Positions 1 through 64,000 of a stretch of 64,000 nucleotides of DNA are shown here, piece by piece. The DNA is taken from positions 1 through 64,000 of the forward strand of contig NZ_NMVQ01000004.1 in assembly GCF_002250625.1 (NCBI RefSeq). Direction: 5' to 3'. The number at the start of each line of letters is the position of its first letter. Within the stretch, counting starts at the first letter, position 1. Both the position numbers and the translations under genes were made by a program. This stretch comes from Enemella dayhoffiae (GTDB lineage Bacteria; Actinomycetota; Actinomycetes; Propionibacteriales; Propionibacteriaceae). The notes under the pieces were generated by a model. The model saw only the letters and a program-made list of their open reading frames with translations. It had not been told where the DNA came from and ran no database searches.

Positions 1-132
1 CAATCGGGCACTACCGTGGGACATGAGAACCTCCGGGTTGGCGTGGGCCTTCGACAAGCCACATCCCATTCGGAGGTTCTCGTTCGTTCAACCAGGCTCG
101 CCGCTACCAACGTCCTGGCCGGGTACATCTAG
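1..132 (+). pseudogene. Possible 3' remnant of an IS481/IS3-type transposase
   Basis: Frame 1 is open from the window edge to a TAG at 130-132. Its last residues, RLAATNVLAGYI, resemble the C-terminal tail of integrase-core (DDE) transposases of the IS481 type. The residues before that tail do not look like a transposase, and no catalytic residues are visible in so short a piece. An 11-base inverted repeat lies inside it (25-35 and 71-81). The resemblance rests on a dozen residues, so this is a weak call; the gene may also continue to the left of the window. Confidence 0.25.
25..81. repeat. 11-bp perfect inverted repeat
   Basis: GAGAACCTCCG at 25-35 is repeated in reverse complement at 71-81, with 35 bases between the arms. 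It could be the stem of a transcriptional hairpin or part of an insertion-sequence end. Nothing in the window repeats it. Confidence 0.5.
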
Positions 133-174
133 GCGCCGTCACCGACCCGGAACAGGGCCAACGGGTCGATGCCC

Positions 175-711
175 CTACGACGGCGAGCCGAATTGGTCGG
201 CGTACGCGTCGTGCAGTCGCTGCCACCCGTAGTCCTTGGCGGCCGGGCCCACGGCCCGGTCGATCTCTGCGTGTTCGAGGGCCGCCTCGAGCGCGCCCAG
301 GCACACGTGCCATCCGGCGCCATAGCTGGGGGCCTCGGGGCGTTCGCCGAACGTGTGCTCCAGCCGGAGCAGACAGCCCCCGTCGGTCGGTTCGAGGGTC
401 CAGCGCAGCTGGTGCGGTCCCCAGCGGTGCACCAGCAGGCGTGGCTGGTCCACCTGCAGCACCTCGGCGTCCTCCTCGGCCGCACCGGCCACCTCACGTG
501 AGGTCGCCGGGCCGACGCTGTCGAGGGCACGGTTCGGGACCACCGGGGACCAGCGGTGCAGCTGTGTGGGATCGGTGATCATCGTCCACACGCGCTCGGC
601 GGGGTGGGCGAGGTCGCGTTCCATGGTCAGCTGCCAGGTGTCGCCGTGCTGGTCCAGGCGGGCCGTGGGCTTTCTGTTGGCGATCGCCGCGGCGATGTTC
701 GGGTCGGTCAT
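175..711 (-). CDS. SRPBCC/AHSA1-like domain protein (START-like fold)
   Basis: A 178-residue soluble protein starting MTDPNIAAAI. It has the layout of the AHSA1/polyketide cyclase branch of the SRPBCC fold: an early strand with ERDLAHPAERVWTMITDP, a following W-SPVV segment, and a long C-terminal helix that would close a hydrophobic pocket. The ligand cannot be told from sequence. The ATG at 711 overlaps the TGA of the upstream ArsR gene (ATGA), so the two are probably co-translated; this ArsR-SRPBCC pairing is common in actinobacteria. Further upstream in-frame codons lie inside the regulator gene and were not used. Confidence 0.8.
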   Translation of the reverse strand: MTDPNIAAAIANRKPTARLDQHGDTWQLTMERDLAHPAERVWTMITDPTQLHRWSPVVPNRALDSVGPATSREVAGAAEEDAEVLQVDQPRLLVHRWGPHQLRWTLEPTDGGCLLRLEHTFGERPEAPSYGAGWHVCLGALEAALEHAEIDRAVGPAAKDYGWQRLHDAYADQFGSPS

Positions 712-1037
712 CGGTCGATTCCTTCCTGGGGTGCGGTGGTGTCGGCATCGAGCGCGGCCTCGAGAAGGTCGAAGCTCTGCTGCCACTGGCCGAGCCAGGG
801 GATCAGCCAGGCCAGCACGTCATCGGGACGCTTCTCGGTGAGGTGATAGATCCGGCGCCGACCGATGGCGCGGGCGTCCACCAAACCGCTGTCCCGCAGC
901 ACCTTGAGGTGCTTGGACACCAGCGGCTGCGGTTGCTCGCACAGCTCGATCAGTCCCGCCACGTCGCACTCGCCGCTCCGCAACCGGTCGAGGATCCGGC
1001 GTCGGGTCGGGTCGGCGAGGAGGGTGAATCCATCCAT
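708..1037 (-). CDS. ArsR-family winged-helix repressor
   Basis: A 109-residue regulator. LLADPTRRRILDRL at residues 6-19 and the helix-turn-helix around QPLVSKHLKVLRDSGLV are the hallmarks of the ArsR/SmtB fold. No metal-binding ELCVCDL-type cysteines are seen, so it is more likely a ligand- or partner-responsive member than a metal sensor. It is the first gene of a two-gene unit with the SRPBCC protein. The promoter just upstream has a palindrome in its spacer, which suggests autoregulation. The -10 box ends 7 bases before the ATG, so the mRNA is probably leaderless. Confidence 0.88.
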   Translation of the reverse strand: MDGFTLLADPTRRRILDRLRSGECDVAGLIELCEQPQPLVSKHLKVLRDSGLVDARAIGRRRIYHLTEKRPDDVLAWLIPWLGQWQQSFDLLEAALDADTTAPQEGIDR

Positions 1038-1044
1038 GGCCCAA

Positions 1045-1073
1045 ACATTACTCGGGTTTCATATGAAGTGCAA
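1045..1073 (-). promoter_or_regulatory. arsR promoter with palindromic operator in the spacer
   Basis: On the minus strand TTGCAC (1068-1073) and TAATGT (1045-1050) are separated by exactly 17 bases, a good housekeeping-sigma promoter. The spacer contains the perfect palindrome TTCATATGAA (1058-1067) abutting the -35 box. A wider imperfect pair, AAACATT (1043-1049) and AATGTTT (1076-1082), flanks the whole promoter. The palindrome is a natural candidate for ArsR binding; that is inference. Confidence 0.7.
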
Positions 1074-1081
1074 GGAATGTT

Positions 1082-2188
1082 TCAACCGAGGTGGACCCGC
1101 CACCCCTTCTGCCCCATCAGCTCGGCGAACGTGTCCGCCAGCTCTGGGCGTATCGACATCTGCAACCAGCCGACCTCGCGGACCGGGTCGTGCTCGATGG
1201 AGATGTCCTCGACGTTCACCCCGGCCGCCCCCGCGTCGGTGAACAGTCGCGCCAGCGAACCCGGGGCGTCGGGGATCTCGACCACGATCCGCGCATAGGC
1301 GGTGGCGGCCCGACCGTGCTTGCCCGGGATCTCCCGGGTACCGGCCACGCCCTGCTCGAGCAGGTCGGTGACCGGCTGCCGCACGCTGAGGCGCCGCGAC
1401 AGCTCCTCCAGCCGTTCGGCCAGGGTGGCCAGGTGGGCAGCGACCGCGGGTGCGTTGGCGGAGAGGATCTGGTCCCACAACGCCGGATCTCCGCCGGCGA
1501 TCCGGGTCACATCGCGTACGCCCTGACCCGCCAGCGCCAGGTGGGCCGGGTCGACCTCGGTCAGCCCGGCCGCGACCAGCGCCGAGACGGCGTGCGGCAG
1601 GTGGGACACCGCGGCCACGGCCAGGTCGTGCTCGGCTGCGGGCATCTGCACCACGCTCGCCCCGCACAGCTCGGCCAGCTCGGTCACGGTCGCCACCGAG
1701 CCCGGGGTGGCCGTGTCGTGTGGGGTGACCACCCAGGTGCGGTCGGTGAACAGGTCAGCGCGGGCGGTGACCGGGCCGGCCAGGTGGGATCCGGCCATCG
1801 GGTGCGAGCCGACATAGCGGCGCAGTTCCAGCCCTCGGGCGGAGAGCTCGCTGAGCACGGTGCCCTTCACCGAGCCCACGTCGGTGACCACCGCGTTGGC
1901 GAACTCATCCAGGGCGGCCGAGACCACCGGCGCAAGGGCCCGGGGCGGCACGGCGACGATGACAAGCGCGATCTGCTCCGGAACCACCGGCTCCGCCGAA
2001 CCGGCCCCCAACCCCGCGGCCACCTGCGCGTGGCTGGGGATCGCGTCGCGCAGGTGCACCTCAATACCGGCCGCGGTCAGCGCGCAGCCGATGGAGGCGC
2101 CCACCAGCCCAGCGCCGATGACCAGGACCGGGCCGAGGCGCGGCTCGTCGGGCTCGGTGTCCTCCACCGCCGCGATCGAGTCCGTCAC
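1082..2188 (-). CDS. tyrA: Prephenate dehydrogenase with C-terminal ACT domain
   Basis: This 368-residue enzyme oxidatively decarboxylates prephenate to 4-hydroxyphenylpyruvate in tyrosine synthesis. The Rossmann dinucleotide loop [10 protein letters not shown] is at residues 25-34, and GSHPMAGS at 127-134 carries the catalytic histidine. The helical dehydrogenase domain follows, and from about residue 295 an ACT domain ([18 protein letters not shown]) probably gives tyrosine feedback control. The GTG start at 2188 overlaps the prcA stop (GTGA), so it is translationally coupled to the proteasome operon, an unexpected neighbour for an aromatic amino acid gene. Confidence 0.93.
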
Positions 2189-2877
2189 TCCTCGTCGCCC
2201 AGCAGAACCGCCACCTGCTCGGTGCCGAGGCGGCGAAACTTGCGCGGCTGGCTGCGCGTGCGGTCGAGCACCGCAACCTCGAGCGCCTCGACCGCGAGCC
2301 GCTCGCCGCCGTTGCTCAGCCCGCGAACGGCACCCCGCACGCAGGCCGCCAGGTCGTTGCCGTCGGAGTAGTCCTCGGCGATCAGTTCGGCGATCTGTTC
2401 GGCATTGCCGCCCATCACCGCGAAGTGCTCCTCATCGCCGACTGAACCGTCGTAGGTGAGTCGATAGATCTGGTCCTGCGCACCCGTCTCCCCCAGCTCA
2501 GCCACCACGATCTCCACCTCATAAGGCTTTTCCGCACCCGAGGAGAAGATCGTGCCGAGCAATTGGGCGTACGCGTTGGCCAGCCCGCGGCCGGTGACGT
2601 CGACCCGGTCGTAGGAGTAGCCGCGCATGTCGGCGTGCCGGATGCCGGCGATCCGCAGGTTCTCGAACTCGTTGTAGCGACCGACCGCGGCGAACCCGAT
2701 CCGGTCATAGATCTCGCTCACCTTGTGCAGCGCCTGGGACCTGTTCTCGGCGACGAAGCAGATGCCGTCGGCGTACCGCAGCACCACCACCGACCGGCCG
2801 CGCGCGATGCCCTTGCGGGCGAAGTCGGCGCGGTCCTTCATCTGCTGCTCGGGGGCGACGTAGATCGGCATGCTCAT
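2185..2877 (-). CDS. prcA: Proteasome alpha subunit
   Basis: A 230-residue non-catalytic outer-ring subunit of the actinobacterial 20S core particle. The N-terminus [16 protein letters not shown] and the next segment [20 protein letters not shown] match the alpha-type gate region and first strands. The ATG at 2877 is preferred over an upstream in-frame codon at 2904 because AAGGAG lies 8 bases before it and because it gives the family N-terminus. It follows prcB by 58 bases and overlaps tyrA at its 3' end. The C-terminus ends ...AVLLGDEE. Confidence 0.95.
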
Positions 2878-2935
2878 CGCGGAGACTCCTTGTGCATCAG
2901 CCAATCCAGGCTGTCGGGTTGGTTCATCGGGCGGT

Positions 2936-3772
2936 TCAGATCAGCGGCGCGGCAGGACCGTCGGGTCGCTCGCGGCGGGCGGCGACGATGCGGTCGACCA
3001 CCTCACCGATCCGGCCCTCGTCGAAGCGGTCGATGCCGTCGGCGCTGGCCACCATCACCACCGGGAAGATGCGCCGTTGCAGGTCCGGTCCGCCGGTGGC
3101 CGAGTCGTCGTCGGCGGCGTCATAGAGCGCCTGGACGACCACGGTGGCGCACTCCAGCGCGTCCAGCCCCGAACGGTAGAGCTTCTTCAGCGAGCCGCGG
3201 GCGTACACCGATCCCGAGCCGACCGAGTGGAACGCGGTTTCCTCGTAGCGTCCGCCGGTGGCGTCGTAGGAGAAGATCCGGCCCTGCTGCTGGCTGGTGT
3301 CCCAGCCGGCGAACAGCGGAAGCACGGCCAGCCCCTGCATCGCCATGCCGAGGTTTCCGCGGATCATCGCGGCCAGCCGATTCGCCTTGCCGTCAAGGGA
3401 CAGCGGGGCTCCCTCGATCTTCTCGTAGTGCTCCAGCTCGACCCGGAACAGGCGCACCATCTCGACGGCCAGCCCGGCGGTGCCGGCGATCCCGACGAGC
3501 GAATACTCGTCGGCGGCGTACACCTTTTCGATGTCGCGCTGGGCGATCATGTTGCCCATCGTCGCGCGCCGGTCGCCGGCCATCACCACCCCGCCGGGGA
3601 AGGTGGCCGAGACGATCGTGGTGCCGTGTGGGGCGAGGTCTCCGGTGGAGCCGGACAGCCCCTGGGCGCGCCGGGCCGGGAGCAGCTCGGGGGCGATGTC
3701 GCCGAGGAAGTCGGTGAAGGAGGAGGATCCGGCGCGCAGGTAGGCCGCCGGCAGTCCGGTGCCGCTGCTCAC
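2936..3772 (-). CDS. prcB: Proteasome beta subunit (proteolytic)
   Basis: A 278-residue precursor of the catalytic inner-ring subunit. The first 50 residues form a propeptide, removed at HG/TTIVS to expose the nucleophile Thr51. The conserved [11 protein letters not shown] segment follows, with Lys and Asp residues of the active site in the expected places. The GTG start overlaps the pup stop codon (GTGA), so pup and prcB are translated together. Pupylated proteins unfolded by the Arc ring are degraded here. Confidence 0.96.
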
Positions 3773-3957
3773 TGGCCACCCTTCTGCACGAAGGAACGGA
3801 CGAACTCCTCGGCGTTCACCTCGAGCACCCCGTCGATCTCGTCCAGCAGCGCGTCGAAGTCGTCGTCCGACTGCTGGGTCTGCGCCTGTGCCTGGGTCGG
3901 GCCGGGCTCGGCGCCCTCGTCCTCGTCGCGTCGGCGAATCTGTCGTGACTGGCTCAT
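3769..3957 (-). CDS. pup: Prokaryotic ubiquitin-like protein Pup
   Basis: A 62-residue, highly charged and largely disordered protein. The C-terminal half has the conserved helix [17 protein letters not shown] and the tail [11 protein letters not shown]. The protein ends in Gln, so it must be deamidated by Dop to Glu before a ligase can attach it to target lysines. It lies directly between dop and prcB. A purine-rich GGGGGCGAGA stretch precedes the ATG. The ligase gene pafA is not in this window. Confidence 0.96.
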
Positions 3958-4012
3958 TGTCTCGCCCCCTTCTGGCTCGGATCGCCAGCCTACCCTCCGC
4001 CGGCGCCTGGGC

Positions 4013-5521
4013 TCAGTACCCGAGCTGGGTGATCAGCTGACCGAGGTCCTCAGCGCTCTCCAGCTTGTCGCCGAGGTGGGCGCGGGTGCCGCGCAGCGGA
4101 TCGAGCATCGGGATCCGCAGCAGCGAGCGCCGGTGCGGCAGGTCGAGGATCATCGAATCCCAGGAGGCGGCCACCACCTGGTCGGGGTAACGCCGCATGC
4201 ATTCCCCGCGGAAGTAGGCCCGGGTGTCGGTGGGCGGCTCGAGCCGGGCCCGCTCGATCTCGTCGTCGGTGAGCAACCGGCGCATCCGGCCCTTGCGGAT
4301 CAGCGCGTGATAGAGGCTGCGAGCGGGGTCGATCTCGGCGTACTGGAGGTCGATCAGGGCCAGCTTGGGCGCGTCCCAGTCCATGCCGTCGCGGGCGCGA
4401 TAGGACTCGAGCAGCTTGAGTTTTGCCACCCAGTCGAGCCGGTCGGCGAGCTCCATCGGGTCGCGGCGCAGCGCGTCCAGGCATGCCCGCCAGGCGGCGA
4501 GCAGTTCGGTGGCCTCGTCGGGGTGGGCGATCAGTTCGGGTCTGGTCCGCAGCAGGGTGTCGACCCGGTCGGCGTACGCCTCCTGCAGCGCGAGCGCGGT
4601 GATCGTGCCGGCCCCCTCGGTCAGCGGAAGTTCCTTGCTCAGCGAAAGATCGTGCGAGACGTCGTGCATCGCGGCCACCGGGTCGGCCAGCCGCGGCAGG
4701 TCGGCGCACAGGTCGACCTCGATCGCGGCGAGCACCAGCGCCGCGGTGCCGATCTTCAACCAGCCGGCGTACTCGCTGCGATTGGCGTCGCCGGTGATCA
4801 CGTGCAGCCGGCGGTGGACGCGGGCCTGGGCGTGCGGTTCGTCGCGGGTGTTGATCACTGGCCGGTTCAGCGTGGTCTCCAGCCCGACCTCGGCCTCGAA
4901 GAAGTCGGCGCGCTGGCTGAGTTGATAGCCGGCCTCGTCGCTGTACTGCCCGAGTCCCACCCGACCGGCTCCGGTGAGCGGCTGGCGGGTGACCAGGAAG
5001 CCGGTGAACTGCAGCACGATCCGGTGGAACGGGGTGGCCCGGGAGAGCAGGTAGTTCTCGTGGGTGCCGTAGGAGGCGCCCTTGCCGTCGGTGTTGTTCT
5101 TCCACAGCCGCAGCGGTTGGCCGAGTCGGGCGGACGCGTTCTGGGCGGCCAGGTGCACCAGGTGGTCGCCGGCGGCATCCCACAGCACGGCGTCGCGGGC
5201 GCTGGTCACCTCGGGGCCCGAATATTCGGGGTGGGCATGGTCGACGTAGAGCCGCGCCCCGTTCGTGAGCACCAGGTTGGCCATGCTGTCGTCGTCGGTC
5301 AGCTGGTCGGGGTGGGCGATCCGACGGTCCACGGTGAAACCGCGGGCGTCATCCAGCGGGTGCTCGGTCTCGTAGTCCCAGCGCTGCCCCGCCGCCGCCA
5401 GCTCGCCGTAACCGCGCACCAGCAGGTTGGCCCAGTGCATCGGGTGCAGGCCCGTCGCGGGTCCCTGCCCGCCGACCGCGATCCCATATTCCGTCTCCAG
5501 TCCGAACACCTGTTGTGCCAC
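4013..5521 (-). CDS. dop: Pup deamidase/depupylase Dop
   Basis: A 502-residue enzyme of the carboxylate-amine ligase fold. The N-terminal [10 protein letters not shown] (residues 7-16) is the nucleotide/metal motif shared by Dop and PafA. The region after about residue 40 ([15 protein letters not shown]) and its place directly before pup identify it as Dop rather than PafA. It deamidates the C-terminal Gln of Pup and removes Pup from substrates. The start is GTG at 5521; the stretch before it carries no strong ribosome site, and it sits back to back with a divergent membrane-protein gene 37 bases away. Confidence 0.93.
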
Positions 5522-5545
5522 CCGCCGAGCCTATCCCCCGCACCG

Positions 5546-5551
5546 TAGACT
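5546..5551 (+). promoter_or_regulatory. -10 box for a leaderless membrane-protein gene
   Basis: TAGACT ends 7 bases before the GTG at 5559. No ribosome site is present between them, so the transcript probably starts at or next to the start codon. No clear -35 box is found at the standard distance. Confidence 0.5.
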
Positions 5552-5558
5552 CGCCGTC

Positions 5559-5948
5559 GTGCGATTCCTTGGCCAGTTGCTCGTCGACGTGCTGCTGGTC
5601 CTCGGCTTCACGCTGGCGATGCGGGTGAGCCATTCGCAACCGGTTCACCCCGCCGGACTGGCCAACACCGCCTGGCCGTTCCTGGTCGGTCTGCTGGTCG
5701 GGTGGCTGCTGTCGCGGTCCTGGCGCAACACCCTGACCCTGTACGCCGCCGTCGGCGTGTGGGTGTGCACCGTCGGGCTCGGACTCATGATCCGACGGGT
5801 GACCATGACCGGTCAGCAGCCGTCGTTCACCATGGTCGCCTCCTCGGTGCTGGCGGTGTTCCTGCTCGGCTGGCGACTGGTGGCGTTCCTCTTCCTCGAG
5901 GTACGCCGCCGGCAGGGCCCCATTCCGCGTACGCCTGTGCCCGGTTAG
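5559..5948 (+). CDS. DUF3054-family integral membrane protein
   Basis: A 129-residue protein with four predicted hydrophobic segments: LLVDVLLVLGFTLAM, the WPFLVGLLVGWLL region, LYAAVGVWVCTVGLGLMI, and MVASSVLAVFLLGWRLVAFL. It ends in a short basic cytoplasmic tail. The length and pattern match the DUF3054 family of small four-helix actinobacterial membrane proteins, whose function is unknown. It lies on the opposite strand inside the proteasome locus, between dop and arc. GTG at 5559 was chosen because it starts MRFLGQLLVDV straight after a -10 box. Confidence 0.8.
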   Translation: MRFLGQLLVDVLLVLGFTLAMRVSHSQPVHPAGLANTAWPFLVGLLVGWLLSRSWRNTLTLYAAVGVWVCTVGLGLMIRRVTMTGQQPSFTMVASSVLAVFLLGWRLVAFLFLEVRRRQGPIPRTPVPG

Positions 5949-5960
5949 CGGTTGGGATGC

Positions 5961-7697
5961 CTACAGGTACTGACCGGTGGCCGAAGCGGTCTCCACGCTG
6001 CGACTGGTGACCTGCTTGGAGGTGAACAGCGGACGGATGTAGACGATCCGCTCCCCCTTCTTGCCCGAGATCTTCGCCCAGTCGTCGGGGTTGGTGGTGT
6101 TGGGCAGGTCCTCGTTCTCACCGAACTCGTCGTTGCACGCCTGCAGCAGGTGCTCCATCCGCAGCCCACCCGAGGCCCCGGCCAGTCGTTCCTTGATCGC
6201 CGCCTTCTTGGCCCGACCGACGATGTTCTGGATCATGGCGCCCGACGAGAAGTCCTTGAAGTAGAGAATCTCCTTGTCCCCGCCGGCGTAGGTCACCTCG
6301 AGGAACTGGTTGTCGGCATTCTCGGCGTACATGTGCGAGACCGCCGCGTCGATCATCTCGGAGCGGCACCGGTTCGCGTCCCCACCGAAGCGCTCCAGAT
6401 CCTCCTCCGCCAGCGGCAGCGCCGCCGTGAAGTAGCGGGCGAAAATCTCCCGGGCGGCCTCGGCGTCGGGCCGATCCACCTTGATCTTGACGTCCAGCCG
6501 TCCCGGTCGCAGGATCGCCGGATCGATCATGTCCTCCCGGTTGGAGGCGCCGATCACGATCACGTTGCTCAGCGATTCGACCCCATCCAGCTCGCTGAGC
6601 AACTGCGGCACGATCGTGTTCTCCACATCGGAGGAGACACCTGAACCGCGGGTCCGGAACAGCGAGTCCATCTCGTCGAAGAAGACGATCACCGGCATGC
6701 CGTCGCTCGCCTTTGCTCGTGCTCGTTGGAAAATCAGCCGAATGTGGCGCTCGGTCTCACCCACGTACTTGTTCAGCAGCTCCGGGCCCTTGACGTTCAG
6801 GAAGAACCCGCGCCCCTCCTGCCCGGTCTGTGCGGCCACCTTGCGGGCCAGCGAGTTGGCCACCGCCTTGGCGATCATCGTCTTGCCGCAGCCGGGTGGG
6901 CCATAGAGCAGCACCCCCTTGGGCGGGGTGAGCTCATAGTCGGCGTAGAGATCTGCGTGCAGGAAGGGCAATTCCACCGCATCGGTGATCTGTTCGATCT
7001 GCACCGACAGGCCGCCGATCGCCGAATAGTCGATGTCGGGCACCTCTTCGAGGACCAGTTCTTCGACGTCCAGCTTCGGCACCACCTCGAACGCGAACAT
7101 CGACCGCCGCTCGATCAGCAGCAGGTCCCCGGCTCGCGGATGCTGCTCCACCAGGGCGCTGGCGAGGTGCACCACCAGCTCGTCGTCGCTGTGCACGATC
7201 ACCACGGCCCGCTGTCCGTCGGGCAGCACGTCCTTGAGTACGCCGATCTCACCGGCCGGAGGGATGTCGTCGATGCCCACCACCAGCATCGACTCGTTGA
7301 CCAGCACCGGCGTCCCGGGGAGCAGTTCCAGCGGGTCGATCTGGTCCATCGCCAGGGCGGTGCGCAGCCGCCGGCCCTGGGTGTGGATGTCGGCCAGGCG
7401 TACCTCGGCCCCCGGCTCGGCCGGAAGCAGGCGTTCGAGTACGCCGAAGCCCACCGGCGGCTCCCCCAACTCCTCCAGCTGGGCCTTGAGCGTGACCATC
7501 CGATCCCGCGCCTCGCGCAGCGTCTGGGACAACCGCTCGTTCTGCGCGGCCACCTGCCTGGCATCGGCGCGCGCCTCGGCCAGCCGCTTCTCCACCAGCG
7601 CAACATCGCGAGGGTGACGGGCCACCCGCTCGCGCAGTTCGGCGAGCTCGGCGGTCAGTGCCGCCACCTTGTCCGGTTGCGATCCCTGTTCGGTCAC
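5961..7697 (-). CDS. arc: Proteasome-associated AAA ATPase (Mpa/ARC)
   Basis: A 578-residue hexameric unfoldase that recognises Pup and feeds substrates to the 20S core. Residues 1-75 form a coiled coil ([15 protein letters not shown] and onward). Two OB-fold modules follow to about 215. The AAA domain has Walker A GPPGCGKT at 266-273 and Walker [10 protein letters not shown] at 336-344. The protein ends in GQYL, the short tail carrying the penultimate tyrosine needed to dock in the alpha-ring pockets. Codons near 7697 are preceded by GAGGTGAG, a good ribosome site. Confidence 0.96.
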
Positions 7698-7723
7698 GGG
7701 CTCACCTCCTCAATGGACCGAGC

Positions 7724-8647
7724 CTACTCGGCGTTGGTCACCCAGGGCGGGCGCGGCCCGGTGTAGTCGGGACCGTACGCCCCAGGGGCGGGGCGGCGCT
7801 TCCGCAGCGGGGTGACCACCCCGGGCGCGAGCCGGCGGGCGGTGACCAGGAACCCGGTGTGGCTCGAGGTGCCGTGGGCGGGCCGGATCGCCAACCCCTC
7901 GGCGTGCCAGCCCCGGACGATCGTCTCGGTACCCTCGGGCTCGGTGAAGCCGGTGTGGGTGCGGATCTGGTCCATCACCCGCCCCAGCTGGGTCGTGGTC
8001 GCCACATAGCAGCAGAGCACCCCGCCCGGGGTGAGTCGCTGCGCGACGGCGTCCACGCACTCCCACGGGGCCAACATGTCAAGCACCACCCGATCCAGCT
8101 CCGGCGCCAGCTCGGCGTCGGCCTCGAGCCGGGTGACCAGGTCCCCGACCTCGACCTGCCAGCCCGGGTGCTCCCCGCCCAGCCAGGTGTTGACGTTGCG
8201 CCGGGCGATCTCGGCGAAGTCGTCCCGCCGTTCGAACGACCACAATCGCCCGGTCGGACCCAGCGCCCGCAGCAGTGAGAGGGTCAACGCCCCCGACCCG
8301 ACCCCTGCCTCGAGCACCCGGGCGCCGGGGAAGATGTCGGCGGCCATCACGATCTGGGCCGCCTCCTTGGGATAGACCACCGCGGCCCCGCGCGGCATCG
8401 TCACGGTGAAGTCGCCGAGCAGCGGCCGCAGCGCCAGGAAGCTCATCCCGCCGACCGACCGCACCACCACCCCGTCGGGCCCGCCGATCAGGTCGTCGTG
8501 GCTGATCCCGCCCTTGGTGGTGTGGAAGGTCTTGCCGGGTTGCAGTTGCACCGAGTGCTTCTTGCCCTTGGGGTCGGTCAGCGTCACCCAGTCACCGGGC
8601 TGCAGCGGTCCGGTGCGTACGCCGGAGAAGTCGTTCACCAGGTCCAT
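7724..8647 (-). CDS. trmI: tRNA (adenine-58-N1)-methyltransferase
   Basis: A 307-residue class I SAM methyltransferase. It has an N-terminal beta domain starting FSGVRTGPLQPGDWVTLTDP, and the TrmI-specific PRGAAVVYPKEAAQI stretch comes before the SAM loop VLEAGVGSGALT (111-122). ERRDDFAEIARRN and LDMLAPWECV follow as later methyltransferase motifs. It methylates A58 of tRNA, and in actinobacteria it sits next to arc, as here. The ATG at 8647 overlaps the 3' end of the lipoprotein gene by 13 bases; a GTG two codons earlier is an alternative start. Confidence 0.92.
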   Translation of the reverse strand: MDLVNDFSGVRTGPLQPGDWVTLTDPKGKKHSVQLQPGKTFHTTKGGISHDDLIGGPDGVVVRSVGGMSFLALRPLLGDFTVTMPRGAAVVYPKEAAQIVMAADIFPGARVLEAGVGSGALTLSLLRALGPTGRLWSFERRDDFAEIARRNVNTWLGGEHPGWQVEVGDLVTRLEADAELAPELDRVVLDMLAPWECVDAVAQRLTPGGVLCCYVATTTQLGRVMDQIRTHTGFTEPEGTETIVRGWHAEGLAIRPAHGTSSHTGFLVTARRLAPGVVTPLRKRRPAPGAYGPDYTGPRPPWVTNAE

Positions 8648-10068
8648 CCCCACAGTCCGAGCTGATACCCCGGACCCATCCAGTTCTTGAACTCCTTGTC
8701 CACCACCAGCGAGGGGTGCCGATAGAAGGTGCGGTCCCGCTGGGTCAGCGGCAGCACCGTCGCGTCCACGGCCGCCTGCTGCTGGATCGTCAGCGCCGTC
8801 TTCTCCCGGCCCTCCAGCGACGGGTCGGTGCGCAGCGCGTGGATCAGTTCGCTGGTTCGCCTCTCCTGCCCCGGCAGCGGATGCTCCCACCACGCCTGAA
8901 GCCAGGCCACCGGGGTGCTGGTGGTGACCCCGCCGGCGTCCAGGATCAGGTCGGCCTGGCTCGGGTCGGGGGCGATGGTGACCCGGATGCCGTTGGCCTG
9001 CAGCGCCTGCTGCACCTGGGGGAGCAGGTCGCGGCTCAGGTCGTTGTTGCTCGACTGGGCCAGGGTGAGTTCGGCGGCCGGGCCGGGGGCCGGTGCCGCT
9101 GCGGTCGCAAAGGTGTCCGCGGCGAAGGGGATTCCCGCGGGGATCAGCGAGTGCAGCGTACGCAGGTTGCCGGTCGAGTCCTTCACCCGCCCGCGCAGGG
9201 CCGCGTCGCCGCGCCGCGGTGACTTCGGGTTCCAGATCAACCGGGACACGTCGGCGCCGGGCAGCACCTCGGGCAACAGGTTGATGGTGGAGTCCTTCGG
9301 CGGCGTACCCCCACGCCAGACCAGGTCGACGGTGCCGGTGGCCACGGCCCGATCCATCAGGGCCGGGCTGCTGAACGTCTTCACCACGACCTCGGGACGC
9401 CGGGAGAACGTCGGACCCGTGTAGCGCGGGTTCTTCGCGAACACCAGGGTGTCGAGGGAGCGGTCGGGCGGGAGATAGGGCCCGGAACTGATCGGCGCCT
9501 GGTCCTGGGGCCACAGCGCGTCGGCCGGATAGGCCTCCTCGTCGACGATCGACGCCGCCGGGGTGCTGATCGCGAAGCCGAAGTTGTTGTCGGGATGTTT
9601 GAGTTTGAACTCCACCAGCTGCGGGTTGTTGGCGTTGATGCTGGCGAGGCTGTCCAGCATCGCCGCGCCGGTCCCCGGGACCGCGAGTCGCTGGGCGCGC
9701 TCGATGGAGAACTTGACGTCCTGGCTGGTCAGCGCGTGGCCGTTGGTGAAGCTGCGCCCTTTCGGGATGATGCAGGAATAGGTGAGTTCGTCGACGAACC
9801 GGCACTCGGTGGCCAGGTCCGTCTTCAGCGCGGGCAGCCCGACCTGCGGCACCATCAACCGCTGAAACACGTTGTAGGCATAGAACTGCGACCCCTCGTC
9901 GACCGCCGCTGCCGGGTCGGTCGTGGTCACCCGGGCCGTCACCGCCACCGTCACCGGGCGATCGGGGATCGGCGCCGCCGGGGTGTCGTTGCGGCTGCAG
10001 CCGCCGAGCAGCAGGCTTCCCGCCAGCAGCAGCGCAGCGGTACGCCACCCGATCCCGCGCTGGCTCAC
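8635..10068 (-). CDS. Family 5 extracellular solute-binding lipoprotein
   Basis: A 477-residue secreted lipoprotein. The N-terminus MSQRGIGWRTAALLLAGSLL runs into LGGC, with the lipid-acceptor cysteine at residue 24. The mature part is an SBP_bac_5 (DppA/OppA-like) domain, shown by GRSFTNGHALTSQDVKFSIE, SSGPYLPPDRS and the C-terminal GPGYQLGLWGW. It probably binds peptides or a similar ligand at the membrane, but there are no permease or ATPase genes beside it. The GTG start at 10068 overlaps the stop of the HAD gene (GTGA). A longer in-frame start inside that gene was rejected because it would bury the signal peptide. Confidence 0.87.
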   Translation of the reverse strand: MSQRGIGWRTAALLLAGSLLLGGCSRNDTPAAPIPDRPVTVAVTARVTTTDPAAAVDEGSQFYAYNVFQRLMVPQVGLPALKTDLATECRFVDELTYSCIIPKGRSFTNGHALTSQDVKFSIERAQRLAVPGTGAAMLDSLASINANNPQLVEFKLKHPDNNFGFAISTPAASIVDEEAYPADALWPQDQAPISSGPYLPPDRSLDTLVFAKNPRYTGPTFSRRPEVVVKTFSSPALMDRAVATGTVDLVWRGGTPPKDSTINLLPEVLPGADVSRLIWNPKSPRRGDAALRGRVKDSTGNLRTLHSLIPAGIPFAADTFATAAAPAPGPAAELTLAQSSNNDLSRDLLPQVQQALQANGIRVTIAPDPSQADLILDAGGVTTSTPVAWLQAWWEHPLPGQERRTSELIHALRTDPSLEGREKTALTIQQQAAVDATVLPLTQRDRTFYRHPSLVVDKEFKNWMGPGYQLGLWGWTW

Positions 10069-10802
10069 CGGTTCTGCTCCCCCGGTTGGTTCCATCGAAG
10101 GAGCTGGGCGCCCAGTTCGGCCACCCCGACCCCGGCCAGCGTGTCCAGCAGGAAACGACGCGGCGCCGGCTCCACCTCCACGTGGTTGCGGATCACCCCG
10201 ACCACGGCTCCGGCCGCGTTCCCCGAGGCCGCTCCGGTGATCGAATCCTCCAGCACCACGCACTCCTCCGGGCGTACGCCCAGGCGGGCGCAGGCGGCCA
10301 GGTAGGGCTCTGGGTGCGGCTTGCCGTGGGTCACGTCGTCGCCGGCCACGACCAGCCGGAACGGGTTGGCCGGCAGCCGGGTCAGCACCGCGTCGAGCAC
10401 CTCTCGGTAGGAGGCGGACACCAGCGCGCACGGCACGTCCACCTCGGCCAGTTCGTCCAGCAGCGCGGCGACGCCGGGTCGCAGCTCCAGCATCGGGCCG
10501 GTGCGCAGCTCCTGGGCCACTCGGCCAACCAGCTCCGCCGTCACCTCATCGATCGTCAGGTCGGGACGCCCGGAGGCCTCGATCAGGTGCCGGGAGGTCT
10601 CGCGCAGGTCGTTGCCCACCATCTGGTAGGCCAACTCGTCGCTCCAGGTGCCGCCCCACTCGCCCACCAGCTGGAACTCGACCCGCATCCAGATCGGTTC
10701 GGAGTCGACCAGGGTGCCGTCGAAATCCCACAGCACCGCCGCGGGCGGGGTCGGGTCGACCCGGGGGCCGCTGGCCGGGAGTTGACTGGCTTCGGTGTTC
10801 AT
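10065..10802 (-). CDS. HAD-superfamily hydrolase (beta-phosphoglucomutase/phosphatase-like)
   Basis: A 245-residue enzyme. HAD motif I is AAVLWDFDGTLVDSE near residue 20, with both catalytic aspartates. Motif II is CALVSASYREV. Motif III/IV is the HGKPHPEPYLAAC region followed by CVVLEDSITGAASG. A helical cap lies between motifs I and II, as in subfamily I phosphatases. The substrate is not predictable. The ATG at 10802 gives MNTEASQLP; an extra 22 residues upstream are possible but look unconserved. It is the first of a coupled chain with the solute-binding lipoprotein and trmI, 72 bases downstream of metH. Confidence 0.85.
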   Translation of the reverse strand: MNTEASQLPASGPRVDPTPPAAVLWDFDGTLVDSEPIWMRVEFQLVGEWGGTWSDELAYQMVGNDLRETSRHLIEASGRPDLTIDEVTAELVGRVAQELRTGPMLELRPGVAALLDELAEVDVPCALVSASYREVLDAVLTRLPANPFRLVVAGDDVTHGKPHPEPYLAACARLGVRPEECVVLEDSITGAASGNAAGAVVGVIRNHVEVEPAPRRFLLDTLAGVGVAELGAQLLRWNQPGEQNR

Positions 10803-10874
10803 CGCGCCGTCAGTTTCCCAGAGTTTTCCGCGCGCGCCAAAGCCCTCGGGAGCGGTGTCGTCGCCCACGCCGGT

Positions 10875-13800
10875 TCAGCGGGCGTTGAAATACTTCGCCT
10901 CGGGGTGGTGCACCACCAGCGCGTCGGTCGACTGCTCCGGATGCAGCTGCAACTCCTCGGACAACTCGACCCCGATCCGTCCCGGCTCGACCAGTTCGAC
11001 CAGCTTGGCCCGATCCTCCAGATCGGGGCAGGCCGGATAGCCGAAGGAGTAGCGCGAACCGCGGTAGGCCTGATCGCGGATCATCGTGTCGGTGTCGTCG
11101 GCGTCGTCGCCGGCCAGGCCCAGCTCGGAGCGGACCCGGTGGTGCCACAGCTCGGCCAGCGCCTCGGTCAGTTGCACCGACAGTCCGTGCAGCTCGAGAT
11201 ATTTGCGATAGTCGTCGGCGGCGAACAGTCGCGCGGTCTCCTGGGCCACCTTCGAGCCCATCGTCACCAGCTGGAAGGCGATCACGTCCGGACCGTTCGC
11301 CTCGCACTCCGCGCGGTCGCGGAAGAAGTCGGCCAGGCAGAGCCGCCGGTCGCGCCGCTGCCGCGGGAAGTGGAAGCGGTGCAGCACCCGGTCCGGGTCG
11401 GGATCGGCCGGGTCCAGCACGAGCACGTCGTTGCCCTCGGAGAAGCAGGGCCAATAGCCGTAGGTGACGGCGAACTCGGCCAACTGCTCCCGCGCCACCG
11501 TGTCCAGCCACATCCGCAGCCGCGGACGTCCCTCGGCCTCGACCAGCTCCTCATAGCTGGTACCGCCGCGGGTCCCCTTCAGACCCCACTGACCCATGAA
11601 GGTGGCCCGCTCGTCGAGCCAGTGGGCGACCTCGGCCAGTTGGATCCCCTTCACCACACGGGATCCCCAGAACGGGGGCGTGGGCACGTCGATCCCGCGG
11701 GCAACCTCGGAACGGGTGGTGTCGTCGAGGGCGGAGTCGTCGTCGGCGGCCTGCTTCGCGCGGATCCGCCGCTGCCGCGGTTCGGGCAGCGCGGCCCCCT
11801 CTTCGCCTCGCTTGATCGCCATCACCGCGTCCATCAGCCGCAGTCCCTCGAACGCGTCGCGGGCATAACGGACCTCTCCGGCGTACACCTCGCGCAGGTC
11901 CTGCTCGACGTAGGCCCGGGTCAGCGCCGCGCCACCGAGCAGCACCGGATACTTGGCGGAAATCCCGCGTGTGTTGAACTCCTCGAGGTTCTCCTTCATC
12001 ACCACGGTCGACTTGACCAGCAGCCCGGACATACCGATCGCGTCGGCCTGGTGCTCCTCGGCCGCCTCGAGGATGGTGTTCACCGGCTGCTTGATGCCGA
12101 GGTTGACCACGGTGTAGCCGTTGTTGGACAGGATGATGTCGACCAGGTTCTTGCCGATGTCGTGCACGTCGCCCTTGACGGTGGCCAGCACGATGGTTCC
12201 CTTGCCGCGGGAGTCGGCCTTTTCCAGGTGGGGTTCGAGATGCGCGACGGCCCGCTTCATCACCTGCGCCGACTGCAGCACGAACGGCAACTGCATCTGC
12301 CCCGAACCGAACAGCTCGCCGACCACCTTCATCCCGGCCAGCAGGTCGTCGTTGATGATGGTCAGCGCGGGCTTGTCGTCGAGCGCCTCGTCGAGGTCGT
12401 CGGTGAGGCCCTTCTCGTCCCCGTCCACGATCCGCTGCTGCAACCGTTCGGCGACCGGCAGGTTGGCGCGTTCCGCGGCCCGCTCGGCCGCGGCGTCGGC
12501 GGTCTTCACCCCCTCGAACATCTCCAGGAACACCGACAGCGGGTCGTAGCCTTCGCGGCGCCGGTCGTGGACCATGTCGAGGGCGACCTTCCGCTGGTCC
12601 TCGGGGATTCGCGCCATCGGCATGATCTTGGCCGCGTGCACGATCGCCGAGTCGAGCCCGGCTTCCACGCACTCGTGGAGAAACACGGAGTTGAGGATGA
12701 TCCGGGCAGCCGGGTTGAGTCCGAACGACACGTTGGACACCCCCAGCGTGGTCTGCACCTGGGGGTAGCGCTTCTTGATCTCCCGGATCGCCTCGATCGT
12801 CTCGATCGCGTCGCGGCGGGTCTCCTCCTGGCCGGTGGCGATCGGGAAGGTGAGGCAGTCGACGATGATGTCGCCGACGTCCATCCCCCACGTTCCGGTC
12901 AGGTCCTCGATCAGTCGGGTGGCCACCGCCACCTTCCAGTCGGCGGTGCGGGCCTGGCCCTGTTCGTCGATGGTGAGGGCGACCACGGCGGCGCCGTGCT
13001 CGCGGACCATCGGCATCACCTTGGCATAGCGGGAACCCGGGCCGTCGCCGTCCTCGAAGTTGACCGAGTTGATGATGCTGCGCCCGGCGAGCCGTTCCAG
13101 GCCCGCCTGGATGACCGGCGGTTCGGTGGAGTCGAGCACGATCGGCAGAGTGGAGGCGGTGGCGAACCGGGCGGCCAGTTCGGCCATATCGGCGACCCCG
13201 TCGCGGCCGACGTAGTCGACGCACAGGTCGAGCAGGTGTGCCCCGTCGCGGATCTGGCCGCGGGCGATCTCGACGCACTCGTCGAAGTTCTCGGCCAGCA
13301 TCGCCTCGCGGAACGCCTTGGACCCGTTGGCGTTGGTCCGCTCGCCGATGGACAGATAGGACGTGTCCTGACGGAACGGGACCTCGGCGTACAACGAAGC
13401 GGCCGCGGGGACGTGCCGTGGCGTACGCCCGACCGGAGCCTGCCCGGCGACCCGCTCGGCGAGCAGCCGGACGTGCTCGGGGGTGGTGCCGCAGCAGCCG
13501 CCGACCAGGCCCAGGCCGAACTCGGACACGAACCCGGACACGGCGACCGAGAACTCCTCGGCCTGCAGCGGATAGCGCGCCCCGTCCTTGGTCAGCTCCG
13601 GCAGGCCGGCGTTCGGCATGCAGCCGACACCGATTCGCGCGTGCCGGGACAGGTGGCGCAGGTGCTCGGCCATCTCGGTGGGACCGGTGGCGCAGTTCAG
13701 CCCGATCAGGTCGATACCGAGCGGTTCGAGGGCAGTCAGCGCGGCGCCGATCTCGGTGCCGAGCAGCATGGTTCCGGTGGTCTCCACGGTGACGTTCACG

Positions 13801-14384
13801 ATCACCGGCAGGTCGACACCGGTCTCGGCCAGCGCGCGTTTTGCGCCGATCACCGCCGCCTTGGCCTGCAGCAGGTCCTGGCAGGTCTCGATGAGTACGC
13901 CGTCGATGCCGCCGGTCACCATCGCGCGCACCTGGGTGGCGTACGCGTCGCGCAGCGCGGCGAAGGTGACGTGTCCGAGGCTCGGCAGCTTGGTGCCGGG
14001 GCCGACCGAACCGAGCACGAACCGGGGTCGGTCGGGAGTGCTGTGCGCGTCGGCGGATTCGCGGGCGATCCGCGCCGCGGCCTCGGCCAGCTCGGCGATC
14101 CGGTCAGCGATGTCGTATTCCCCCAGCGCAGCCAGGTTGGTGCCGAAGGTGTTCGTCTCCACGCAGTCCGAGCCGGCCTCGAAATAGGCGTCGTGGATGG
14201 ATCGGACCACCTCCGGCCGGGTCACCGAGAGGATTTCGTTGCACCCCTCGAGGCCCTCGAAGTCGCTCAGCTCGAGGTCGTGGGACTGCAGCATCGTGCC
14301 CATCGCACCATCGGCCACCAGCACGCGCTCGGTCAGGGCGGCGCGCAGGGAGGGACGGGGGCTCGAGTTTCCAGCATCAGTCAC
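10875..14384 (-). CDS. metH: Cobalamin-dependent methionine synthase
   Basis: A 1169-residue modular enzyme that transfers the methyl group of methyltetrahydrofolate to homocysteine. In order: a homocysteine-binding barrel starting RVLVADGAMGTML, with zinc ligands in GLNCATGP and GGCCGTTPEH; a pterin-binding barrel (SIGERTNANGSKAFREAM); the cobalamin cap and domain with the B12 ligand motif GDVHDIGKNLV; and the activation domain (SFGYPACPDLEDRAKLVEL). The GTG at 14384 was chosen because TAGAAT ends 8 bases upstream, giving a leaderless mRNA; the longer open frame upstream crosses this promoter. No cobalamin riboswitch precedes it. Confidence 0.95.
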   Translation of the reverse strand: MTDAGNSSPRPSLRAALTERVLVADGAMGTMLQSHDLELSDFEGLEGCNEILSVTRPEVVRSIHDAYFEAGSDCVETNTFGTNLAALGEYDIADRIAELAEAAARIARESADAHSTPDRPRFVLGSVGPGTKLPSLGHVTFAALRDAYATQVRAMVTGGIDGVLIETCQDLLQAKAAVIGAKRALAETGVDLPVIVNVTVETTGTMLLGTEIGAALTALEPLGIDLIGLNCATGPTEMAEHLRHLSRHARIGVGCMPNAGLPELTKDGARYPLQAEEFSVAVSGFVSEFGLGLVGGCCGTTPEHVRLLAERVAGQAPVGRTPRHVPAAASLYAEVPFRQDTSYLSIGERTNANGSKAFREAMLAENFDECVEIARGQIRDGAHLLDLCVDYVGRDGVADMAELAARFATASTLPIVLDSTEPPVIQAGLERLAGRSIINSVNFEDGDGPGSRYAKVMPMVREHGAAVVALTIDEQGQARTADWKVAVATRLIEDLTGTWGMDVGDIIVDCLTFPIATGQEETRRDAIETIEAIREIKKRYPQVQTTLGVSNVSFGLNPAARIILNSVFLHECVEAGLDSAIVHAAKIMPMARIPEDQRKVALDMVHDRRREGYDPLSVFLEMFEGVKTADAAAERAAERANLPVAERLQQRIVDGDEKGLTDDLDEALDDKPALTIINDDLLAGMKVVGELFGSGQMQLPFVLQSAQVMKRAVAHLEPHLEKADSRGKGTIVLATVKGDVHDIGKNLVDIILSNNGYTVVNLGIKQPVNTILEAAEEHQADAIGMSGLLVKSTVVMKENLEEFNTRGISAKYPVLLGGAALTRAYVEQDLREVYAGEVRYARDAFEGLRLMDAVMAIKRGEEGAALPEPRQRRIRAKQAADDDSALDDTTRSEVARGIDVPTPPFWGSRVVKGIQLAEVAHWLDERATFMGQWGLKGTRGGTSYEELVEAEGRPRLRMWLDTVAREQLAEFAVTYGYWPCFSEGNDVLVLDPADPDPDRVLHRFHFPRQRRDRRLCLADFFRDRAECEANGPDVIAFQLVTMGSKVAQETARLFAADDYRKYLELHGLSVQLTEALAELWHHRVRSELGLAGDDADDTDTMIRDQAYRGSRYSFGYPACPDLEDRAKLVELVEPGRIGVELSEELQLHPEQSTDALVVHHPEAKYFNAR

Positions 14385-14392
14385 GTCGGCCG

Positions 14393-14417
14393 ATTCTAGG
14401 TGGCCGGGCACTACAGT
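14393..14417. promoter_or_regulatory. Divergent -10 boxes for metH and the PAC2 gene
   Basis: On the minus strand TAGAAT (14393-14398) ends 8 bases before the metH GTG. On the plus strand TACAGT (14412-14417) ends 7 bases before the ATG at 14425. The start codons are only 40 bases apart, so both genes would make leaderless transcripts from facing promoters that cannot easily be occupied together. Neither has a recognisable -35 box. Confidence 0.55.
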
Positions 14418-14424
14418 GGGCGCC

Positions 14425-15267
14425 ATGCCCACCGGTGACGACATGCCCGACCTGCGAGAGCTGCAGGATCCGTTGGCGGTGCTCGCCTTCAGCGGCTGGA
14501 ACGACGCCGGCTCCGCGGCGACCGACGCCGTCGCCCACCTCATCGAGGTGTCCAACGCTCGGGTCGCGTTCACCCTGGACGGTGAGGACCACTACGACTT
14601 CCAGGTGAATCGGCCGACCGTCAGCCGCGGCGTCGACCGGGACCGAATCACCTGGCCGCGCACCGAGGTGCTCGCCGGGCGGCTGGGCGGCCGCGACCTG
14701 GTGCTGGTGACCGGGGCCGAGCCGAACATGCGCTGGCGCTCGTTCGCCGCCACGGTGGTGTCGGCGCTGCGCTCGGCGAAGCCGTCGCTGGTGATCTGCC
14801 TCGGTGCACTGCTGGCTGACAACGCGCACACCAGGCCGGTGCCGGTGTCGCGCACCAGCTCGGACTCCAAACTGCGCGAGCGGCTGGCACTCGGTGCCCC
14901 GACCTATGAGGGACCGACCGGGATCACCGGGGTGCTGGCCTCGACCTGCGCCGACGCCGGAATGCAGGTGGCCAGCCTGTGGGCCGCAGTCCCGCACTAC
15001 GTCGCGCAACCGCCGAACCCGAAGGCGACCCTCGCCCTGCTCGGCCGGCTGGAAGACCTGACCGGGCTGGCCGTCGATCCGGGTGAGCTGCCGGAATTGG
15101 GGCGGGCGTGGGAGCGTGGCGTGGCGGAGCTGATCGACGACGATCCCGAGCTGAGCTCCTATGTGGCCTCACTCGAGGCCGACCAGGACGAGACCGAGCT
15201 CCCCGAGGCCTCCGGCGACGCGATCGCCGCCGAGTTCGAGCGCTATCTCCGCCGTCGCGACAGCTGA
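14425..15267 (+). CDS. PAC2-family protein
   Basis: A 280-residue protein of the PAC2 family, named after a eukaryotic proteasome assembly chaperone. The segments LAFSGWNDAGSAATDAV, DLVLVTGAEPNMRWRSF and GITGVLASTCADAGMQVASLW are typical of the actinobacterial members. Its bacterial role is not established. It is tempting to link it to the proteasome genes 7 kb away, but family membership alone does not show that. It is divergent from metH and probably leaderless. Confidence 0.85.
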   Translation: MPTGDDMPDLRELQDPLAVLAFSGWNDAGSAATDAVAHLIEVSNARVAFTLDGEDHYDFQVNRPTVSRGVDRDRITWPRTEVLAGRLGGRDLVLVTGAEPNMRWRSFAATVVSALRSAKPSLVICLGALLADNAHTRPVPVSRTSSDSKLRERLALGAPTYEGPTGITGVLASTCADAGMQVASLWAAVPHYVAQPPNPKATLALLGRLEDLTGLAVDPGELPELGRAWERGVAELIDDDPELSSYVASLEADQDETELPEASGDAIAAEFERYLRRRDS

Positions 15268-15274
15268 TCCGCTC

Positions 15275-15330
15275 CCCGAGTAGCGGAGCACGGCGGAGCC
15301 GGGCGAAGCGTGTCGAGGGGTGCACCGCTC
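15275..15330. repeat. REP-like repeat copy, partial
   Basis: This stretch contains GAGTAGCGGAGC and GCGTGTCGAGGGG, both near-copies of parts of the longer composite repeat at 52782-52862. The complementary CTCGAC arm follows at about 15329-15334, giving a short hairpin. It fills the gap between the PAC2 gene and the next small gene. Confidence 0.55.
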
Positions 15331-15348
15331 GACATCTACTGTTGAGGG

Positions 15349-15642
15349 GTGAACCCTCCCCTGGGCGGCGGCCGCATCACGCTGATCGTGATCGGGTCGA
15401 TCCTGACCGGGCTGGGCACCCTGGTGCTCATCGCCGCGATCGCCGTCGCCACGTTCTCGGCGTCGATGGCCGAGTCCAGCGGTGACTACGAGACCAACGG
15501 CATCGGGCTGCTGCTGGCGCTGGGCATCGGGGTGGTCGCGCTGGTGCTGCTGGTGATCGGCGTGCCGATGCTGATCATCCCGCTCGCCACCCACCGCCGC
15601 CAACGGGAGGTCATCCCGCCGACGGGCACCTACCAGGCCTGA
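15349..15642 (+). CDS. Small two-helix membrane protein of unknown function
   Basis: A 97-residue protein with two long hydrophobic segments, ITLIVIGSILTGLGTLVLIA and a second one from about residue 52 (IGLLLALGIGVVALVLLVIG). A short acidic loop lies between them and a basic tail ends the protein. No family is recognised. The GTG at 15349 is preceded by TACTGT at 15337-15342, so it may be leaderless. A strong hairpin follows the stop codon. Confidence 0.65.
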   Translation: MNPPLGGGRITLIVIGSILTGLGTLVLIAAIAVATFSASMAESSGDYETNGIGLLLALGIGVVALVLLVIGVPMLIIPLATHRRQREVIPPTGTYQA

Positions 15643-15647
15643 TCCCG

Positions 15648-15668
15648 GACCCCGCCCGCGGCGGGGTC
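15648..15668. terminator. Bidirectional terminator-like hairpin
   Basis: GACCCCGCC (15648-15656) pairs perfectly with GGCGGGGTC (15660-15668) across a 3-base loop, a 9-bp GC-rich stem. It lies between two convergent genes and overlaps the rpe stop codon. It has no T-tract, as is usual for high-GC actinobacteria. Confidence 0.7.
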
Positions 15669-16329
15669 AGCAGCAGCGACCGAAGTTGACCGCCCGGTCG
15701 CGCAGGGTGCGCACCATCGCGTCCGGGTCGTCGGCGGAGAACACCGCGGACCCGGCGACGAAGGTGTCCGCCCCGGCCTCGATGCACTGGTCGATGGTCG
15801 ACTCAGACACTCCCCCGTCGACCTGGATCCAGAGGTCGGCGCCGCGGGTTTTGATCGCCTCGCGGGTACGCCGGATCTTCGGCAGCATGATGTCCAGGAA
15901 CTTCTGCCCGCCGAAGCCGGGCTCGACGGTCATGATCAGCACCATGTCGAACTCACCGAGCAGGTCGAGGTAGGGCTCGATCGGGGTGGCCGGTTTCAGC
16001 CCCAGGCTGGCCCGTGCCCCCTGGGCGCGCAGCTCGCGGGCCAGGCGTACCGGAGCCTTCGCCGCCTCGACGTGGAAGGACACCGACGAGGCGCCCGCCT
16101 CGGCGTATGCCGGCGCCCACCGGTCCGGGTCCTCGATCATCAGATGCAGGTCGAGCGGCTTGTCGGTGACCTTCAGCAGTGACTCGACCACCGGCAGCCC
16201 GATGGTCAGGTTGGGCACGAAGTGGTTGTCCATCACGTCGATGTGCAACAGGTCCGCACTGGGGATCCGCTCGATCTCGGCCTGCAGGTTGGCGAAGTCG
16301 GCGTTCAGGATGCTCGGCGTGATTCTCAC
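15667..16329 (-). CDS. rpe: Ribulose-phosphate 3-epimerase
   Basis: A 220-residue TIM barrel that interconverts ribulose 5-phosphate and xylulose 5-phosphate. Family motifs are [13 protein letters not shown] near the start, [12 protein letters not shown] with the metal-binding histidine and aspartate, [21 protein letters not shown] and the phosphate-binding VDGGVSE. The GTG at 16329 ([11 protein letters not shown]) is preferred over a start 15 codons earlier because it gives the family N-terminus and lies 8 bases after TAGCAT, again a leaderless arrangement. Confidence 0.93.
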
Positions 16330-16391
16330 GGGCAGCGATGCTACTTGGGGCCTGCCCGGGTTGCCAGACGACACCGATGTGGTGGACTGGG

Positions 16392-16730
16392 CTGGCCCTG
16401 CTCACCGACATGCCGGTGAGCAGCCTGACCGAGATCGAGGCGGCCGCGCGGAAACTGCTGTCGCGGGGCGTACGCGAGGTGCTGGTGACCCTCGGCGAGC
16501 GCGCGGAGTGCTGCGTCGCTCGGACGACGGCAGCGACCACGTGCCCGGGGGCCCCCGTGGTCGCGGTCGACTCAACCGGCGCCGGGGACGCCTTCAGCGG
16601 AGCCTTCGCACACCGGTATGCCACCGACGGTGACGTCGCTTCCGCGATCGCGAACCGGTACGCCGCAGATTCGGTCACGCGGCACGGCACCCAGAGTTCA
16701 TTCGCCGCCGCAGCCGAGTTCGTGGGCTGA
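16392..16730 (+). pseudogene. C-terminal remnant of a PfkB-family (ribokinase-like) kinase
   Basis: About 112 codons keep the last third of a ribokinase: [20 protein letters not shown], then GVREVLVTLGERAE, then the catalytic motif VVAVDSTGAGDAFSGAFAHR, and a normal stop at 16728-16730. The N-terminal two thirds, including the sugar-binding part, are missing; the sequence to the left is rpe and its promoter. No start codon or ribosome site is suitable. It is read as a truncated relic between rpe and rsmB, genes that are neighbours in many relatives. Confidence 0.75.
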
Positions 16731-16744
16731 GGCAGACCTCGACG

Positions 16745-18046
16745 CTATCCCTTGCGCAGCAGAGAACAGAACATCGCGTCGGTGCCGTCGCGGTGCGGCC
16801 ACAATTGCGTGTCGGCCGTATCGCGGTGCACGTCGGCGCGGGCGCCAAGGGCCGCATCCACGATCGCGGTGGTCTCGCGGCGGTGCGGTGAACAGGTCAC
16901 GTAGGCGATCACCCCGCCGGGGCGCGTGGCGTCGATCGCCTTGTGCAGCAGGGATTCCTGCAGTGGGTTGAGCGCGTCGAGGTCGGCGGGGGTACGCCGC
17001 CAGCGCGACTCGGGGCGGCGGCGCAGCGCCCCCAGACCGGTGCACGGGACGTCGACCATCACCCGGGCGAAGTAGCTCATCGGCCACGGCGGGCGGGTCC
17101 CATCGGCACAGACAACCTCGGGGGCGTTGTCGCCGGCGTACGCTCGCAGGGCCTGGGCGACCAACCGTGCCCGGTGCGGCTGCAGCTCGGCGGCCAGCAA
17201 CCGCTCCCCCGACCGGATCGCCAGCCCGGCGAGCAGGGCCGCCTTGCCGCCGGGGCCGGCGCAGGTGTCCAGCCAGGCGCCGGCCGGGGCCTCGGCGTTC
17301 GCGAGGGTCAGCGCCACCTGTTGCGAGCCCGGGTCCTGCACCCCGGCGCGGCCCTCGCGGACCGCCGCCAGGTCGCCTGGGTTTCCCTTCCAGTACGCGG
17401 CCGTGGGCAGCTGGGGGTGTGCCTCGGCACCGGCGTCGACCAGTTCCGCCACGGTGCACAGCCCGGGTCGGACCACCAGGCAGGTGGTGGGGGGTTCGTT
17501 GTTGGCGCGCAGGGCGGCCTCCAGTTCGTCGGCCGGCAGCAGCTCGGCGTACGCCTCGACGATCCACCGGGGGTGGTGGGTCCGCAGCGCGAGCGCGTCC
17601 GTCACGTCGCAATCTTCGCTGAGCAAGGAGATCCAGCCGTCGAGGTCACGGGCGGCGATCTTGCGGCAGACGGCGTTGACCAACCCGGTCACCCGCTCGC
17701 CGATGGCCGCACCGGCCAGCTCGACGCTGGCGGCGACGGCGGCATGGGTCGGCACCCGCATCGACAGCAGCTGGTGTGCCCCGAGCCGCAGCACGTCGAG
17801 CACGGTCGGTTGCAGCTTGTGCGGATCGCGCCCCGAGGCGGCTGCGATGATCCGGTCATAGCTGCCCTGCAGCCGGCAGGTGCCGTTCAGCAGTTCAGTG
17901 GCGAAAGCCGCGTCGCGGCCGGTGATCCGGCGTTCGGCCAGCAGCGCCGGGCCGACCAGGTTGGCGTACGCGTCCTGGCTGGAGATTTGCCGCAGGGCGT
18001 CGTACGCCGCCCGGCGCGGTGCGTCGATCCGACGTTTTCGGCTCAC
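16745..18046 (-). CDS. rsmB: 16S rRNA (cytosine-967-C5)-methyltransferase
   Basis: A 433-residue enzyme. The first 150 residues form a NusB-like RNA-binding domain ([20 protein letters not shown]). The catalytic domain has the SAM motif [16 protein letters not shown], motif [21 protein letters not shown] with one catalytic cysteine, and motif [14 protein letters not shown] with the other. The GTG start overlaps the fmt stop (GTGA). A fusion of NusB and methyltransferase domains is normal for the family. Confidence 0.94.
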
Positions 18047-18969
18047 CCGCCGAGCCGTTCACCGGTGCTCGGCTGGGCGCCCCGCGCCCAGTCGGCGCCC
18101 GCCATTGGCTTCTTGCCGAAGGGCTGCACGGTGAGCAGTTCCAGCGGACGGCTTCCGGTGCCGACCTGGACCCGCTTCTTCGTCGTCACCAACTCCCCCT
18201 CGGCCACGGGTACGCCCCCGGCCGGGCGGGCGGCCAGGATCTTGAAGCGCTCCCCGCGGAAGGTGGTCCAGGCGCCCGGTGCCGGGGTGCAGCCACGGAT
18301 CTGCCGATCGACCTCCGCATCGTTCAGCGACCAGTCGATCTCCGCCTCGGCGACGGTCAGTTTCGGCGCCAGGGTGACTCCCTCGGTGGGCTGCGGAGTG
18401 GCGGCGGCGGTGCCGGCGGCCAAGTCGTCCATCACCCGCACCAGCAGGTGGGCGCCGTCCCGGGCCAGCCGGGCCAGCAGGTCACCGGAGGTCTCCTCCG
18501 CTCCGATCGGGGTGCTCAGCGAGGCGTACACGTCGCCGGCGTCCAGCTCGCGGACCAGCCGGAACACACACGCCCCGGTCTCGGCGTCGCCCGCCATGAT
18601 GGCCCGCTGCACCGGGGCGGCTCCGCGCCAGCGCGGCAGCAGGGAGAAGTGCAGGTTGGCCCAGCCCAACCGCGGGATGTCCAGCACCCGTTGCGGTACC
18701 AGCGCACCGTAGGCGATCACCGGGCAGCAGTCGGGGGCCAGCTCGGTCAGCCGAGCCGCGAATTCCTCGTCGCGGGGGTGTTCGGGTTTGAGCACCTCGA
18801 TCCCCAGCTCCTCGGCCCGGGCGGCGACCGGGCTCGGTGCGAGCCGCTTGCCGCGACCGGCCGGCGCGTCCGGCCGGGTGATCACGGCCAGCACCTGGTG
18901 CGCTGAGGCGATCAGGGCTTCGAGGCTGGGCAGGGCGACCTCTGGGGTGCCGGCAACGACGAGACGCAT
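18043..18969 (-). CDS. fmt: Methionyl-tRNA formyltransferase
   Basis: A 308-residue enzyme that formylates initiator Met-tRNA with 10-formyltetrahydrofolate. The catalytic triad is visible as N105 and H107 in [17 protein letters not shown] and D143 in RELDAGD. The formyl-folate loop SLLPRWRG is intact, and the C-terminal OB-like domain ([17 protein letters not shown] onward) is complete. The ATG at 18969 lies 7 bases after TAGAGT, so it may be leaderless. No deformylase gene is adjacent, although def often is. Confidence 0.95.
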
Positions 18970-18979
18970 TCCCCCAACT

Positions 18980-19513
18980 CTAGCGAGCAGCGTCCAGCTC
19001 GGCCCGGGTCAGCGCGGCCCGGGTCTGTACCCCGATCTCACCCAGCCGGTTGGCACCCGATTCGCTGCGGTCGATGGCGCAGACGACCACCTCGACCGTG
19101 GCGCCGGCGGCCCGCAGGGCGGCGGTGGCCTCGGCGACCGCGCCGCCGGTGGTGATCACGTCCTCGACCAGGGTGATGCGGCGGCCCGCCACCTCGGCCC
19201 CCTCGGCCAGCCGACAGGTGCCGTAGGTCTTGGCCTGCTTGCGTACGAACAGCACCGGCAGCCCGGTGACCTGGCTCAGCACGGTCGCGATCGGCACCCC
19301 GCCCAGCTCCAACCCCCCGAGCAGCTCGGTGCCGTCGGGGATCAGCGGTGCCATCGCCGCCGCGACCCGGCGCAGGAGTACCGGATCGGACTCGAAGCGG
19401 TACTTGTCGAAGTACTCGCTCACCACCTGACCGGACCGCAGCACGAACTCCCCAGTCAGCCGGGCCACCGCGGCCACGTCGCGGGCCAGATCGTTCGGTC
19501 GGTCGTCGCTCAC
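18980..19513 (-). CDS. pyrE: Orotate phosphoribosyltransferase
   Basis: A 177-residue type I phosphoribosyltransferase that converts orotate and PRPP to orotidine 5'-phosphate. The PRPP-binding loop is [18 protein letters not shown], and [16 protein letters not shown] holds the flexible catalytic lysine region. It lies 10 bases upstream of fmt and 5.4 kb or more from the main pyrimidine genes of this window, so it is probably controlled separately. The start is GTG at 19513. Confidence 0.92.
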
Positions 19514-19594
19514 CCGATCAGCATGGCACGGCCCGGATGACCCCCCAACCTGACACTCTTCTCATGTCTATTATGGAACCATTAGAGGAGACCC

Positions 19595-20704
19595 ATGCAC
19601 CGTCGAAACTTCCTCACACTGTCCATTGGCGGCGCCATCGCGATGGGCCTGTCCGCCTGCGGGAGCGCCACCTCGATCCTCCCCGGATCGGCGAAGACCG
19701 TGAGCGGCACCGTCTGGAACGAGATCGGACCGACGAAGCTGACGAAGATCAGCAGCATCGTCTGCAATGCGGACAAGAGCAAGGGCACCGTGAACCACCT
19801 CCTCGACGCCGACAAGAAGCTGTGGCTCAGCACGGCGAAGGGCGGCAACATGGGTGATGCGGCCCCGGTTCCGGGGCTACCGGGCCTGACCCAGGTGGCC
19901 AGCCAGGGCTATTCCCCCGAGACGTTCGTGAACATCGCGCTGGCGGACAACGGCACGGTGTGGGCCTGGGGCATGGCCCATGGCGTCACCGACAAGTTGG
20001 AGACCGCGCCGGTCGAGGTGCCGAACGTCAAGGACCTCACCGCTGTCGCGGTCGGCCCCTCCGGCGCCGTGCTGGCCATCACGAAGGATGGCGGTGTGCT
20101 TGCCTGGGGCCGCCAGGACGACTACCTGACCCTCGGTATCCCGGTCACCAAGGGCGAGTCGGTGAAACCCACGCCGTTGCGTCAGTTGTCCGAAGTCGTC
20201 TCCCTCGACACCGACGGCGCTGCCGCCTTCGCGGTGACCCGCAGCGGCAAGGTGTTCGGCTGGGGCACGAACAACCATGGCCGGCTCAACCCCGACGAGA
20301 AGGGCTACGGCAGCAAGGTCCCGGTGGAGCTGCCGCTGCCCGCGCTGACGGCCGTCTCCGCGTCCAACTTCGCCACGGTGGGCCTGCGTAGCGACGGCAG
20401 CATGCTCGGTTGGGGCTCCGGTGGTGCCGGAATGGGCCCGAGTTCGAACAAGGCGGTGCCGCTGAGCCAGGCCATCACCAAGACCGGACCGGTCAAGTTC
20501 ACGCAAGTACGCTGCTACGGCGACTGGTCGGCCGGGCTGGGCGAGGACGGCAAGGTCTACGGCATCCAGACCTCCAGTCACGAGATCCCCGACGGCAGGG
20601 GCGGTTATCTCAAGGAGGAGCGGGAGCTGCTCCCGTTGTCCTGGATCGAGGGGAAGGTCATCACCCTGGGCGCGGGCAACACGTTCAGCTGCATCGTCGC
20701 GTGA
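19595..20704 (+). CDS. RCC1-repeat-like lipoprotein
   Basis: A 369-residue exported protein. MHRRNFLTLSIGGAIAMGL followed by SAC gives a lipobox with the cysteine at residue 22; the RR pair hints at Tat export. The body has at least four repeats with the RCC1 signature of a glycine-rich WG turn: VWAWGMAHG, VLAWGRQDD, VFGWGTNNHG and MLGWGSGGAG. This predicts a beta-propeller at the outer face of the membrane. A GAGGAG ribosome site and a TATTAT box (19569-19574) precede the ATG. It stands alone between pyrE and priA, so it is probably an accessory insertion. The ligand is unknown. Confidence 0.8.
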   Translation: MHRRNFLTLSIGGAIAMGLSACGSATSILPGSAKTVSGTVWNEIGPTKLTKISSIVCNADKSKGTVNHLLDADKKLWLSTAKGGNMGDAAPVPGLPGLTQVASQGYSPETFVNIALADNGTVWAWGMAHGVTDKLETAPVEVPNVKDLTAVAVGPSGAVLAITKDGGVLAWGRQDDYLTLGIPVTKGESVKPTPLRQLSEVVSLDTDGAAAFAVTRSGKVFGWGTNNHGRLNPDEKGYGSKVPVELPLPALTAVSASNFATVGLRSDGSMLGWGSGGAGMGPSSNKAVPLSQAITKTGPVKFTQVRCYGDWSAGLGEDGKVYGIQTSSHEIPDGRGGYLKEERELLPLSWIEGKVITLGAGNTFSCIVA

Positions 20705-20714
20705 GGCACGCCGA

Positions 20715-22706
20715 TCAGCCGATCACCGCCGGATCCACTCGGACCCGGAGCGATCCCGGCGACTTGCGCGCCGAGCGTACTCCGAGGGCGCCCTTGACCG
20801 TCGCGACCAGCGTCGCGCCACCGGCCGGTGGGCAGCGCAGGGTGAGCCGGGACAGGGGCGCCTCCTGGCCCGGCGCCAACGGCAGCTCGACCGGACCCAG
20901 CACCTCGGTGCCCGGAGGCGGGTCGATCAACCCGACCACCTCGTCCAGGGCAGGGGCCGGGCCCTCGGCGGTGATCAACCTGGCCACCGGGGGCAGGTGC
21001 GCCGCCCCGCGCTCGGCGAGTTCACGGGCGGCGAAGGTTCCCGGATCGCTGCGTACCAGCGCCTGCAGCGCCCCCGCCTCGGTGGGGCCGACCGCGACCA
21101 CGGTGCCGCCGCGGTCTCCCGGTCGGACCAGGGCGGTCGCGTTCAGCCAGCGACGCAGCGCCTCCTCCGAGGCCCGCAGGTCGGCGCGGGTGAGCAGCTG
21201 TTCGGTGTCCAGCAGCACCGCTGCGGCATACCCGCCCTCGGCGATCGGTTCCCCACCGGGGGTGGCGATCACCAGTGCGGGATCGGCTCCGACCGAGGAC
21301 AGCACGTGGTCCCCGCGCGACTGCAGAACCTTCGTCCCCGGAAAGGCGCGTCCGAGCTCTTCGGCGGTGCGTTCGGCCCCGACCACGGGGGCCCGCCAAC
21401 GGTCGTGTCCACACTCGGGACAGCGCCAGTTCTGCACCCGTACGCCACACCAGTCGCAGGCGGCACGCCGCGAACCCGCGCGGATCGGACCGCTGCAGCG
21501 GGCGCAGCGCACCGGTTCGCGGCACTCGGCGCACACCAGAACCACCAGATAACCCGCCCGCGGCACCTGGACGAGCACCGGGCCGCTCACCAGCCCGCCA
21601 CGGATCGCCTCGAAGGTCCGTCGGGGCAGCCGCACCGCCCGGGCCAGTGGGTCCCGTTCCAACTCCCAGTCCGAGTCGGCGGTCAGGCGTATCGCGGGGG
21701 CCAGCCGGCGCTGCTCCCCCGGCGGCAGCGCCAAGGGACGCACCCAGCCGTTCTCCACCAGCTGCTGCACCTCGGCGGTGCGCCCGTGCCCGGCCAGCAG
21801 CAGCGCCGCCCCCTCCCCCGCGGCCCGCAGCGCAAGCACTTGGCGGGTGTGCGGATAGGGGGCCCGCGGTTCGGCGTACAGGTCGTCGCCGTCGTCCCAC
21901 ATCGCCACCAGTCCGAGGTTCTGCACGGGGGCGTACGCCGCGGCACGGGTGCCGATCACCAGGCGTACCTGCCCGCGCAGTGCCGCCAGGAAGGCGCGGT
22001 AGCGCGCGGCGGGTCCGGTGTCAGCGGTCAGCACGGCGTACGCCTGACGGCCGACCACGTCGTCACAGGCGCCCTGCAACCGGGCCAGGTCGCGGGCGTC
22101 GGGCACCAGCAGCAACGCCCCTCGCCCCGACCGCAGGGTGGCCGCGGCTGCGACGGCCAGGCCGAGCGCCCAGTCACCGGCGGGCGAGCTCGCTGGTACC
22201 ACCTGCCATGCAGCCCGCGGTGAATGTCCCTTTTCCAACGCCTGCAGGAATTCCGGACCCGTCGGATAGTGCGCGAACGGGTGATCCTGCGGCAGCTCCG
22301 TCAGCTCGACCACCCGCTCGGGCGGCTGTGCCTTTTCGGTGGCCGCGTGCCGCGGCGGGATCGCCAGCCGCACCACGTCGGCGAACACCCCGGCATAGTG
22401 ATCGGCCACCTGGCGCACCAATCGGGCCACCTCGAGGGTCAGCACCGGTTCGGTCGAGATGACCTTGTGCACCGGGGCCAGGCTGCGGCTGGAGTCCGTC
22501 TCCTCGCTCAGCCCGACCACGAACCCGTCCCGCAACCGACCGGCGAACCGCACCCGCACCCGGACCCCGGGGAGCACCTGCTCGGCCAGCTCATCCGGCA
22601 CCAGATAGTCGAACTCCCGGTCCAGGTGCGGCAGCGACACGTCCACCCAGACCCGGGCCACAGGCCGAGGGGCGAGCGGGATCAGTTCGTCGGTCGTCTC
22701 GGGCAC
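20715..22706 (-). CDS. priA: Primosomal protein N' (PriA), helicase-deficient actinobacterial form
   Basis: A 663-residue replication-restart protein. The N-terminal DNA-binding domain is clear (ARVWVDVSLPHLDREFDYLVP), and the two zinc-binding clusters lie in CAECREPVRCARCSG and CDWCGVRVQNWRCPECG. The usual Walker A and DEAH helicase motifs are absent; the matching region reads GRGALLLVPDARDLARL. This loss is normal for actinobacterial PriA, so the gene is not judged broken. The GTG at 22706 lies 7 bases after TAGGAT. The longer upstream frame overlaps metK and was rejected. Confidence 0.88.
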   Translation of the reverse strand: MPETTDELIPLAPRPVARVWVDVSLPHLDREFDYLVPDELAEQVLPGVRVRVRFAGRLRDGFVVGLSEETDSSRSLAPVHKVISTEPVLTLEVARLVRQVADHYAGVFADVVRLAIPPRHAATEKAQPPERVVELTELPQDHPFAHYPTGPEFLQALEKGHSPRAAWQVVPASSPAGDWALGLAVAAAATLRSGRGALLLVPDARDLARLQGACDDVVGRQAYAVLTADTGPAARYRAFLAALRGQVRLVIGTRAAAYAPVQNLGLVAMWDDGDDLYAEPRAPYPHTRQVLALRAAGEGAALLLAGHGRTAEVQQLVENGWVRPLALPPGEQRRLAPAIRLTADSDWELERDPLARAVRLPRRTFEAIRGGLVSGPVLVQVPRAGYLVVLVCAECREPVRCARCSGPIRAGSRRAACDWCGVRVQNWRCPECGHDRWRAPVVGAERTAEELGRAFPGTKVLQSRGDHVLSSVGADPALVIATPGGEPIAEGGYAAAVLLDTEQLLTRADLRASEEALRRWLNATALVRPGDRGGTVVAVGPTEAGALQALVRSDPGTFAARELAERGAAHLPPVARLITAEGPAPALDEVVGLIDPPPGTEVLGPVELPLAPGQEAPLSRLTLRCPPAGGATLVATVKGALGVRSARKSPGSLRVRVDPAVIG

Positions 22707-22753
22707 GCAGGCGATCCTAGGAGCCACCTCCGACGACGGCGAACCAGCCGGGA

Positions 22754-23947
22754 TCAGCCCCGGACGGCGCGCGCGAGCTGCTCGGCCCGGTCGGTGCGCT
22801 CCCAGGTGAACTCGGGCAGATCCCGGCCGAAGTGACCGTAGGCCGCGGTGCTGGCATAGATCGGCCGCTTCAGGTCCAGCGCGTCCACGATCGCGGCCGG
22901 GCGCAGGTCGAAGGTGGCCAGCACGGCGTCGGAGATCTGGTCCACCGGCAAGGTCTCGGTGCCGAAGCACTCCAGATAGAACCCGACCGGGTGCGCGCGG
23001 CCGATGGCGTACGCCACCTGCACTTCGCAGCGTCGCGCCAGCCCGGCGGCGACCACGTTCTTGGCCACCCAGCGCATCGCGTACGCCGCGGAGCGGTCCA
23101 CCTTCGACGGGTCCTTGCCGGAGAAGCAGCCGCCGCCGTGGCGGGCCATGCCGCCGTAGGTGTCGACGATGATCTTGCGGCCGGTGAGCCCCGCGTCACC
23201 CATCGGGCCACCGATGACGAACTTGCCGGTCGGGTTGACAAACACGTTGTAGTCGCCGTGCACCAGGTCGTACGCCTCCAGCACCGGGGCGATCACGTGC
23301 CGCTTCACGTCCTCGCTGAGCATCCGCTCCAGGTCGACGTCGGGGGCGTGCTGGCAGGACACCACCACCGCGTCGAGCCGTGCCGGCCGGTCGCGGTCAT
23401 ATTCGATGGTGACCTGGGTCTTCCCGTCGGGACGTAGATAGGGCATGGTGCCGTCCTTGCGGACCTTGGTCAGCTGCTCGGCGAGCCGGTGCGCCAGGTC
23501 GATCGGCAGCGGCATCAGCGCCTCGGTCTCGTCACAGGCATAGCCGAACATCAGCCCCTGATCACCGGCACCCTGCAGGTCGTACGCCTCTGCCGACGAC
23601 TCCAGCCGCTTCTCCCAGGCGGTGTCCACCCCCTGGGCGATGTCCGGGGACTGCGACCCGAGCGACACCTGAACGCCGCAGGAGCCGCCGTCGAACGACT
23701 TGTGCGACGAGTCATAGCCGATCTCCAGGATCTTGCCGCGAACCAGGCCGGGGATGTCGGCGTACGCCTCGGTGGTGACCTCGCCGGCTACGACGACCAG
23801 ACCGGTGGTGACCAGGGTCTCCACCGCGACGCGCGACTGCGGGTCGTGGCGCAGCAGTTCGTCGAGGATGGTATCGCTGATCTGGTCGGCGATCTTGTCG
23901 GGGTGCCCCTCGGTGACGGACTCCGAGGTGAACAGGCGCTTGGCCAC
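22754..23947 (-). CDS. metK: S-adenosylmethionine synthetase
   Basis: A 397-residue enzyme that makes SAM from methionine and ATP. The family signatures are [17 protein letters not shown] near the N-terminus, [13 protein letters not shown], and the phosphate loop [19 protein letters not shown]. The GTG at 23947 gives [10 protein letters not shown], and TTAGGAG stands about 6 bases upstream. Only 35 bases separate it from coaBC, which leaves no room for a SAM riboswitch, so it is probably transcribed with the genes upstream. Confidence 0.96.
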
Positions 23948-23982
23948 GGGGTTACTCCTAAGGGTGTTTCGGTCTTGTGAGA

Positions 23983-25215
23983 CTAGTGGGCGGTTCGCTG
24001 GGCGCTGATGGCGTCCAGAATCCGGTGGGCCACTCGCGCCTTGCTGCCGTGACGCTCGGCGAGCACTCCGTCCTGTGCGCTGCTCAGGATGAAGACATGG
24101 TTGTCCGGTTGGCCGAAGACCCGCCCGGAGCTGACATCGTTGAGCACCAGCAGCTCGCATCCCTTGCGGGCCAGTTTGGTCCGGCCCAGCTCGATCAGCT
24201 GGTCGGTGTCGCCGGCGGTCTCGGCGGCGAAACCGACGATGATCTGGCCCTGCGGGCGGTCGGCGCGGTGGGAGATGGCGTGCAGCACGTCGGTGGTCTG
24301 CACCAGCTGCAGGTTGAGCCCGGAGTCGCCGTCCTTCTTGAGTTTGCCGCCGCAGCGGTTGGCGAGGGTGAAGTCGGCCGCGGCGACGGCCATCACGATC
24401 ACCTCGGCATCCGGCGCCAGTTCGGTCATCGTCTCGGCCAGGTCGCCGGTGGACACCACCTGGCGGACCGTGCAGTTGCTGGGAATCGGATGCTCGACGT
24501 GCGCGGCGACGACGGTCACCTCGGCCCCGCGCAGCGCCGCGGCCCGAGCGATGGAGAGCCCCATCAGCCCCGAGGAGGCGTTACCGAGGAAGCGCACCGG
24601 GTCGAGTGCTTCCCGGGTCCCGCCGGTCGCCACCACCAGGCGTACGCCGCTGAGGTCGCGGCGGGCGGAGGCGGCGGCGGCCGCGGGGTCGTCGAGCAGG
24701 CTGGTCGCGACCGCGTGGATGTCAGCGGCCTCGGGCAGCCGGCCGGGGCCGGTGTCGGCGCCGGTGAGTCGCCCCGAGGCGGGATCCATCACCACGACGC
24801 CGCGCTCCCGCAGGGTGGTGACGTTGGCGGCGGTGGCCGGGTGCAGCCACATCTCGGTGTGCATGGCCGGTGCCATCAACACCGGGCAGTGCGCGGTGAG
24901 CAGCACGTTGGTGAGCAGGTCGTCCGCGCGGCCGGTGGCGGCGCGGGCCAGCAGGTCGGCCGTGGCGGGGGCGACGACGACCAGGTCGGCGGTCTGGCCG
25001 AGCCGGACGTGCGGCACCTCGTGCGCGTCGTGAAACACAGCCGTGTGCACGGGGCGCCCGGACAGGGCCGCCCAGGTCGTTTCACCCACGAAGTTGAGCG
25101 CCGCCTCGGTGGGCACCACGGTCACCTCGTGACCGGCCTCGGTGAAGCGGCGGAGCAACTCGCAGGCCTTGTAGGCCGCGATCCCGCCCGCGACGCCGAG
25201 GACGATGCGGCTCAT
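23983..25215 (-). CDS. coaBC: Bifunctional phosphopantothenoylcysteine decarboxylase/synthetase
   Basis: A 410-residue coenzyme A pathway enzyme. The N-terminal CoaC flavoprotein half has [16 protein letters not shown], the active-site histidine in HEVPHVRLG, and APAMHTEMW. The C-terminal CoaB half has [19 protein letters not shown] and VGFAAET. It couples cysteine to phosphopantothenate and then decarboxylates the product. The histidine in PAMH, where many bacteria have asparagine, is usual in actinobacteria. Confidence 0.94.
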
Positions 25216-25239
25216 CGCCTGACCGTCCGGGCTCGAGGA

Positions 25240-25569
25240 TCAGGCCGGGAAGTCGGAGTCGCCACCGAACTCGGGGTCGGTCAGCTCCTCGGTCTGCGGC
25301 TCGGGCTCGGCGTCCGGGTCGATGTCGTGGCACTCGAGCACGCCGGCGTTGACCTCGCGGAGCGCGATCGACAACGGCTTCTCCTGGATGCCGGTGTCCA
25401 CCAGCGGGCCCACGTTCTCCAGCAGGCCCTCGCCGAGCTGGGAATAGTAGGCGTTGATCTGGCGGGCCCGTTTGGCCGAGAACAGGACCAGGCGATACTT
25501 GGAGTCGACTTTGGTCAACAGCTCGTCGATCGGCGGGTTCGTGATGCCAGGGGCGGTGTTGCTGCTCAA
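25240..25569 (-). CDS. rpoZ: RNA polymerase omega subunit
   Basis: A 109-residue small subunit that helps assemble RNA polymerase. [40 protein letters not shown] and [16 protein letters not shown] are diagnostic. The TTG at 25569 is the best start: GAGAAGG lies 6 bases before it, while the in-frame GTG at 25605 has no ribosome site. After the conserved core the protein has an acidic tail of about 25 residues. It lies between gmk and coaBC as in other actinobacteria. Confidence 0.9.
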
Positions 25570-25620
25570 GATCAGCCTTCTCGGGTAGACGTCGGGGAAC
25601 GGCACGTCGGGATCGACGGC

Positions 25621-26169
25621 CTACAGACCGATTAATCCTACCAGTTCGTCGACCGCCTGTCGCAGTTCCGCGTTGACGATCACGTGGTCGAACTCGTCCT
25701 GGGCGGCCAGTTCGGTCCGCGCGGTGGCCAGCCGACGCTCCCGCTGCGCCGCGGTCTCGGTGTTGCGGCCCTCCAGCCGGTGCACGAGCTCGTCCCAGTT
25801 GGGCGGGGCGACGAAGATGAAGCTGGCTTCGGGCCAGCTCTGCCGGATCTGCCGGGCGCCCTGCAACTCGATCTCCAGCAGCACGGTGCGCCCGGCGGCC
25901 ACGGCCTCCTCGACCGGGCGCCGCGGGGTGCCGTAGCGCGCCGAGCCGTGCACCAGCGCCCACTCCAGCAGACCGTCTGCGGCAAGCAGCTGATCGAATT
26001 CGGCCTCGCTGATGAAGTGGTAGTGCACCCCGTCCACCTCGCCGGTCCGCGGGGCCCGGGTGGTCACCGAGGTCGACAGCCACACCTCCGGGTGGCGCGC
26101 CAACAGCCCCGCGACGAGAGTTCCCTTACCAACTCCGGCCGGACCGGAGACCACGTTCACCTGCGACAT
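25621..26169 (-). CDS. gmk: Guanylate kinase
   Basis: A 182-residue nucleotide kinase that phosphorylates GMP to GDP. The P-loop is SGPAGVGKGT (residues 8-17). The GMP-binding segment includes STSVTTRAPRTGEVDGVHYHF, split here as two adjoining motifs, and GSARYGTPRRPVEEA. The family-typical VLLEIELQGARQIRQ and IFVAPPNWDEL follow. It is slightly short but complete, 15 bases downstream of mihF. Confidence 0.94.
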   Translation of the reverse strand: MSQVNVVSGPAGVGKGTLVAGLLARHPEVWLSTSVTTRAPRTGEVDGVHYHFISEAEFDQLLAADGLLEWALVHGSARYGTPRRPVEEAVAAGRTVLLEIELQGARQIRQSWPEASFIFVAPPNWDELVHRLEGRNTETAAQRERRLATARTELAAQDEFDHVIVNAELRQAVDELVGLIGL

Positions 26170-26184
26170 CGAGCTGGGTCGTCC

Positions 26185-26520
26185 TCAGCCCCGGTTCCGT
26201 CGACCGTTGCCGGGAAACTCACCGAGCAACCCCGAGATCTGGTGCGGACCGAGCCCCCGCAGCCGCCGGTTGGTGGCGATGTCGAGGCGGTCCATCACCT
26301 CGGAGGCGCGCTTCTCCCCCACCCGGGGCAGCGACTTGAGCACGTCAACCACCTTGGTGTGCGCCACCACGTCGTCCTCGGCGGCCAACTCGATCACCTG
26401 GGCCAGGGTCAGCTCTCCGGAGCGCAGTCGCGCCTTCACCTCGGCTCGGCGCCTGCGGGCCGCAGTGGCCGCCGCGCGGGCGGCCTGCAACTGCTCCTCG
26501 CTGAGGGGTGGAATCGTCAC
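26185..26520 (-). CDS. mihF: Integration host factor, actinobacterial type (mIHF)
   Basis: A 111-residue DNA-binding protein. VTIPPLSEEQLQAARAAATA is followed by a basic helix RRRRAEVKARLRSGELTL and then the helix-hairpin-helix region VLKSLPRVGEKRASEVMDRL. This is the single-chain nucleoid protein unique to actinobacteria, unrelated to the E. coli IHF heterodimer. GTG at 26520 matches the family start and has GGAGAG 8 bases upstream. It sits between pyrF and gmk, its standard place. Confidence 0.92.
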   Translation of the reverse strand: MTIPPLSEEQLQAARAAATAARRRRAEVKARLRSGELTLAQVIELAAEDDVVAHTKVVDVLKSLPRVGEKRASEVMDRLDIATNRRLRGLGPHQISGLLGEFPGNGRRNRG

Positions 26521-26586
26521 TGCTCGTCTCTCCAACCACGATCGGTCGATGGGTGACCCCAACCTAGCAACCCGGGGTGATCGGCC

Positions 26587-27408
26587 CTAGTCGGCTCGGT
26601 GTTGGGCCGTCAGGACTCCGGCCACCGCGGCCCGCAGCGAGTCGGGGTCGGGGCCGGCGGACAGGATCTCGCGACTGGAGGTCGGCAGCACCCGCGGGTA
26701 CGCCGCGCCGAACAGATCGCGCAGACCGTCCACGGTGCCGCCCTGGGCGCCGATTCCGGGTACCAGGATCGAGCCGGTGAAATCGGCCAGCTCCACCTCG
26801 AGCTCGGTCAGGGTGCCGCCGATCACCAGGCCGATCGGCCCATGCTCGCGGCCGGCGTTCACCCGGTTGGCCTCATCGACAATGCTCTGGGCGACGCTGC
26901 GCTGCCCGTCCGAGGCCAGCTGCACCTGGCCTCCCTCGGGGTTGGAGGTGCGGCAGAGCACGTAGAGCCCGCGGCCGGCCCGTTCGGCCAGCTCGATCGC
27001 CGGTTGCAGCGAGCCGAACCCCAGGAAGGGTGAGAGGGTCAACGCGTCCGCGGCCAGCGGTGAGTCGTCGGCCAGGTACGCCCGGGCGTACCCGGCCATT
27101 GTCGAGCCGATGTCTCCCCGCTTGGCGTCCAGCAGGGACAGGGATTCCGCCTGCCGGATGTCGGTGAGCACCCGCTCCAGCACCGCTACCCCGGCCGAAC
27201 CGAACGCCTCGAAGAAGGCTGACTGGGGTTTGAAGATCGCCACCTGCGTTCCGACCGCCTCGACCACGCCACGCGCGAACGACTCCAGTCCTGCCGGGTC
27301 CTGGGTCAGCCCCCACGCGTTCAGCAGCTGCGGGTGCGGATCGATGCCCACACACAGATTGCCGCGCTCGGCCACCTTGTCGGCCAGGCGTACGCCGAAT
27401 CCGGTCAT
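26587..27408 (-). CDS. pyrF: Orotidine 5'-phosphate decarboxylase (long type)
   Basis: A 273-residue enzyme that makes UMP. The motif LSLLDAKRGDIGSTMAGYAR carries the catalytic Asp-Lys-Asp set. CVGIDPHPQLLNAWGL and the phosphate-binding LVPGIGAQGG are also present. The length and DAKRGDIG motif place it in the longer class found in actinobacteria. The ATG at 27408 overlaps the pyrD stop (ATGA). Confidence 0.94.
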   Translation of the reverse strand: MTGFGVRLADKVAERGNLCVGIDPHPQLLNAWGLTQDPAGLESFARGVVEAVGTQVAIFKPQSAFFEAFGSAGVAVLERVLTDIRQAESLSLLDAKRGDIGSTMAGYARAYLADDSPLAADALTLSPFLGFGSLQPAIELAERAGRGLYVLCRTSNPEGGQVQLASDGQRSVAQSIVDEANRVNAGREHGPIGLVIGGTLTELEVELADFTGSILVPGIGAQGGTVDGLRDLFGAAYPRVLPTSSREILSAGPDPDSLRAAVAGVLTAQHRAD

Positions 27409-28468
27409 CGCTCCCCCATCAGGTTGATTCGCGAGACCAGCGCGGGCCCCGAATAGATGTAGCCGCTGTAGAGCTGCAGCATCCGCGCGCCGGCGTCCAG
27501 CATGGCGCGGGCGTCGTCGACGGTCATGATGCCGCCGACACCGATGATCGGCAGGTCGGTGCGTTCGGCCAACCAGCCGACCACTTCGCGCGCCCGCCGG
27601 GTCAGCGGGGCGCCGGAGAGACCGCCCGCCTCGTCGGCCAGGTCGCGGTCCTTGCCGACCAACCCGTCTCGGGACAGGGTCGTGTTGGTCGCGATCAGGC
27701 CGCCGGCACCCCTGGCCGTGCACGCCGCCAGCACATCCTCCAGGGCGTCGAAGGTGAGATCGGGGGCCACCTTCACGAAGATGGGCACCCCTCCGGCGGC
27801 GCGGTCGGTCAGAGCCCCGATCAGTTCGGCAAGGGCGTCGCCGTCCTGCAGGGAGCGCAGCCCGGGGGTGTTCGGCGACGACACGTTCACCGCGATGTAG
27901 TCGGCATACGGGGCAAGCAACTCGAAGCTGGTCAGATAATCCTCGACCGCGTCCTCGAGCGGGGTCACCTTCGACTTGCCCAGGGAGATGCCGATCGGGA
28001 TGCCGGCGACGCGGTTGCCGCGGCGCACCCCGGACCCGTGCAGTGTGGCCGCCATCGTCGCCGCGCCGGGGTTGTTGAAGCCCATCCGGTTGATGATCCC
28101 GCGTGACCGCACCGCCCGGAAGAGCCGCGGCTTCTCGTTGCCCGGTTGGGGTTTCGCGGTGACCGTGCCGAGTTCGACGTGGGAGAACCCGAGCGCTCCC
28201 CAGGCGGGTACGCCGACGGCGAACTTGTCCAGCCCGGCCGCCAGGCCGACCGGCCCGGGAAAGTTGATCCCGGCCAGCTGGATGCCGTGGGTGGCCTTCG
28301 GGTGCAGGCCGCTGACCAGGTTGCGCAGCGGACGGATCCGGGCCAGCCGGGCGACGGCGTCGAGCGTGCGCTCGTGGGCGACCTCCGGATCCCCGCCTCC
28401 CGTGGCGAACAGTGCGGGTCTCAGGAGTCGCTGGAAACCCGTTTCCAGCAGCTGGATCCGGGGATCGT

Positions 28469-28472
<4 letters not shown>
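27405..28472 (-). CDS. pyrD: Dihydroorotate dehydrogenase (quinone), class 2
   Basis: A 355-residue FMN enzyme that oxidises dihydroorotate using membrane quinone. The N-terminal amphipathic stretch [19 protein letters not shown] is the membrane-association helix of class 2 enzymes. [20 protein letters not shown] and the catalytic serine region [14 protein letters not shown] follow. [14 protein letters not shown] holds the FMN phosphate site. The GTG at 28472 overlaps the carB stop (GTGA). Confidence 0.94.
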
Positions 28473-31827
<3,355 letters not shown>

Positions 31828-31828
<1 letters not shown>

Positions 31829-32973
31829 CAGGCGTTCTCCTCCTTGGCCCTGACGAGGACCTCAACGAAGCGGTCGAACAGGTACGCCGCGTCGTGCGGC
31901 CCAGCGGCGGCCTCCGGGTGGTACTGGACCGAGAAGGCGATCAGCTCCCCGTCGGCGTTGCGCAGCTCGAGGCCCTCCACCACGTCGTCGTTGAGGCCGA
32001 CGTGGCTGACCCGGGCGCTTCCCCACTTCGTCTCGGTGTCGCGGTCCAGCGGTGCGTCGACAGCGAATCCGTGGTTGTGCGCGGTGACCTCGACCTTGCC
32101 GGTGGAACGGTCGAGGACCGGCTGGTTGATGCCGCGGTGCCCGTATTTCAGTTTGTAGGTGCCGAACCCCAGGGTGCGGCCGAAGATCTGATTGCCGAAA
32201 CAGATGCCGAAGAACGGCATTCCGGAGTCCAGTGCGTCGGTGAGCAGGCGTACGGAGCGGTCGGTGGTGACCGGATCGCCCGGGCCGTTGGAGAAGAAGA
32301 GCCCGTCGGCTCCGGCTGCGCGTACCTCGTCAAGCTGGGCGGTCGCGGGCAGCACGTGCACCTCGATCCCCCGCTCGGCCATCCGGTGGGGAGTCATCGA
32401 CTTGATGCCGAGGTCGATCGCCGCGACGGTGAACCGCTTCTCGCCCTGGGCGGGCACGACGTACGCCTCGGGTGCGGTCACCTCGCCGACCAGGTCGGCA
32501 CCGGTCATCTCGGGCTGCTCCTTGACCCGTTGCAGGAGGGCCTCAGGGTTGGTCTCGGTGCTGGAGATGCCGACCCGCATCGCCCCCCGCTCACGCAGGT
32601 GGCGGGTCAGCGCGCGGGTGTCGATGTCGCTGATCCCGACGATCCCCTGAGCCCGGAGTTCCTCGTCGAGCGAGCGCCGGGAGCGCCAGTTGGAGGCGAC
32701 TCGGGCGGCGTCGCGGACGACGTAACCGGACACCCAGATCCGGGAGGACTCGTCGTCCTCGTCGTTCCAACCGGTGTTGCCGATGTGGGGGGAGGTCTGG
32801 ATCACCACCTGACGGCGGTAGCTCGGGTCGGTCAGCGTCTCCTGATAGCCCGACATGGCGGTGACGAAGACCGCCTCACCGAAGGTCTCACCCTCGGCCC
32901 CGAAACGGCGACCGGAGAAGCTCCGCCCGTCCTCGAGAACCAGGATTGCGTTGGCGGATTCCTGCTGTGTCAT
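31828..32973 (-). CDS. carA: Carbamoyl-phosphate synthase small (glutaminase) subunit
   Basis: A 381-residue subunit. The N-terminal half is the CarA-specific domain ([34 protein letters not shown]). The C-terminal half is a class I glutamine amidotransferase with the nucleophile in [12 protein letters not shown] and the HNHGF and QYHPEA motifs. It supplies ammonia to CarB. A PyrR-binding hairpin in its 5' leader overlaps the likely ribosome site, so pyrimidine levels should control its translation. Confidence 0.96.
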
Positions 32974-32985
32974 ACGTGTGTGACC

Positions 32986-33012
32986 GTCCTTTCCTGCCTC
33001 ACGGGACAGGAC
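32986..33012 (-). promoter_or_regulatory. PyrR-binding RNA loop in the carA leader
   Basis: The minus-strand RNA reads GUCCU-GUCCCGUGAGGCAGGA-AAGGAC. The core UGUCCCGUGAGGCA fits the PyrR consensus ARUCCNGNGAGGYU at every conserved loop base, and its closing pair is changed on both sides (U-A for A-U), a compensatory change. An inner CCUG/CAGG stem and an outer GUCCU/AGGAC stem are present. AGGAAAGGA, the only purine-rich candidate ribosome site before the carA ATG, forms the 3' side, so PyrR binding would block translation, as described for mycobacteria. Confidence 0.85.
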
Positions 33013-33038
33013 TTAAAGGTTGGCTCCAAAGCCGCCCC

Positions 33039-33044
33039 AGCCTA
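33039..33044 (-). promoter_or_regulatory. -10 box of the carA-carB-pyrD-pyrF unit
   Basis: TAGGCT on the minus strand would place the transcription start near 33032, about 60 bases before carA. That leader just holds the PyrR loop at 32986-33012. No clear -35 box is seen. Confidence 0.5.
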
Positions 33045-33117
33045 ACGTACTGCCACCGCTGCAGCGCCCTCGTCGCCCGCTCGTGGGCGTACCCCCCGGT
33101 GTGAGTCCGCTCACGCT

Positions 33118-33156
33118 GGCTCAGCGAGCCCTGCGCTGGCTGAGCCTGTCGAAGCC
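33118..33156. repeat. REP-like element with CTGAGCCTGTCGA core
   Basis: GGCTC-AGC-GAGCC (33118-33130) is a small perfect hairpin, followed by GGCTGAGCCTGTCGAAGCC (33138-33156). The 13-base core CTGAGCCTGTCGA recurs inside aspS at 61229-61241. This sequence type is known as a dispersed palindromic repeat in many bacterial genomes. It lies in the 469-base gap between carA and the epimerase gene. Confidence 0.65.
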
Positions 33157-33163
33157 CGCTGGC

Positions 33164-33215
33164 CGTGGTTGCGTTCGGTGGTTGCGTCCGGTGGTTGCCT
33201 CCCGGTGGTTGCGGC
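33164..33215. repeat. Short tandem repeat, four copies of GTGGTTGC
   Basis: GTGGTTGC occurs at 33165, 33178, 33191 and 33205, spaced 13, 13 and 14 bases, with similar bases between the copies. The unit is about 13 bases (CGGTGGTTGCGTC). It is not inside a credible gene. It may be a variable-number repeat or a row of protein-binding sites. Confidence 0.75.
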
Positions 33216-33346
33216 GGAAAGGGCGTCCCGCCCACCTCAGCGCCCAACGACCAGTTTCCATCGGGAACCCCACGCTGGCCGAGTGCCAGCGAGTCGATCA
33301 CCGCCCAGATTCTTTCCACAGATCTCGGAATTCGTTGGGTGCAGAT

Positions 33347-33458
33347 TCGAACACCAGTACCTATTATTGATGGTGAGAGGAACATGGCCATGCCCGGTTC
33401 CGTTGCTCCAGAACGTCGCGCGCCCCGGCGTAGGGTCGGGGCATGCGGGTTTGGGTGA
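33347..33458 (+). other. Vestigial promoter, half SOS-like box and truncated 24-codon frame
   Basis: TCGAAC (33347-33352) matches half of the actinobacterial LexA box; the other half does not match. TATTAT (33362-33367), GAGAGG and an ATG at 33384 follow, an AT-rich promoter and start arrangement unlike the surrounding GC-rich sequence. The frame MAMPGSVAPERRAPRRRVGA stops after 24 codons at 33458, just inside the epimerase gene. It looks like the 5' end of a lost gene. The rest of the 32974-33442 gap holds only the repeats described separately. Confidence 0.35.
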
Positions 33459-34249
33459 GTGGGACGTCGGGGAAGCTGGGCGGCGAGGTGGCGCGGCAGC
33501 TGCGCGAGCAGGGACACGAGGTGTCCGAGGCCGACATTCGCAGCCCACACCCGGTCAACCTGCTCGACGACGCAGCGGTGGCCAACAGCCTCAAGGGCTG
33601 CGAGGCGATCATTCACTGCGCCGGCATCCCCAGCCCGGAGGGCCAGCAGCCCGCCCACCTGGTGCACTCCAACGTGATGTCCACGTTCAACGCGCTCGAG
33701 GCGGCCTGGCGCGCCGGCATCCGCACCGCGGTGCTCGCCTCCAGCGGCTCCATCTACGGCACCGCCTGGGCGCCCGAGCCGTTGCAGCACGCCTACCTGC
33801 CAGTCGACGAGGACGCTCCGCTGCGCTACCGGGACCCGTACGCCCTCACCAAGGACGTGCTCGAGCGGACCGGCGCGATGTACGCCCGCCGCGGAATGAC
33901 CGTCACCGCGCTGCGATTCCACTGGATCCTGACCGTGGACGAGGTACGCCGACTCGCCGAGCGTCCGGCCGACGGCGGGGAGGCCAAGAACCTGTGGGGC
34001 TACGTGGAGCTGTCCGACGCGGCCCGGGCGTGCCTCCTGGCGCTCACCCCCAACCCCGGGCCAAACCGATTCCAGCCACTGCTGATCGCGGCCGCCGACA
34101 CCCGGGTGCACGAGCCCATCGAAGAACTCCTCGACCGCTACTGCCCCGAGGTGGAACGCCGCCGGCCACTCACCGGCAGTCAGGGCGCATTCGACTGCTC
34201 ACGCGCGGCCGAGGTGATCGGCTGGCGCGCCGAAACGACCTGGCGCTGA
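33443..34249 (+). CDS. NAD-dependent epimerase/dehydratase (extended SDR)
   Basis: A 268-residue short-chain dehydrogenase of the extended class. The nucleotide loop is GTSGKLGG at 7-14, and the catalytic Tyr133 and Lys137 lie in DPYALTKDVLE. IIHCAGIPSPEG and ASSGSIYGTAWAPEP are further family segments. It may act on a nucleotide or free sugar, but the substrate is not predictable. TAGGGT (33431-33436) ends 6 bases before the ATG, so it is probably leaderless. It faces the glucosylglycerate hydrolase gene, whose stop is one base away. Confidence 0.82.
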   Translation: MRVWVSGTSGKLGGEVARQLREQGHEVSEADIRSPHPVNLLDDAAVANSLKGCEAIIHCAGIPSPEGQQPAHLVHSNVMSTFNALEAAWRAGIRTAVLASSGSIYGTAWAPEPLQHAYLPVDEDAPLRYRDPYALTKDVLERTGAMYARRGMTVTALRFHWILTVDEVRRLAERPADGGEAKNLWGYVELSDAARACLLALTPNPGPNRFQPLLIAAADTRVHEPIEELLDRYCPEVERRRPLTGSQGAFDCSRAAEVIGWRAETTWR

Positions 34250-34250
34250 C

Positions 34251-35594
34251 TCAGGACTGCCAGTCCGGGTTGGTCAACCAGTCGATCGCCGCCATCGCCG
34301 ACCACGACTGCTGCGGGCTGCCCAGGGTCTCGTTCGTCCGCGGCTCGTAGTATTCGCCGAAGCTGAGATCCCGCAACTGGTCCAACCCGGCCAGACGCCA
34401 CGCCAGCGCATCCTCGCGATGCCCGGACCGCAGGGCGGTCCACGCGAACAGCCAGTTCATCACCGGCCAGACCGGGCCGCGCCAATATTCCCTGGGCCGC
34501 AGTTGCGGCGAGTCGAGACTGACCGAGGGAGGCAGCGGGAAGGCCATCTCGGGATGCCCGCACCATCGCTCGCCCAGCAGGATCTCTCGCTGACGTTGCG
34601 TTTCCGCGTCGTCCCCACCCATCAGCACGGCCGCGAAACCGCCCATCGACTCGGTGCTCAACCAGCGCTGCGCGTTGATGTCGAAGTCGCGGCAGAGCCC
34701 GGTCACCGGATCGATCGTGGCCAGCACCCCCGCCCGGGTGCGCTCCGCCCGGGCCCGCTCGGTCGTCGCCACGTCCGCCTGTCCGAGGTCCTCGGCGATG
34801 CGGGTCAGCGACTCCGCGGCCAGCACCAGGATCGCCGCCATGAACACGTCGGTGACGCGGAAGTCGAGCACCTCCTTGACCCGCACGTCGTCGAACTGGA
34901 CACTCTTCATCTGCTCGATCAGCGTGATGTAGCGCTGATACTCCTCGTCGGAGGGTCGCTCGGAGGCGTCGGCGTGGTTGAGGTCCATCCGCGCGAACTC
35001 GAGTCGACGGCTGACCTTCACCCCGGCGTACACCTCGTCCCAGCGCGGGGAGTTGTCCATTCCGGATTCCCAACCGTGGTGGATTTCCACGACGTCGGCG
35101 TACCCGCGCGCGGTGGACAACCACTCGTGCCAACGCGTCAACCTGCGCAGCGCCTCGGCCGCGAACTCCTCGGCCACCTGGAGGTCCTCACCACCGCACC
35201 GGCGCGCCTGCTGCAGCACCAGCTCCAGGGCGATCGCGTGCACCGGTGGCTGACAGATTCCCGAGCTGTGCACCCCCGCCGGCAGGGCCGGGGCGACCGC
35301 GGTCCCCCAGTCGTCGAAGTCCGGAAAGTAGCCGGGTTCGTCGGAGAAGATGATGTGCGGCAGCATGCCGGTACGCCACTGCCCGGCGAGCACCGTCCGG
35401 AGCTCCGCGATGGCCCTGGGCACCGACAGCTGAGCGAGCCCGATGGCCACGAACGCCGCATCCCAGGACCACTGGTGCGGGTACAGGCTCGGGCCGGCCT
35501 TGATCATGTGGCCGAGGTCGTTGTCCCGCAGCACCTGCTTGGCCGACTCGAGAAGTTGCCGATCGGGGGCCGTTCCGGTTTCGAGCTGGGTCAC
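34251..35594 (-). CDS. Glucosylglycerate hydrolase (GH63 type)
   Basis: A 447-residue alpha-barrel glycosidase that closely resembles mycobacterial glucosylglycerate hydrolase. NDLGHMIKAGPSLYPHQWSW leads to WDAAF (residues 44-48). GWESGMDNSPRWD at 174-186 holds the likely acid Asp180. REYWRGPVWPV follows near 368, and EYYEP at 414-418 holds the likely base Glu414. It should split glucosylglycerate (perhaps mannosylglycerate) to the sugar and glycerate. The GTG overlaps the stop of the damaged ABC ATPase (GTGA), so it is the last gene of a former uptake operon. ROK control is likely. Confidence 0.85.
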   Translation of the reverse strand: MTQLETGTAPDRQLLESAKQVLRDNDLGHMIKAGPSLYPHQWSWDAAFVAIGLAQLSVPRAIAELRTVLAGQWRTGMLPHIIFSDEPGYFPDFDDWGTAVAPALPAGVHSSGICQPPVHAIALELVLQQARRCGGEDLQVAEEFAAEALRRLTRWHEWLSTARGYADVVEIHHGWESGMDNSPRWDEVYAGVKVSRRLEFARMDLNHADASERPSDEEYQRYITLIEQMKSVQFDDVRVKEVLDFRVTDVFMAAILVLAAESLTRIAEDLGQADVATTERARAERTRAGVLATIDPVTGLCRDFDINAQRWLSTESMGGFAAVLMGGDDAETQRQREILLGERWCGHPEMAFPLPPSVSLDSPQLRPREYWRGPVWPVMNWLFAWTALRSGHREDALAWRLAGLDQLRDLSFGEYYEPRTNETLGSPQQSWSAMAAIDWLTNPDWQS

Positions 35595-36553
35595 CGGGCC
35601 GCTCCACCAACGCTGGTCCGGCGATCACCAAGATCCCACAGCAGGCCGGTCTCCGGGTCGTACAACCGAATCGCGTGCGGAGCGACGCTGAGCGTCACCT
35701 GCTCCCCGGCGCGTACCAGAACGGTCGGCTCGGTCTGCACCTTGATCTGGTCCCCGGCCACCTCGACGGTGAGCAGGTTGTGCGAACCCAGCGGTTCGGC
35801 GACCAGCACCTCTGCCGCCAGCGTCCCGGGGGTGCCCGGTTCGGCGACCTGGATCGCCTCCGCGCGAACCCCCATCCGGACCGGACCGTTCAACTCCGTG
35901 CGACCCGGCAGCCGCAACTCGTGCCCGCTCACCGCAACACCGTCCCCACCTCCGGTGATCTCGCCGTCCAGGAAGTTCATCGGCGGCGAACCGATGAACC
36001 CGCCGACGAACGTGTCGGCGGGATGGTCGTAGATGTTCAACGGGGTGTCCAACTGCGCGATCTGCCCCTTGCGCATCACCGCCACCTTGTCCCCCAACGA
36101 CAGCGCCTCGGACTGGTCGTGGGTGACGTAGACGGTGGTGGTGCCGAGCTGGTCGACGATCTTCTTCAGCTCCGCCCGGAATCCCAACCGCAGCAGGGCG
36201 TCCAGGTTGGACAGCGGCTCGTCCATCAGCAGCACGTCGGCGTCCACCACGATGGCGCGGGCCACCGCCACCCGCTGCCGCTGGCCACCGGACAGCTGCG
36301 CCGGGAAACGGTCCAGATAGGGGGTGAGCTGCAGCAGCTCGGCGGCCCACTCGACCTTCTTCTCGATGTCGGCCTTCGGCATCTTCTGCTGGACCAGGCC
36401 GAAAGCGATGTTGTGGCGCACCTTGCGATGCGGGAACACCGCATAGGACTGGAACACCATGGACAGGTTCCGCTTGTGCACCGGCATGTAGATGACGTCC
36501 CGCCCGCCGATGGCGATCGCCCCGTCGGTCGGCAGCTCGAGACCGGCGATCAT
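35591..36553 (-). pseudogene. CUT1-type ABC transporter ATPase lacking its 5' end (no Walker A)
   Basis: 320 codons from MIAGLELPTDG to the end of a MalK/UgpC-like sugar importer ATPase. The Q-loop (SMVFQSYAVFPH), signature (LSGGQRQRVAVARA), Walker B (DVLLMDEPLSNLDA), switch histidine (YVTHDQSEA) and C-terminal TOBE domain are intact. The first 40 or so codons, with the first strands and the GPSGCGKTT loop, are gone, so ATP binding should fail. At 36553 the sequence changes abruptly into the start of another gene. It can still be translated by coupling and probably carries translation into the hydrolase gene. Confidence 0.85.
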
Positions 36554-36615
36554 CCCAGGCCGAGGCCGAGCACCCGACGACGGGAGAAACTGCTGCTGCT
36601 GAGCGGATCCGACAT
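36550..36615 (-). pseudogene. 5' remnant of a Tat-type sugar-binding protein gene
   Basis: GAGGAG and an ATG at 36615 begin a 21-codon frame, MSDPLSSSSFSRRRVLGLGLG, then TGA at 36550-36552. The S-R-R-R-V-L core followed by an LGLGLG hydrophobic run is the start of a twin-arginine signal peptide, as in actinobacterial sugar-binding lipoproteins. It breaks off inside the signal. Its stop overlaps the ATG of the truncated ATPase (ATGA). The simplest reading is one deletion that removed the rest of this gene, the two permease genes and the ATPase 5' end. Confidence 0.75.
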
Positions 36616-36677
36616 CTTTGTCTCCTCTGGGCATTCGGTGTTCCGACCACCGCCGGGACCTTTTGTCTTGACTCGGA

Positions 36678-36706
36678 ACATAAAGCTTTACGGCAGACCC
36701 CGTCAA
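36678..36706 (-). promoter_or_regulatory. Promoter of the former importer operon with a palindromic operator
   Basis: On the minus strand TTGACG (36701-36706) and TTATGT (36678-36683) are spaced by 17 bases, one of the best promoters in the window. The perfect palindrome TAAAGCTTTA (36681-36690) overlaps the -10 box and spacer. It faces the divergent ROK gene 58 bases away and is the obvious candidate for the repressor site. The transcript would have a leader of about 55 bases with GAGGAG before the start at 36615. Confidence 0.7.
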
Positions 36707-36747
36707 TAGCATTCTGAGCGCGTCGGCACCGATCGTTACCCAACAGT

Positions 36748-37974
36748 GTGAGTATGACTGGAGCCCGTGGGGATTCTGTGCTGGATCAGGAAGGGGCTGT
36801 GGGAGTGAGTGATCGAAACGGCGAGAGTCGCAGTTCGGCAGTCAGCTGCGGAGCGCTGCTGCAGGAGATCCGCGAGGCCGATGGCATCACCCGACAGGAT
36901 CTCCTGCAGGCCACCGGGATGTCCCGGTCGACGCTCTATCAGCGACTCGACCTGCTGGAGCGGGCCGGTCTGATCCACGAGGCGGGCCAGGAGACGTCGA
37001 CCGGGGGCCGTCCCCCGAAAATCCTCCGCTTCGACGACCGGGGCCGGGTCGCCCTCACCTTCGACGTCGGACACACCCGGGCCGCGGTGTCACTCTGTCG
37101 CCTGGACGGCACCACGCTGAGCGGGCGCACCATCTCCCTGCAACCGGGCTGGCAACCGGCAGCGCTGCTGGAGCAGCTGTCAACGGTGGCGGAGGCGCTG
37201 CTCGATGCGACCTCCGGAGAGCGGCTGGTCGGGATCGGCCTGGGCATCCCGGCACCCGTGCAGTCCCCCGGTGACGTGCGGTGGCCGACCCGGGCGATGC
37301 CGGATGCGGGCTATCCGCTGGTTGACGAGCTGGTCCGCCGGTTCAACGTGCCGGTCTGCGTGGAGAACGACGCCCGCGCCTTCGCCCTCGGCGAATTCGC
37401 CGCCTCGCAGAGCCAGGCCGAACTGTTCCTCGGCATCAAGTACGCCTCCGGTCTCGGCGCCGGCCTGGTCAGCCACGGGGCCATGGTGCGCGGTTCGGTG
37501 GGGGCGGCCGGAGATCTCGGACACATCCGGATCACCGACGACGGCCCGGAGTGCACCTGCCAGAGCCGCGGGTGCCTGGCGGCGTACGCCTCCGGCCGGG
37601 CACTGCTCCGCGACCTCGGGCCGCGCGTCGGGTCGCTGACCGAAGCCGTCCAACTGCTCGACGCCGGGGACCCCGAGGTGACCGACTGGATCGACACCGC
37701 CACCGCCCTGCTAGGGCGGGCGTTGGCCGGTCTGGTCCAGGCGCTCAACCCGCGCGAGGTCGTCTTCGGTGGCTATCTGGGCCGCCACCCCTACATCAGT
37801 GACCGGCTGACCGAGACAATCACCGAGCTGACCCTGGAGCGAGTGCACGACCACACCACGATGTATGCCGGCCGCCTCGGCGCCGCCGCCGGCACGCTGG
37901 GCCTGGTCTGGTTGGTGAACCAGACCCTGTTCTCGGTGCAGCGGGTCGATCAGCTGGTCGCGGACGTGCGCTGA
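36748..37974 (+). CDS. ROK-family transcriptional regulator
   Basis: A 408-residue repressor. An N-terminal winged helix (GITRQDLLQATGMSRSTLYQRL, given here as adjoining motifs, then LERAGLI) at about 45-80 is followed by a ROK sugar-kinase-like domain. Sugar-binding and phosphate residues are in VCVENDARAFALGE, and a zinc-site variant is ECTCQSRGCLAAYASG. It is divergent from the decayed importer operon that ends in glucosylglycerate hydrolase, so it probably senses that sugar or a product. The start is GTG at 36748; an ATG two codons later is equally possible. Confidence 0.85.
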   Translation: MSMTGARGDSVLDQEGAVGVSDRNGESRSSAVSCGALLQEIREADGITRQDLLQATGMSRSTLYQRLDLLERAGLIHEAGQETSTGGRPPKILRFDDRGRVALTFDVGHTRAAVSLCRLDGTTLSGRTISLQPGWQPAALLEQLSTVAEALLDATSGERLVGIGLGIPAPVQSPGDVRWPTRAMPDAGYPLVDELVRRFNVPVCVENDARAFALGEFAASQSQAELFLGIKYASGLGAGLVSHGAMVRGSVGAAGDLGHIRITDDGPECTCQSRGCLAAYASGRALLRDLGPRVGSLTEAVQLLDAGDPEVTDWIDTATALLGRALAGLVQALNPREVVFGGYLGRHPYISDRLTETITELTLERVHDHTTMYAGRLGAAAGTLGLVWLVNQTLFSVQRVDQLVADVR

Positions 37975-39206
37975 GCGTCGGCGCCGGACAGGCGTAGTCG
38001 GGCCGCCAGCCAGACGATCGGCAACAGACAGCACAACGACAGCACGCTCAACCAGGCGAAGCCGAAGGCGTGCATCACCGGCCCGGCCGCCGCGGCCCCG
38101 AAGGCGGCACAGAAGTTCATCGCCGTGTCGGTGCTGCCCTGGGCCTGCGTACGCACCGCGGGATCCACGCTGCGGCTCAGCAGCGCCGAACCGGACACCA
38201 TGCCGAAGGACCAGCCCAGTCCGAGCAGGAACAACCCGGCCATGATCATCCCGAGGGAATCCCCGGCCAGGAAGCAGAAGATCAGGGCGATCCCGTTCAA
38301 CCCCTGGCCCACCAGCTGGGTCCGCACCATGCCGAAACGCTCCGCCAGCTGTCCCACCAGCGGCGAGAACGCGAACATGCCCAGGGTGTGCAGCGAGATG
38401 GTCAACCCGATCAGCTTCAACTCGTGGTGGTGGTTGTGCAGGTGCACCGCGGACATCGTCATCACCACCACCATCACCATATGGTTCAGCACCGTCGCGC
38501 AGAAAGCGAACCTGGGCAGCGGATCCGCCCACACCCGGCCCAGCACGCTTCGCAGGGGCAGGCTCGGGGTGCGGGTGGCCTCCCCCAGGCCGCCGGCGCG
38601 GACCAGCGGGTCGGGCCGCAGCGCCCACCAGATCACCCCGGAGGCGGCGAGCATCGCCACCGCGGTGATCACATACGGTCCGGCGATCGGTGGCAGACCC
38701 AGCGCGCGCCCGATCGGTTCCCCCGGCAGCACCAGGTTGGGCCCCAGCACCACCCCGACGGTGCTCGCCCAGACGACCAGGGCGAGCGATCGGGTACGCC
38801 GGTCGTCGCGTTCGAGGTCGGTCGCGGCGAACCGCGCCTGCAACCCGGCCGCCTGGCCGGCCCCGAACAGCATCAACCCGGCCACCAGGACCAGCAGGTT
38901 GCTCGCCGCGATCGCGAGCACCTGCAGCACCGCGCCGAGGCAGGCCAGCCCGAAACCCAGCCCGAGCGCCGGGCGCCGGCCGCGGCGTACCGCCAGCAGG
39001 GCCAGCGGGATGCCGAAGCCGGCCGTGGACAGCAGCGCGACGGTCCGGGAGATCCCGGCGAGGGTCTCCGAACTGGTCACCTGATAGGCGATGATCGAAC
39101 CGAGCGAGGTGGCGGCACCGGTACCGAGGCTGCCCAGCACCTGGGCCCCGAGCAGCGTACGCAGGATCCGGGGTTGGTCCGGGTCGCGCGGTTCTCCGCG
39201 ACTCAC
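37950..39206 (-). CDS. MFS transporter
   Basis: A 418-residue membrane protein with about twelve hydrophobic segments in two sets of six. The cytoplasmic loops after helices 2 and 8 carry basic residues (AVRRGRRPALG and GQLAERFGMVRTQ), as in major facilitator proteins. A run of histidines, VHLHNHHHELK, lies between two helices in the second half. The substrate is unknown. The GTG start overlaps the stop of the LURP-one-like gene upstream (GTGA), and its 3' end overlaps the convergent ROK gene by 25 bases. Confidence 0.85.
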   Translation of the reverse strand: MSRGEPRDPDQPRILRTLLGAQVLGSLGTGAATSLGSIIAYQVTSSETLAGISRTVALLSTAGFGIPLALLAVRRGRRPALGLGFGLACLGAVLQVLAIAASNLLVLVAGLMLFGAGQAAGLQARFAATDLERDDRRTRSLALVVWASTVGVVLGPNLVLPGEPIGRALGLPPIAGPYVITAVAMLAASGVIWWALRPDPLVRAGGLGEATRTPSLPLRSVLGRVWADPLPRFAFCATVLNHMVMVVVMTMSAVHLHNHHHELKLIGLTISLHTLGMFAFSPLVGQLAERFGMVRTQLVGQGLNGIALIFCFLAGDSLGMIMAGLFLLGLGWSFGMVSGSALLSRSVDPAVRTQAQGSTDTAMNFCAAFGAAAAGPVMHAFGFAWLSVLSLCCLLPIVWLAARLRLSGADAQRTSATS

Positions 39207-39814
39207 CGGGCCTGCATGACGTCCAGCGCCACCCCGATTCCGGCAGCCAGCCGCCAGTCGAGGCGGTGCGGGCCGTTGAAGGCGGGCAGGTCGATCGAAT
39301 AGCAGTCACGCAGGGTGCCGGCGCGGGAGTGGTGCAGCACCGGCTGCCCGTCGGGGGCAGTGAAGTCGAAGTGATAGAAGCTCTCGAAGAAGCCGAGGTC
39401 GACCACCCGGCGCAGGATGGCGAAGAACTGGCTCCGCTCGGTACCGACGAACTCGTTTCCCCAGGCATCGGCGGCTGTCCAGGTGGTCCGCAGGAAGGAT
39501 TTGCCGAACTCCTTGCGAATCCAGCCGATCGGCCGACCGGAACCGTCGGTGATGTCCAGGGTCGGCGCGATGTCCATGATCTGCCGCGCCTGCAGGCTGA
39601 ACACGACCTGCGAGCGCGTCTCGTCGGCGAAGAAGTTGATCTGCTCCTTCAACTTGAACCGCTTCTGCTCGGCCAGGGCCAGCAGCATCCCCTCGTTGCC
39701 GGCAGGGTCGAGAGCCCGTACCTCGTATCGGTTGATGGTCATGGCGATCCGCTGCCGGATCGCCAACCGCTCGAGTTGCGGCGTGGGCTGGTGATAGGAG
39801 GGGTCGTGATGCAT
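39203..39814 (-). CDS. LURP-one-related/scramblase-like protein
   Basis: A 203-residue protein with the Tubby-like beta-barrel pattern of the LURP-one-related family: FKLKEQINFFADETRSQVVF, SLQARQIMDIAPTLDITDGS and GWIRKEFGKSFLRTTW are its repeated strand motifs. Bacterial members are thought to bind lipids or membranes, but the role is unknown. TAACGT ends 7 bases before the ATG at 39814, so it is probably leaderless; ATG at residue 25 is a possible shorter start. It is translationally coupled to the MFS gene. Confidence 0.75.
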   Translation of the reverse strand: MHHDPSYHQPTPQLERLAIRQRIAMTINRYEVRALDPAGNEGMLLALAEQKRFKLKEQINFFADETRSQVVFSLQARQIMDIAPTLDITDGSGRPIGWIRKEFGKSFLRTTWTAADAWGNEFVGTERSQFFAILRRVVDLGFFESFYHFDFTAPDGQPVLHHSRAGTLRDCYSIDLPAFNGPHRLDWRLAAGIGVALDVMQAR

Positions 39815-39855
39815 GGGGCCGACGTTACCCCGGACGAAGTTCGCCCGAGCAGGGG

Positions 39856-40140
39856 TCAGTGCCCGGCACCTGTCCGGAGCGCCCCCCTGGTGACGAAATC
39901 CTTGATCCCGGCCGAGCGGGCGCCGGTCAGGTGCACCCCGAGCGGGGTGTCGTCGGGGCGGGTCGGTTGGGTGATGCCGGGTCCGCGGTGAACACCCCCA
40001 CTCGCCCCCCGCGGTCGGCGAGCTCGGCGGCCAGCCCCAGCCCGGTCAGTCCGGCGCCCACCACCGACACCGGCTCACCCCGGTGCTGGTCGACGGCCCG
40101 GCGCAGGCGTACCGCGTCGGCATGGGTGGCGACGGCGTAC
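39856..40140 (-). pseudogene. Remnant of an FAD/NAD-dependent oxidoreductase
   Basis: Reading leftwards from 40140, one frame gives YAVATHADAVRLRRAVDQH and then a clear nucleotide-binding fold, PVSVVGAGLTGLGLAAELAD, followed by RGGRVGVFTADPASP. Near 39960 this frame shifts, and the following codons in the other frame run to a stop at 39856-39858 (DDTPLGVHLTGARSAGIKDF). The flavin-binding domain and the rest of the enzyme are missing. The 127 bases from here to nusB hold a short further frame (ISVSADLAGSTWTVSIIRNP) that could be another fragment; no intact gene is present. Confidence 0.6.
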
Positions 40141-40267
40141 CCGAGTCCCTCAACCGGGATCTCCGGAGGTGTCCTTCGCCGGGTTCCGGATGATGCTCAC
40201 CGTCCAGGTCGACCCGGCGAGGTCGGCGCTCACCGAGATCTGGGCCGTGGCACGCCCGAACTGAACC

Positions 40268-40783
40268 TCAGCGGGCCTCGGCGAGGATGCGGCTGAGCAG
40301 GCCGTTGACGAAGCTGGCGGACTCGTCGGTGGAGAGTTCCTCGGCCAGGGCGACGGCCTCGGCGACCGCGACGTTGCTGGCGAGCTCGGTGTGCAGGATC
40401 TCGAAGGTGGCCAGCCGGCACAGGTTCCGATCGATGCGCGGCATCCGGGTCAGGCTCCAGCCCTCGCGCAGGGCCGCGCCGATCCGCTGGTCGATCTCGG
40501 CGCGGTGCTCGACGACCCCGTGCACCAGCTCCGCGGTGAACACCCGCACCGGTGGGGTGGTGTCCTCGCCGCGGCGTTCGGTCAGCAGCGCGAGCGGCTC
40601 GAGCCCGCGCAACTCGGCCTCGAACAGGATGTCGAGGGCGCGCTTGCGGGCCTTGGTCCGGGTCGAGGGCGGACGGACCGGTCCCCTGCTCGGGGCCGGT
40701 CCGACCAGCTCCAGCTCGACGCCGTCGCGTTCGATCCTGGTCGGCCCGGAACTGCTGGGTGGCACGGAGTCCTTGGCTGGCAC
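40268..40783 (-). CDS. nusB: Transcription antitermination factor NusB
   Basis: A 171-residue RNA-binding protein that joins the rRNA antitermination complex. The all-helical core runs from TKARKRALDILFEAEL through FTAELVHGVVEHRAEIDQRI to RNLCRLATFEILHTEL, and then AEAVALAEELSTDESASFVN and GLLSRIL. Its first 45 residues are a non-conserved extension. GTG at 40783 is one base after the efp stop; a GTG five codons later has AAGGA upstream and is an alternative. The efp-nusB pairing is standard. Confidence 0.92.
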   Translation of the reverse strand: MPAKDSVPPSSSGPTRIERDGVELELVGPAPSRGPVRPPSTRTKARKRALDILFEAELRGLEPLALLTERRGEDTTPPVRVFTAELVHGVVEHRAEIDQRIGAALREGWSLTRMPRIDRNLCRLATFEILHTELASNVAVAEAVALAEELSTDESASFVNGLLSRILAEAR

Positions 40784-40784
40784 G

Positions 40785-41348
40785 TCAGTTGCCGACGCGG
40801 CCGAGGTAGTCCCCGGTCCGGGTGTCGACCTTGACCTTCTCGCCCTGGGTGAGGAACAGCGGCACCTGGATGGTCTTGCCGGTCTCCAGGGTGGCCGGCT
40901 TGGTACCGCCGGTGGAGCGGTCGCCCTGCAGGCCCGGCTCGGTGTAGGTGACCACCAGTTCCACCGAGGCCGGCAGGTCAACGAACAGCGGGTTGCCCTC
41001 GTGGGTGGCGACGGTGGCGGTCTGCTCCTCGAGCAGGTAGTCCTTCGCGTCACCGACGACGTCGTCGGGCAGGCTCAGTTGGTCGTAGGTGGAGGTGTCC
41101 ATGAACACGAAACCGGCGCCGTCGTGGTAGAGGTACTGCATCTCGCGGCGGTCGACGGTGGCGGTGTCGACCTTGGAGTCGGAGTTGAACGTCTTGTCCA
41201 CCGTCTTGCCGGTGAGCACGTTCTTGATCTTGGTGCGCACCACGGCATTGCCCTTGCCCGGCTTGTGGTGCTGGAACCACAGGACCTGCCAGAGCTGGCC
41301 GTCCAGGTTGAGCACCATGCCGTTCTTGATGTCGTTGGTGGATGCCAC
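40785..41348 (-). CDS. efp: Elongation factor P
   Basis: A 187-residue three-domain factor that rescues ribosomes stalled at proline runs. [20 protein letters not shown] starts the KOW-like domain, and the tip loop [14 protein letters not shown] holds the conserved lysine (PGKG). The C-terminal OB domains are complete and end GDYLGRVGN. The GTG at 41348 is preferred because AAAGG lies 7 bases upstream and the family starts here. TAGACT at 41412-41417 is a likely -10 box. Confidence 0.95.
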
Positions 41349-41478
41349 GCGTCTGCCTTTCATCTCTACCGTACCGATCGGCCAGGGCGTACCGACGCCG
41401 ACCGACGAGACAGTCTAGCGGCTCTCGCCGGAGTCGCCGCTATCGTCGGACGCGCACTGGCCGACGAATGGAGGAGAC

Positions 41479-42642
41479 ATGGACAACCCACTCGTCCCCC
41501 GGCTCCGGGGGTTCGGGGAGACGATCTTCGCCCCGATGACGGCCCTTGCCGTGCAGCACGACGCGATCAACCTGGGTCAGGGGTTCCCGGACATCGACGG
41601 CCCGCCGCAGGTGCTCGCCGCGGCCGCGGAGGCGATGGCCTCCGGTCACAACCAGTACGCCCCGGGGGTCGGCATCCCGACCCTGCGCGAGGCGGTCGCC
41701 GAACACCAGCGCGAGTTCTACAACATCGAACTGGATCCGAAGGCCGAGGTGATCATCTCCGCCGGCGCGACCGAGGGGATGACCGCCGCGATCCTGGCGT
41801 TCTGCGACGTCGGCGACGAGGTCATCGCGCTGGAGCCGAGCTACGACTGCTACTCCGGCGCGGTCGCGATCGCCGGCGGGGTGTTCAAGCAGGTCCGGCT
41901 GCACGAACCCAGCTACTCCCTCGATCTGGACGAACTGCGCGCCGCGATCACCCCGCGTACCCGGATCCTGATCGTCAACTCCCCGCACAACCCGACCGGG
42001 CACGTGCTGAGCGCCGACGAACTCGCCGGAATCGCCGCCCTGGCACAGGAATTCGATCTGCTGGTGCTCTCCGACGAGGTCTATGAGCACCTCACCTTCG
42101 ACCGCCCCCACATCCCGATCGCCACCCTGCCAGGGATGGCGGAGCGCACCGTGACGATCTCCTCGGCCGGCAAGACCTTCGCGGTCACCGGCTGGAAGAT
42201 CGGCTGGCTGAGCGGGCCGGCGGAGCTGCTCAAGGACGTGCTGATCGCCAAGCAGAACATGACCTTCACCAACGGCACCCCGCTGCAGTTCGGCGTGGCC
42301 GCCGGGCTGCGGCTGCCGCAGCAGTGGTTCGAGGACCAGCGCCGGCGCTACCAGCAGGCCCGCGACCAGCTCATCGCCGGGTTGCAGGCGGCCGGCATGA
42401 AGGTGCACCCCAGCGAGGGCACGTTCTTCGTGATCGCCGACATCTCCGGGCTCGGTTACCGCGACGGAATCGACTTCTGTGAACGGATTCCGGGCGAGAT
42501 CGGGGTCGGCGCGATTCCCTCGCAGGTGTTCTACACCGACCCGGAGACCGCCAAGGACTACGTCCGCTTCTGCTACGCGAAACGCCCCGACGTGCTCACC
42601 GAGGCCGCGCGGCGGCTGGCCACCATGGGAGACGGCCGATGA
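41479..42642 (+). CDS. Pyridoxal-phosphate aminotransferase (class I/II)
   Basis: A 387-residue fold-type I aminotransferase. The cofactor lysine lies in SSAGKTFAVTGWKIGW, and NSPHNPTGHVLSADEL and YAPGVGIPTLREAV are other family motifs. The closest groups are N-succinyldiaminopimelate aminotransferase (DapC-like) and methionine/kynurenine aminotransferases of the YbdL type; sequence alone does not decide. GGAGGAG stands before the ATG. It overlaps metB by ATGA, which favours a sulfur amino acid role. Confidence 0.85.
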   Translation: MDNPLVPRLRGFGETIFAPMTALAVQHDAINLGQGFPDIDGPPQVLAAAAEAMASGHNQYAPGVGIPTLREAVAEHQREFYNIELDPKAEVIISAGATEGMTAAILAFCDVGDEVIALEPSYDCYSGAVAIAGGVFKQVRLHEPSYSLDLDELRAAITPRTRILIVNSPHNPTGHVLSADELAGIAALAQEFDLLVLSDEVYEHLTFDRPHIPIATLPGMAERTVTISSAGKTFAVTGWKIGWLSGPAELLKDVLIAKQNMTFTNGTPLQFGVAAGLRLPQQWFEDQRRRYQQARDQLIAGLQAAGMKVHPSEGTFFVIADISGLGYRDGIDFCERIPGEIGVGAIPSQVFYTDPETAKDYVRFCYAKRPDVLTEAARRLATMGDGR

Positions 42643-43808
42643 CCGAGATCTCGCGACTGACCCGGGCGATCCGGACCGGCCTGGAATGGGACACCGCCGT
42701 CGGTGCGGTGGTCCCGCCGATTCACGTCAGCACCAACTACCGCTTCGAGACGCCAGAACGGCGCGGCCCCTACGACTACTCCCGCTCCGGCAACCCGACC
42801 CGCGACCTGCTCGGCACCGCACTCGGGATCCTCGAGGGCGGCCAGCCGGCGGTCGTCAACGGCACCGGGATGGGCGCGGTGAGCACCGCGGTGCTGGCCT
42901 GCACCGAACCCGGGGACACCGTGGTCATCCCGCACGACTGCTACGGCGGCACCTGGCGGCTGTTCACCCGGCTCGCCGAGCGCCAGCACCTGGAACTGGT
43001 CAGCGTCGACCTGACCGACACCGACGCGGCCGTCACCCGGGTACGCGAGCTGCGGCCCACCCTGCTCTGGCTGGAGACGCCGTCCAACCCGCTGCTGCGG
43101 ATCACCGACATCGCCGCGCTGGCCGAGGCTGGGCACGCCGCCGGCGCGGTGGTCGGGGTGGACAACACGTTCTCCTCCCCGGTACGCCAGCAGCCGCTCG
43201 ATCTGGGCGCGGATCTGGTGCTGCACTCCACCACCAAGTACATCAACGGCCACTCCGATGTGGTCGGCGGAGCGCTGGTCGCGCGCGAACCCGAGCTCGC
43301 CGAAACCCTGGCGTACTGGGCGAACACCCTCGGTACCACCGGTGGCGCCCTGGACTCCTGGCTCACCCTGCGCGGGCTGCGGACGCTGCCGCTGCGGATG
43401 CGTCAGCACGAGCAGAACGCGGCCGCCCTGGTCGAGGTGCTGACCCGCCATCCGGCCGTCGGGGCGGTGCACTACCCCGGTCTGCCGGATCATCCCGGGC
43501 ACCAGCTGGCGTCCCGGCAGCAGCAGGGGTTCGGCGGGATGCTCAGCTTCGAGCTGGCCGGAATCCCTGCGGTGGAGGCATTCATCGACGGTCTCGGTTG
43601 CTTCAGCCTGGCCGAGTCGCTGGGTGGTACCGAGTCGCTGGTCTGCCATCCGGGCCTGATGACGCACGCCGCGATGCCGCCCGAAGTGCAGCGGGAGGCC
43701 GGGATCACCCCGGGTCTGCTGCGGCTGTCGGTGGGCATCGAGGAGACCGACGATCTGGTCGCCGACGTCGCGGCGGGGCTGGATCGCGCCGGCGCGGTGC
43801 CTCGGTGA
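42639..43808 (+). CDS. metB: Cystathionine gamma-synthase-like PLP enzyme
   Basis: A 389-residue enzyme of the Cys/Met metabolism family. The cofactor lysine is in LHSTTKYINGHSDVVGG. YDYSRSGNPTRDLLGTALG and GTESLVCHPGLMTHAAMP are typical of cystathionine gamma-synthases, which join O-acyl-homoserine to cysteine. Cystathionine gamma-lyase (reverse direction) has almost the same sequence, so the direction is not certain. It is coupled to the aminotransferase upstream and to the pentapeptide protein downstream. Confidence 0.85.
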   Translation: MTEISRLTRAIRTGLEWDTAVGAVVPPIHVSTNYRFETPERRGPYDYSRSGNPTRDLLGTALGILEGGQPAVVNGTGMGAVSTAVLACTEPGDTVVIPHDCYGGTWRLFTRLAERQHLELVSVDLTDTDAAVTRVRELRPTLLWLETPSNPLLRITDIAALAEAGHAAGAVVGVDNTFSSPVRQQPLDLGADLVLHSTTKYINGHSDVVGGALVAREPELAETLAYWANTLGTTGGALDSWLTLRGLRTLPLRMRQHEQNAAALVEVLTRHPAVGAVHYPGLPDHPGHQLASRQQQGFGGMLSFELAGIPAVEAFIDGLGCFSLAESLGGTESLVCHPGLMTHAAMPPEVQREAGITPGLLRLSVGIEETDDLVADVAAGLDRAGAVPR

Positions 43809-44491
43809 GCCCGGCGCGGGGCCGGCCACCCGGACCCGGGCGGCCACGGACCCCGGCGGCGCCCCGGATCGCCGAGACGCGACCGCGGCGGCTGGTGGCC
43901 GACGAACTCGAATCGGACGGCTACCTGTGTGACCTGCAGGTCGACGGCGCCGCCCTGGACGAGGCGGACACCGAGGACACCGACATCGGCGGCTGCACCT
44001 TCACCGGCGGCAGCCTCGCCGATTCCCGCTGGCACCGCTCGCGGTGGGTGGACTCCAGTTTCACCGGGGTGGATCTGGCGAACACCGAGCTGGTCCGGGG
44101 ATCGATGGAGCGGGTCACCTTCACCGACTGCCGGATGATCGGCGTACGCTTGGCCGCGGCGACCCTGACCGATATCGAGTTCGTCGGCTGCACGCTGCGG
44201 ATGGCCAACCTGCGCCAGGCGGTGCTGCGCCGGGTCCGACTGGTCGACTGCGTGCTGGTGAGCAGCGACCTGAGCGAGGCCCGCTGCACCGATGTGGAGT
44301 TCGTCGGCTGTGATCTGGGCGACACCCAGTGGAGCAACCCCGGACCCCGGGAGCGGCTCCGGTTCGCCGACTGCGAGCTGCAGCGGATCAGCGGGCTGGC
44401 CCAACTGCGCGGCGCCGAACTGGCCGGCAGCGACCCGGTGGTGGTCGCGCACGTGCTGGCCGCCGATGCCGGCATCTGGCTGGCGGACTGA
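43805..44491 (+). CDS. Pentapeptide-repeat protein
   Basis: A 228-residue protein. After a proline/arginine-rich N-terminus, from about residue 45 it has tandem five-residue repeats with the A(D/N)LxX pattern, such as CTFTGGSLADSRWHRSRWVD, VDLANTELVRGSMERVTF and LRMANLRQAVLRRVRLVDCV. This predicts a right-handed beta-helix. Some members mimic DNA and protect gyrase, but most have no known role. The GTG start overlaps the metB stop (GTGA). Confidence 0.85.
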   Translation: MSPARGRPPGPGRPRTPAAPRIAETRPRRLVADELESDGYLCDLQVDGAALDEADTEDTDIGGCTFTGGSLADSRWHRSRWVDSSFTGVDLANTELVRGSMERVTFTDCRMIGVRLAAATLTDIEFVGCTLRMANLRQAVLRRVRLVDCVLVSSDLSEARCTDVEFVGCDLGDTQWSNPGPRERLRFADCELQRISGLAQLRGAELAGSDPVVVAHVLAADAGIWLAD

Positions 44492-44500
44492 CACCCCGCC

Positions 44501-44546
44501 GACCGGCCCCGGATTCCAGCGTGCAGAACGGGGTGCCGGGCCGGTC
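44501..44546. repeat. 9-bp inverted repeat before the DsbA/VKOR cluster
   Basis: GACCGGCCC (44501-44509) pairs perfectly with GGGCCGGTC (44538-44546) around a 28-base loop. It follows the pentapeptide gene stop and precedes the first DsbA-like gene by 56 bases. It could end transcription or structure the leader of the next gene. Confidence 0.5.
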
Positions 44547-44602
44547 ACATCGGGGAACCGGGACCTCGCGCGGGCAGTTGTTCTGCTCGAGAGGAGCCGC
44601 CG

Positions 44603-45337
44603 ATGTCCAAGAAGAAGTCCAAGAGCCAGGCCCCGCAGAACGCCCGCCAGCGCGCCGCCATTCTCGAGGCGCGCCGCAGGAAGAAGGCCGCGGTGCAGCG
44701 CAACGTCATCATCTCCGCCGCGGTGATGGCCGTCGCCGCCCTGGTGATCGGTCTGGTCGTCGGGATCGGCAGCATGGCCCGCGAGCAGGAGGCCGCCGGC
44801 GGGCCCGCGGGTCAGCTGGTCCGCGCCGACAGCGTCCATCTGAACCGGGTCGAGAACGCCCCGGTCACAGTGGTGGAGTTCCTGGACTTCGAGTGCCCCG
44901 CCTGTGCCGCGCTCTATCCGACGATGGAGCAGACCCGCGCGACCTACGGCGATCGGGTGAACTTCGTGATGCGCTACTTCCCCCTGCCCGGCCATCAGAA
45001 CGCCATGGCCGCGGCCCGCGCCGTCGAGGCCGCCGGCCAGCAGGGCCAGTGGGAGGCGATGTACCGCAAGATGTTCGAAACCCAGAACCAGTGGGCCGGC
45101 CGGCCGGGCGTCGACGCGCTGTTCCGCGGGTACGCCGCAGAGCTCGGCCTGGACGTGACGGCCTGGGAGGCGGCGTACAACGACCCCGCCACCACCGACC
45201 GGATCGAGGCCGATCAGGCCGACGGTGAGGCGCTCGGGGTGACCGGTACCCCGACGGTCTATGTGAACGGCGATGAACTGCAGCTGCGCAGCTACGCCGA
45301 CCTGCCGGCCGCGATCGAGGACGCGCTCGCCGCGTGA
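44603..45337 (+). CDS. Membrane-anchored DsbA-like thiol oxidoreductase, copy 1
   Basis: A 244-residue protein with a basic cytoplasmic N-terminus, one membrane helix at about 35-57 and an exported thioredoxin-fold domain. The redox motif is CPAC at 98-101 in VEFLDFECPACAALYP, and the cis-proline loop is TGTPTVYVNG. It should form or shuffle disulfides outside the membrane. It starts a three-gene set with a second DsbA-like protein and VKOR, which would reoxidise it. GAGAGGAG precedes the ATG. Confidence 0.9.
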   Translation: MSKKKSKSQAPQNARQRAAILEARRRKKAAVQRNVIISAAVMAVAALVIGLVVGIGSMAREQEAAGGPAGQLVRADSVHLNRVENAPVTVVEFLDFECPACAALYPTMEQTRATYGDRVNFVMRYFPLPGHQNAMAAARAVEAAGQQGQWEAMYRKMFETQNQWAGRPGVDALFRGYAAELGLDVTAWEAAYNDPATTDRIEADQADGEALGVTGTPTVYVNGDELQLRSYADLPAAIEDALAA

Positions 45338-45342
45338 TCCGC

Positions 45343-45390
45343 AACAACTACCCCGTCCTCGGGAACCTGGACGGGCGGCCCGGCGTTGTT
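45343..45390 (+). repeat. Nested hairpin between the two DsbA-like genes
   Basis: CCCGTCC (45352-45358) pairs with GGACGGG (45369-45375), and outside it AACAAC (45343-45348) pairs with GTTGTT (45385-45390). The ribosome site GGAGAGGAG follows directly. It could attenuate transcription or tune translation of the second copy. Confidence 0.55.
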
Positions 45391-45409
45391 CCTCTGGAGA
45401 GGAGCCCCC

Positions 45410-46141
45410 ATGCCCAACAAGCCCCCTTTGCCCCGTAACGCCCGTCGGCGCGCGGCAGCGATCGAGGCCGAACGCAAGCGCAAGGCCGCGATCCGGCGCA
45501 ATGTGATCATCTCTGCCTCGGTGCTCGCGCTGGCGGCGATCGTGATCGGCACCGTCGTGGCGATCGGAAACGTCAACCGGCAGCGGCAGGCGGCCGCCGC
45601 CCCGCCCGCCGAGCTGGTTCGCACCGACAGCGTCTACCTGAACCGGGTGCCCGACGCCAAGGTCACCGTGGTCGAGTTCCTGGACTTCGAGTGCGAGGCC
45701 TGCGGTGCGCTCTATCCGACGATGGAGCAGGCCCGCAAGACCTACGGTGACCGGGTGAACTTCGTGGTCCGCTACTTCCCGATCGAGAGCCACTTCAACT
45801 CGATGCGGGCCGCGCGGGCGGCGGAGGCCGCGGGCAAGCAGGGCAAGTGGGAGCAGATGTACCAGATGATGTACGAGACCCAGACCCAGTGGGCCGAGCA
45901 GAAGGTGCCGCAGGATCAGGTGTTCCGCGGCTTCGCGCAGCGGCTCGGTCTCGACATGGCCGCCTGGGAGGCGGCGTACAACGACCCGGCCACCGAGCAG
46001 CGGATCAAGGCCGACCAGAATGACGGCATCGCGCTCGGTGTGCAGGGCACCCCGACCGTCTTCGTCAACGGCAAGCAGCTCCAGCTGCGCTCCGCCACCG
46101 ATCTGACGAACGCGATCGATCAGGGGCTGGCCGGCGGATGA
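45410..46141 (+). CDS. Membrane-anchored DsbA-like thiol oxidoreductase, copy 2
   Basis: A 243-residue paralogue of the preceding gene with the same plan: basic start, one membrane helix at about 33-53, and a thioredoxin domain with CEAC at 95-98 and QGTPTVFVNGKQL as the cis-proline loop. The change from CPAC to CEAC should shift the redox potential, so the two may differ in partner or direction. ATG at 45410 follows GGAGAGGAG. Its stop overlaps the VKOR start (ATGA). Confidence 0.9.
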   Translation: MPNKPPLPRNARRRAAAIEAERKRKAAIRRNVIISASVLALAAIVIGTVVAIGNVNRQRQAAAAPPAELVRTDSVYLNRVPDAKVTVVEFLDFECEACGALYPTMEQARKTYGDRVNFVVRYFPIESHFNSMRAARAAEAAGKQGKWEQMYQMMYETQTQWAEQKVPQDQVFRGFAQRLGLDMAAWEAAYNDPATEQRIKADQNDGIALGVQGTPTVFVNGKQLQLRSATDLTNAIDQGLAGG

Positions 46142-46809
46142 GCACGCTCGAGGAGCGCACGTCGACGGCCGAGGGGCCCACGGCCGAGGAGGAGACCTCG
46201 GCGGGCGCCGCGCTGCCCGAGCCCGAGGACCAGCCCGGGCTGCGGGGCCGGACCAGCGGGATCCTGCTGGCCGTGCTCGGCGGGATCGCGTGGGTGGCGG
46301 CCTTCGTGCTGATCCTGGAGAAGCTGCAGACGCTGCGCGACCCGAACTACCAGCCGAGCTGCAGCATCAACCCGGTGCTGTCCTGCGGGTCGATCATGGC
46401 CTCCGACCAGGCCGAGGTGTTCGGCTTCCCGAACCCGCTGATCGGCGTCGCCGGTTTCGCCGTCGTGATCACCCTGGGGGTGGTGCTCGCCGCCGGTGTC
46501 GCCCTGCCCCGCTGGATCTGGCTCGGCCTGCAGGCCGGGGTCACCTTCGGGCTGGGATTCGTGTGCTGGTTGGTCTTCCAGTCGCTCTACCGGATCGGGG
46601 CGCTGTGCCCCTACTGCATGGTCGTCTGGGCGGCGATGATCCCGATGTTCTGGCTGGTCACCGCGGACAACCTGGTCAAGGGCCGGATCCCGGCCGGCGC
46701 CGGCGTCCGCCGGGTCGTCGGGATGCTCGGCGGGATCCCCGTGGTGGCGGGCTATGTCGCGATCGCCCTGCTGATCCTGGTGCGCTTCTGGTCCTTCTGG
46801 GTCTCCTGA
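46138..46809 (+). CDS. Vitamin K epoxide reductase (VKOR) family protein
   Basis: A 223-residue membrane protein with about five helices. Cys75 and Cys83 in CSINPVLSCGSIM are the loop pair, and Cys157-Cys160 in ALCPYC are the active-site pair beside the quinone. In bacteria without DsbB, VKOR moves electrons from DsbA to quinone. The overlap with the second DsbA-like gene fits that job exactly. The first 40 residues are acidic and cytoplasmic. Confidence 0.93.
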   Translation: MSTLEERTSTAEGPTAEEETSAGAALPEPEDQPGLRGRTSGILLAVLGGIAWVAAFVLILEKLQTLRDPNYQPSCSINPVLSCGSIMASDQAEVFGFPNPLIGVAGFAVVITLGVVLAAGVALPRWIWLGLQAGVTFGLGFVCWLVFQSLYRIGALCPYCMVVWAAMIPMFWLVTADNLVKGRIPAGAGVRRVVGMLGGIPVVAGYVAIALLILVRFWSFWVS

Positions 46810-46838
46810 ACCGTCCACGCCACCGCTAGAGTCCGGGC

Positions 46839-47582
46839 ATGGACGCAGCGGATCGGGTCACGATCGTCACCGGCGGCTCGCGCGGCATCGGGGCCGGCAT
46901 CTGCCGTGAACTCGGGCGCCGGGGTCACGCGGTGGCCGTGGCCTATCGCAGCGCCGCCGAGGAGGCCGAGCGGGTGGTCGCCGAGATCGAGCAGGCCGGT
47001 GGCCGGGCGTACGCCCAGGCCTGCGACGTCACCGACGGTGCCGCGATCGACGCCCTGTTCGCGACCACCGCCGAGCGGCTCGGTCCGGTGACCGGCCTGG
47101 TCAACAATGCCGGCGCGACGCTCACCAGCGCCGATCTGGCCGATACCGACGAGGAGTCGATCCGCGCGGTGCTGGAGCTCAACCTGACCGCGGCGATCCT
47201 GTGCGCCCGGCGCGCCGTGCAGGTGCTGAGCACCGCCCGCGGCGGCCCGGGCGGGTCGATCGTCAACATCTCCTCCGCGGCCGCGACCATCGGCTCGGCA
47301 CACGAGTACGTGCACTACGCGGCCGCCAAGGCGGGGGTGGACATGCTCACCCTCGGCCTGGCGATCGAGGTCGCCGGCGAGGGCATCCGGGTGAACGCGG
47401 TCGCCCCGGGCACCGTCCGCACCGACATCCACGTGCCGGGCCGGATCGAACGCGTCGGTCCGCTGGTGCCGATGGGCCGGGTCGGCGAGGTCGCCGAGAT
47501 CGCACCCGCCGTGGCGTACCTGATGTCACCGGAGGCGTCCTACACCACCGGCACGATCATCCGCGTGGCGGGTGGCCGCTGA
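46839..47582 (+). CDS. SDR-family oxidoreductase (3-oxoacyl reductase-like)
   Basis: A 247-residue classical short-chain dehydrogenase. The cofactor loop is TGGSRGIGAGI, the catalytic serine is in IVNISSAAATIG, and Tyr-Lys are in VHYAAAKAGVDML. It resembles FabG and glucose dehydrogenase-like enzymes; the substrate is not predictable. TAGAGT (46827-46832) ends 6 bases before the ATG, so it is probably leaderless and independent of VKOR. Its 3' end overlaps aroB by 26 bases on the other strand. Confidence 0.85.
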   Translation: MDAADRVTIVTGGSRGIGAGICRELGRRGHAVAVAYRSAAEEAERVVAEIEQAGGRAYAQACDVTDGAAIDALFATTAERLGPVTGLVNNAGATLTSADLADTDEESIRAVLELNLTAAILCARRAVQVLSTARGGPGGSIVNISSAAATIGSAHEYVHYAAAKAGVDMLTLGLAIEVAGEGIRVNAVAPGTVRTDIHVPGRIERVGPLVPMGRVGEVAEIAPAVAYLMSPEASYTTGTIIRVAGGR

Positions 47583-48645
47583 CCTCGGCGTACGCCGCAG
47601 CGAGCGCGTCCTCGCGGGGGCCGGCGACGATCTCGGCGGACGCCAGCCCGTTGAGCAGCACGAACCGCAGCTGCGCGCCGCGGGTCTTCTTGTCCAGGCT
47701 CATCGCCTCGCGCAGCTCCGGCCAGGCGTCGGGGTCGTAGCCCGTCGGCAGCCCGAGCAGTTCCAGCACCGCGCGGTGTCGTTCGGTGGTCTCGGCATCG
47801 AGCAACCCCAGGCCGTGGGCGAGCGCTGCGGCGTACACCATCCCGACGCTGATCGCCTCACCGTGCCGCCAGCGGTACTGCTCGCGCCGCTCGATCGCAT
47901 GCCCCAGGGTGTGCCCGTAGTTCAGCAGTTCGCGGCCCACCGACACGCCGACCGAGGTCGCCTCGCGCAGGTCGGCGGAGACCACCTCGGCCTTCACCCG
48001 GATGCCGCGAGTGATCAGTTCGGCCAACCGGTCGCTGCTGGGATCGAGCGCCTCGGCCGGCGCTTCTTCAATCAGGGTGAGGATTTCCGGGTCGGCGATG
48101 AAGCCGCACTTGACCACCTCGGCGAGCCCGGCGCGCAGATCGGCGGCCGGCAGGGTGGCCAGAAGCGACAGGTCGCAGAGCACCCCGGCGGGCTCGTGGA
48201 AGGCGCCGACCAGATTCTTCCCGGCGGCCAGGTTGATCCCGGTCTTGCCGCCGACCGCGGCGTCGACCATGCCGAGCACGGTGGTCGGCACGGTCACCAG
48301 CCGTACCCCGCGCAGCCAGCTCGCCGCGACGAACCCGGCCAGGTCGGTGGTCGCTCCCCCGCCGAATCCGACCACCGCGTCGGAGCGGGTGAACCCGGCG
48401 GCGGCGAGCCGGTCCCAGCACTCGATGAGCACGTCGGCGGTCTTCGCCTGCTCGGCGTCCGGCAGCTCGATCGGCAGCACCTCGGCGTCGAGCGTCGCGG
48501 CCAGGCCCGCCGCGCGCTCGGCGAGCGCCGGAGCGTACAACAACGCCACCCGCTGACTGCCCTCGACCAACTCCCCCAACCCGTCGAGCACACCGGGCCC
48601 GACCAGCACGTCATAGGGCCGCTCGGCCTCGACGGCGATCCTCAC
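47557..48645 (-). CDS. aroB: 3-dehydroquinate synthase
   Basis: A 362-residue enzyme for the second step of the shikimate pathway. The NAD-binding segment AVVGFGGGATTDLAGFVAAS, the substrate loop PTTVLGMVDAAVGGKTGINL and the metal ligand region LLNYGHTLGHAIE are all intact. The ATG overlaps the aroK stop. It is the last gene of the aroE-aroC-aroK-aroB unit. Confidence 0.96.
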   Translation of the reverse strand: MRIAVEAERPYDVLVGPGVLDGLGELVEGSQRVALLYAPALAERAAGLAATLDAEVLPIELPDAEQAKTADVLIECWDRLAAAGFTRSDAVVGFGGGATTDLAGFVAASWLRGVRLVTVPTTVLGMVDAAVGGKTGINLAAGKNLVGAFHEPAGVLCDLSLLATLPAADLRAGLAEVVKCGFIADPEILTLIEEAPAEALDPSSDRLAELITRGIRVKAEVVSADLREATSVGVSVGRELLNYGHTLGHAIERREQYRWRHGEAISVGMVYAAALAHGLGLLDAETTERHRAVLELLGLPTGYDPDAWPELREAMSLDKKTRGAQLRFVLLNGLASAEIVAGPREDALAAAYAEVSGHPPRG

Positions 48646-49148
48646 CGGTGCAGCTCCGCGCGGACCAGCGCGACCACCTCATCGGGCGAGCGGTCGTCGG
48701 TGTTCACCGTGATCGTGGCCGCACCGCGGTAGAGCGGGGTGCGCTCGGCGAGCAGCTGGATCAGGGTGCCGCGGACGTTGCCGAGCAGCAGCGGCCGCGA
48801 GGAGTTCAGCCCGATCCGGCTCACCGCCGTGGTCACCGAGCACTCCAGCCAGACCACATGGTGCCCGACCAGGGCGGTCCGGATCCGCTCGTTGTGGATC
48901 GCCCCACCACCGAGGGCGACCACGCCGGGGCGGTTCAGCGCGTCGACGGTGTGCGCGGCCTCCAGCTCGCGGAACGCGGTCTCACCCCGGGTGACGAAGA
49001 TGTCGGGGATGGAGGTGTTCTCGCTCTGTTCGATCAGCGTGTCGATATCGGTGAACGGCTCCTCGATCGCGGCGGCCAGCGCCACCCCGATGGTCGACTT
49101 GCCCGACCCGGGCGCGCCGATCATCACGATGTTCTTCTCCGCGCTCAT
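48642..49148 (-). CDS. aroK: Shikimate kinase
   Basis: A 168-residue kinase that phosphorylates shikimate at O3. The P-loop is GAPGSGKST at 11-19, [14 protein letters not shown] carries the conserved aspartate, and [17 protein letters not shown] is the shikimate-binding Gly-Gly-Gly motif. Its start overlaps the aroC stop (ATGA), so it is translated together with aroC. Confidence 0.95.
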
Positions 49149-50341
49149 CGAGCGACCCCCAGTCCGCGCGCGGCCACATCGGCCAGGTACGCCTCGGCGT
49201 TCCGCTTCGTCTCGGCGACCGAGTCGCCGCCGAACTTCTCCAGGCAGGCGTCGGCGAGCACCAGGGCGACCATCGCCTCCGCGACCACACCGGCGGCCGG
49301 GACCGCGATCACATCCGAGCGCTGGTGGTGCGCGACGGCCTCCTCACCGGTGCTGGTGTCGACGGTCCGCAGCGCCCGCGGCACGGTGGCGATCGGCTTC
49401 ATCGCGGCCCGGACCCGGAGCACCTCACCGGTGCTCATCCCGCCCTCGGTACCGCCGGCGCGGTGGCCGGCGCGGGCGATCCCGTCGGTGCCGGGCACGA
49501 TCTCGTCATGGGCGGCCGAGCCGCGGCTGCGGGCCAGCTCGAACCCGTCGCCGACCTCGACACCCTTGATCGCCTGGATGCCCATCAGCGCACCCGCGAG
49601 CCGGGAATCCAGCCGCCGGTCGCCCATCGTGTGCGAGCCGAGTCCGGGCGGGGCGCCGTGCACGAGCACCTCCACCACCCCGCCGAGGGTGTCGCCGTCC
49701 TTGTGCGCCTGGTCGATCTCGGCGATCATCCGCTGCTCGGTCTCCGGGTCGGCGCAGCGCACCGGCGACTCGTCGATCCGGGCCAGGTCGGCGAAGGCGG
49801 GCAGCAGCCCGGCGGGGGTACGAACGGTGGCGATCTCCACGACGTGGGAGAAGACGGTGATCCCGTAGGCCTGCTGGAGGAAGTTCTGCGCGACCCGGCC
49901 AAGCGCGACCCGGGCCGCGGTCTCCCGCGCGGAGGCGCGTTCCAGGATCGGCCGGGCCTCGTCCCAGTCGTACTTCTGCATGCCGACCAGATCGGCGTGC
50001 CCCGGCCGGGGCCGGGTGAGCTTCTTGTTGCGGGCCTGTTCGGCGAGCACCGCCTCATCGACCGGGTCGGCCGCCATCACCGTCTCCCACTTGGGCCACT
50101 CGGTGTTGGCGACCTGGATCGCGATCGGCGAGCCCAGGGTCTCCCCGTGGCGTACGCCGCCGAGGATCGTCACCTGGTCGGCCTCGAACTTCATGCGCGC
50201 ACCCCGGCCGTGACCCAGGCGACGACGCGCCAGCGCGTCCTGGATGTCGGTCGTGGTGACCTGCACGTGGGCGGGCAGACCCTCCAGGGTCCCGACCAGG
50301 GCGGGGCCGTGTGATTCTCCGGCGGTGAGCCAACGCAGCAT
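49145..50341 (-). CDS. aroC: Chorismate synthase
   Basis: A 398-residue FMN-dependent enzyme for the last common step of aromatic synthesis. The signatures [37 protein letters not shown] and the C-terminal [20 protein letters not shown] are typical. The start codon at 50341 lies 14 bases after the aroE stop. Confidence 0.96.
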
Positions 50342-50354
50342 GAGGGCCAGCCTG

Positions 50355-51173
50355 TCAGATCTCGACGTGGCGGTTCAGCCCATCTTGCGCACTGGCGCGG
50401 GCCACCTCGAACGCCACCGGAGTGCCGGTGAACCAGCGCACCTGCTCGACCGCCTGCCCGGCGAGCAGGTCCAGCCCGCTCAGCGCCAGCCGGCCGTGCG
50501 CGGCGGCCGCCTCGCCGAGCGGGGTGGGCCACGGGTCATAGACGCTGTCGAACACGACCGGCGCGCGGCGCGCCAGTTCCTGCTGCCGGCCGAGCACCCC
50601 GTCGACCGGGACGGTCGAGATCAGCAGGTCGGCGGATGGGAGGTCTCCGGCACCCAGTGCCGACGCCCGGGCGGCCATCCCGAGCCGATCGGCGAGCGCG
50701 AGCACCGACTCGGCGCGCTGCGGCGTACGGCACAGGACGCTGACCTCGCGGGCACCCAGACGGGCCACCGCGGCAACGGCGCTGCGGGCGGTGGCGCCGT
50801 TCCCGACCACGGTGACCCGGTCGAGCCGGTCGATCCCGTGCGCGCGCAGCGCGACCAGGAAACCGCTCACGTCGGTGTTGCGGACCTGCGGCCCATCGCC
50901 ACCGAGGACGATCGTGTTCGCGACCTCGGTCAGGGCGACGGTCTCGTCACCCTCGCCGAGCCGCGCGGCGTCCTCCTTGTGCGGCATCGTCACGCTCAAC
51001 CCGCGCCATTCGGGGCCGAGGCCGGCGACGAAGTCGGGCAGCCCACCCGGCGCCACGTCGACGCGGTCGAACCTCCAGTCGAGTCCGAGCCGGGCGTACG
51101 CCGCCCGGTGGATCGCCGGTGACAGCGAGTGCTGCACCGGGTGACCCACCACCGCGCAGCGTGGGGTCAGCAC
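50355..51173 (-). CDS. aroE: Shikimate dehydrogenase
   Basis: A 272-residue NADP enzyme that reduces 3-dehydroshikimate. The substrate-binding motif [19 protein letters not shown] is at the N-terminus, with the catalytic lysine in [12 protein letters not shown] and the cofactor loop [12 protein letters not shown]. The GTG at 51173 is preferred: it gives the family start and overlaps mltG by only seven bases (GTGCTGA). The longer frame to 51197 adds eight unconserved residues. Confidence 0.93.
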
Positions 51174-52285
51174 TTGCCCGGGTTGGCCTGGCACCATTCC
51201 TGGAACTTCTTCACGTTGGCCTGGTGGCCGTTGAAGTCGTCGGCGAACAGCGTCTCACCGGTGTCCAGGTTGACCGCGACGAAGAACTTCCAGTTGCCGG
51301 GCACGGGGTTGGCGGCGGCCTCCAGGGCCTGCTTGCCCGGGGCCCCGATCGGTCCGGCCGGCAGTCCCGCGTGCACGTAGGTGTTGTAGGGCGACGGGTT
51401 CGCCCGCTCCGCATCGGAGGTGGTGGCCCCCGCCCCGCGCGGCTTGTTGTTGGCGTATTCGACCGTGGTGTCGAGCTGCAGCTTCATGCCCGAGTCGAGA
51501 CGGTTGTACAGCACCCGGGCGACCTTCGCCCGGTCCTCGGGGCGGCGTACCTCGGCCTCGATGATGGAGGCGACGATGACCAGGTCGCGGGGGTTGCGCT
51601 TCAGCTGAGCCGCCTTGGCCTCCAGCTGGACCTCGCCTGCCTTGCGGTTGAAGTTGGCGGTCATCTGCTTCAACGCCGCGCGCGGGTCGTTGCCGGACAT
51701 CTCGTAGGTGTCGGGGAACAGGAAACCCTCGGGGTTTCCGTTCGCCAGGGGGCTCAGACCGTATTCGGCGCCCTTGGGCAGCACCTCGCGATACTTGTCC
51801 TCGGGGATCGCGGTCTGCCGGGACAGCTCGGTGACCTGCTCGCCGATCCGCAGACCCTCGCGGATCAGGAACTTCCGGCCGCCCTTGACGCCGGCGTCCA
51901 GCATCGCCTGGATCGCGTCGCGGGCGGGCATCTTGGTCTTCAGCGCATAGATGCCGGCCTGCAGCTGGTTGATGTTGGGGAAGCTGGTCTTCGCCTTGTC
52001 GAACGCGTCGGTCGAGGCGATCACGTCGTGGTCCTTGAGGATCGAGCCGATCTCGTCGACCGTGGAGCCCTGCGGGATCTCGATCGAGACCTCCTTGTCC
52101 CCCGGGCCCGGATAGTCCTCGACGGCGAAGGCGCTGGTCACCGCGGACGACACCTTGTTGTAGGCGAAGAGCCCGCCACCGACCAGGATCACCAGGGAGA
52201 GGATCACCGCGAACGCGCTCTTGGCGTGCCGCGCCACCTCACTCCAGTTCCGGCGCTCGTGCTCCGGATCCATCAGACTGCTCAA
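51167..52285 (-). CDS. mltG: Endolytic murein transglycosylase MltG (YceG-like)
   Basis: A 372-residue inner-membrane enzyme that cuts nascent glycan strands and sets their length. One membrane helix is at about 28-50 (FAVILSLVILVGGGLFAYN). Then comes a LysM-like part with VSIEIPQGSTVDEIGSIL, and the catalytic glutamate is in VIVASIIEAEVRRPEDRAKV. The start is TTG at 52285, with GAGGAG 7 bases upstream and overlap with the ruvX stop; an ATG four codons later lacks a ribosome site. Confidence 0.92.
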   Translation of the reverse strand: MSSLMDPEHERRNWSEVARHAKSAFAVILSLVILVGGGLFAYNKVSSAVTSAFAVEDYPGPGDKEVSIEIPQGSTVDEIGSILKDHDVIASTDAFDKAKTSFPNINQLQAGIYALKTKMPARDAIQAMLDAGVKGGRKFLIREGLRIGEQVTELSRQTAIPEDKYREVLPKGAEYGLSPLANGNPEGFLFPDTYEMSGNDPRAALKQMTANFNRKAGEVQLEAKAAQLKRNPRDLVIVASIIEAEVRRPEDRAKVARVLYNRLDSGMKLQLDTTVEYANNKPRGAGATTSDAERANPSPYNTYVHAGLPAGPIGAPGKQALEAAANPVPGNWKFFVAVNLDTGETLFADDFNGHQANVKKFQEWCQANPGKC

Positions 52286-52758
52286 CCCTGGTCTCCTCGT
52301 TCGCCCTGTTCACCCAGCAACTCTCCGGGCGGCAGTCCCGTTCGGCGTTCCGCCTCGAGCGCCTGCTCGAGGATGGTCACCGCCGCGACCTGGTCGATCA
52401 CCGCTCGCTGTTGCCGAGCCGACCGTCCCCGCTGCGCGAGGGTACGAGCAGCGCTGACGGTGGTCAGCCGTTCGTCGAGCAAGCGTACCTGAACCTCACC
52501 AAGGCGCTCGGCGAGCGCGGCTGCGTGTCCGCGGATCCTGATCGCCGCCGGCCCTTCGCCGCCGGACAGCGAGCGCGGCAGGCCGACGACCACCTCGAAC
52601 GGTTCGTACTCGCCGACCAGCGCCACGATCCGGTCCAGGCTGTGCCGGTTTCCCGGCACGGTTTCGACGGGGTACGCCAGAGTCCCGGCCGGGTCGCACG
52701 CCGCCACCCCGATCCGGGCGTCCCCCCAGTCCAGGGCCAGCCGTACGCCGCGCCTCAC
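52282..52758 (-). CDS. ruvX: Holliday junction resolvase-like protein RuvX (YqgF)
   Basis: A 158-residue RNase H-fold protein. The acidic motif RLALDWGDARIGVAA, VVGLPRSLSGGEGPAAIRI and LLDERLTTVSAARTL are the three family signatures. Homologues act in pre-16S rRNA 5' end processing or recombination. The GTG at 52758 gives MRRGVRLALDWG; upstream of it the sequence turns into the repeat cluster at 52782-52862, so the longer open frame is not used. Confidence 0.9.
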   Translation of the reverse strand: MRRGVRLALDWGDARIGVAACDPAGTLAYPVETVPGNRHSLDRIVALVGEYEPFEVVVGLPRSLSGGEGPAAIRIRGHAAALAERLGEVQVRLLDERLTTVSAARTLAQRGRSARQQRAVIDQVAAVTILEQALEAERRTGLPPGELLGEQGERGDQG

Positions 52759-52781
52759 GCCTGCCCCCCGTTCCCCGAGCA

Positions 52782-52862
52782 GCGAGGGCATGCGCAGCGG
52801 AGCGGAGCAATGCCCTCGCGTGTCGAGGGGAACTCCAAGCCGGTGCGCCCCCCTCGACACGC
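52782..52862. repeat. Composite palindromic repeat of two hairpins (BIME-like)
   Basis: The first hairpin pairs GCGAGGGCAT (52782-52791) with ATGCCCTCGC (52810-52819). The second pairs GCGTGTCGAGGGG (52818-52830) with CCCCTCGACACGC (52850-52862), a 13-bp perfect stem. The two stems share two bases. Parts of both recur at 15275-15330. It fills the gap between alaS and ruvX and could act as a terminator or mRNA stabiliser. Confidence 0.85.
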
Positions 52863-52879
52863 GGAACGAAGCAACGGAC

Positions 52880-55570
52880 TCAACGGGTGGCCACGCGGCC
52901 GACGGAGTGCTCGATGGCCTCCAGCGCGCGCGGGATGGCGGTGGCGTCGGAGCCGCCGCCCTGGGCCAGGTCGTCCTTGCCGCCGCCCTTGCCGCCGAGC
53001 TGCTCACAACCCAGCCGGACCAGCTCGCCGGCCTTCAGACCGCGATCCCGACCGGCCGCCGTGGTCGCGACGACCAGGGCTGGCTTGTCCGGCGTACCCC
53101 CGGCGAGGGCGACCACACCCGGGCGGTCACCGAGCCGGCCGCGCACCTCGGTCGCCAGGGTGCGCAGGTCTCCCCCGGACACGCCGTCGACGTGCCGGCC
53201 GACGAACGCCAGCCCGAACACGTCCTTGGCCTGGTCGGCGATGCCCTTGGCCCCGGCCAGCACCTCGGCCGACTTGTATGCCTGGACCTGCTTCTCGGCG
53301 TCCTTGAGCTGCACCATCAGCTTCTCGATCCGCTCGGTCAGCTGCTCGGGCCGCACCTTGAGCATCGAGGTGAGGTTGCCGACCAGGGTCCGCTCGGCCG
53401 CCATGTGCTTGAACGCGTCGGTGGAGACCAGGGCCTCGACCCGGCGTACTCCCGAACCGATCGACGACTCACCGAGCAGGGTGAGCATGCCGATCTGCGA
53501 GGAGTGCTGCACGTGGGTGCCGCCGCACAGCTCGCGCGACCAGGCGCCGCCCATCTCCACCATCCGGACCAGGTCCGGATACTTCTCGCCAAACATCGCC
53601 ATCGCCCCGAGCGCTTTCGCCTCGGCGAGCGGCAACTCCTGCTGGGTCACGCCCAGGTCGTCGCGGATCGCCTCGTTGGCGCGGCCCTCGATGTGGTCGC
53701 GCTGATCGGGGCTGAGCCCGCCGCTGGCGTTGAAGTCGAACCGCAGATAGCCCGGCTTGTTGTAGGAGCCGGCCTGCACCGCGGTCGGCCCCAGGGTCTC
53801 CCGCAGCACGGCGTGGATGATGTGGGTCGCCGAGTGGGCCTGGCAGGCGCCCATCCGGTGGAACGCGTCGACGCGGGCCAGCGCGGTGTCGCCGGTGTGC
53901 ACCGACCCGCCGCCGACCTCGACCTTGTGCACCACGAGCCCCTGCACGGGCCGCTGCACGTCGAGCACGTCGAGCCGGGTGCTGCCGATGTCGATGCTGC
54001 CGCGGTCGGCGTCCTGGCCTCCCGACTCGGCATAGAACGGGGTGTCGGCGAGCACCAGTTCGACGATGTCCCCGGGGTTGGCCTCGTTGACCAGTTGACC
54101 GTCGGCGACCATGCCGAGCACCTTCGACTCCACCGCCAGCTCGTTGTAGCCGTGGAAGCGGGTCTCACCGGAGTGCCGCAGCGACTTGTACGCCTCGGTG
54201 CTCGCGGCACCGCCCTTCTTGGCCCGCGCATCGGCCTTCGCCCGGTCGCGCTGCTGCTGCATCAGGCTGGTGAACGTGTCGCGGTCGACCTGCAGGCCCT
54301 GCTCGTGCGCCATCTCCAGGGTCAGGTCGATCGGGAAGCCGTAGGTGTCGTGCAGCTGGAACGCCCGCTCACCCGAGAGGGTCTGCTGGCCCTGCTTGCG
54401 CGTGTCGTCGGCGGCCAGGTCGAAGATCCGGGTGCCCTCGTTGAGGGTGCGCCGGAAGGCGTCCTCCTCGGCGTAGGCGACGGTGGAGATGCGCTCCCAC
54501 TGGTCGTCGATCTCCGGATAGGACTCGCTCATCAGCTCCCTGCTGAGCGGCAGCAGCTCCGGCAGCACCGGGTCGGTGACACCGAGCAGCCGCATCGAGC
54601 GGACGCTGCGGCGCAGCAGCCGGCGCAGCACATAGCCGCGCGCCTCGTTGCCCGGGGTGACCCCGTCGGTCATCAGCATCAGCCCGGCGCGGACGTGATC
54701 CCCGACCACCCGCAGCCGCACGTCGTCGGTGGTGTCCGCCCCGTAGCGCTTGCGGGCCAGGTCGGCGGCGTGCTCGATGACCGGATAGACCTCGTCGATC
54801 TCGTAGAGGTTGTCCACCCCCTGCAGCAGGTAGGCGACCCGCTCCAGGCCCATGCCGGTGTCGATGTTCTTGGTGGGCAGCGGCCCGGCGACGTCGAAGT
54901 CGTCCTTGGCGCGCACCGCGGACAGCTCCTCCTGCTGGAAGACGAGGTTCCAGATCTCCAGGAAGCGGTCCTCGTCGGCCTCGGGGCCGCCGTCGGGCCC
55001 GTATTCGGGGCCGCGGTCGATGTAGATCTCCGAGCAGGGGCCACCAGGACCGGGGACACCCATGTGCCAGTAGTTGTCCTTGAGGCCGCGGCTCTGGATG
55101 TGGTCCTCGGGCACGCCGACCTTGCGCCACAGCTTGCGCGCCTTGGTGTCACCGTCGGGATAGTCGGGGTGGAAGCCGCCGCCGAGCACGGTCACCCACA
55201 CCTTCTCCGGGTCGAAGCCCAGGCCACCGTTGTGCTGCTCGTTGGTGACCAGTTCCCAGGCGTAGGCGATCGCGTCGGCCTTGAAATAGTCGCCGAAGGA
55301 GAAGTTGCCGTTCATCTGGAAGAAGGTGGCGTGCCGGGTGGTCTTGCCGACCTCCTCGATGTCGAGGGTGCGGACGCACTTCTGCACGCTGGCCGCGCGA
55401 TCCCAGGGCGCCTCCTCGGCACCGGTGAAATAGGGCTTGAACGGCACCATGCCGGCGTTGATGAACAGCAGCGTGGGGTCGTGATAGAGCAGCGGGGCCG
55501 ACGGCACCACGGCGTGTCCGCGCGCGGCGAAGAAGTCGAGGAAGCGGCGCCGGATATCGGCAGTCTTCAT
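52880..55570 (-). CDS. alaS: Alanyl-tRNA synthetase
   Basis: An 896-residue class II synthetase with all parts. The catalytic core starts MKTADIRRRFLDFFAARGH. The editing domain has the zinc ligands in CQAHSATHIIHAVL and ELCGGTHVQ. The C-terminal coiled-coil and C-Ala domain (DRGLKAGELVRLG, GGKGGGKDDLAQGGG) are complete. The ATG at 55570 has only a weak AGGACAGGG upstream. The 156 bases between it and the next gene show nothing recognisable. Confidence 0.97.
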   Translation of the reverse strand: MKTADIRRRFLDFFAARGHAVVPSAPLLYHDPTLLFINAGMVPFKPYFTGAEEAPWDRAASVQKCVRTLDIEEVGKTTRHATFFQMNGNFSFGDYFKADAIAYAWELVTNEQHNGGLGFDPEKVWVTVLGGGFHPDYPDGDTKARKLWRKVGVPEDHIQSRGLKDNYWHMGVPGPGGPCSEIYIDRGPEYGPDGGPEADEDRFLEIWNLVFQQEELSAVRAKDDFDVAGPLPTKNIDTGMGLERVAYLLQGVDNLYEIDEVYPVIEHAADLARKRYGADTTDDVRLRVVGDHVRAGLMLMTDGVTPGNEARGYVLRRLLRRSVRSMRLLGVTDPVLPELLPLSRELMSESYPEIDDQWERISTVAYAEEDAFRRTLNEGTRIFDLAADDTRKQGQQTLSGERAFQLHDTYGFPIDLTLEMAHEQGLQVDRDTFTSLMQQQRDRAKADARAKKGGAASTEAYKSLRHSGETRFHGYNELAVESKVLGMVADGQLVNEANPGDIVELVLADTPFYAESGGQDADRGSIDIGSTRLDVLDVQRPVQGLVVHKVEVGGGSVHTGDTALARVDAFHRMGACQAHSATHIIHAVLRETLGPTAVQAGSYNKPGYLRFDFNASGGLSPDQRDHIEGRANEAIRDDLGVTQQELPLAEAKALGAMAMFGEKYPDLVRMVEMGGAWSRELCGGTHVQHSSQIGMLTLLGESSIGSGVRRVEALVSTDAFKHMAAERTLVGNLTSMLKVRPEQLTERIEKLMVQLKDAEKQVQAYKSAEVLAGAKGIADQAKDVFGLAFVGRHVDGVSGGDLRTLATEVRGRLGDRPGVVALAGGTPDKPALVVATTAAGRDRGLKAGELVRLGCEQLGGKGGGKDDLAQGGGSDATAIPRALEAIEHSVGRVATR

Positions 55571-55726
55571 GGTTGCCCTGTCCTGTGCTCTGGAATGGTC
55601 TGGGTACGCCCGGGGACGCAACCACCAACTCTAACGCGCCACCCGAGGGGCAGTCATCACGTTCCCTGCAGGTCCCCGGCCCCGGTTCCCTGCCCGCCGC
55701 CCGGGGGACAGCTCGGCCGGCGGGGC

Positions 55727-56005
55727 TCAGGGGCGCGTGGACGGGTGATCCGCCGGGGTGTACTCGGTGCGCCGCAGTTCCTCGCGGCGCTGCTCGGCGC
55801 CCTCGCGGACGGCATCGGCGACCTCGGCGACGCGGGCCTGCACCTTGACGGTGGTGTCCACCAGCTCCCGGCCGACCTGACGGGCGACCGCCCGGGGTGC
55901 CTGATTGGCGTACTCCTTTGCCTTTTCCCGCCCGCGGGCGACGAACCAGGCGCCGGAGACGAAGCCGAGCAGGAACAGCGAGAGTCGGCGGATGGTGCGG
56001 AACAT
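55727..56005 (-). CDS. Small membrane-anchored protein of unknown function
   Basis: A 92-residue protein. MFRTIRRLSLFLLGFVSGAW gives an N-terminal membrane anchor, followed by a basic FVARGREKAKEYANQAP and a long helical, charged tail (VKVQARVAEVADAVREGAEQ). A small protein in this place between alaS and rarA occurs in other actinobacteria, often labelled DUF948-related or hypothetical. TACCCT (56013-56018) ends 7 bases before the ATG, a leaderless arrangement. Confidence 0.7.
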   Translation of the reverse strand: MFRTIRRLSLFLLGFVSGAWFVARGREKAKEYANQAPRAVARQVGRELVDTTVKVQARVAEVADAVREGAEQRREELRRTEYTPADHPSTRP

Positions 56006-56060
56006 GAGCGTCAGGGTAGTTGATCCGGATGGGGGCGGTGGACCCGCCACCGACGACGGC

Positions 56061-57434
56061 TCAGGAATACCTGCCCAGCAGATGATTGATGATCTCCAGG
56101 CGCTGCTGCATCGTGGCCTCGTGGCCGTGGTCGGTGGGCTCGTAGTAGCGGGCGTCGGCCAACTCGTCGGGCAGGTACTGCTGGCGCGCCACACCGCGCT
56201 CGTGGTCGTGGGCGTAGCGGTAGCCCTTGCCGTGGCCGAGACCTCGCGCGCTCGCGTTGTGTCCATCCCGCAGGTGGATCGGCACCAGCCCGATCCGGCC
56301 CGACTCGACATCGGCCATCGCCTTGTTCAACCCCACGTACGCCGCATTCGACTTCGGCGCCAGGGCACAGGCGACCACCGCGTGGGCGAGGTTGATCCGC
56401 GCTTCCGGCATGCCGATCAACTGCACCGCCTGAGCGGCCGCGACACAGGTCTGCAGCACGCTCGAGTCGGCCATCCCGATGTCCTCACTGGCCAGGATCA
56501 CCAACCGGCGGGCGATGAACCGGGGATCCTCACCGGCGGAGATCATTCGTGCCAGATAGTGCAGCGAGGCGTCCACATCGGAACCGCGCATCGACTTGAT
56601 GAACGCCGAGATCACGTCGTAGTGCTGGTCGCCGTCCCTGTCGTAGCGCACCGCTGCCCTGTCCACCGCCCGCTCGACGGCCTCCAGGGTGATCTCGCTG
56701 CCGCCGGCAGCCTCGGCACCGGCAGCGGCCTCCTCCAGGAAGGTGAGCACCCGACGCGCGTCCCCGCCGGCCATCCGGACGATCGCGGCGCGGGCCTCGT
56801 CGGCGAGGGTGTACCGCTCCCCCGCGGCCGTCCGCAGACCTCGCTCGTCGGCCAGTGCGCGGTCGATCAGGGTGTCGATGTCCGCATCGGTGAGCGGGCG
56901 CAGGGTGAGCAGAAGTGATCTGGACAGCAGCGGAGAGATCACCGAGAAGCTCGGGTTCTCCGTGGTCGCGGCGATCAGGGTGACGATGCGGTTCTCCACC
57001 GCCGGCAGCAGCACGTCCTGCTGGGCCTTGGAGAACCGGTGCACCTCGTCGACGAACAGCACGGTGCGCTGTCCGCGGGCCAGGTCCCGCCGGGCGGTGT
57101 CGAGGACCTGGCGCACCTCTTTGACGCCTGCGGTGACCGCGGAGATCTCGACGAACCTGGCATCGTTGGACCGGGACACCACCGAGGCGATGGTCGTCTT
57201 GCCCACTCCCGGCGGCCCCCACAGGAAGACGCTCATCACGGCCTGACCGGAGGCGAGACGACGCAACGGGGATCCCTGTGCCAGCAGGTGTTGCTGGCCC
57301 ACGATCTCGTCCACGGTGCGCGGGCGCAGCCGCACCGCCAGCGGGGCTCCGGCGTGGTCGGTCCCGCTGAGGCTGCCACCGGTCTCCCGCTGGGCCACGG
57401 TTTCGGTCACGTTGCCGAACAGGTCCTCGGTCAC
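56061..57434 (-). CDS. rarA: Replication-associated recombination protein A
   Basis: A 457-residue AAA ATPase of the clamp-loader family (MgsA/RarA/WRNIP1). Walker A is GPPGVGKT at 73-80 and Walker B is TVLFVDEVH at 124-132, with sensor residues in [18 protein letters not shown]. The C-terminal tetramerisation domain contains [16 protein letters not shown] and [13 protein letters not shown]. It acts at stalled replication forks. Confidence 0.95.
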
Positions 57435-57453
57435 CGTCCGAGGTTACCCGCCC

Positions 57454-58935
57454 TCACGGCAGCGGCCAGCTGTGCACCGGTTCGTTGGTGTGCATGTGCT
57501 CCAGATAGCGCGCCATCATCTCGGCGAGGGCGTCCTCGCGGCTCCTGCCCTGCTCCTCGAGGGCGGCCACCGTGCGGGTCTGCCAGACCGCGCCGTTGAC
57601 GCCGGTCTTGCAACGCCCCTCGATCACCTCGAGGTAGCGGTCGATCACCCCGGCGGACACTCCCCACGCCTGCAGTCCCTGCTGGGCCAGCGGGAGCAGG
57701 TGGCGCAGCACCAGTTCGTCGACGCCCAGCTCACCGAAGGACGGCCAGTAGACCTCGGCGTCCAGGCCCAGCTCGGCGCACTGGTGGAAATTGTCCTCGG
57801 CGGCGGCGAAGCTGAGCCGCGACCAGACGGGCCGGTCGGATTCGACCAGGGAGTGCACGGCACCGTAGTAGAACGCCGCATTCGCCATCGTGTCGAGGAT
57901 GGTCGGCCCGGCGGGCAGCACGCGGTTCTCCACCCGCAGGTGCGGTTGCTCCCTCACCACGGCATAGATCGGCCGGTTCCAGCGATAGATCGTCCCGTTG
58001 TGCAGGCACAGCTCGGCCAGCGATGGCGTACCCCCGGCGGCGAGGACGTCGAGCGGGTCCTCCTCGTCGACCTCGGCCAGCAGGGCCGGGAACCAGCGCA
58101 CGTTCTCCTCGAACAGGTCGAAGATCGAGGTGACCCAGCGTTCGCCGAAGAAGACGCGGGGGCGTACACCCTGGTTCTTCAGTTCGACCGGACGGGTGTC
58201 GGTGGCCTGGCGGAACAGCTCGATCCGGGTCTCGGCGTGCAGCCGCCTGCCGTCGAAGAAGGGTGAGTTGGCGGCCAGGGCGACCTGCGGGCCGCTGAGC
58301 GCCTGGGCGGCGTTCCAGTGCGGTGCGAAGTCGGCGGGCGACACCTGCAGGTGCAGTTGGACCGAGGTGCAGGCGGATTCGGGGGCGATCGAGTCGGCGC
58401 AGGCCTGCAGCCGCTCGCCGTCGGGGCCCTCGATGTCAAGCTCGATGTCCTCGCCGCGGGCGACGAAGATGGAGTCGTTGAGGGCGGTGTAGCGGGTGTT
58501 GGCGCTGATCCAGTCGCCGTCGAAGTCGCTCACCCGCAGGGTGGGCAGGATCCCGACCATGGCGATCTGGGAGCCCACCCGGCCGGCGCTCTGGTCGGCC
58601 TGGTTGAGCGATCCGCGGAGCAGCTCCTCGAGTTCGAGGGCCGAGTCACCGGGCAGGGGACGCGGGGCGACGTTGAGCTCGATGTTGAACCGGGCGAGCT
58701 CGGTCTGATAGTCAGGGTCGGCGATCTCAGCCAGCACTTCAGCGTTGTGGAAGCTCGGCCGGCCCTGCTCGTTGACCAGGTTCAGCTCGATCTCCAGGCC
58801 GGTCAGCGGGCGTTCGGAGTCGAAGTGACGCTGCGCCAGCATCTGCTCGAACGCGTCCAGCCCACGGCGCACCTTGCGCCGGAACTGCTGACGCTGCTCC
58901 CGGCTGTACTGTGCCTGGCCGACATCCTTGCCCAT
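57454..58935 (-). CDS. Glutamate-cysteine ligase family 2 (GCS2-like) protein
   Basis: A 493-residue protein with the carboxylate-amine ligase fold. TGLEIELNLVNEQGRPSF and ARFNIELNVAPRPLPGD hold the acidic metal and ATP residues. FDGRRLHAETRIELFRQATD, the tail VNGAVWQTRTVAALEEQGRS and its histidine-rich end are family segments. It may make a gamma-glutamyl compound, but actinobacteria of this kind use mycothiol, so a role in glutathione is not assumed. GGAGG precedes the ATG at 58935. It is 18 bases from rarA. Confidence 0.8.
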   Translation of the reverse strand: MGKDVGQAQYSREQRQQFRRKVRRGLDAFEQMLAQRHFDSERPLTGLEIELNLVNEQGRPSFHNAEVLAEIADPDYQTELARFNIELNVAPRPLPGDSALELEELLRGSLNQADQSAGRVGSQIAMVGILPTLRVSDFDGDWISANTRYTALNDSIFVARGEDIELDIEGPDGERLQACADSIAPESACTSVQLHLQVSPADFAPHWNAAQALSGPQVALAANSPFFDGRRLHAETRIELFRQATDTRPVELKNQGVRPRVFFGERWVTSIFDLFEENVRWFPALLAEVDEEDPLDVLAAGGTPSLAELCLHNGTIYRWNRPIYAVVREQPHLRVENRVLPAGPTILDTMANAAFYYGAVHSLVESDRPVWSRLSFAAAEDNFHQCAELGLDAEVYWPSFGELGVDELVLRHLLPLAQQGLQAWGVSAGVIDRYLEVIEGRCKTGVNGAVWQTRTVAALEEQGRSREDALAEMMARYLEHMHTNEPVHSWPLP

Positions 58936-59067
58936 GGTGCCTCCGACGGCTCTGTGTGAGGTCGGTCTCAGCCTAGCCGGGACGCAGTGGCACCCGCACG
59001 CTCCCGCCGTTCGCCGGCGTGGGCGGCTGGCGGGGCGGCCGCCGTCGGATGCGCAAAGATTGGTCGC

Positions 59068-59574
59068 ATGCCAGCTGTCTCTCGAAAACCGGTCGACGCG
59101 CTCGTCGTTCTGGGGAACGCATTGCATGGCGGCAGGGTGATGCCGGTTCTGGAGCGGCGGTTGGAGGCGTCCGTCGCCAGGCTGCGAGACGAGCAGCGAC
59201 GGGGAAACGAGCCGGTGCTCGTGCTGTCGGGTGGTCGGGCGCGCCCGGGCCGGCCCTCCGAGGCCGCGGCGATGCGGGACTGGCTCCTCGAGCACGGCCT
59301 CGAGTGGGAGCGGACGGTGCTGGAGGACCGCTCGGTGAACACATGGCAGAACCTGCAGTTCTCCCGCCCGCTGATCGCGGGTTCCGCCCACGTGCTGATC
59401 ATCAGCAGCGACTATCACCTGCCGCGGGTCCGGCTGATGTTGCGACTCCTTGGCTGGCGGGCGGCGACGGCGGCCGCCCCCACGCCTCGCGCGACCCTGG
59501 TGCCCGCGCTTCTGCGCGAGCTGGTCGCGTTTCCCGCGCTGCTGCTGCCGGGTCAGCGTACGCCGGGCGCCTGA
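59068..59574 (+). CDS. YdcF-like DUF218 protein
   Basis: A 168-residue protein. ALVVLGNALHGGRVMPVLERR, VLVLSGGRARPGRPSEAAAM, the ENT-like EDRSVNTWQNLQFSR and HVLIISSDYHLPRVRLM are the four standard DUF218 motifs. Members bind nucleotides or act on envelope sugars, mostly with unknown substrates. It has no membrane helix of its own. A fragment of a second, longer member lies 800 bases downstream. Confidence 0.85.
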   Translation: MPAVSRKPVDALVVLGNALHGGRVMPVLERRLEASVARLRDEQRRGNEPVLVLSGGRARPGRPSEAAAMRDWLLEHGLEWERTVLEDRSVNTWQNLQFSRPLIAGSAHVLIISSDYHLPRVRLMLRLLGWRAATAAAPTPRATLVPALLRELVAFPALLLPGQRTPGA

Positions 59575-59639
59575 TCCCGATCGACGGTCACCCGGTTACA
59601 GTTGCGATTCGAGACCGACCCCGAACGAAAGGTGCGACG

Positions 59640-60173
59640 ATGACCGAGAATTCCCCCTTCGCCAAACTGCCCGACGTCCCGCGGTTCGACGTGACGAGCT
59701 CAGACATCGCCGACGGTCAGCAGATGCCCGAGGCACACCGATCCGGCGCCATGGGCGTACCAGGCGGTGAGGACGTGTCGCCCCAGCTCGCCTGGTCCGG
59801 CGCCCCCGAGGGCACCAAGAGCTTCGTGGTGACCTGTTTCGACCCCGACGCTCCGACCCAGTCCGGTTGGTGGCACTGGGCCGTCGCGAATCTACCCGCC
59901 GACACCTCCGAGCTGGCCACCGGCGCAGGCGACAAGGACAACCCGACTTTGCCCCAGGGTGCGCTGACCCTGAACAACGACGCCAGCATGGCCGGCTATC
60001 TGGGTGCCGCTCCCCCGCCCGGACACGGGGACCACCGCTACTTCTTCGTGGTGCACGCGCTCGACGTCGACTCCCTCGACGTCACCGCCGAGGACACCCC
60101 GGCGAAGCTGAACTTCCTGATGTTCGGACACGTGATCGGCCGCGGGTGGATCGTGCCGACCTTCGGCCACTGA
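59640..60173 (+). CDS. YbhB/YbcL-family PEBP-like protein
   Basis: A 177-residue phosphatidylethanolamine-binding-protein fold. The anion pocket motif is in VTCFDPDAPTQSGWWHWAVA, with HRYFFVVHALDVDSL as the second conserved strand. HVIGRGWIVPTFGH ends it. Bacterial members have no agreed function. The ATG at 59640 has GAAAGG 8 bases upstream, unlike the leaderless genes nearby. Confidence 0.88.
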   Translation: MTENSPFAKLPDVPRFDVTSSDIADGQQMPEAHRSGAMGVPGGEDVSPQLAWSGAPEGTKSFVVTCFDPDAPTQSGWWHWAVANLPADTSELATGAGDKDNPTLPQGALTLNNDASMAGYLGAAPPPGHGDHRYFFVVHALDVDSLDVTAEDTPAKLNFLMFGHVIGRGWIVPTFGH

Positions 60174-60178
60174 GTGCG

Positions 60179-60364
60179 ATGACCCCGGTCCGGGGTCGCT
60201 GGCCGCTGTGGGCCGATATCGCCCTCGCGATCGCAGCGGGGCTGTACACCCTGCCGGTGAGCGGAGTGTTCGCTGGGAGCCCGGGAGCAGCACTGGCTGT
60301 TGTCGCCACGTTGGGCCTGCGCACGGCCTTCCCGCTGCGGGGCGGGTGCCGCGGCAAGCCCTGA
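60179..60364 (+). pseudogene. 5' fragment of a sensor histidine kinase gene
   Basis: 61 codons, beginning MTPVRGRWPLWADIALAIAA and continuing through a second hydrophobic stretch, match the N-terminal membrane part of actinobacterial two-component sensor kinases (a WPLWADIALA start followed by paired helices). The frame ends at 60364 before any dimerisation or ATPase domain. No response-regulator gene is near. It is followed at once by a fragment of a different gene. Confidence 0.55.
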
Positions 60365-60371
60365 GCCGCGG

Positions 60372-60626
60372 TTGCCGTGGGTCGAGCCGCCGCTGAGCAC
60401 CCGGATGCTGATCGTCACCAGCGATTTCCACGCGATGCGAGCGGCGATGTACGCCCGCGGGCTGGGCCTGCCCGCGCACGCGGTCGGATCGCGAACCGCG
60501 CGCTACTACTGGCCCAGCGCGATGCTGCGCGAGTTCGTCGCCGTGGTCAACGAGCGCCGGATCCAGTACGCCCTGCTGTGGGCGCTGATCGCGCTCCCGT
60601 TCCCGCTGGCCGTCGCCCTCGGGTGA
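60372..60626 (+). pseudogene. 3' fragment of a membrane YdcF-like (DUF218) gene
   Basis: About 84 codons, containing RMLIVTSDFHAMRAAMYARG, GSRTARYYWPSAMLREFVAV and a final hydrophobic helix LLWALIALPFPLAVALG, are the last part of a DUF218 protein of the longer membrane-bound type. The N-terminal motifs are missing. It joins the kinase fragment near 60365-60372 and ends convergent with aspS. Confidence 0.7.
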
Positions 60627-60635
60627 GGGCGCCGC

Positions 60636-62480
60636 TCAGGACTCGTCGGCGGACTGCGCCTGGGTCGGCACCTGATCCTTCGGCCCCTGATCCTTCTTGG
60701 CCTCGGGCTTGAAGTCGACGCCGGCCTCCTTGCGTTGCTGCGCGGTGATCGGGGCCGGCGCCTGGGTGAGCGGGTCGTAACCGCCGCCGGACTTCGGGAA
60801 CGCGATCGTGTCGCGAATCGAGTCGGTACCGGCGAGCAGGGAGACGATCCGGTCCCAGCCGAAGGCGATACCACCGTGCGGCGGGGCGCCGAAGGCGAAC
60901 GCGTCCAGCAGGAAGCCGAACTTCTCCTGGGCCTCCTCCTGGCTCAGCCCCATCACGGCGAACACGCGCTCCTGCACGTCACGGCGGTGGATACGGATCG
61001 AGCCGCCGCCGATCTCGTTGCCGTTGCAGACCATGTCATAGGCGTACGCCAACGCCTCGCCGGGGTTGGTGTCGAAGCTGTCCAGCCACTCGGGCCTGGG
61101 CGAGGTGAACGCGTGGTGCACCGCGGTCCAGGCACCGGCGCCGACGGCGACGTCACCCGCGGCCACCGCGTCCGAGGCGGGTTCGAACAGCGGCGCGTCG
61201 ACCACCCACAGGAACGACCACTCGCTCCCTGAGCCTGTCGACGGGATCTGGCCGGTCCGCCGAGCGATCTCGAGGCGCGCCGCACCGAGCAGTTCCTGTG
61301 CCTGCTTGCGTTTTCCGGCACCGAAGAAGATGCAGTCGCCGGGCTTGGCGCCGACCAGCTCGGCCAGGCCGGCCCGCTCGGTCTCGGAGATGTTCTTGGC
61401 GACCGGGCCGCCCAGTTCTCCGGTCTCCGACACGGTCACGTACGCCAGTCCCTTCGCTCCGCGCTGCTTGGCCCACTCCTGCCAGGCATCGAAGGTGCGC
61501 CGCGGCTGCGAGGCGCCACCGGGCATCACGACAGCGCCGACGTAGTCGGCCTGGAACACGCGGAACGGTGTGTCGGCAAAGAAGTCGGTGACCTCGACCA
61601 GCTTGTTGTCGAAGCGCAGGTCGGGCTTGTCGGAGCCGTACTGGTCCATCGCGTCGCGGTAGGTGATCCGCGGGAACGGGGTCTGCAGCTCCACCCCCTT
61701 GAGCTTCCAGATCTCGGTCACCAGGGCCTCGCCGAGCTCGATGATGTCGTCCTGGTCGACGAAGCTCATCTCGATGTCCAGCTGGGTGAACTCGGGCTGC
61801 CGGTCGGCGCGGAAGTCCTCGTCGCGATAGCAGCGCGCGATCTGGTAGTAGCGCTCCATGCCGCCGACCATCAGCAGCTGCTTGAACAGCTGCGGGGACT
61901 GCGGGAGGGCGTACCAGGAACCGGGCGACAGGCGCGCCGGCACCAGGAAGTCGCGCGCACCCTCGGGGGTGGAACGGGTCAGCGTCGGGGTCTCGATCTC
62001 GACGAAATCCCTGTCCCCCAACACTTTCCGGGCGGCAGCGTTCACCTTGCTGCGCAGCCGGATCACATCACCGGAGGCGCGACGGCGCAGGTCCAGGTAG
62101 CGGTACTTGAGCCGGGCCTCCTCGCCGACGCTGATCCGCTCATCGATCTGGAACGGCAGCGGTGCGGCGGGGTTCAGCACCTCCAGCTCGCGGATCACGA
62201 TCTCGACCTCGCCGGTGGGGAGATTCGGGTTCACGTTCTCCGGGCTGCGCGCCTCGACCACGCCGGTCACCTTCACGCAGAACTCGTTGCGCAGGTCGTG
62301 GATCCCGGCCGATTCGAGGTATTCGTCGCGGACCACGACCTGGCACACCCCCGACGCGTCGCGCAGGTCGATGAACGCGACCCCGCCGTGGTCTCGACGT
62401 TTGGCGACCCACCCGGCGAGGGTGACGGTCTGGCCGAGGTCGGCGGAGCGCAGGGTGCCGGCGGCGTGGGTACGGAGCAC
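60636..62480 (-). CDS. aspS: Aspartyl-tRNA synthetase
   Basis: A 614-residue class II synthetase. The N-terminal anticodon-binding OB domain ([20 protein letters not shown]), the catalytic motifs 2 and 3 ([20 protein letters not shown] and [13 protein letters not shown]) and the inserted GAD domain are complete. The 614 residues are a little more than usual. Two additions are seen: an insert at about 412-419 (PSTGSGSE) encoded by a REP-like repeat, and a charged tail ending [12 protein letters not shown]. It may be non-discriminating, making Asp-tRNA(Asn) too; that is not decided by what is seen. Confidence 0.95.
61227..61245. repeat. REP-like core inside aspS
   Basis: CCCTGAGCCTGTCGACGGG on the plus strand has the same 13-base core as the intergenic element at 33138-33156 and lies inside the aspS reading frame. 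On the coding strand it reads in frame as PSTGSG, between RTGQI and EWSFLWV, where relatives have two or three residues. Confidence 0.75.
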
Positions 62481-62638
62481 GAGATATTCCCTTCTGGTGG
62501 AGCCCGCATGGACGGTGCGGTTCCGGACAACGCGATCCAGCCTAGTTCAGGGCGTACGCCGAGGCGAACCAGTTCTGCCGCTTGACCCCCACCACCAGCA
62601 CAATGCTTGTATTCTCATAATCCCTTGATGGAGGCACC

Positions 62639-63601
62639 ATGCACAGTTCCCCCATTCTCGGCACGGCGGGTCTCGCGCTCGTGCTGCTCGGACTCAGCGG
62701 TTGTGGCGGCGGCGGCGGACCGGTGTCCCCGTCGACCGGCCCCGCCCCGAGCCCGCCGCCCTCCCCCTCACCGACGGTGACGCCGGTGAAACCGTCCGCC
62801 CCCGCCGCGGGCGCCTGGCAACCGGCGTACGCCACCGGTCCCATCGCGACCGCCATGAAGGCCGACGGAGTCGAGTGCTTCGAGGTCACCCGGTCCCCGA
62901 CCTTCGTCGGCTGCTACCGAAGCCCGATCGAGGGCGGATCCGGTGAGCTGGAGTTGCGCTACGTCCTCGATGAATCCGGGGCGCTGCGCCGGGCCGCCCT
63001 CGAGGTCGACGCCAGCTCGGGCGGGACCACCGATGCGGTCTTCGCCAAGTCGCTGGCGCTGGTCGCCCAGGCCACCGGACCTGAGGCGGCGAAGATCACC
63101 GACGCCTCCCAGGCACTCGCCGTCAACGGCGAGCAGGAGGTGGCGACCGGCTGGGGAATAGTGAAGCTGGAGCACCCCTCGGAGTATTCCCGGGACGCCA
63201 CGGCGATGGCCTACGGTGTCGTTCCGGTCCCGGAGCGGGGCAGCTTCACGAACCCGGGTCCCACCATCGGCGGACCGCTGGTCCCGCTCGGCTGGACGTG
63301 CAGCCCGCAGCCGGGACGCTTCGAGTGCACCTCCGGTGCCGCGAAGATCAAGGCGTTTCCCGCCTCCGGCAGCGGGGTGACCTCCTTCGAGTGCCACCTG
63401 GGCAAGGTGGACAAGAACTCACCAACCTTCAAGGCGTGCGAGGCCGCGTTGGTCGCGCTCGCGGGCGATCGCGCGGACCGGTTCCGCGCCGCGCTGGAGT
63501 TCGCCGTCGACGGCAGGGAACGGAAGTTCATCCCGGTCGACGGACTCAACCTGTCGGTCAGCAAGACGACGGTGGTGATCGACCGGCTCGAGTTGCCCTG
63601 A
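62639..63601 (+). CDS. Cysteine-rich lipoprotein of unknown function
   Basis: A 320-residue exported protein. The signal ends LSGC with the lipid cysteine at residue 22, followed by a glycine run and a proline/serine linker to about residue 58. The mature part has six further cysteines, at about 80, 92, 221, 230, 252 and 267, which could form three disulfides. No known domain is recognised. GGAGG precedes the ATG, and CATAAT (62616-62621) is a likely -10 box. It is a candidate client of the DsbA-VKOR system, but that is speculative. Confidence 0.75.
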   Translation: MHSSPILGTAGLALVLLGLSGCGGGGGPVSPSTGPAPSPPPSPSPTVTPVKPSAPAAGAWQPAYATGPIATAMKADGVECFEVTRSPTFVGCYRSPIEGGSGELELRYVLDESGALRRAALEVDASSGGTTDAVFAKSLALVAQATGPEAAKITDASQALAVNGEQEVATGWGIVKLEHPSEYSRDATAMAYGVVPVPERGSFTNPGPTIGGPLVPLGWTCSPQPGRFECTSGAAKIKAFPASGSGVTSFECHLGKVDKNSPTFKACEAALVALAGDRADRFRAALEFAVDGRERKFIPVDGLNLSVSKTTVVIDRLELP

Positions 63602-63615
63602 GCGCGCCGCTCAGG
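63597..63615. terminator. Bidirectional terminator-like hairpin over two stop codons
   Basis: CCTGAGCG (63597-63604) pairs with CGCTCAGG (63608-63615) across a 3-base loop. Both the lipoprotein stop (63599-63601) and the stop of the convergent gene (63611-63613) lie inside the stem. Confidence 0.65.
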
Positions 63616-64000
63616 TCTCGCGGCGGCGCTCGGGCTCCTCGTCCCAGTCCATCTCGGTGAACGCCTCCTCGATCGGCTCGTCGTCGGGGTCGATCGCGGC
63701 GTGCAGCAGGTCGCGCAACTCGTCGTCGAAGTCGGTACCGGTGGTCGGCAGCACCAGCGCCACCACCGGCTGCCGCGGCACCCGGGAGACCACCACGAAC
63801 TCGCCGTCGTCCTCCAGCCAGCGGGTGAACCGGTCCCAGGCGTACGCCCGGGGGTTGCCCTGGCCGTCGGCGACGGCGATCCCGCGCTCGTCCAGCACCA
63901 CCTTGCGACGGTGTCCGCCACCGTCGGCCGCCCGCGCCCGCAGCGCCGCCACCAGATAGACGACCACGCTGGCGGCCATCAGCCCCAGCGCGATCACGCT
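63611..64000 (-). CDS. Membrane-anchored protein, YcxB-like C-terminal domain, partial
   Basis: The last 128 codons or more of a gene that probably continues past the window edge. A membrane helix (ALGLMAASVVVYLVAALRA) is followed by VVLDERGIAVADGQGNPRAY, AWDRFTRWLEDDGEFVVVS and LVLPTTGTDFDDELRDLLHA, the pattern of YcxB-like domains. The acidic end is EEAFTEMDWDEEPERRRET. A GTG at 63997 is in frame but may not be the true start. Confidence 0.65.
   Translation of the reverse strand, partial: SVIALGLMAASVVVYLVAALRARAADGGGHRRKVVLDERGIAVADGQGNPRAYAWDRFTRWLEDDGEFVVVSRVPRQPVVALVLPTTGTDFDDELRDLLHAAIDPDDEPIEEAFTEMDWDEEPERRRET

Follow-up and report, generated by a model that had tools for sequence, protein, structure and literature searches.

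Organization of the locus

The window, the whole 64,000-nucleotide stretch of the Enemella dayhoffiae genome that was analyzed, carries on one strand a signal-peptide start, a truncated ABC ATPase gene and a hydrolase gene, with a divergent regulator gene beside their promoter:

34251..35594, minus strand: glucosylglycerate hydrolase (GgH, GH63; NF047898), 447 aa, GTG start overlapping the TGA of the ATPase remnant
35602..35608, minus strand: GGTGGAG, a possible ribosome site of GgH itself, 7 nt before the GTG, read from the sequence only
35591..36553, minus strand: remnant of an ABC ATPase, 320 codons, from residue 50 on (PF00005 matched from profile position 30 only; E. evansiae alignment)
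36553..36556, minus strand: deletion junction, GG common to both sides, then ATG (alignment to L023)
36550..36615, minus strand: Tat signal peptide remnant of a binding protein, 21 codons (aligns to L023 3658-3710)
36626-36622, minus strand: AGGAG, SD of this mini-ORF
36661..36683, minus strand: candidate operator TTATGTTCCGAGTCAAGACAAAA, over the -10 and the start site (12/14 motif positions)
36677..36706, minus strand: core promoter, TTGACG (36706-36701), 18 nt, TATGTT (36682-36677), by consensus; kept in the promoter of the E. evansiae operon
36748..37974, plus strand: divergent gene for a ROK-family transcriptional repressor, HTH and ROK domain (PF00480, E 9.8e-46, and HTH matches; E. evansiae orthologue in the same place)

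The SD-led ORF MSDPLSSSSFSRRRVLGLGLG starts at 36615, runs for 21 codons and ends at the TGA 36552-36550. In alignment, these codons, their ribosome-binding site and the promoter match the start region of the binding-protein gene of E. evansiae. The stop overlaps, as ATGA, an ATG (36553-36551) that opens MIAGLELP..., a frame of 320 codons closed by the TGA 35593-35591. ORF reading and alignment thus confirmed that a 21-codon signal-peptide start abuts MIAGLELP at 36553, as an earlier, sequence-only reading of the window had noted. That reading described the two genes as fused; they are joined, but out of frame. Since the signal-peptide and ATPase pieces sit in different frames and the former ends at the TGA within ATGA, an in-frame fusion protein is ruled out. 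Also rejected was a 373-aa ORF from 36712, which is the remnant frame read from upstream of the predicted -10, an implausible gene start.

The remnant is 83-84% identical to the E. evansiae ATPase from residue 50. The encoded protein begins past the P-loop, which leaves it without the Walker A expected of a CUT1 importer, and keeps LSGGQ, Walker B and the TOBE/OB domains. The stop of the remnant frame and the GTG start of GgH (35594) overlap as GTGA. The earlier proposal that the ATGA at the junction lets the hydrolase be translated through the remnant stands as to the ATGA itself; the coupling may be unneeded, because GgH may have its own SD.

GgH scored 602 bits against NF047898, above the curated equivalog cut-off of 550, and aligned over its full length with the solved M. 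hassiacum enzyme. The catalytic Asp182 and Glu419 (M. hassiacum numbering) are identical in the window protein, at chain indices 184 and 421 (offset 2). It is a predicted glucosylglycerate hydrolase in which the catalytic pair is kept, and would split the stress sugar glucosylglycerate into glucose and glycerate.

Regarding the control region, the window and E. evansiae have in common the ribosome site AGGAGACAAAGATGTCG and, upstream, the word GGGTAACGATCG. Of 14 related loci, 13 have the motif TTNTGTTC-N7-GAACANAA in their upstream region, at or close to the -10; a shuffle test on it serves as a guide only, since the motif was read off those same loci. The regulator has the N-terminal HTH and the ROK domain of its family, and its gene adjoins the promoter in many importer-bearing loci and also in importer-less ones, which fits a shared repressor-operator pair, a candidate based on the motif. 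Conservation of promoter, candidate operator and ROK gene in E. evansiae and related loci supports the view that the promoter was left intact, with its candidate operator. At another full operon, L021, a perfect inverted repeat TTGACTGATTATCAGTCAA replaces the shared operator motif in the promoter (6-kb region, 5963-6100), a sequence difference which suggests a different regulator site there.

An intact operon in a sister species

The genomes nearest to the window belong to the genus Enemella (Propionibacteriaceae), and the closest sequenced relative is Enemella evansiae NML 020265 (locus L023), whose GgH orthologue is 84% identical. This relative carries an intact operon at the syntenic position, with the ROK gene on one side and the epimerase-carAB genes on the other (L023 coordinates):

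minus strand: ROK repressor gene, divergent to the operon
3658-5001: binding protein (SBP)
5004-5909: permease 1
5909-6796: permease 2
6832-7971: ATPase
7971-9308: GgH, followed by an epimerase gene and carA

An intact syntenic operon is also present in one further family member. Elsewhere in E. evansiae lies a second, distant GgH-like reading frame (G002:C19:4061-5209; L014, L018; about 42% identity in pieces), which was not seen in the window genome.

Alignment of the window to L023 ends on the left side at 3710 and resumes on the right at about 6977-6979, so that in the window binding-protein codon 21 is followed by codon 50 of the ATPase. Relative to E. evansiae, the window lacks one contiguous block of about 3,268 bp (L023 3711-6978), and the flanks of the gap are clean. 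The joint shows 2 bp of microhomology (GG), the binding-protein side reading CTG GG. and the ATPase side.GG ATG. The sequence-only reading had postulated a single deletion of the rest of the binding protein, two permeases and the ATPase P-loop, and expected an intact SBP-permease-permease-ATPase-hydrolase operon in close relatives; both are borne out by E. evansiae. No relative sharing the junction was found, nor was a Walker A supplied elsewhere for this ATPase. We hold with high confidence that the deletion is real.

The assembly, the one genome sampled for E. dayhoffiae, consists of 47 contigs with a completeness of 98.6% and a contamination of 0.04%. Elsewhere in this genome we found no copy of the binding protein, no close permease and, on the other contigs, none of the deleted DNA (about 3.27 kb); the ATPase orthologue is present only at this locus. 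The binding protein and two permeases that define a CUT1 importer are thus missing at the locus and genome-wide; relocation of the importer, to another contig or elsewhere, is ruled out, and its proposed loss is supported by the lack of a second copy. In its intact form the operon probably served to import and hydrolyze glucosylglycerate, the importer substrate being assigned from its linkage to GgH. A literature search found no publication describing this operon, which makes the substrate a testable point in itself.

Age of the deletion

Decay of the remnant was assessed against 12 other intact ATPases, E. evansiae being set aside, which share 109 strictly invariant sites. Only one of these sites is changed in the remnant (T to I), and the frame is still open. 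The nucleotide-binding part shows 12 changes in 190 codons, and a relative-rate test on the remnant (16 versus 10 changes) was not significant. A remnant evolving neutrally over the full branch would be expected to have changed at about 47 of the 109 sites; by a rough estimate, the data fit only if neutral evolution covered no more than about 8% of the branch. An old pseudogene is ruled out by the open frame, the single changed invariant site and the relative-rate test. Since the decay is so slight, the deletion would date, provided that the remnant is drifting neutrally, to roughly the final 8% of the branch; either it is recent, or the remnant has been retained for some other reason. The dN/dS of GgH is 0.18, against 0.175 for carA (NG86). 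With a deletion so young, this low value mostly predates it and gives no selection argument for a function after the loss.

Proposed source of the substrate

Analysis of the window genome revealed a glucosyl-3-phosphoglycerate synthase, GpgS (436 bits; cut-off 262), which is absent from E. evansiae, where the syntenic locus is contiguous. The gene lies in an island of about 5 kb (L135 5612-10646, contig C43), in place of which E. evansiae has a simple joint of about 57 bp linking the two genes that flank the island (L134 9291-9348). The island encodes a histidine phosphatase, GpgS, a GT4 glycosyltransferase, a GFO/IDH/MocA oxidoreductase and a zinc dehydrogenase, and is adjoined by OpuA-type solute-transport genes, including one for a binding protein for compatible solutes. 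The phosphatase passes no GpgP-specific cut-off, and its likeness to GpgP is limited to its position and fold; another Enemella also has the phosphatase-gpgS pair. Our guess is that the GT4 enzyme acts on glucosyl-3-phosphoglycerate. This gpgS island, exactly absent at the E. evansiae syntenic site, is the new finding here. Because of that exact absence, gene content suggests that E. evansiae imports and hydrolyzes glucosylglycerate, whereas the window species makes and hydrolyzes it.

Among 72 genomes with GgH, GpgS is present in 5 of 13 with the importer versus 40 of 59 without it (p 0.06, not corrected for kinship), a weak exclusion that does not uphold a strong rule of importer versus GpgS. 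Two Enemella genomes (G001 and G004) have GpgS and no GgH.

Importer loss in other clades

The gene order of the full operon is identical in 13 loci across Actinobacteria, Chloroflexota and Thermomicrobiota. Eight loci (L022, L026, L035, L040, L042, L046, L047 and L052) have ROK and GgH genes without an importer between them; some loci scored as importer-less sit near contig ends. Full-operon loci are widely spread over the GgH tree, the window clade groups firmly with them (100/99), and a Pseudonocardiales clade (L031, L029, L052) also lies among them. In one member of the latter, a MAG (L031 2232-3700), the start of a binding protein runs into half a permease and this into an ATPase with gaps, ahead of an intact GgH; this multiply deleted importer is flanked on the other side by an intact ROK gene. 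With the caution due to a MAG, it is probably a second, independent and more advanced importer decay. In the importer-less L052, a leader ORF looked by eye like a leftover binding-protein start and gave no significant match. Loss of the importer with GgH kept has thus occurred elsewhere too, in several clades and with one visibly decaying copy (the MAG).

Interpretation

The explanation that we consider probable is that one recent deletion of about 3.27 kb at a GG microhomology gutted the importer, and that the ROK-controlled GgH now acts on internally made glucosylglycerate. Here function is inferred from structure, supported by gene content. The deletion would have taken the body of the binding protein, the two permeases and the P-loop of the ATPase from a ROK-regulated operon in which transcription should still begin at the ROK-controlled promoter. 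Ribosomes would read the 21-codon mini-ORF, could restart at ATGA into the dead ATPase fragment, and would arrive at GgH via the GTGA overlap or its own SD. The substrate would be glucosylglycerate made in the cell by GpgS and the GpgP-like phosphatase, both absent from E. evansiae. A suitable model would be the mycobacterial GgH, taken as remobilizing the solute at the end of stress; ggH of M. hassiacum is upregulated as stored glucosylglycerate gets consumed (PMC6608630).

The locus could instead be simply decaying, through an accident at the level of the strain or culture, with GgH a stranded leftover and the next gene to be lost. The very recent deletion, seen in a single genome of the species, would suit such an accident, and G001 and G004 indicate that the synthase can do without GgH. 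We nevertheless regard it as unlikely, as promoter, repressor and GgH are all intact, importer-less loci of ROK and GgH genes persist in several clades, and the window genome carries the synthase for the GgH substrate.

Two further alternatives appear very improbable. A draft assembly in 47 contigs invites the suspicion that the contig skips an operon which is intact in the real genome; however, the two sides have only 2 bp in common, too little to mislead an assembler, the missing 3.27 kb was found on none of the other contigs, and the remnant has already changed at an otherwise invariant site. That T-to-I change also speaks against a 320-codon remnant that still functions, for example as a regulatory subunit with another CUT1 ATPase. 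The genome does have other ATPases of this type, and the open frame and the few changes in the nucleotide-binding part would agree with retention, but youth accounts for these few changes, and the remnant has no Walker A and no partner permeases.

If the deletion did leave GgH acting on internally made solute, a broader reading can be offered tentatively, which we rate somewhat below an even chance: the sister species would have swapped their source of compatible solute, E. evansiae having importer and hydrolase and the window species gpgS, where the import promoter and ROK would now govern how the cell's own solute is broken down. On this reading, losing the importer while retaining a ROK-controlled GgH would be a route that evolution can take repeatedly, and the window would show it shortly after the first deletion. 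Partial deletion of a catabolic operon is an ordinary event; the interesting part is the reciprocal gene content of the sister species. The window locus represents an early, roughly datable intermediate from 'import and hydrolyze' to 'hydrolyze only' for glucosylglycerate. Standing beside a sister with the opposite gene content, it offers a clean species pair in which to test the re-use of an importer-linked hydrolase and repressor for internal solute turnover.

Comparison with known systems

The GgH of M. hassiacum (PDB 5ohc and related; PMC6608630) is the same GH63 hydrolase, its catalytic pair included, and that genome has its own GpgS, as proposed for the window genome. The paper describes no link to an importer operon, whereas the window GgH, whose role is predicted, adjoins an importer remnant. 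The E. evansiae operon at L023 (also L021, L024, L028, L053 and others) shares with the window its neighbors, promoter and ROK gene, as well as the 3' part of the ATPase gene, the GTGA overlap and GgH; what the window lacks is the body of the binding protein, the two permeases and the N-terminus of the ATPase. The importer-less loci share with the window a divergent ROK gene and GgH, in most cases a similar promoter and operator, and the missing importer. They show no importer remnant, and L031 shows several joined fragments, whereas the window stands at an early, single-deletion stage.

Follow-up and report, generated by a model that had tools for sequence, protein, structure and literature searches.

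Tandem membrane-anchored DsbA paralogues with CPAC and CEAC active sites, adjoining VKOR and preceded by putative ECF-sigma promoters, in Enemella dayhoffiae

The window analyzed here is a 64,000 bp stretch of Enemella dayhoffiae contig NZ_NMVQ01000004.1, and the locus of interest comprises two DsbA-family genes followed by a VKOR gene (Table 1). DsbA1 and DsbA2 share 65–66% identity, each has a single N-terminal hydrophobic segment, and the only cysteines in either protein are the two of its active site. The preliminary description had proposed that these are tandem paralogues with the same anchor and different redox dipeptides (CPAC and CEAC), with VKOR overlapping the second, and the reading frames, motifs, identity and hydrophobic segments all agree with this; the VKOR ATG overlaps the dsbA2 TGA by four nucleotides (ATGA). 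The dsbA2 start was set at the ATG at 45410, and a TTG at 45386 given in the list of open reading frames sits upstream of the Shine-Dalgarno sequence. VKOR contains a loop pair of cysteines (Cys75 and Cys83, in CSINPVLSC) and a second pair in a CPYC motif (Cys157 and Cys160).

Table 1. Coordinates of genes and leader elements at the dsbA1–dsbA2–VKOR locus
Feature	Position	Strand	Description
Putative promoter P1	44553..44582	+	-35 GGGAAC 44553-44558, N18, -10 GTTGTT 44577-44582
Shine-Dalgarno GAGAGGAG of dsbA1	44589..44596	+	leader sequence
dsbA1	44603..45337	+	244 aa, membrane-anchored DsbA-family; CPAC = Cys98, Cys101
Putative promoter P2	45361..45390	+	-35 GGGAAC 45361-45366, N18, -10 GTTGTT 45385-45390
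Shine-Dalgarno GAGAGGAG of dsbA2	45397..45404	+	leader sequence
dsbA2	45410..46141	+	243 aa, membrane-anchored DsbA-family; CEAC (Cys95, Glu96, Cys98), Glu163
VKOR	46138..46809	+	223 aa; PF07884 150.6 bits

Both DsbA proteins score above the cut-offs of the Thioredoxin_4 and DSBA profiles (PF13462, 90.2 and 82.1 bits; PF01323, 69.9 and 67.7 bits) and have the family features of a thioredoxin domain with CxxC and cis-proline and an inserted helical domain; VKOR is similarly assigned by its profile, loop cysteine pair and CxxC. In the DsbA2 model (mean pLDDT 91.9) helices are predicted between the strands at 116–122 and 216–219, and the nearest folds include BdbD (Z 21.7), ScsC (7rgv; Z 21.4, rmsd 1.9, 166 aligned) and Mt-DsbA of M. 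tuberculosis (4k6x; Z 17.8). Neither a single-sequence search with DsbA2 at E 0.001 nor a profile search had an Mt-DsbA structure among the matches listed, and since the folds match at Z 17.8 this is a matter of sequence distance only. No separate N-terminal domain is predicted in either model, the N terminus being one long helix with the hydrophobic segment. Membership of the CExC proteins in the Rcas_1661 seleno-lipoprotein family was considered and rejected (63.7 and 65 bits against a cut-off of 190). DsbA1 and DsbA2 are most likely both thiol oxidases. They are not the whole disulfide system of this genome, because a third DsbA of the Mt-DsbA/MdbA type is encoded elsewhere (C23, P0006; 4k6x at 5e-16; sharing 27% identity with DsbA1 across 172 alignment columns) and there is only one VKOR match; no DsbB match was found in the genome.

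For the wider family we took sequences scoring at least 250 bits and containing the string [FV][LVM]D[FL]EC..C (142 passed, six fell under 250 bits and none was lost to the string), and merging of identical sequences left 104 distinct rows, the window's two included; as the string itself requires Glu94 and the two cysteines, the invariance of these three is no result. The Thr-Pro at 214–215, which includes the cis-proline, is invariant in 104/104 rows and kept in DsbA1 and DsbA2. Glutamate follows the first cysteine (CExC) in 100 of the 104, again counting the window's two, and because of this CEAC is, as judged from the alignment, the ancestral or normal form and CPAC the derived copy. DsbA1 also has Gly166 at a position occupied by Glu in most relatives. 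The pair Glu96/Glu163 was singled out by scanning every well-filled alignment column: Glu163 is absent from all six rows that lack Glu96, which belong to five lineages and include two found after the prediction (L207 and L208 lie outside the tree), and it is kept in 93 of 100 Glu96 rows, the other seven having Glu96 without Glu163. One of the six is still acidic at 163, with Asp and a CDDC motif. VKOR lies within 300 nt of the CExC DsbA on the same strand at 44 of 80 loci (the best 80 of 295), downstream in 43 of the 44, and such common adjacency points to an oxidase.

Five dsbA genes from two genera form a clade (support 100/100), with a CPAC subclade inside it (100/99). Two species have the tandem arrangement (genomes G000 and G002), and between these the CPAC copy changes about twice as fast as the CEAC copy at the protein level (dN 0.21, dS 0.50, dN/dS 0.42 for CPAC; dN 0.095, dS 0.41, dN/dS 0.23 for CEAC); Tajima counts with G008 as the outgroup are 42 v 15 and 42 v 17. 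The CEAC copy of G008 groups with the CPAC pair (99/81, on a short branch, bootstrap not settled), and this placement, if correct, would put the duplication further back and make G008 an unsuitable outgroup for the Tajima counts. One interpretation is that DsbA1 is a redundant dosage duplicate that does the same job as DsbA2, its faster change reflecting relaxed constraint on a spare. The difference in dN/dS fits this, as do the CxxC and cis-proline present in both copies, and VKOR itself changes as fast as the CPAC copy (0.435). However, CPAC is kept in both tandem-bearing species, in four other lineages the change at position 96 is accompanied by loss of Glu163, and CPAC forms a functional active site in Mt-DsbA (excerpts of PMC3792642); simple redundancy is unlikely.

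The leaders of the two genes had been described as similar, and the similarity extends to GTTGTTCNNCTNGAGAGGAGCC, which with three or fewer mismatches is restricted to these two places in the 64 kb (0.02 expected for a pattern that was itself derived from them). A second pattern, GGGAAC-N18-GTTG, composed after inspection of the leaders, has two matches in the window, each of them before a dsbA gene (0.07 expected; two occurrences in 1 of 100 shuffles), and P2 lies between dsbA1 and dsbA2. A promoter-like site of this type precedes all five dsbA genes of the clade, and in a pattern-free alignment of the five leaders, which share descent, GGAACC, GTTG and GAGAGGAG are invariant. With blocks cut by the pattern, identity is 56/60 in the -35, 40/40 in the -10, 92/180 in the spacer and 58/205 upstream. 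The sites upstream of the dsbA genes agree with GGAAC-N18-19-GTT, the published consensus for sigma-H and sigma-E in C. glutamicum (PMC10012870). The common leader is best read as a candidate promoter, GGGAAC-N18-GTTG, plus a Shine-Dalgarno sequence. The suggestion that the duplication took the 5' region with it is supported by the grouping of the clade genes (100/100) and the leader they have in common, and the duplicated 5' unit is most likely a predicted ECF-sigma promoter plus Shine-Dalgarno.

An alternative is that the leaders represent a translation start region left by the duplication, with a single upstream promoter for the operon. Each leader has a strong Shine-Dalgarno, the leaders are of common descent, and a scan of G000 with GGGAACN{12,24}GTTG gave no peak at N18 (5 of 84 matches, with 17 at N17), but the -35 and -10 blocks are kept at 18-nt spacing while the spacer is only 51% identical, they are kept also in G008 where there is a single gene, and they match the published consensus; we regard this alternative as unlikely. 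The nested hairpin that the second leader was said to have added was not confirmed: the folding of the intergenic RNA, 72 nt long, does not differ from that of shuffled sequences (z 0.08), the best local hairpin (45349–45379; z -1.5) is equalled in 15 of 200 shuffles, and the G002 counterpart is alike in giving no hairpin signal (z 0.70 and 0.91).

In the clade genomes GGGAAC-type sites also precede rbpA, trxB, rpmE and DoxX, as well as a probable anti-sigma gene 3' of sigE, and GGGAAT variants precede sigR, trxA and clpB. These come from inspection of the downstream genes at 30 of 35 GGGAAC sites and 30 of 55 GGGAAT sites, many of which have no obvious promoter position. SigR-type, RsrA and SigE proteins of these genomes exceed curated cut-offs. 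The reversed-pattern control in G000 is not neutral (84 v 63, 89 v 58 and 50 v 31), and, together with the missing N18 peak, this makes the genome-wide enrichment of sites weaker than a first count suggests. An ECF-type promoter as a family-wide attribute of CExC proteins was rejected, as only 6 of 99 other members have a similar upstream site by a looser rule (GGAA[CT], 17–19 nt, GTT; for one of the 99, L106, at a contig end, the upstream slice is wrong).

ScsC, the suppressor of copper sensitivity protein C, guards exported cysteine proteins against copper or mercury in Gram-negatives, and the DsbA pair could play a similar role. ScsC structures (7rgv, 6mhh) are among the nearest folds, and relatives of the window's DsbA proteins sit amid metal-related genes: CEAC or CEGC members with VKOR do so on three plasmids, and an ArsR, P-type ATPase, CopD, CopC or multicopper-oxidase match occurs at 59 of 80 loci (the best 80 of 295), although the control set, 60 loci of about 3 kb with no such match, is small and the ArsR family is broad. 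However, there is no such gene near the modules of the window, G002 or G008, one ArsR-like ORF lies 43 kb away, and the clade has the ECF-type promoter instead. The window module also departs from ScsC in having an N-terminal membrane anchor and a VKOR partner, and a metal-stress role here is quite improbable.

DsbC/DsbG-type isomerases carry an N-terminal dimerization domain, and a Glu within CxxC, as in CEPC of ResA, could raise the cysteine pKa and favor reduction or isomerization. The proposed split into one copy that oxidizes and another that shuffles disulfides is very improbable. Thr before cis-Pro does occur in isomerases (excerpts of PMC3853704), but the Thr-cis-Pro is in both copies, neither model predicts a separate N-terminal domain, and CExC DsbA proteins usually adjoin VKOR (the 44 of 80 above, best 80 of 295). 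Mt-DsbA (Rv2969c), with CPAC, is strongly oxidizing in one study (excerpts of PMC3792642) and in another refolds scrambled RNase A but not reduced hirudin (excerpts of PMC3853704), so that oxidase and isomerase activity cannot be told apart by the dipeptide.

Our preferred reading, with a probability of about 0.6, is that the locus encodes an auxiliary module for disulfide formation, inducible by stress and composed of an ancestral DsbA2, a promoter-carrying duplicate DsbA1, and a VKOR that recharges them by moving electrons from reduced DsbA to quinone. DsbA2, with CEAC, would be the ancestral VKOR partner, and tandem duplication would have given rise to DsbA1, with CPAC, its promoter being copied along with it; each dsbA would have its own ECF-sigma promoter of the sigma-E/sigma-H(R) type, expression of both should increase under envelope or thiol stress, and P2 would read VKOR. 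DsbA1 would have lost the CxxC Glu and a second Glu in a helical-domain loop to give a neutral CPAC as in the strongly oxidizing Mt-DsbA, with DsbA2 retaining the acidic site. Most likely the two are oxidases that differ in redox potential or in the range of their clients, and they probably share VKOR, the sole one found in the genome. A more tentative proposal, possible but with the odds against it, is that VKOR-linked CExC DsbA proteins constitute a distinct actinobacterial class with an active site tuned by an acid pair, the Glu in CxxC and a facing Glu of the helical-domain loop, perhaps sharing a proton, and that loss of the pair as a unit yielded the classical strongly oxidizing CPxC in several lineages; both versions would be present here under their own ECF stress promoters, so that under envelope stress a single VKOR would serve two redox settings. 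Discussions of how DsbA is redox-tuned usually center on the CxxC dipeptide and the cis-Pro, and two natural proteins that differ at Glu96 and Glu163 on the same scaffold, beside the same VKOR, would make it possible to test the influence of a distant acid on potential and choice of partner.

The protein families themselves are known. Mt-DsbA is likewise a membrane-anchored, VKOR-linked actinobacterial DsbA with Thr before cis-Pro and has CPAC in common with DsbA1 (excerpts of PMC3792642); it differs in its second structural disulfide (excerpts of PMC3853704), DsbA1 and DsbA2 having active-site cysteines only, and no tandem copy is described for it in these excerpts. The two best PDB matches of DsbA2 are to TsdA of Corynebacterium diphtheriae (7unn and 4pwo; 4e-7 and 3e-7), which excerpts of PMC9974433 present as a membrane-tethered, inducible backup to MdbA that is up at 40 C; unlike the proteins here it has a CPFC motif, the authors treat its promoter as resembling the extended -10 type and not ECF, and C. 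diphtheriae is reported to be without a VKOR homologue. NCgl2478 of C. glutamicum is a DsbA-annotated thiol protein directly under SigH, an ECF stress sigma factor, but has CPFC and is a mycothiol-dependent reductase, reportedly with no oxidase activity, and VKOR is unmentioned in the excerpts (PMC8280269). In Streptomyces coelicolor, CutRS places VKOR (SCO1507) under secretion-stress control, in this case by a two-component system and not an ECF promoter (excerpts of PMC10433416), and the locus numbers of SCO1507 and the DsbA SCO2634 are distant. The search yielded no paper joining the CEAC motif with DsbA, found CEAC with thioredoxin only in a metabolic disease review, and gave no match for sigma factor, GGAAC/GTT, dsbA and actinobacteria together. 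The papers listed for copper resistance and mercury together with DsbA and plasmids do not name VKOR, and an ECF-driven DsbA-VKOR pair is absent from the excerpts of listed SigH, promoter and disulfide matches. The metal-gene context in relatives and the ECF-type promoter here suggest that Actinobacteria can use oxidative folding as an accessory function that is induced on demand.

A site without the dsbA-VKOR module was not found in the genomes searched via the SDR P0004 and the pentapeptide protein P0005. P0004 has matches in none of five genomes (G001, G003, G004, G008 and G031) at E 1e-60, a strict limit with no positive control, and P0005 is present in three (G002, G008 and G031) of six, these five plus G002, at 1e-20.

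The two tandem dsbA genes with CPAC and CEAC active sites and the VKOR gene overlapping the second, as given in the preliminary description, are real, with the open reading frames, motifs and ATGA overlap all seen (Table). The likeness it noted between the leaders (the DNA just 5′ of each dsbA) also holds, with GGAACC, GTTG and GAGAGGAG invariant among five leaders aligned without use of a pattern. DsbA1 and DsbA2 are 65–66% identical, each has a single, N-terminal hydrophobic segment and no cysteines other than the active-site pair, and both match PF13462 and PF01323; VKOR matches PF07884 (150.6 bits) and has both expected cysteine pairs plus one additional cysteine. AlphaFold models of the two DsbA proteins (mean pLDDT 91.9 and 91.1) have the DsbA fold with a long N-terminal helix. 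Among solved folds the DsbA2 model comes closest to an oxidoreductase from Silicibacter (Z 22.5), to BdbD (21.7) and to Caulobacter ScsC (21.4), with TsdA of C. diphtheriae (19.0) and M. tuberculosis DsbA (Mt-DsbA; 17.8) ranking lower. The module belongs to already known families (DsbA, VKOR and sigma-E/H promoters), and the new points are the reading of the leader as a promoter, CEAC as the ancestral form, and an association between Glu96 and Glu163 (DsbA2 numbering).

Coordinates of the tandem dsbA–VKOR module in the window
Feature	Position	Strand	Description
dsbA1	44603-45337	+	244 aa, CPAC
dsbA2	45410-46141	+	243 aa, CEAC
VKOR	46138-46809	+	223 aa; ATGA overlap with dsbA2

Among 104 distinct sequences, drawn from genomes of relatives (including the two in the window) and from the named loci (the best 80 of 295 database loci, found with patterns that did not contain CxxC), the motif is CEAC in 75, CEGC in 17, CESC in eight, CPAC in two, and CPSC and CDDC in one each. 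These counts indicate that the CEAC copy is the ordinary form and that it is the CPAC copy which departs from it, contrary to the expectation of a reader accustomed to CPxC. Exact matches to EFLDFECPxC occur in three genomes of the 391 searched within the order (E. dayhoffiae G000, the congeneric G002, and G047), and a search of 393 genomes of the class also gave three (G000 and two others that had not been seen before). A same-strand VKOR lies within 300 nt in 44 of the best 80 of the 295 loci.

A column scan for association with loss of Glu96, the residue following the first active-site cysteine, gave a single standout, position 163. Glutamate is present there in 93 of 100 Glu96 rows (the remainder being His in three, Gly in two and Asp in two), and the four non-Glu96 rows, which represent three lineages and include a CDDC row still acidic (Asp) at 96, have Asn or Gly. 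Two CPxC proteins found after the scan (L207 and L208), whose best relatives among the matches listed are CExC proteins at about 49–58% identity, both have Gly, such that Glu163 is missing from six of six non-Glu96 proteins, in five lineages if these two count separately; three plasmid-encoded members (CEAC or CEGC) all have the loop glutamate. In the model Glu163 lies in the loop between helices 158–161 and 169–178, and by our reading of loose pairwise alignments Glu163 is two residues past the counterpart of Mt-DsbA Glu165. The latter is described as close to the catalytic cysteine, the pKa of which is affected by the equivalent residue in SaDsbA (PMC3792642).

The same tandem arrangement with VKOR is present in G002, flanked by the same neighbours (proteins 88–93% identical), whereas G008, from another genus, has a single CEAC gene with VKOR and without these neighbours. 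Among the other members of the genus compared, G001 and G003 lack both a dsbA of this kind and VKOR, and in G004 a single CEAC gene (53% identical) is accompanied by VKOR. The five DsbA proteins of G000, G002 and G008 form one clade (support 100/100) with the two CPAC proteins as a subclade (100/99), and the G008 protein groups with the CPAC pair (99/81) on a short branch. Synonymous distances are 0.41–0.50 between orthologues, 0.57–0.62 between paralogues and 0.61–0.67 to G008, which suggests that the duplication and the divergence from G008 took place at about the same time, in either order. The CPAC copy evolves faster than the CEAC copy (G000 versus G002 dN 0.21 and 0.095, dN/dS 0.42 and 0.23), and unique changes number 42 versus 15 and 42 versus 17 with G008 as the outgroup, a comparison that is invalid if G008 belongs with the CPAC proteins. 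We note that VKOR (46138-46809 versus L044 of G002) evolves as fast as the CPAC copy (dN/dS 0.435), and two neighbouring genes have values of 0.15–0.20. Between the pentapeptide gene and dsbA1 there are only 111 nt in G000, and in G002 (L044 2285-5980) an apparent iron-siderophore ABC transporter set, as judged by eye. G134 (L047 6712-8966) also has a tandem pair with VKOR (CDDC and CEAC), which looks independent of the others; the CDDC copy has a very long branch.

The dsbA leader is probably a promoter. Exactly 18 nt separate a −35-like GGGAAC (AGGAAC in G008) from GTTG in all five leaders, and in blocks delimited by this same pattern, identities summed over the ten leader pairs are 56/60 for the −35 block and 40/40 for the −10 block, versus 92/180 for the spacer and 58/205 upstream. 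GGGAAC-N18-GTTG occurs in the window only in the two dsbA leaders (0.07 expected). The reported consensus is GGAAC-N18-19-GTT for C. glutamicum sigma-H/sigma-E (PMC10012870) and GGAAT-N18-19-GTT for SigR (PMC9205884); the C at the fifth −35 base of the leaders fits sigma-E or sigma-H, with both of which it is described as compatible (PMC10012870). Against the promoter reading, a scan of −35 to GTTG spacings in G000 gave no peak at N18 (5 of 84 matches; 17 at N17).

In G000, G002 and G008, GGGAAC-N18-GTT occurs 11, 18 and 6 times (versus 1, 4 and 0 when the pattern is reversed) and GGGAAT-N18-GTT 15, 22 and 18 times (versus 1, 1 and 0). Genes downstream of 30 of 35 GGGAAC sites and 30 of 55 GGGAAT sites were inspected; the former include rbpA (G002, G008), trxB and DoxX (G008), and rpmE (G000), and the latter sigR (G000, G008), trxA (G000), clpB (G000, G002), and rbpA and rpmE (G008), with many other sites not obviously in promoter positions. 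Reported targets include rpmE and trxB1 for M. tuberculosis SigH (PMC4803200) and rbpA for Streptomyces SigR (PMC9205884). RbpA, TrxB, TrxA, ClpB, DoxX, and the G008 L31 and sigma genes were named by eye from translated starts; matches above cut-off were to SigR-type TIGR02947 (340.9 bits), RsrA TIGR03988 (82.4), SigE NF007229 (293.9) and L31 (116.8). One GGGAAC-N18-GTT site (G000 contig C11; L156 1501-1527) is within the 3′ end of sigE, directly before a gene whose product scores above the Pfam cut-off for zf-HC2 and below those of the NCBIfam anti-sigma models; a GGAAC-N18-19-GTT promoter is recorded for the anti-sigma-E gene cseE of C. glutamicum (PMC10012870).

A thiol-oxidase role is the default prediction because of the linkage to VKOR. 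A glutamate beside the catalytic cysteine should disfavour the thiolate, and DsbA2 is thus expected to be less oxidising than DsbA1; we found no measured counterpart of the acidic CEAC site in the literature. DsbA1 has the same CPAC site as Mt-DsbA (Rv2969c), for which values of −99 mV and a cysteine pKa of 4.2 are given (PMC3792642), and which in another study is described as refolding scrambled RNase A and not reduced hirudin (PMC3853704). Given this strongly oxidising protein active on scrambled RNase, the dipeptide does not separate oxidase from isomerase; the split into oxidase and isomerase suggested in the preliminary description is not supported, and its interpretation overall was half right. 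Beyond the tandem pair, a DsbA1 search of G000 finds one more match, a distant DsbA on contig C23 with Mt-DsbA and then C. diphtheriae MdbA as top PDB matches. One VKOR would be common to all three DsbA proteins, since that of the window is the only VKOR match in this genome (rated 98.6% complete) and there is no DsbB match (the control was positive in 6 of 14 genomes). Across the taxonomic family DsbA2 matches at 1e-25 are patchy (25 of 198 genomes), and VKOR is present in 108 of 198.

Three plasmids encode CEAC or CEGC relatives with VKOR amid genes related to metals. On the Rhodococcus plasmid these are for multicopper oxidase, CopC, organomercurial lyase, P-type ATPase and ArsR; on the C. 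glutamicum plasmid, for CopC, P-type ATPases and ArsR; and on the Gordonia plasmid, for Nramp, ArsR, P-type ATPase and a cation diffusion facilitator. At least one metal-type match is present on 59 of the best 80 of 295 loci versus none of 60 control loci, the latter being shorter (182 kb in total versus 934 kb), and the matches on those best 80 are to ArsR (40), P-type ATPase (30), CopD (23), CopC (8) and multicopper oxidase (2). None of these five types is near the module in the window, G002 or G008 loci. From these settings, absent in this clade, the family looks like an accessory stress-folding cassette that is often mobile, and in this clade apparently chromosomal with a putative ECF-type promoter. 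A cassette of CEAC DsbA and CPWC VKOR is 98–100% identical in DNA (3.0–3.7 kb compared) in ten genomes of five genera of the taxonomic family (g9, g10, g12, g22, g34; loci L050 1296-12937, L051, L010, L011, L026 and L028-L034) and is likely a recent mobile element; between G013 and G025 this identity extends ~11.6 kb, and L050 and L051 have P-type ATPase and ArsR matches. Four further loci (L017, L018, L019 and L023) have DsbA-like domains (CEFC, CPFC) late in open frames of 620–696 codons with a membrane-like part, and these are probably transporter fusions.
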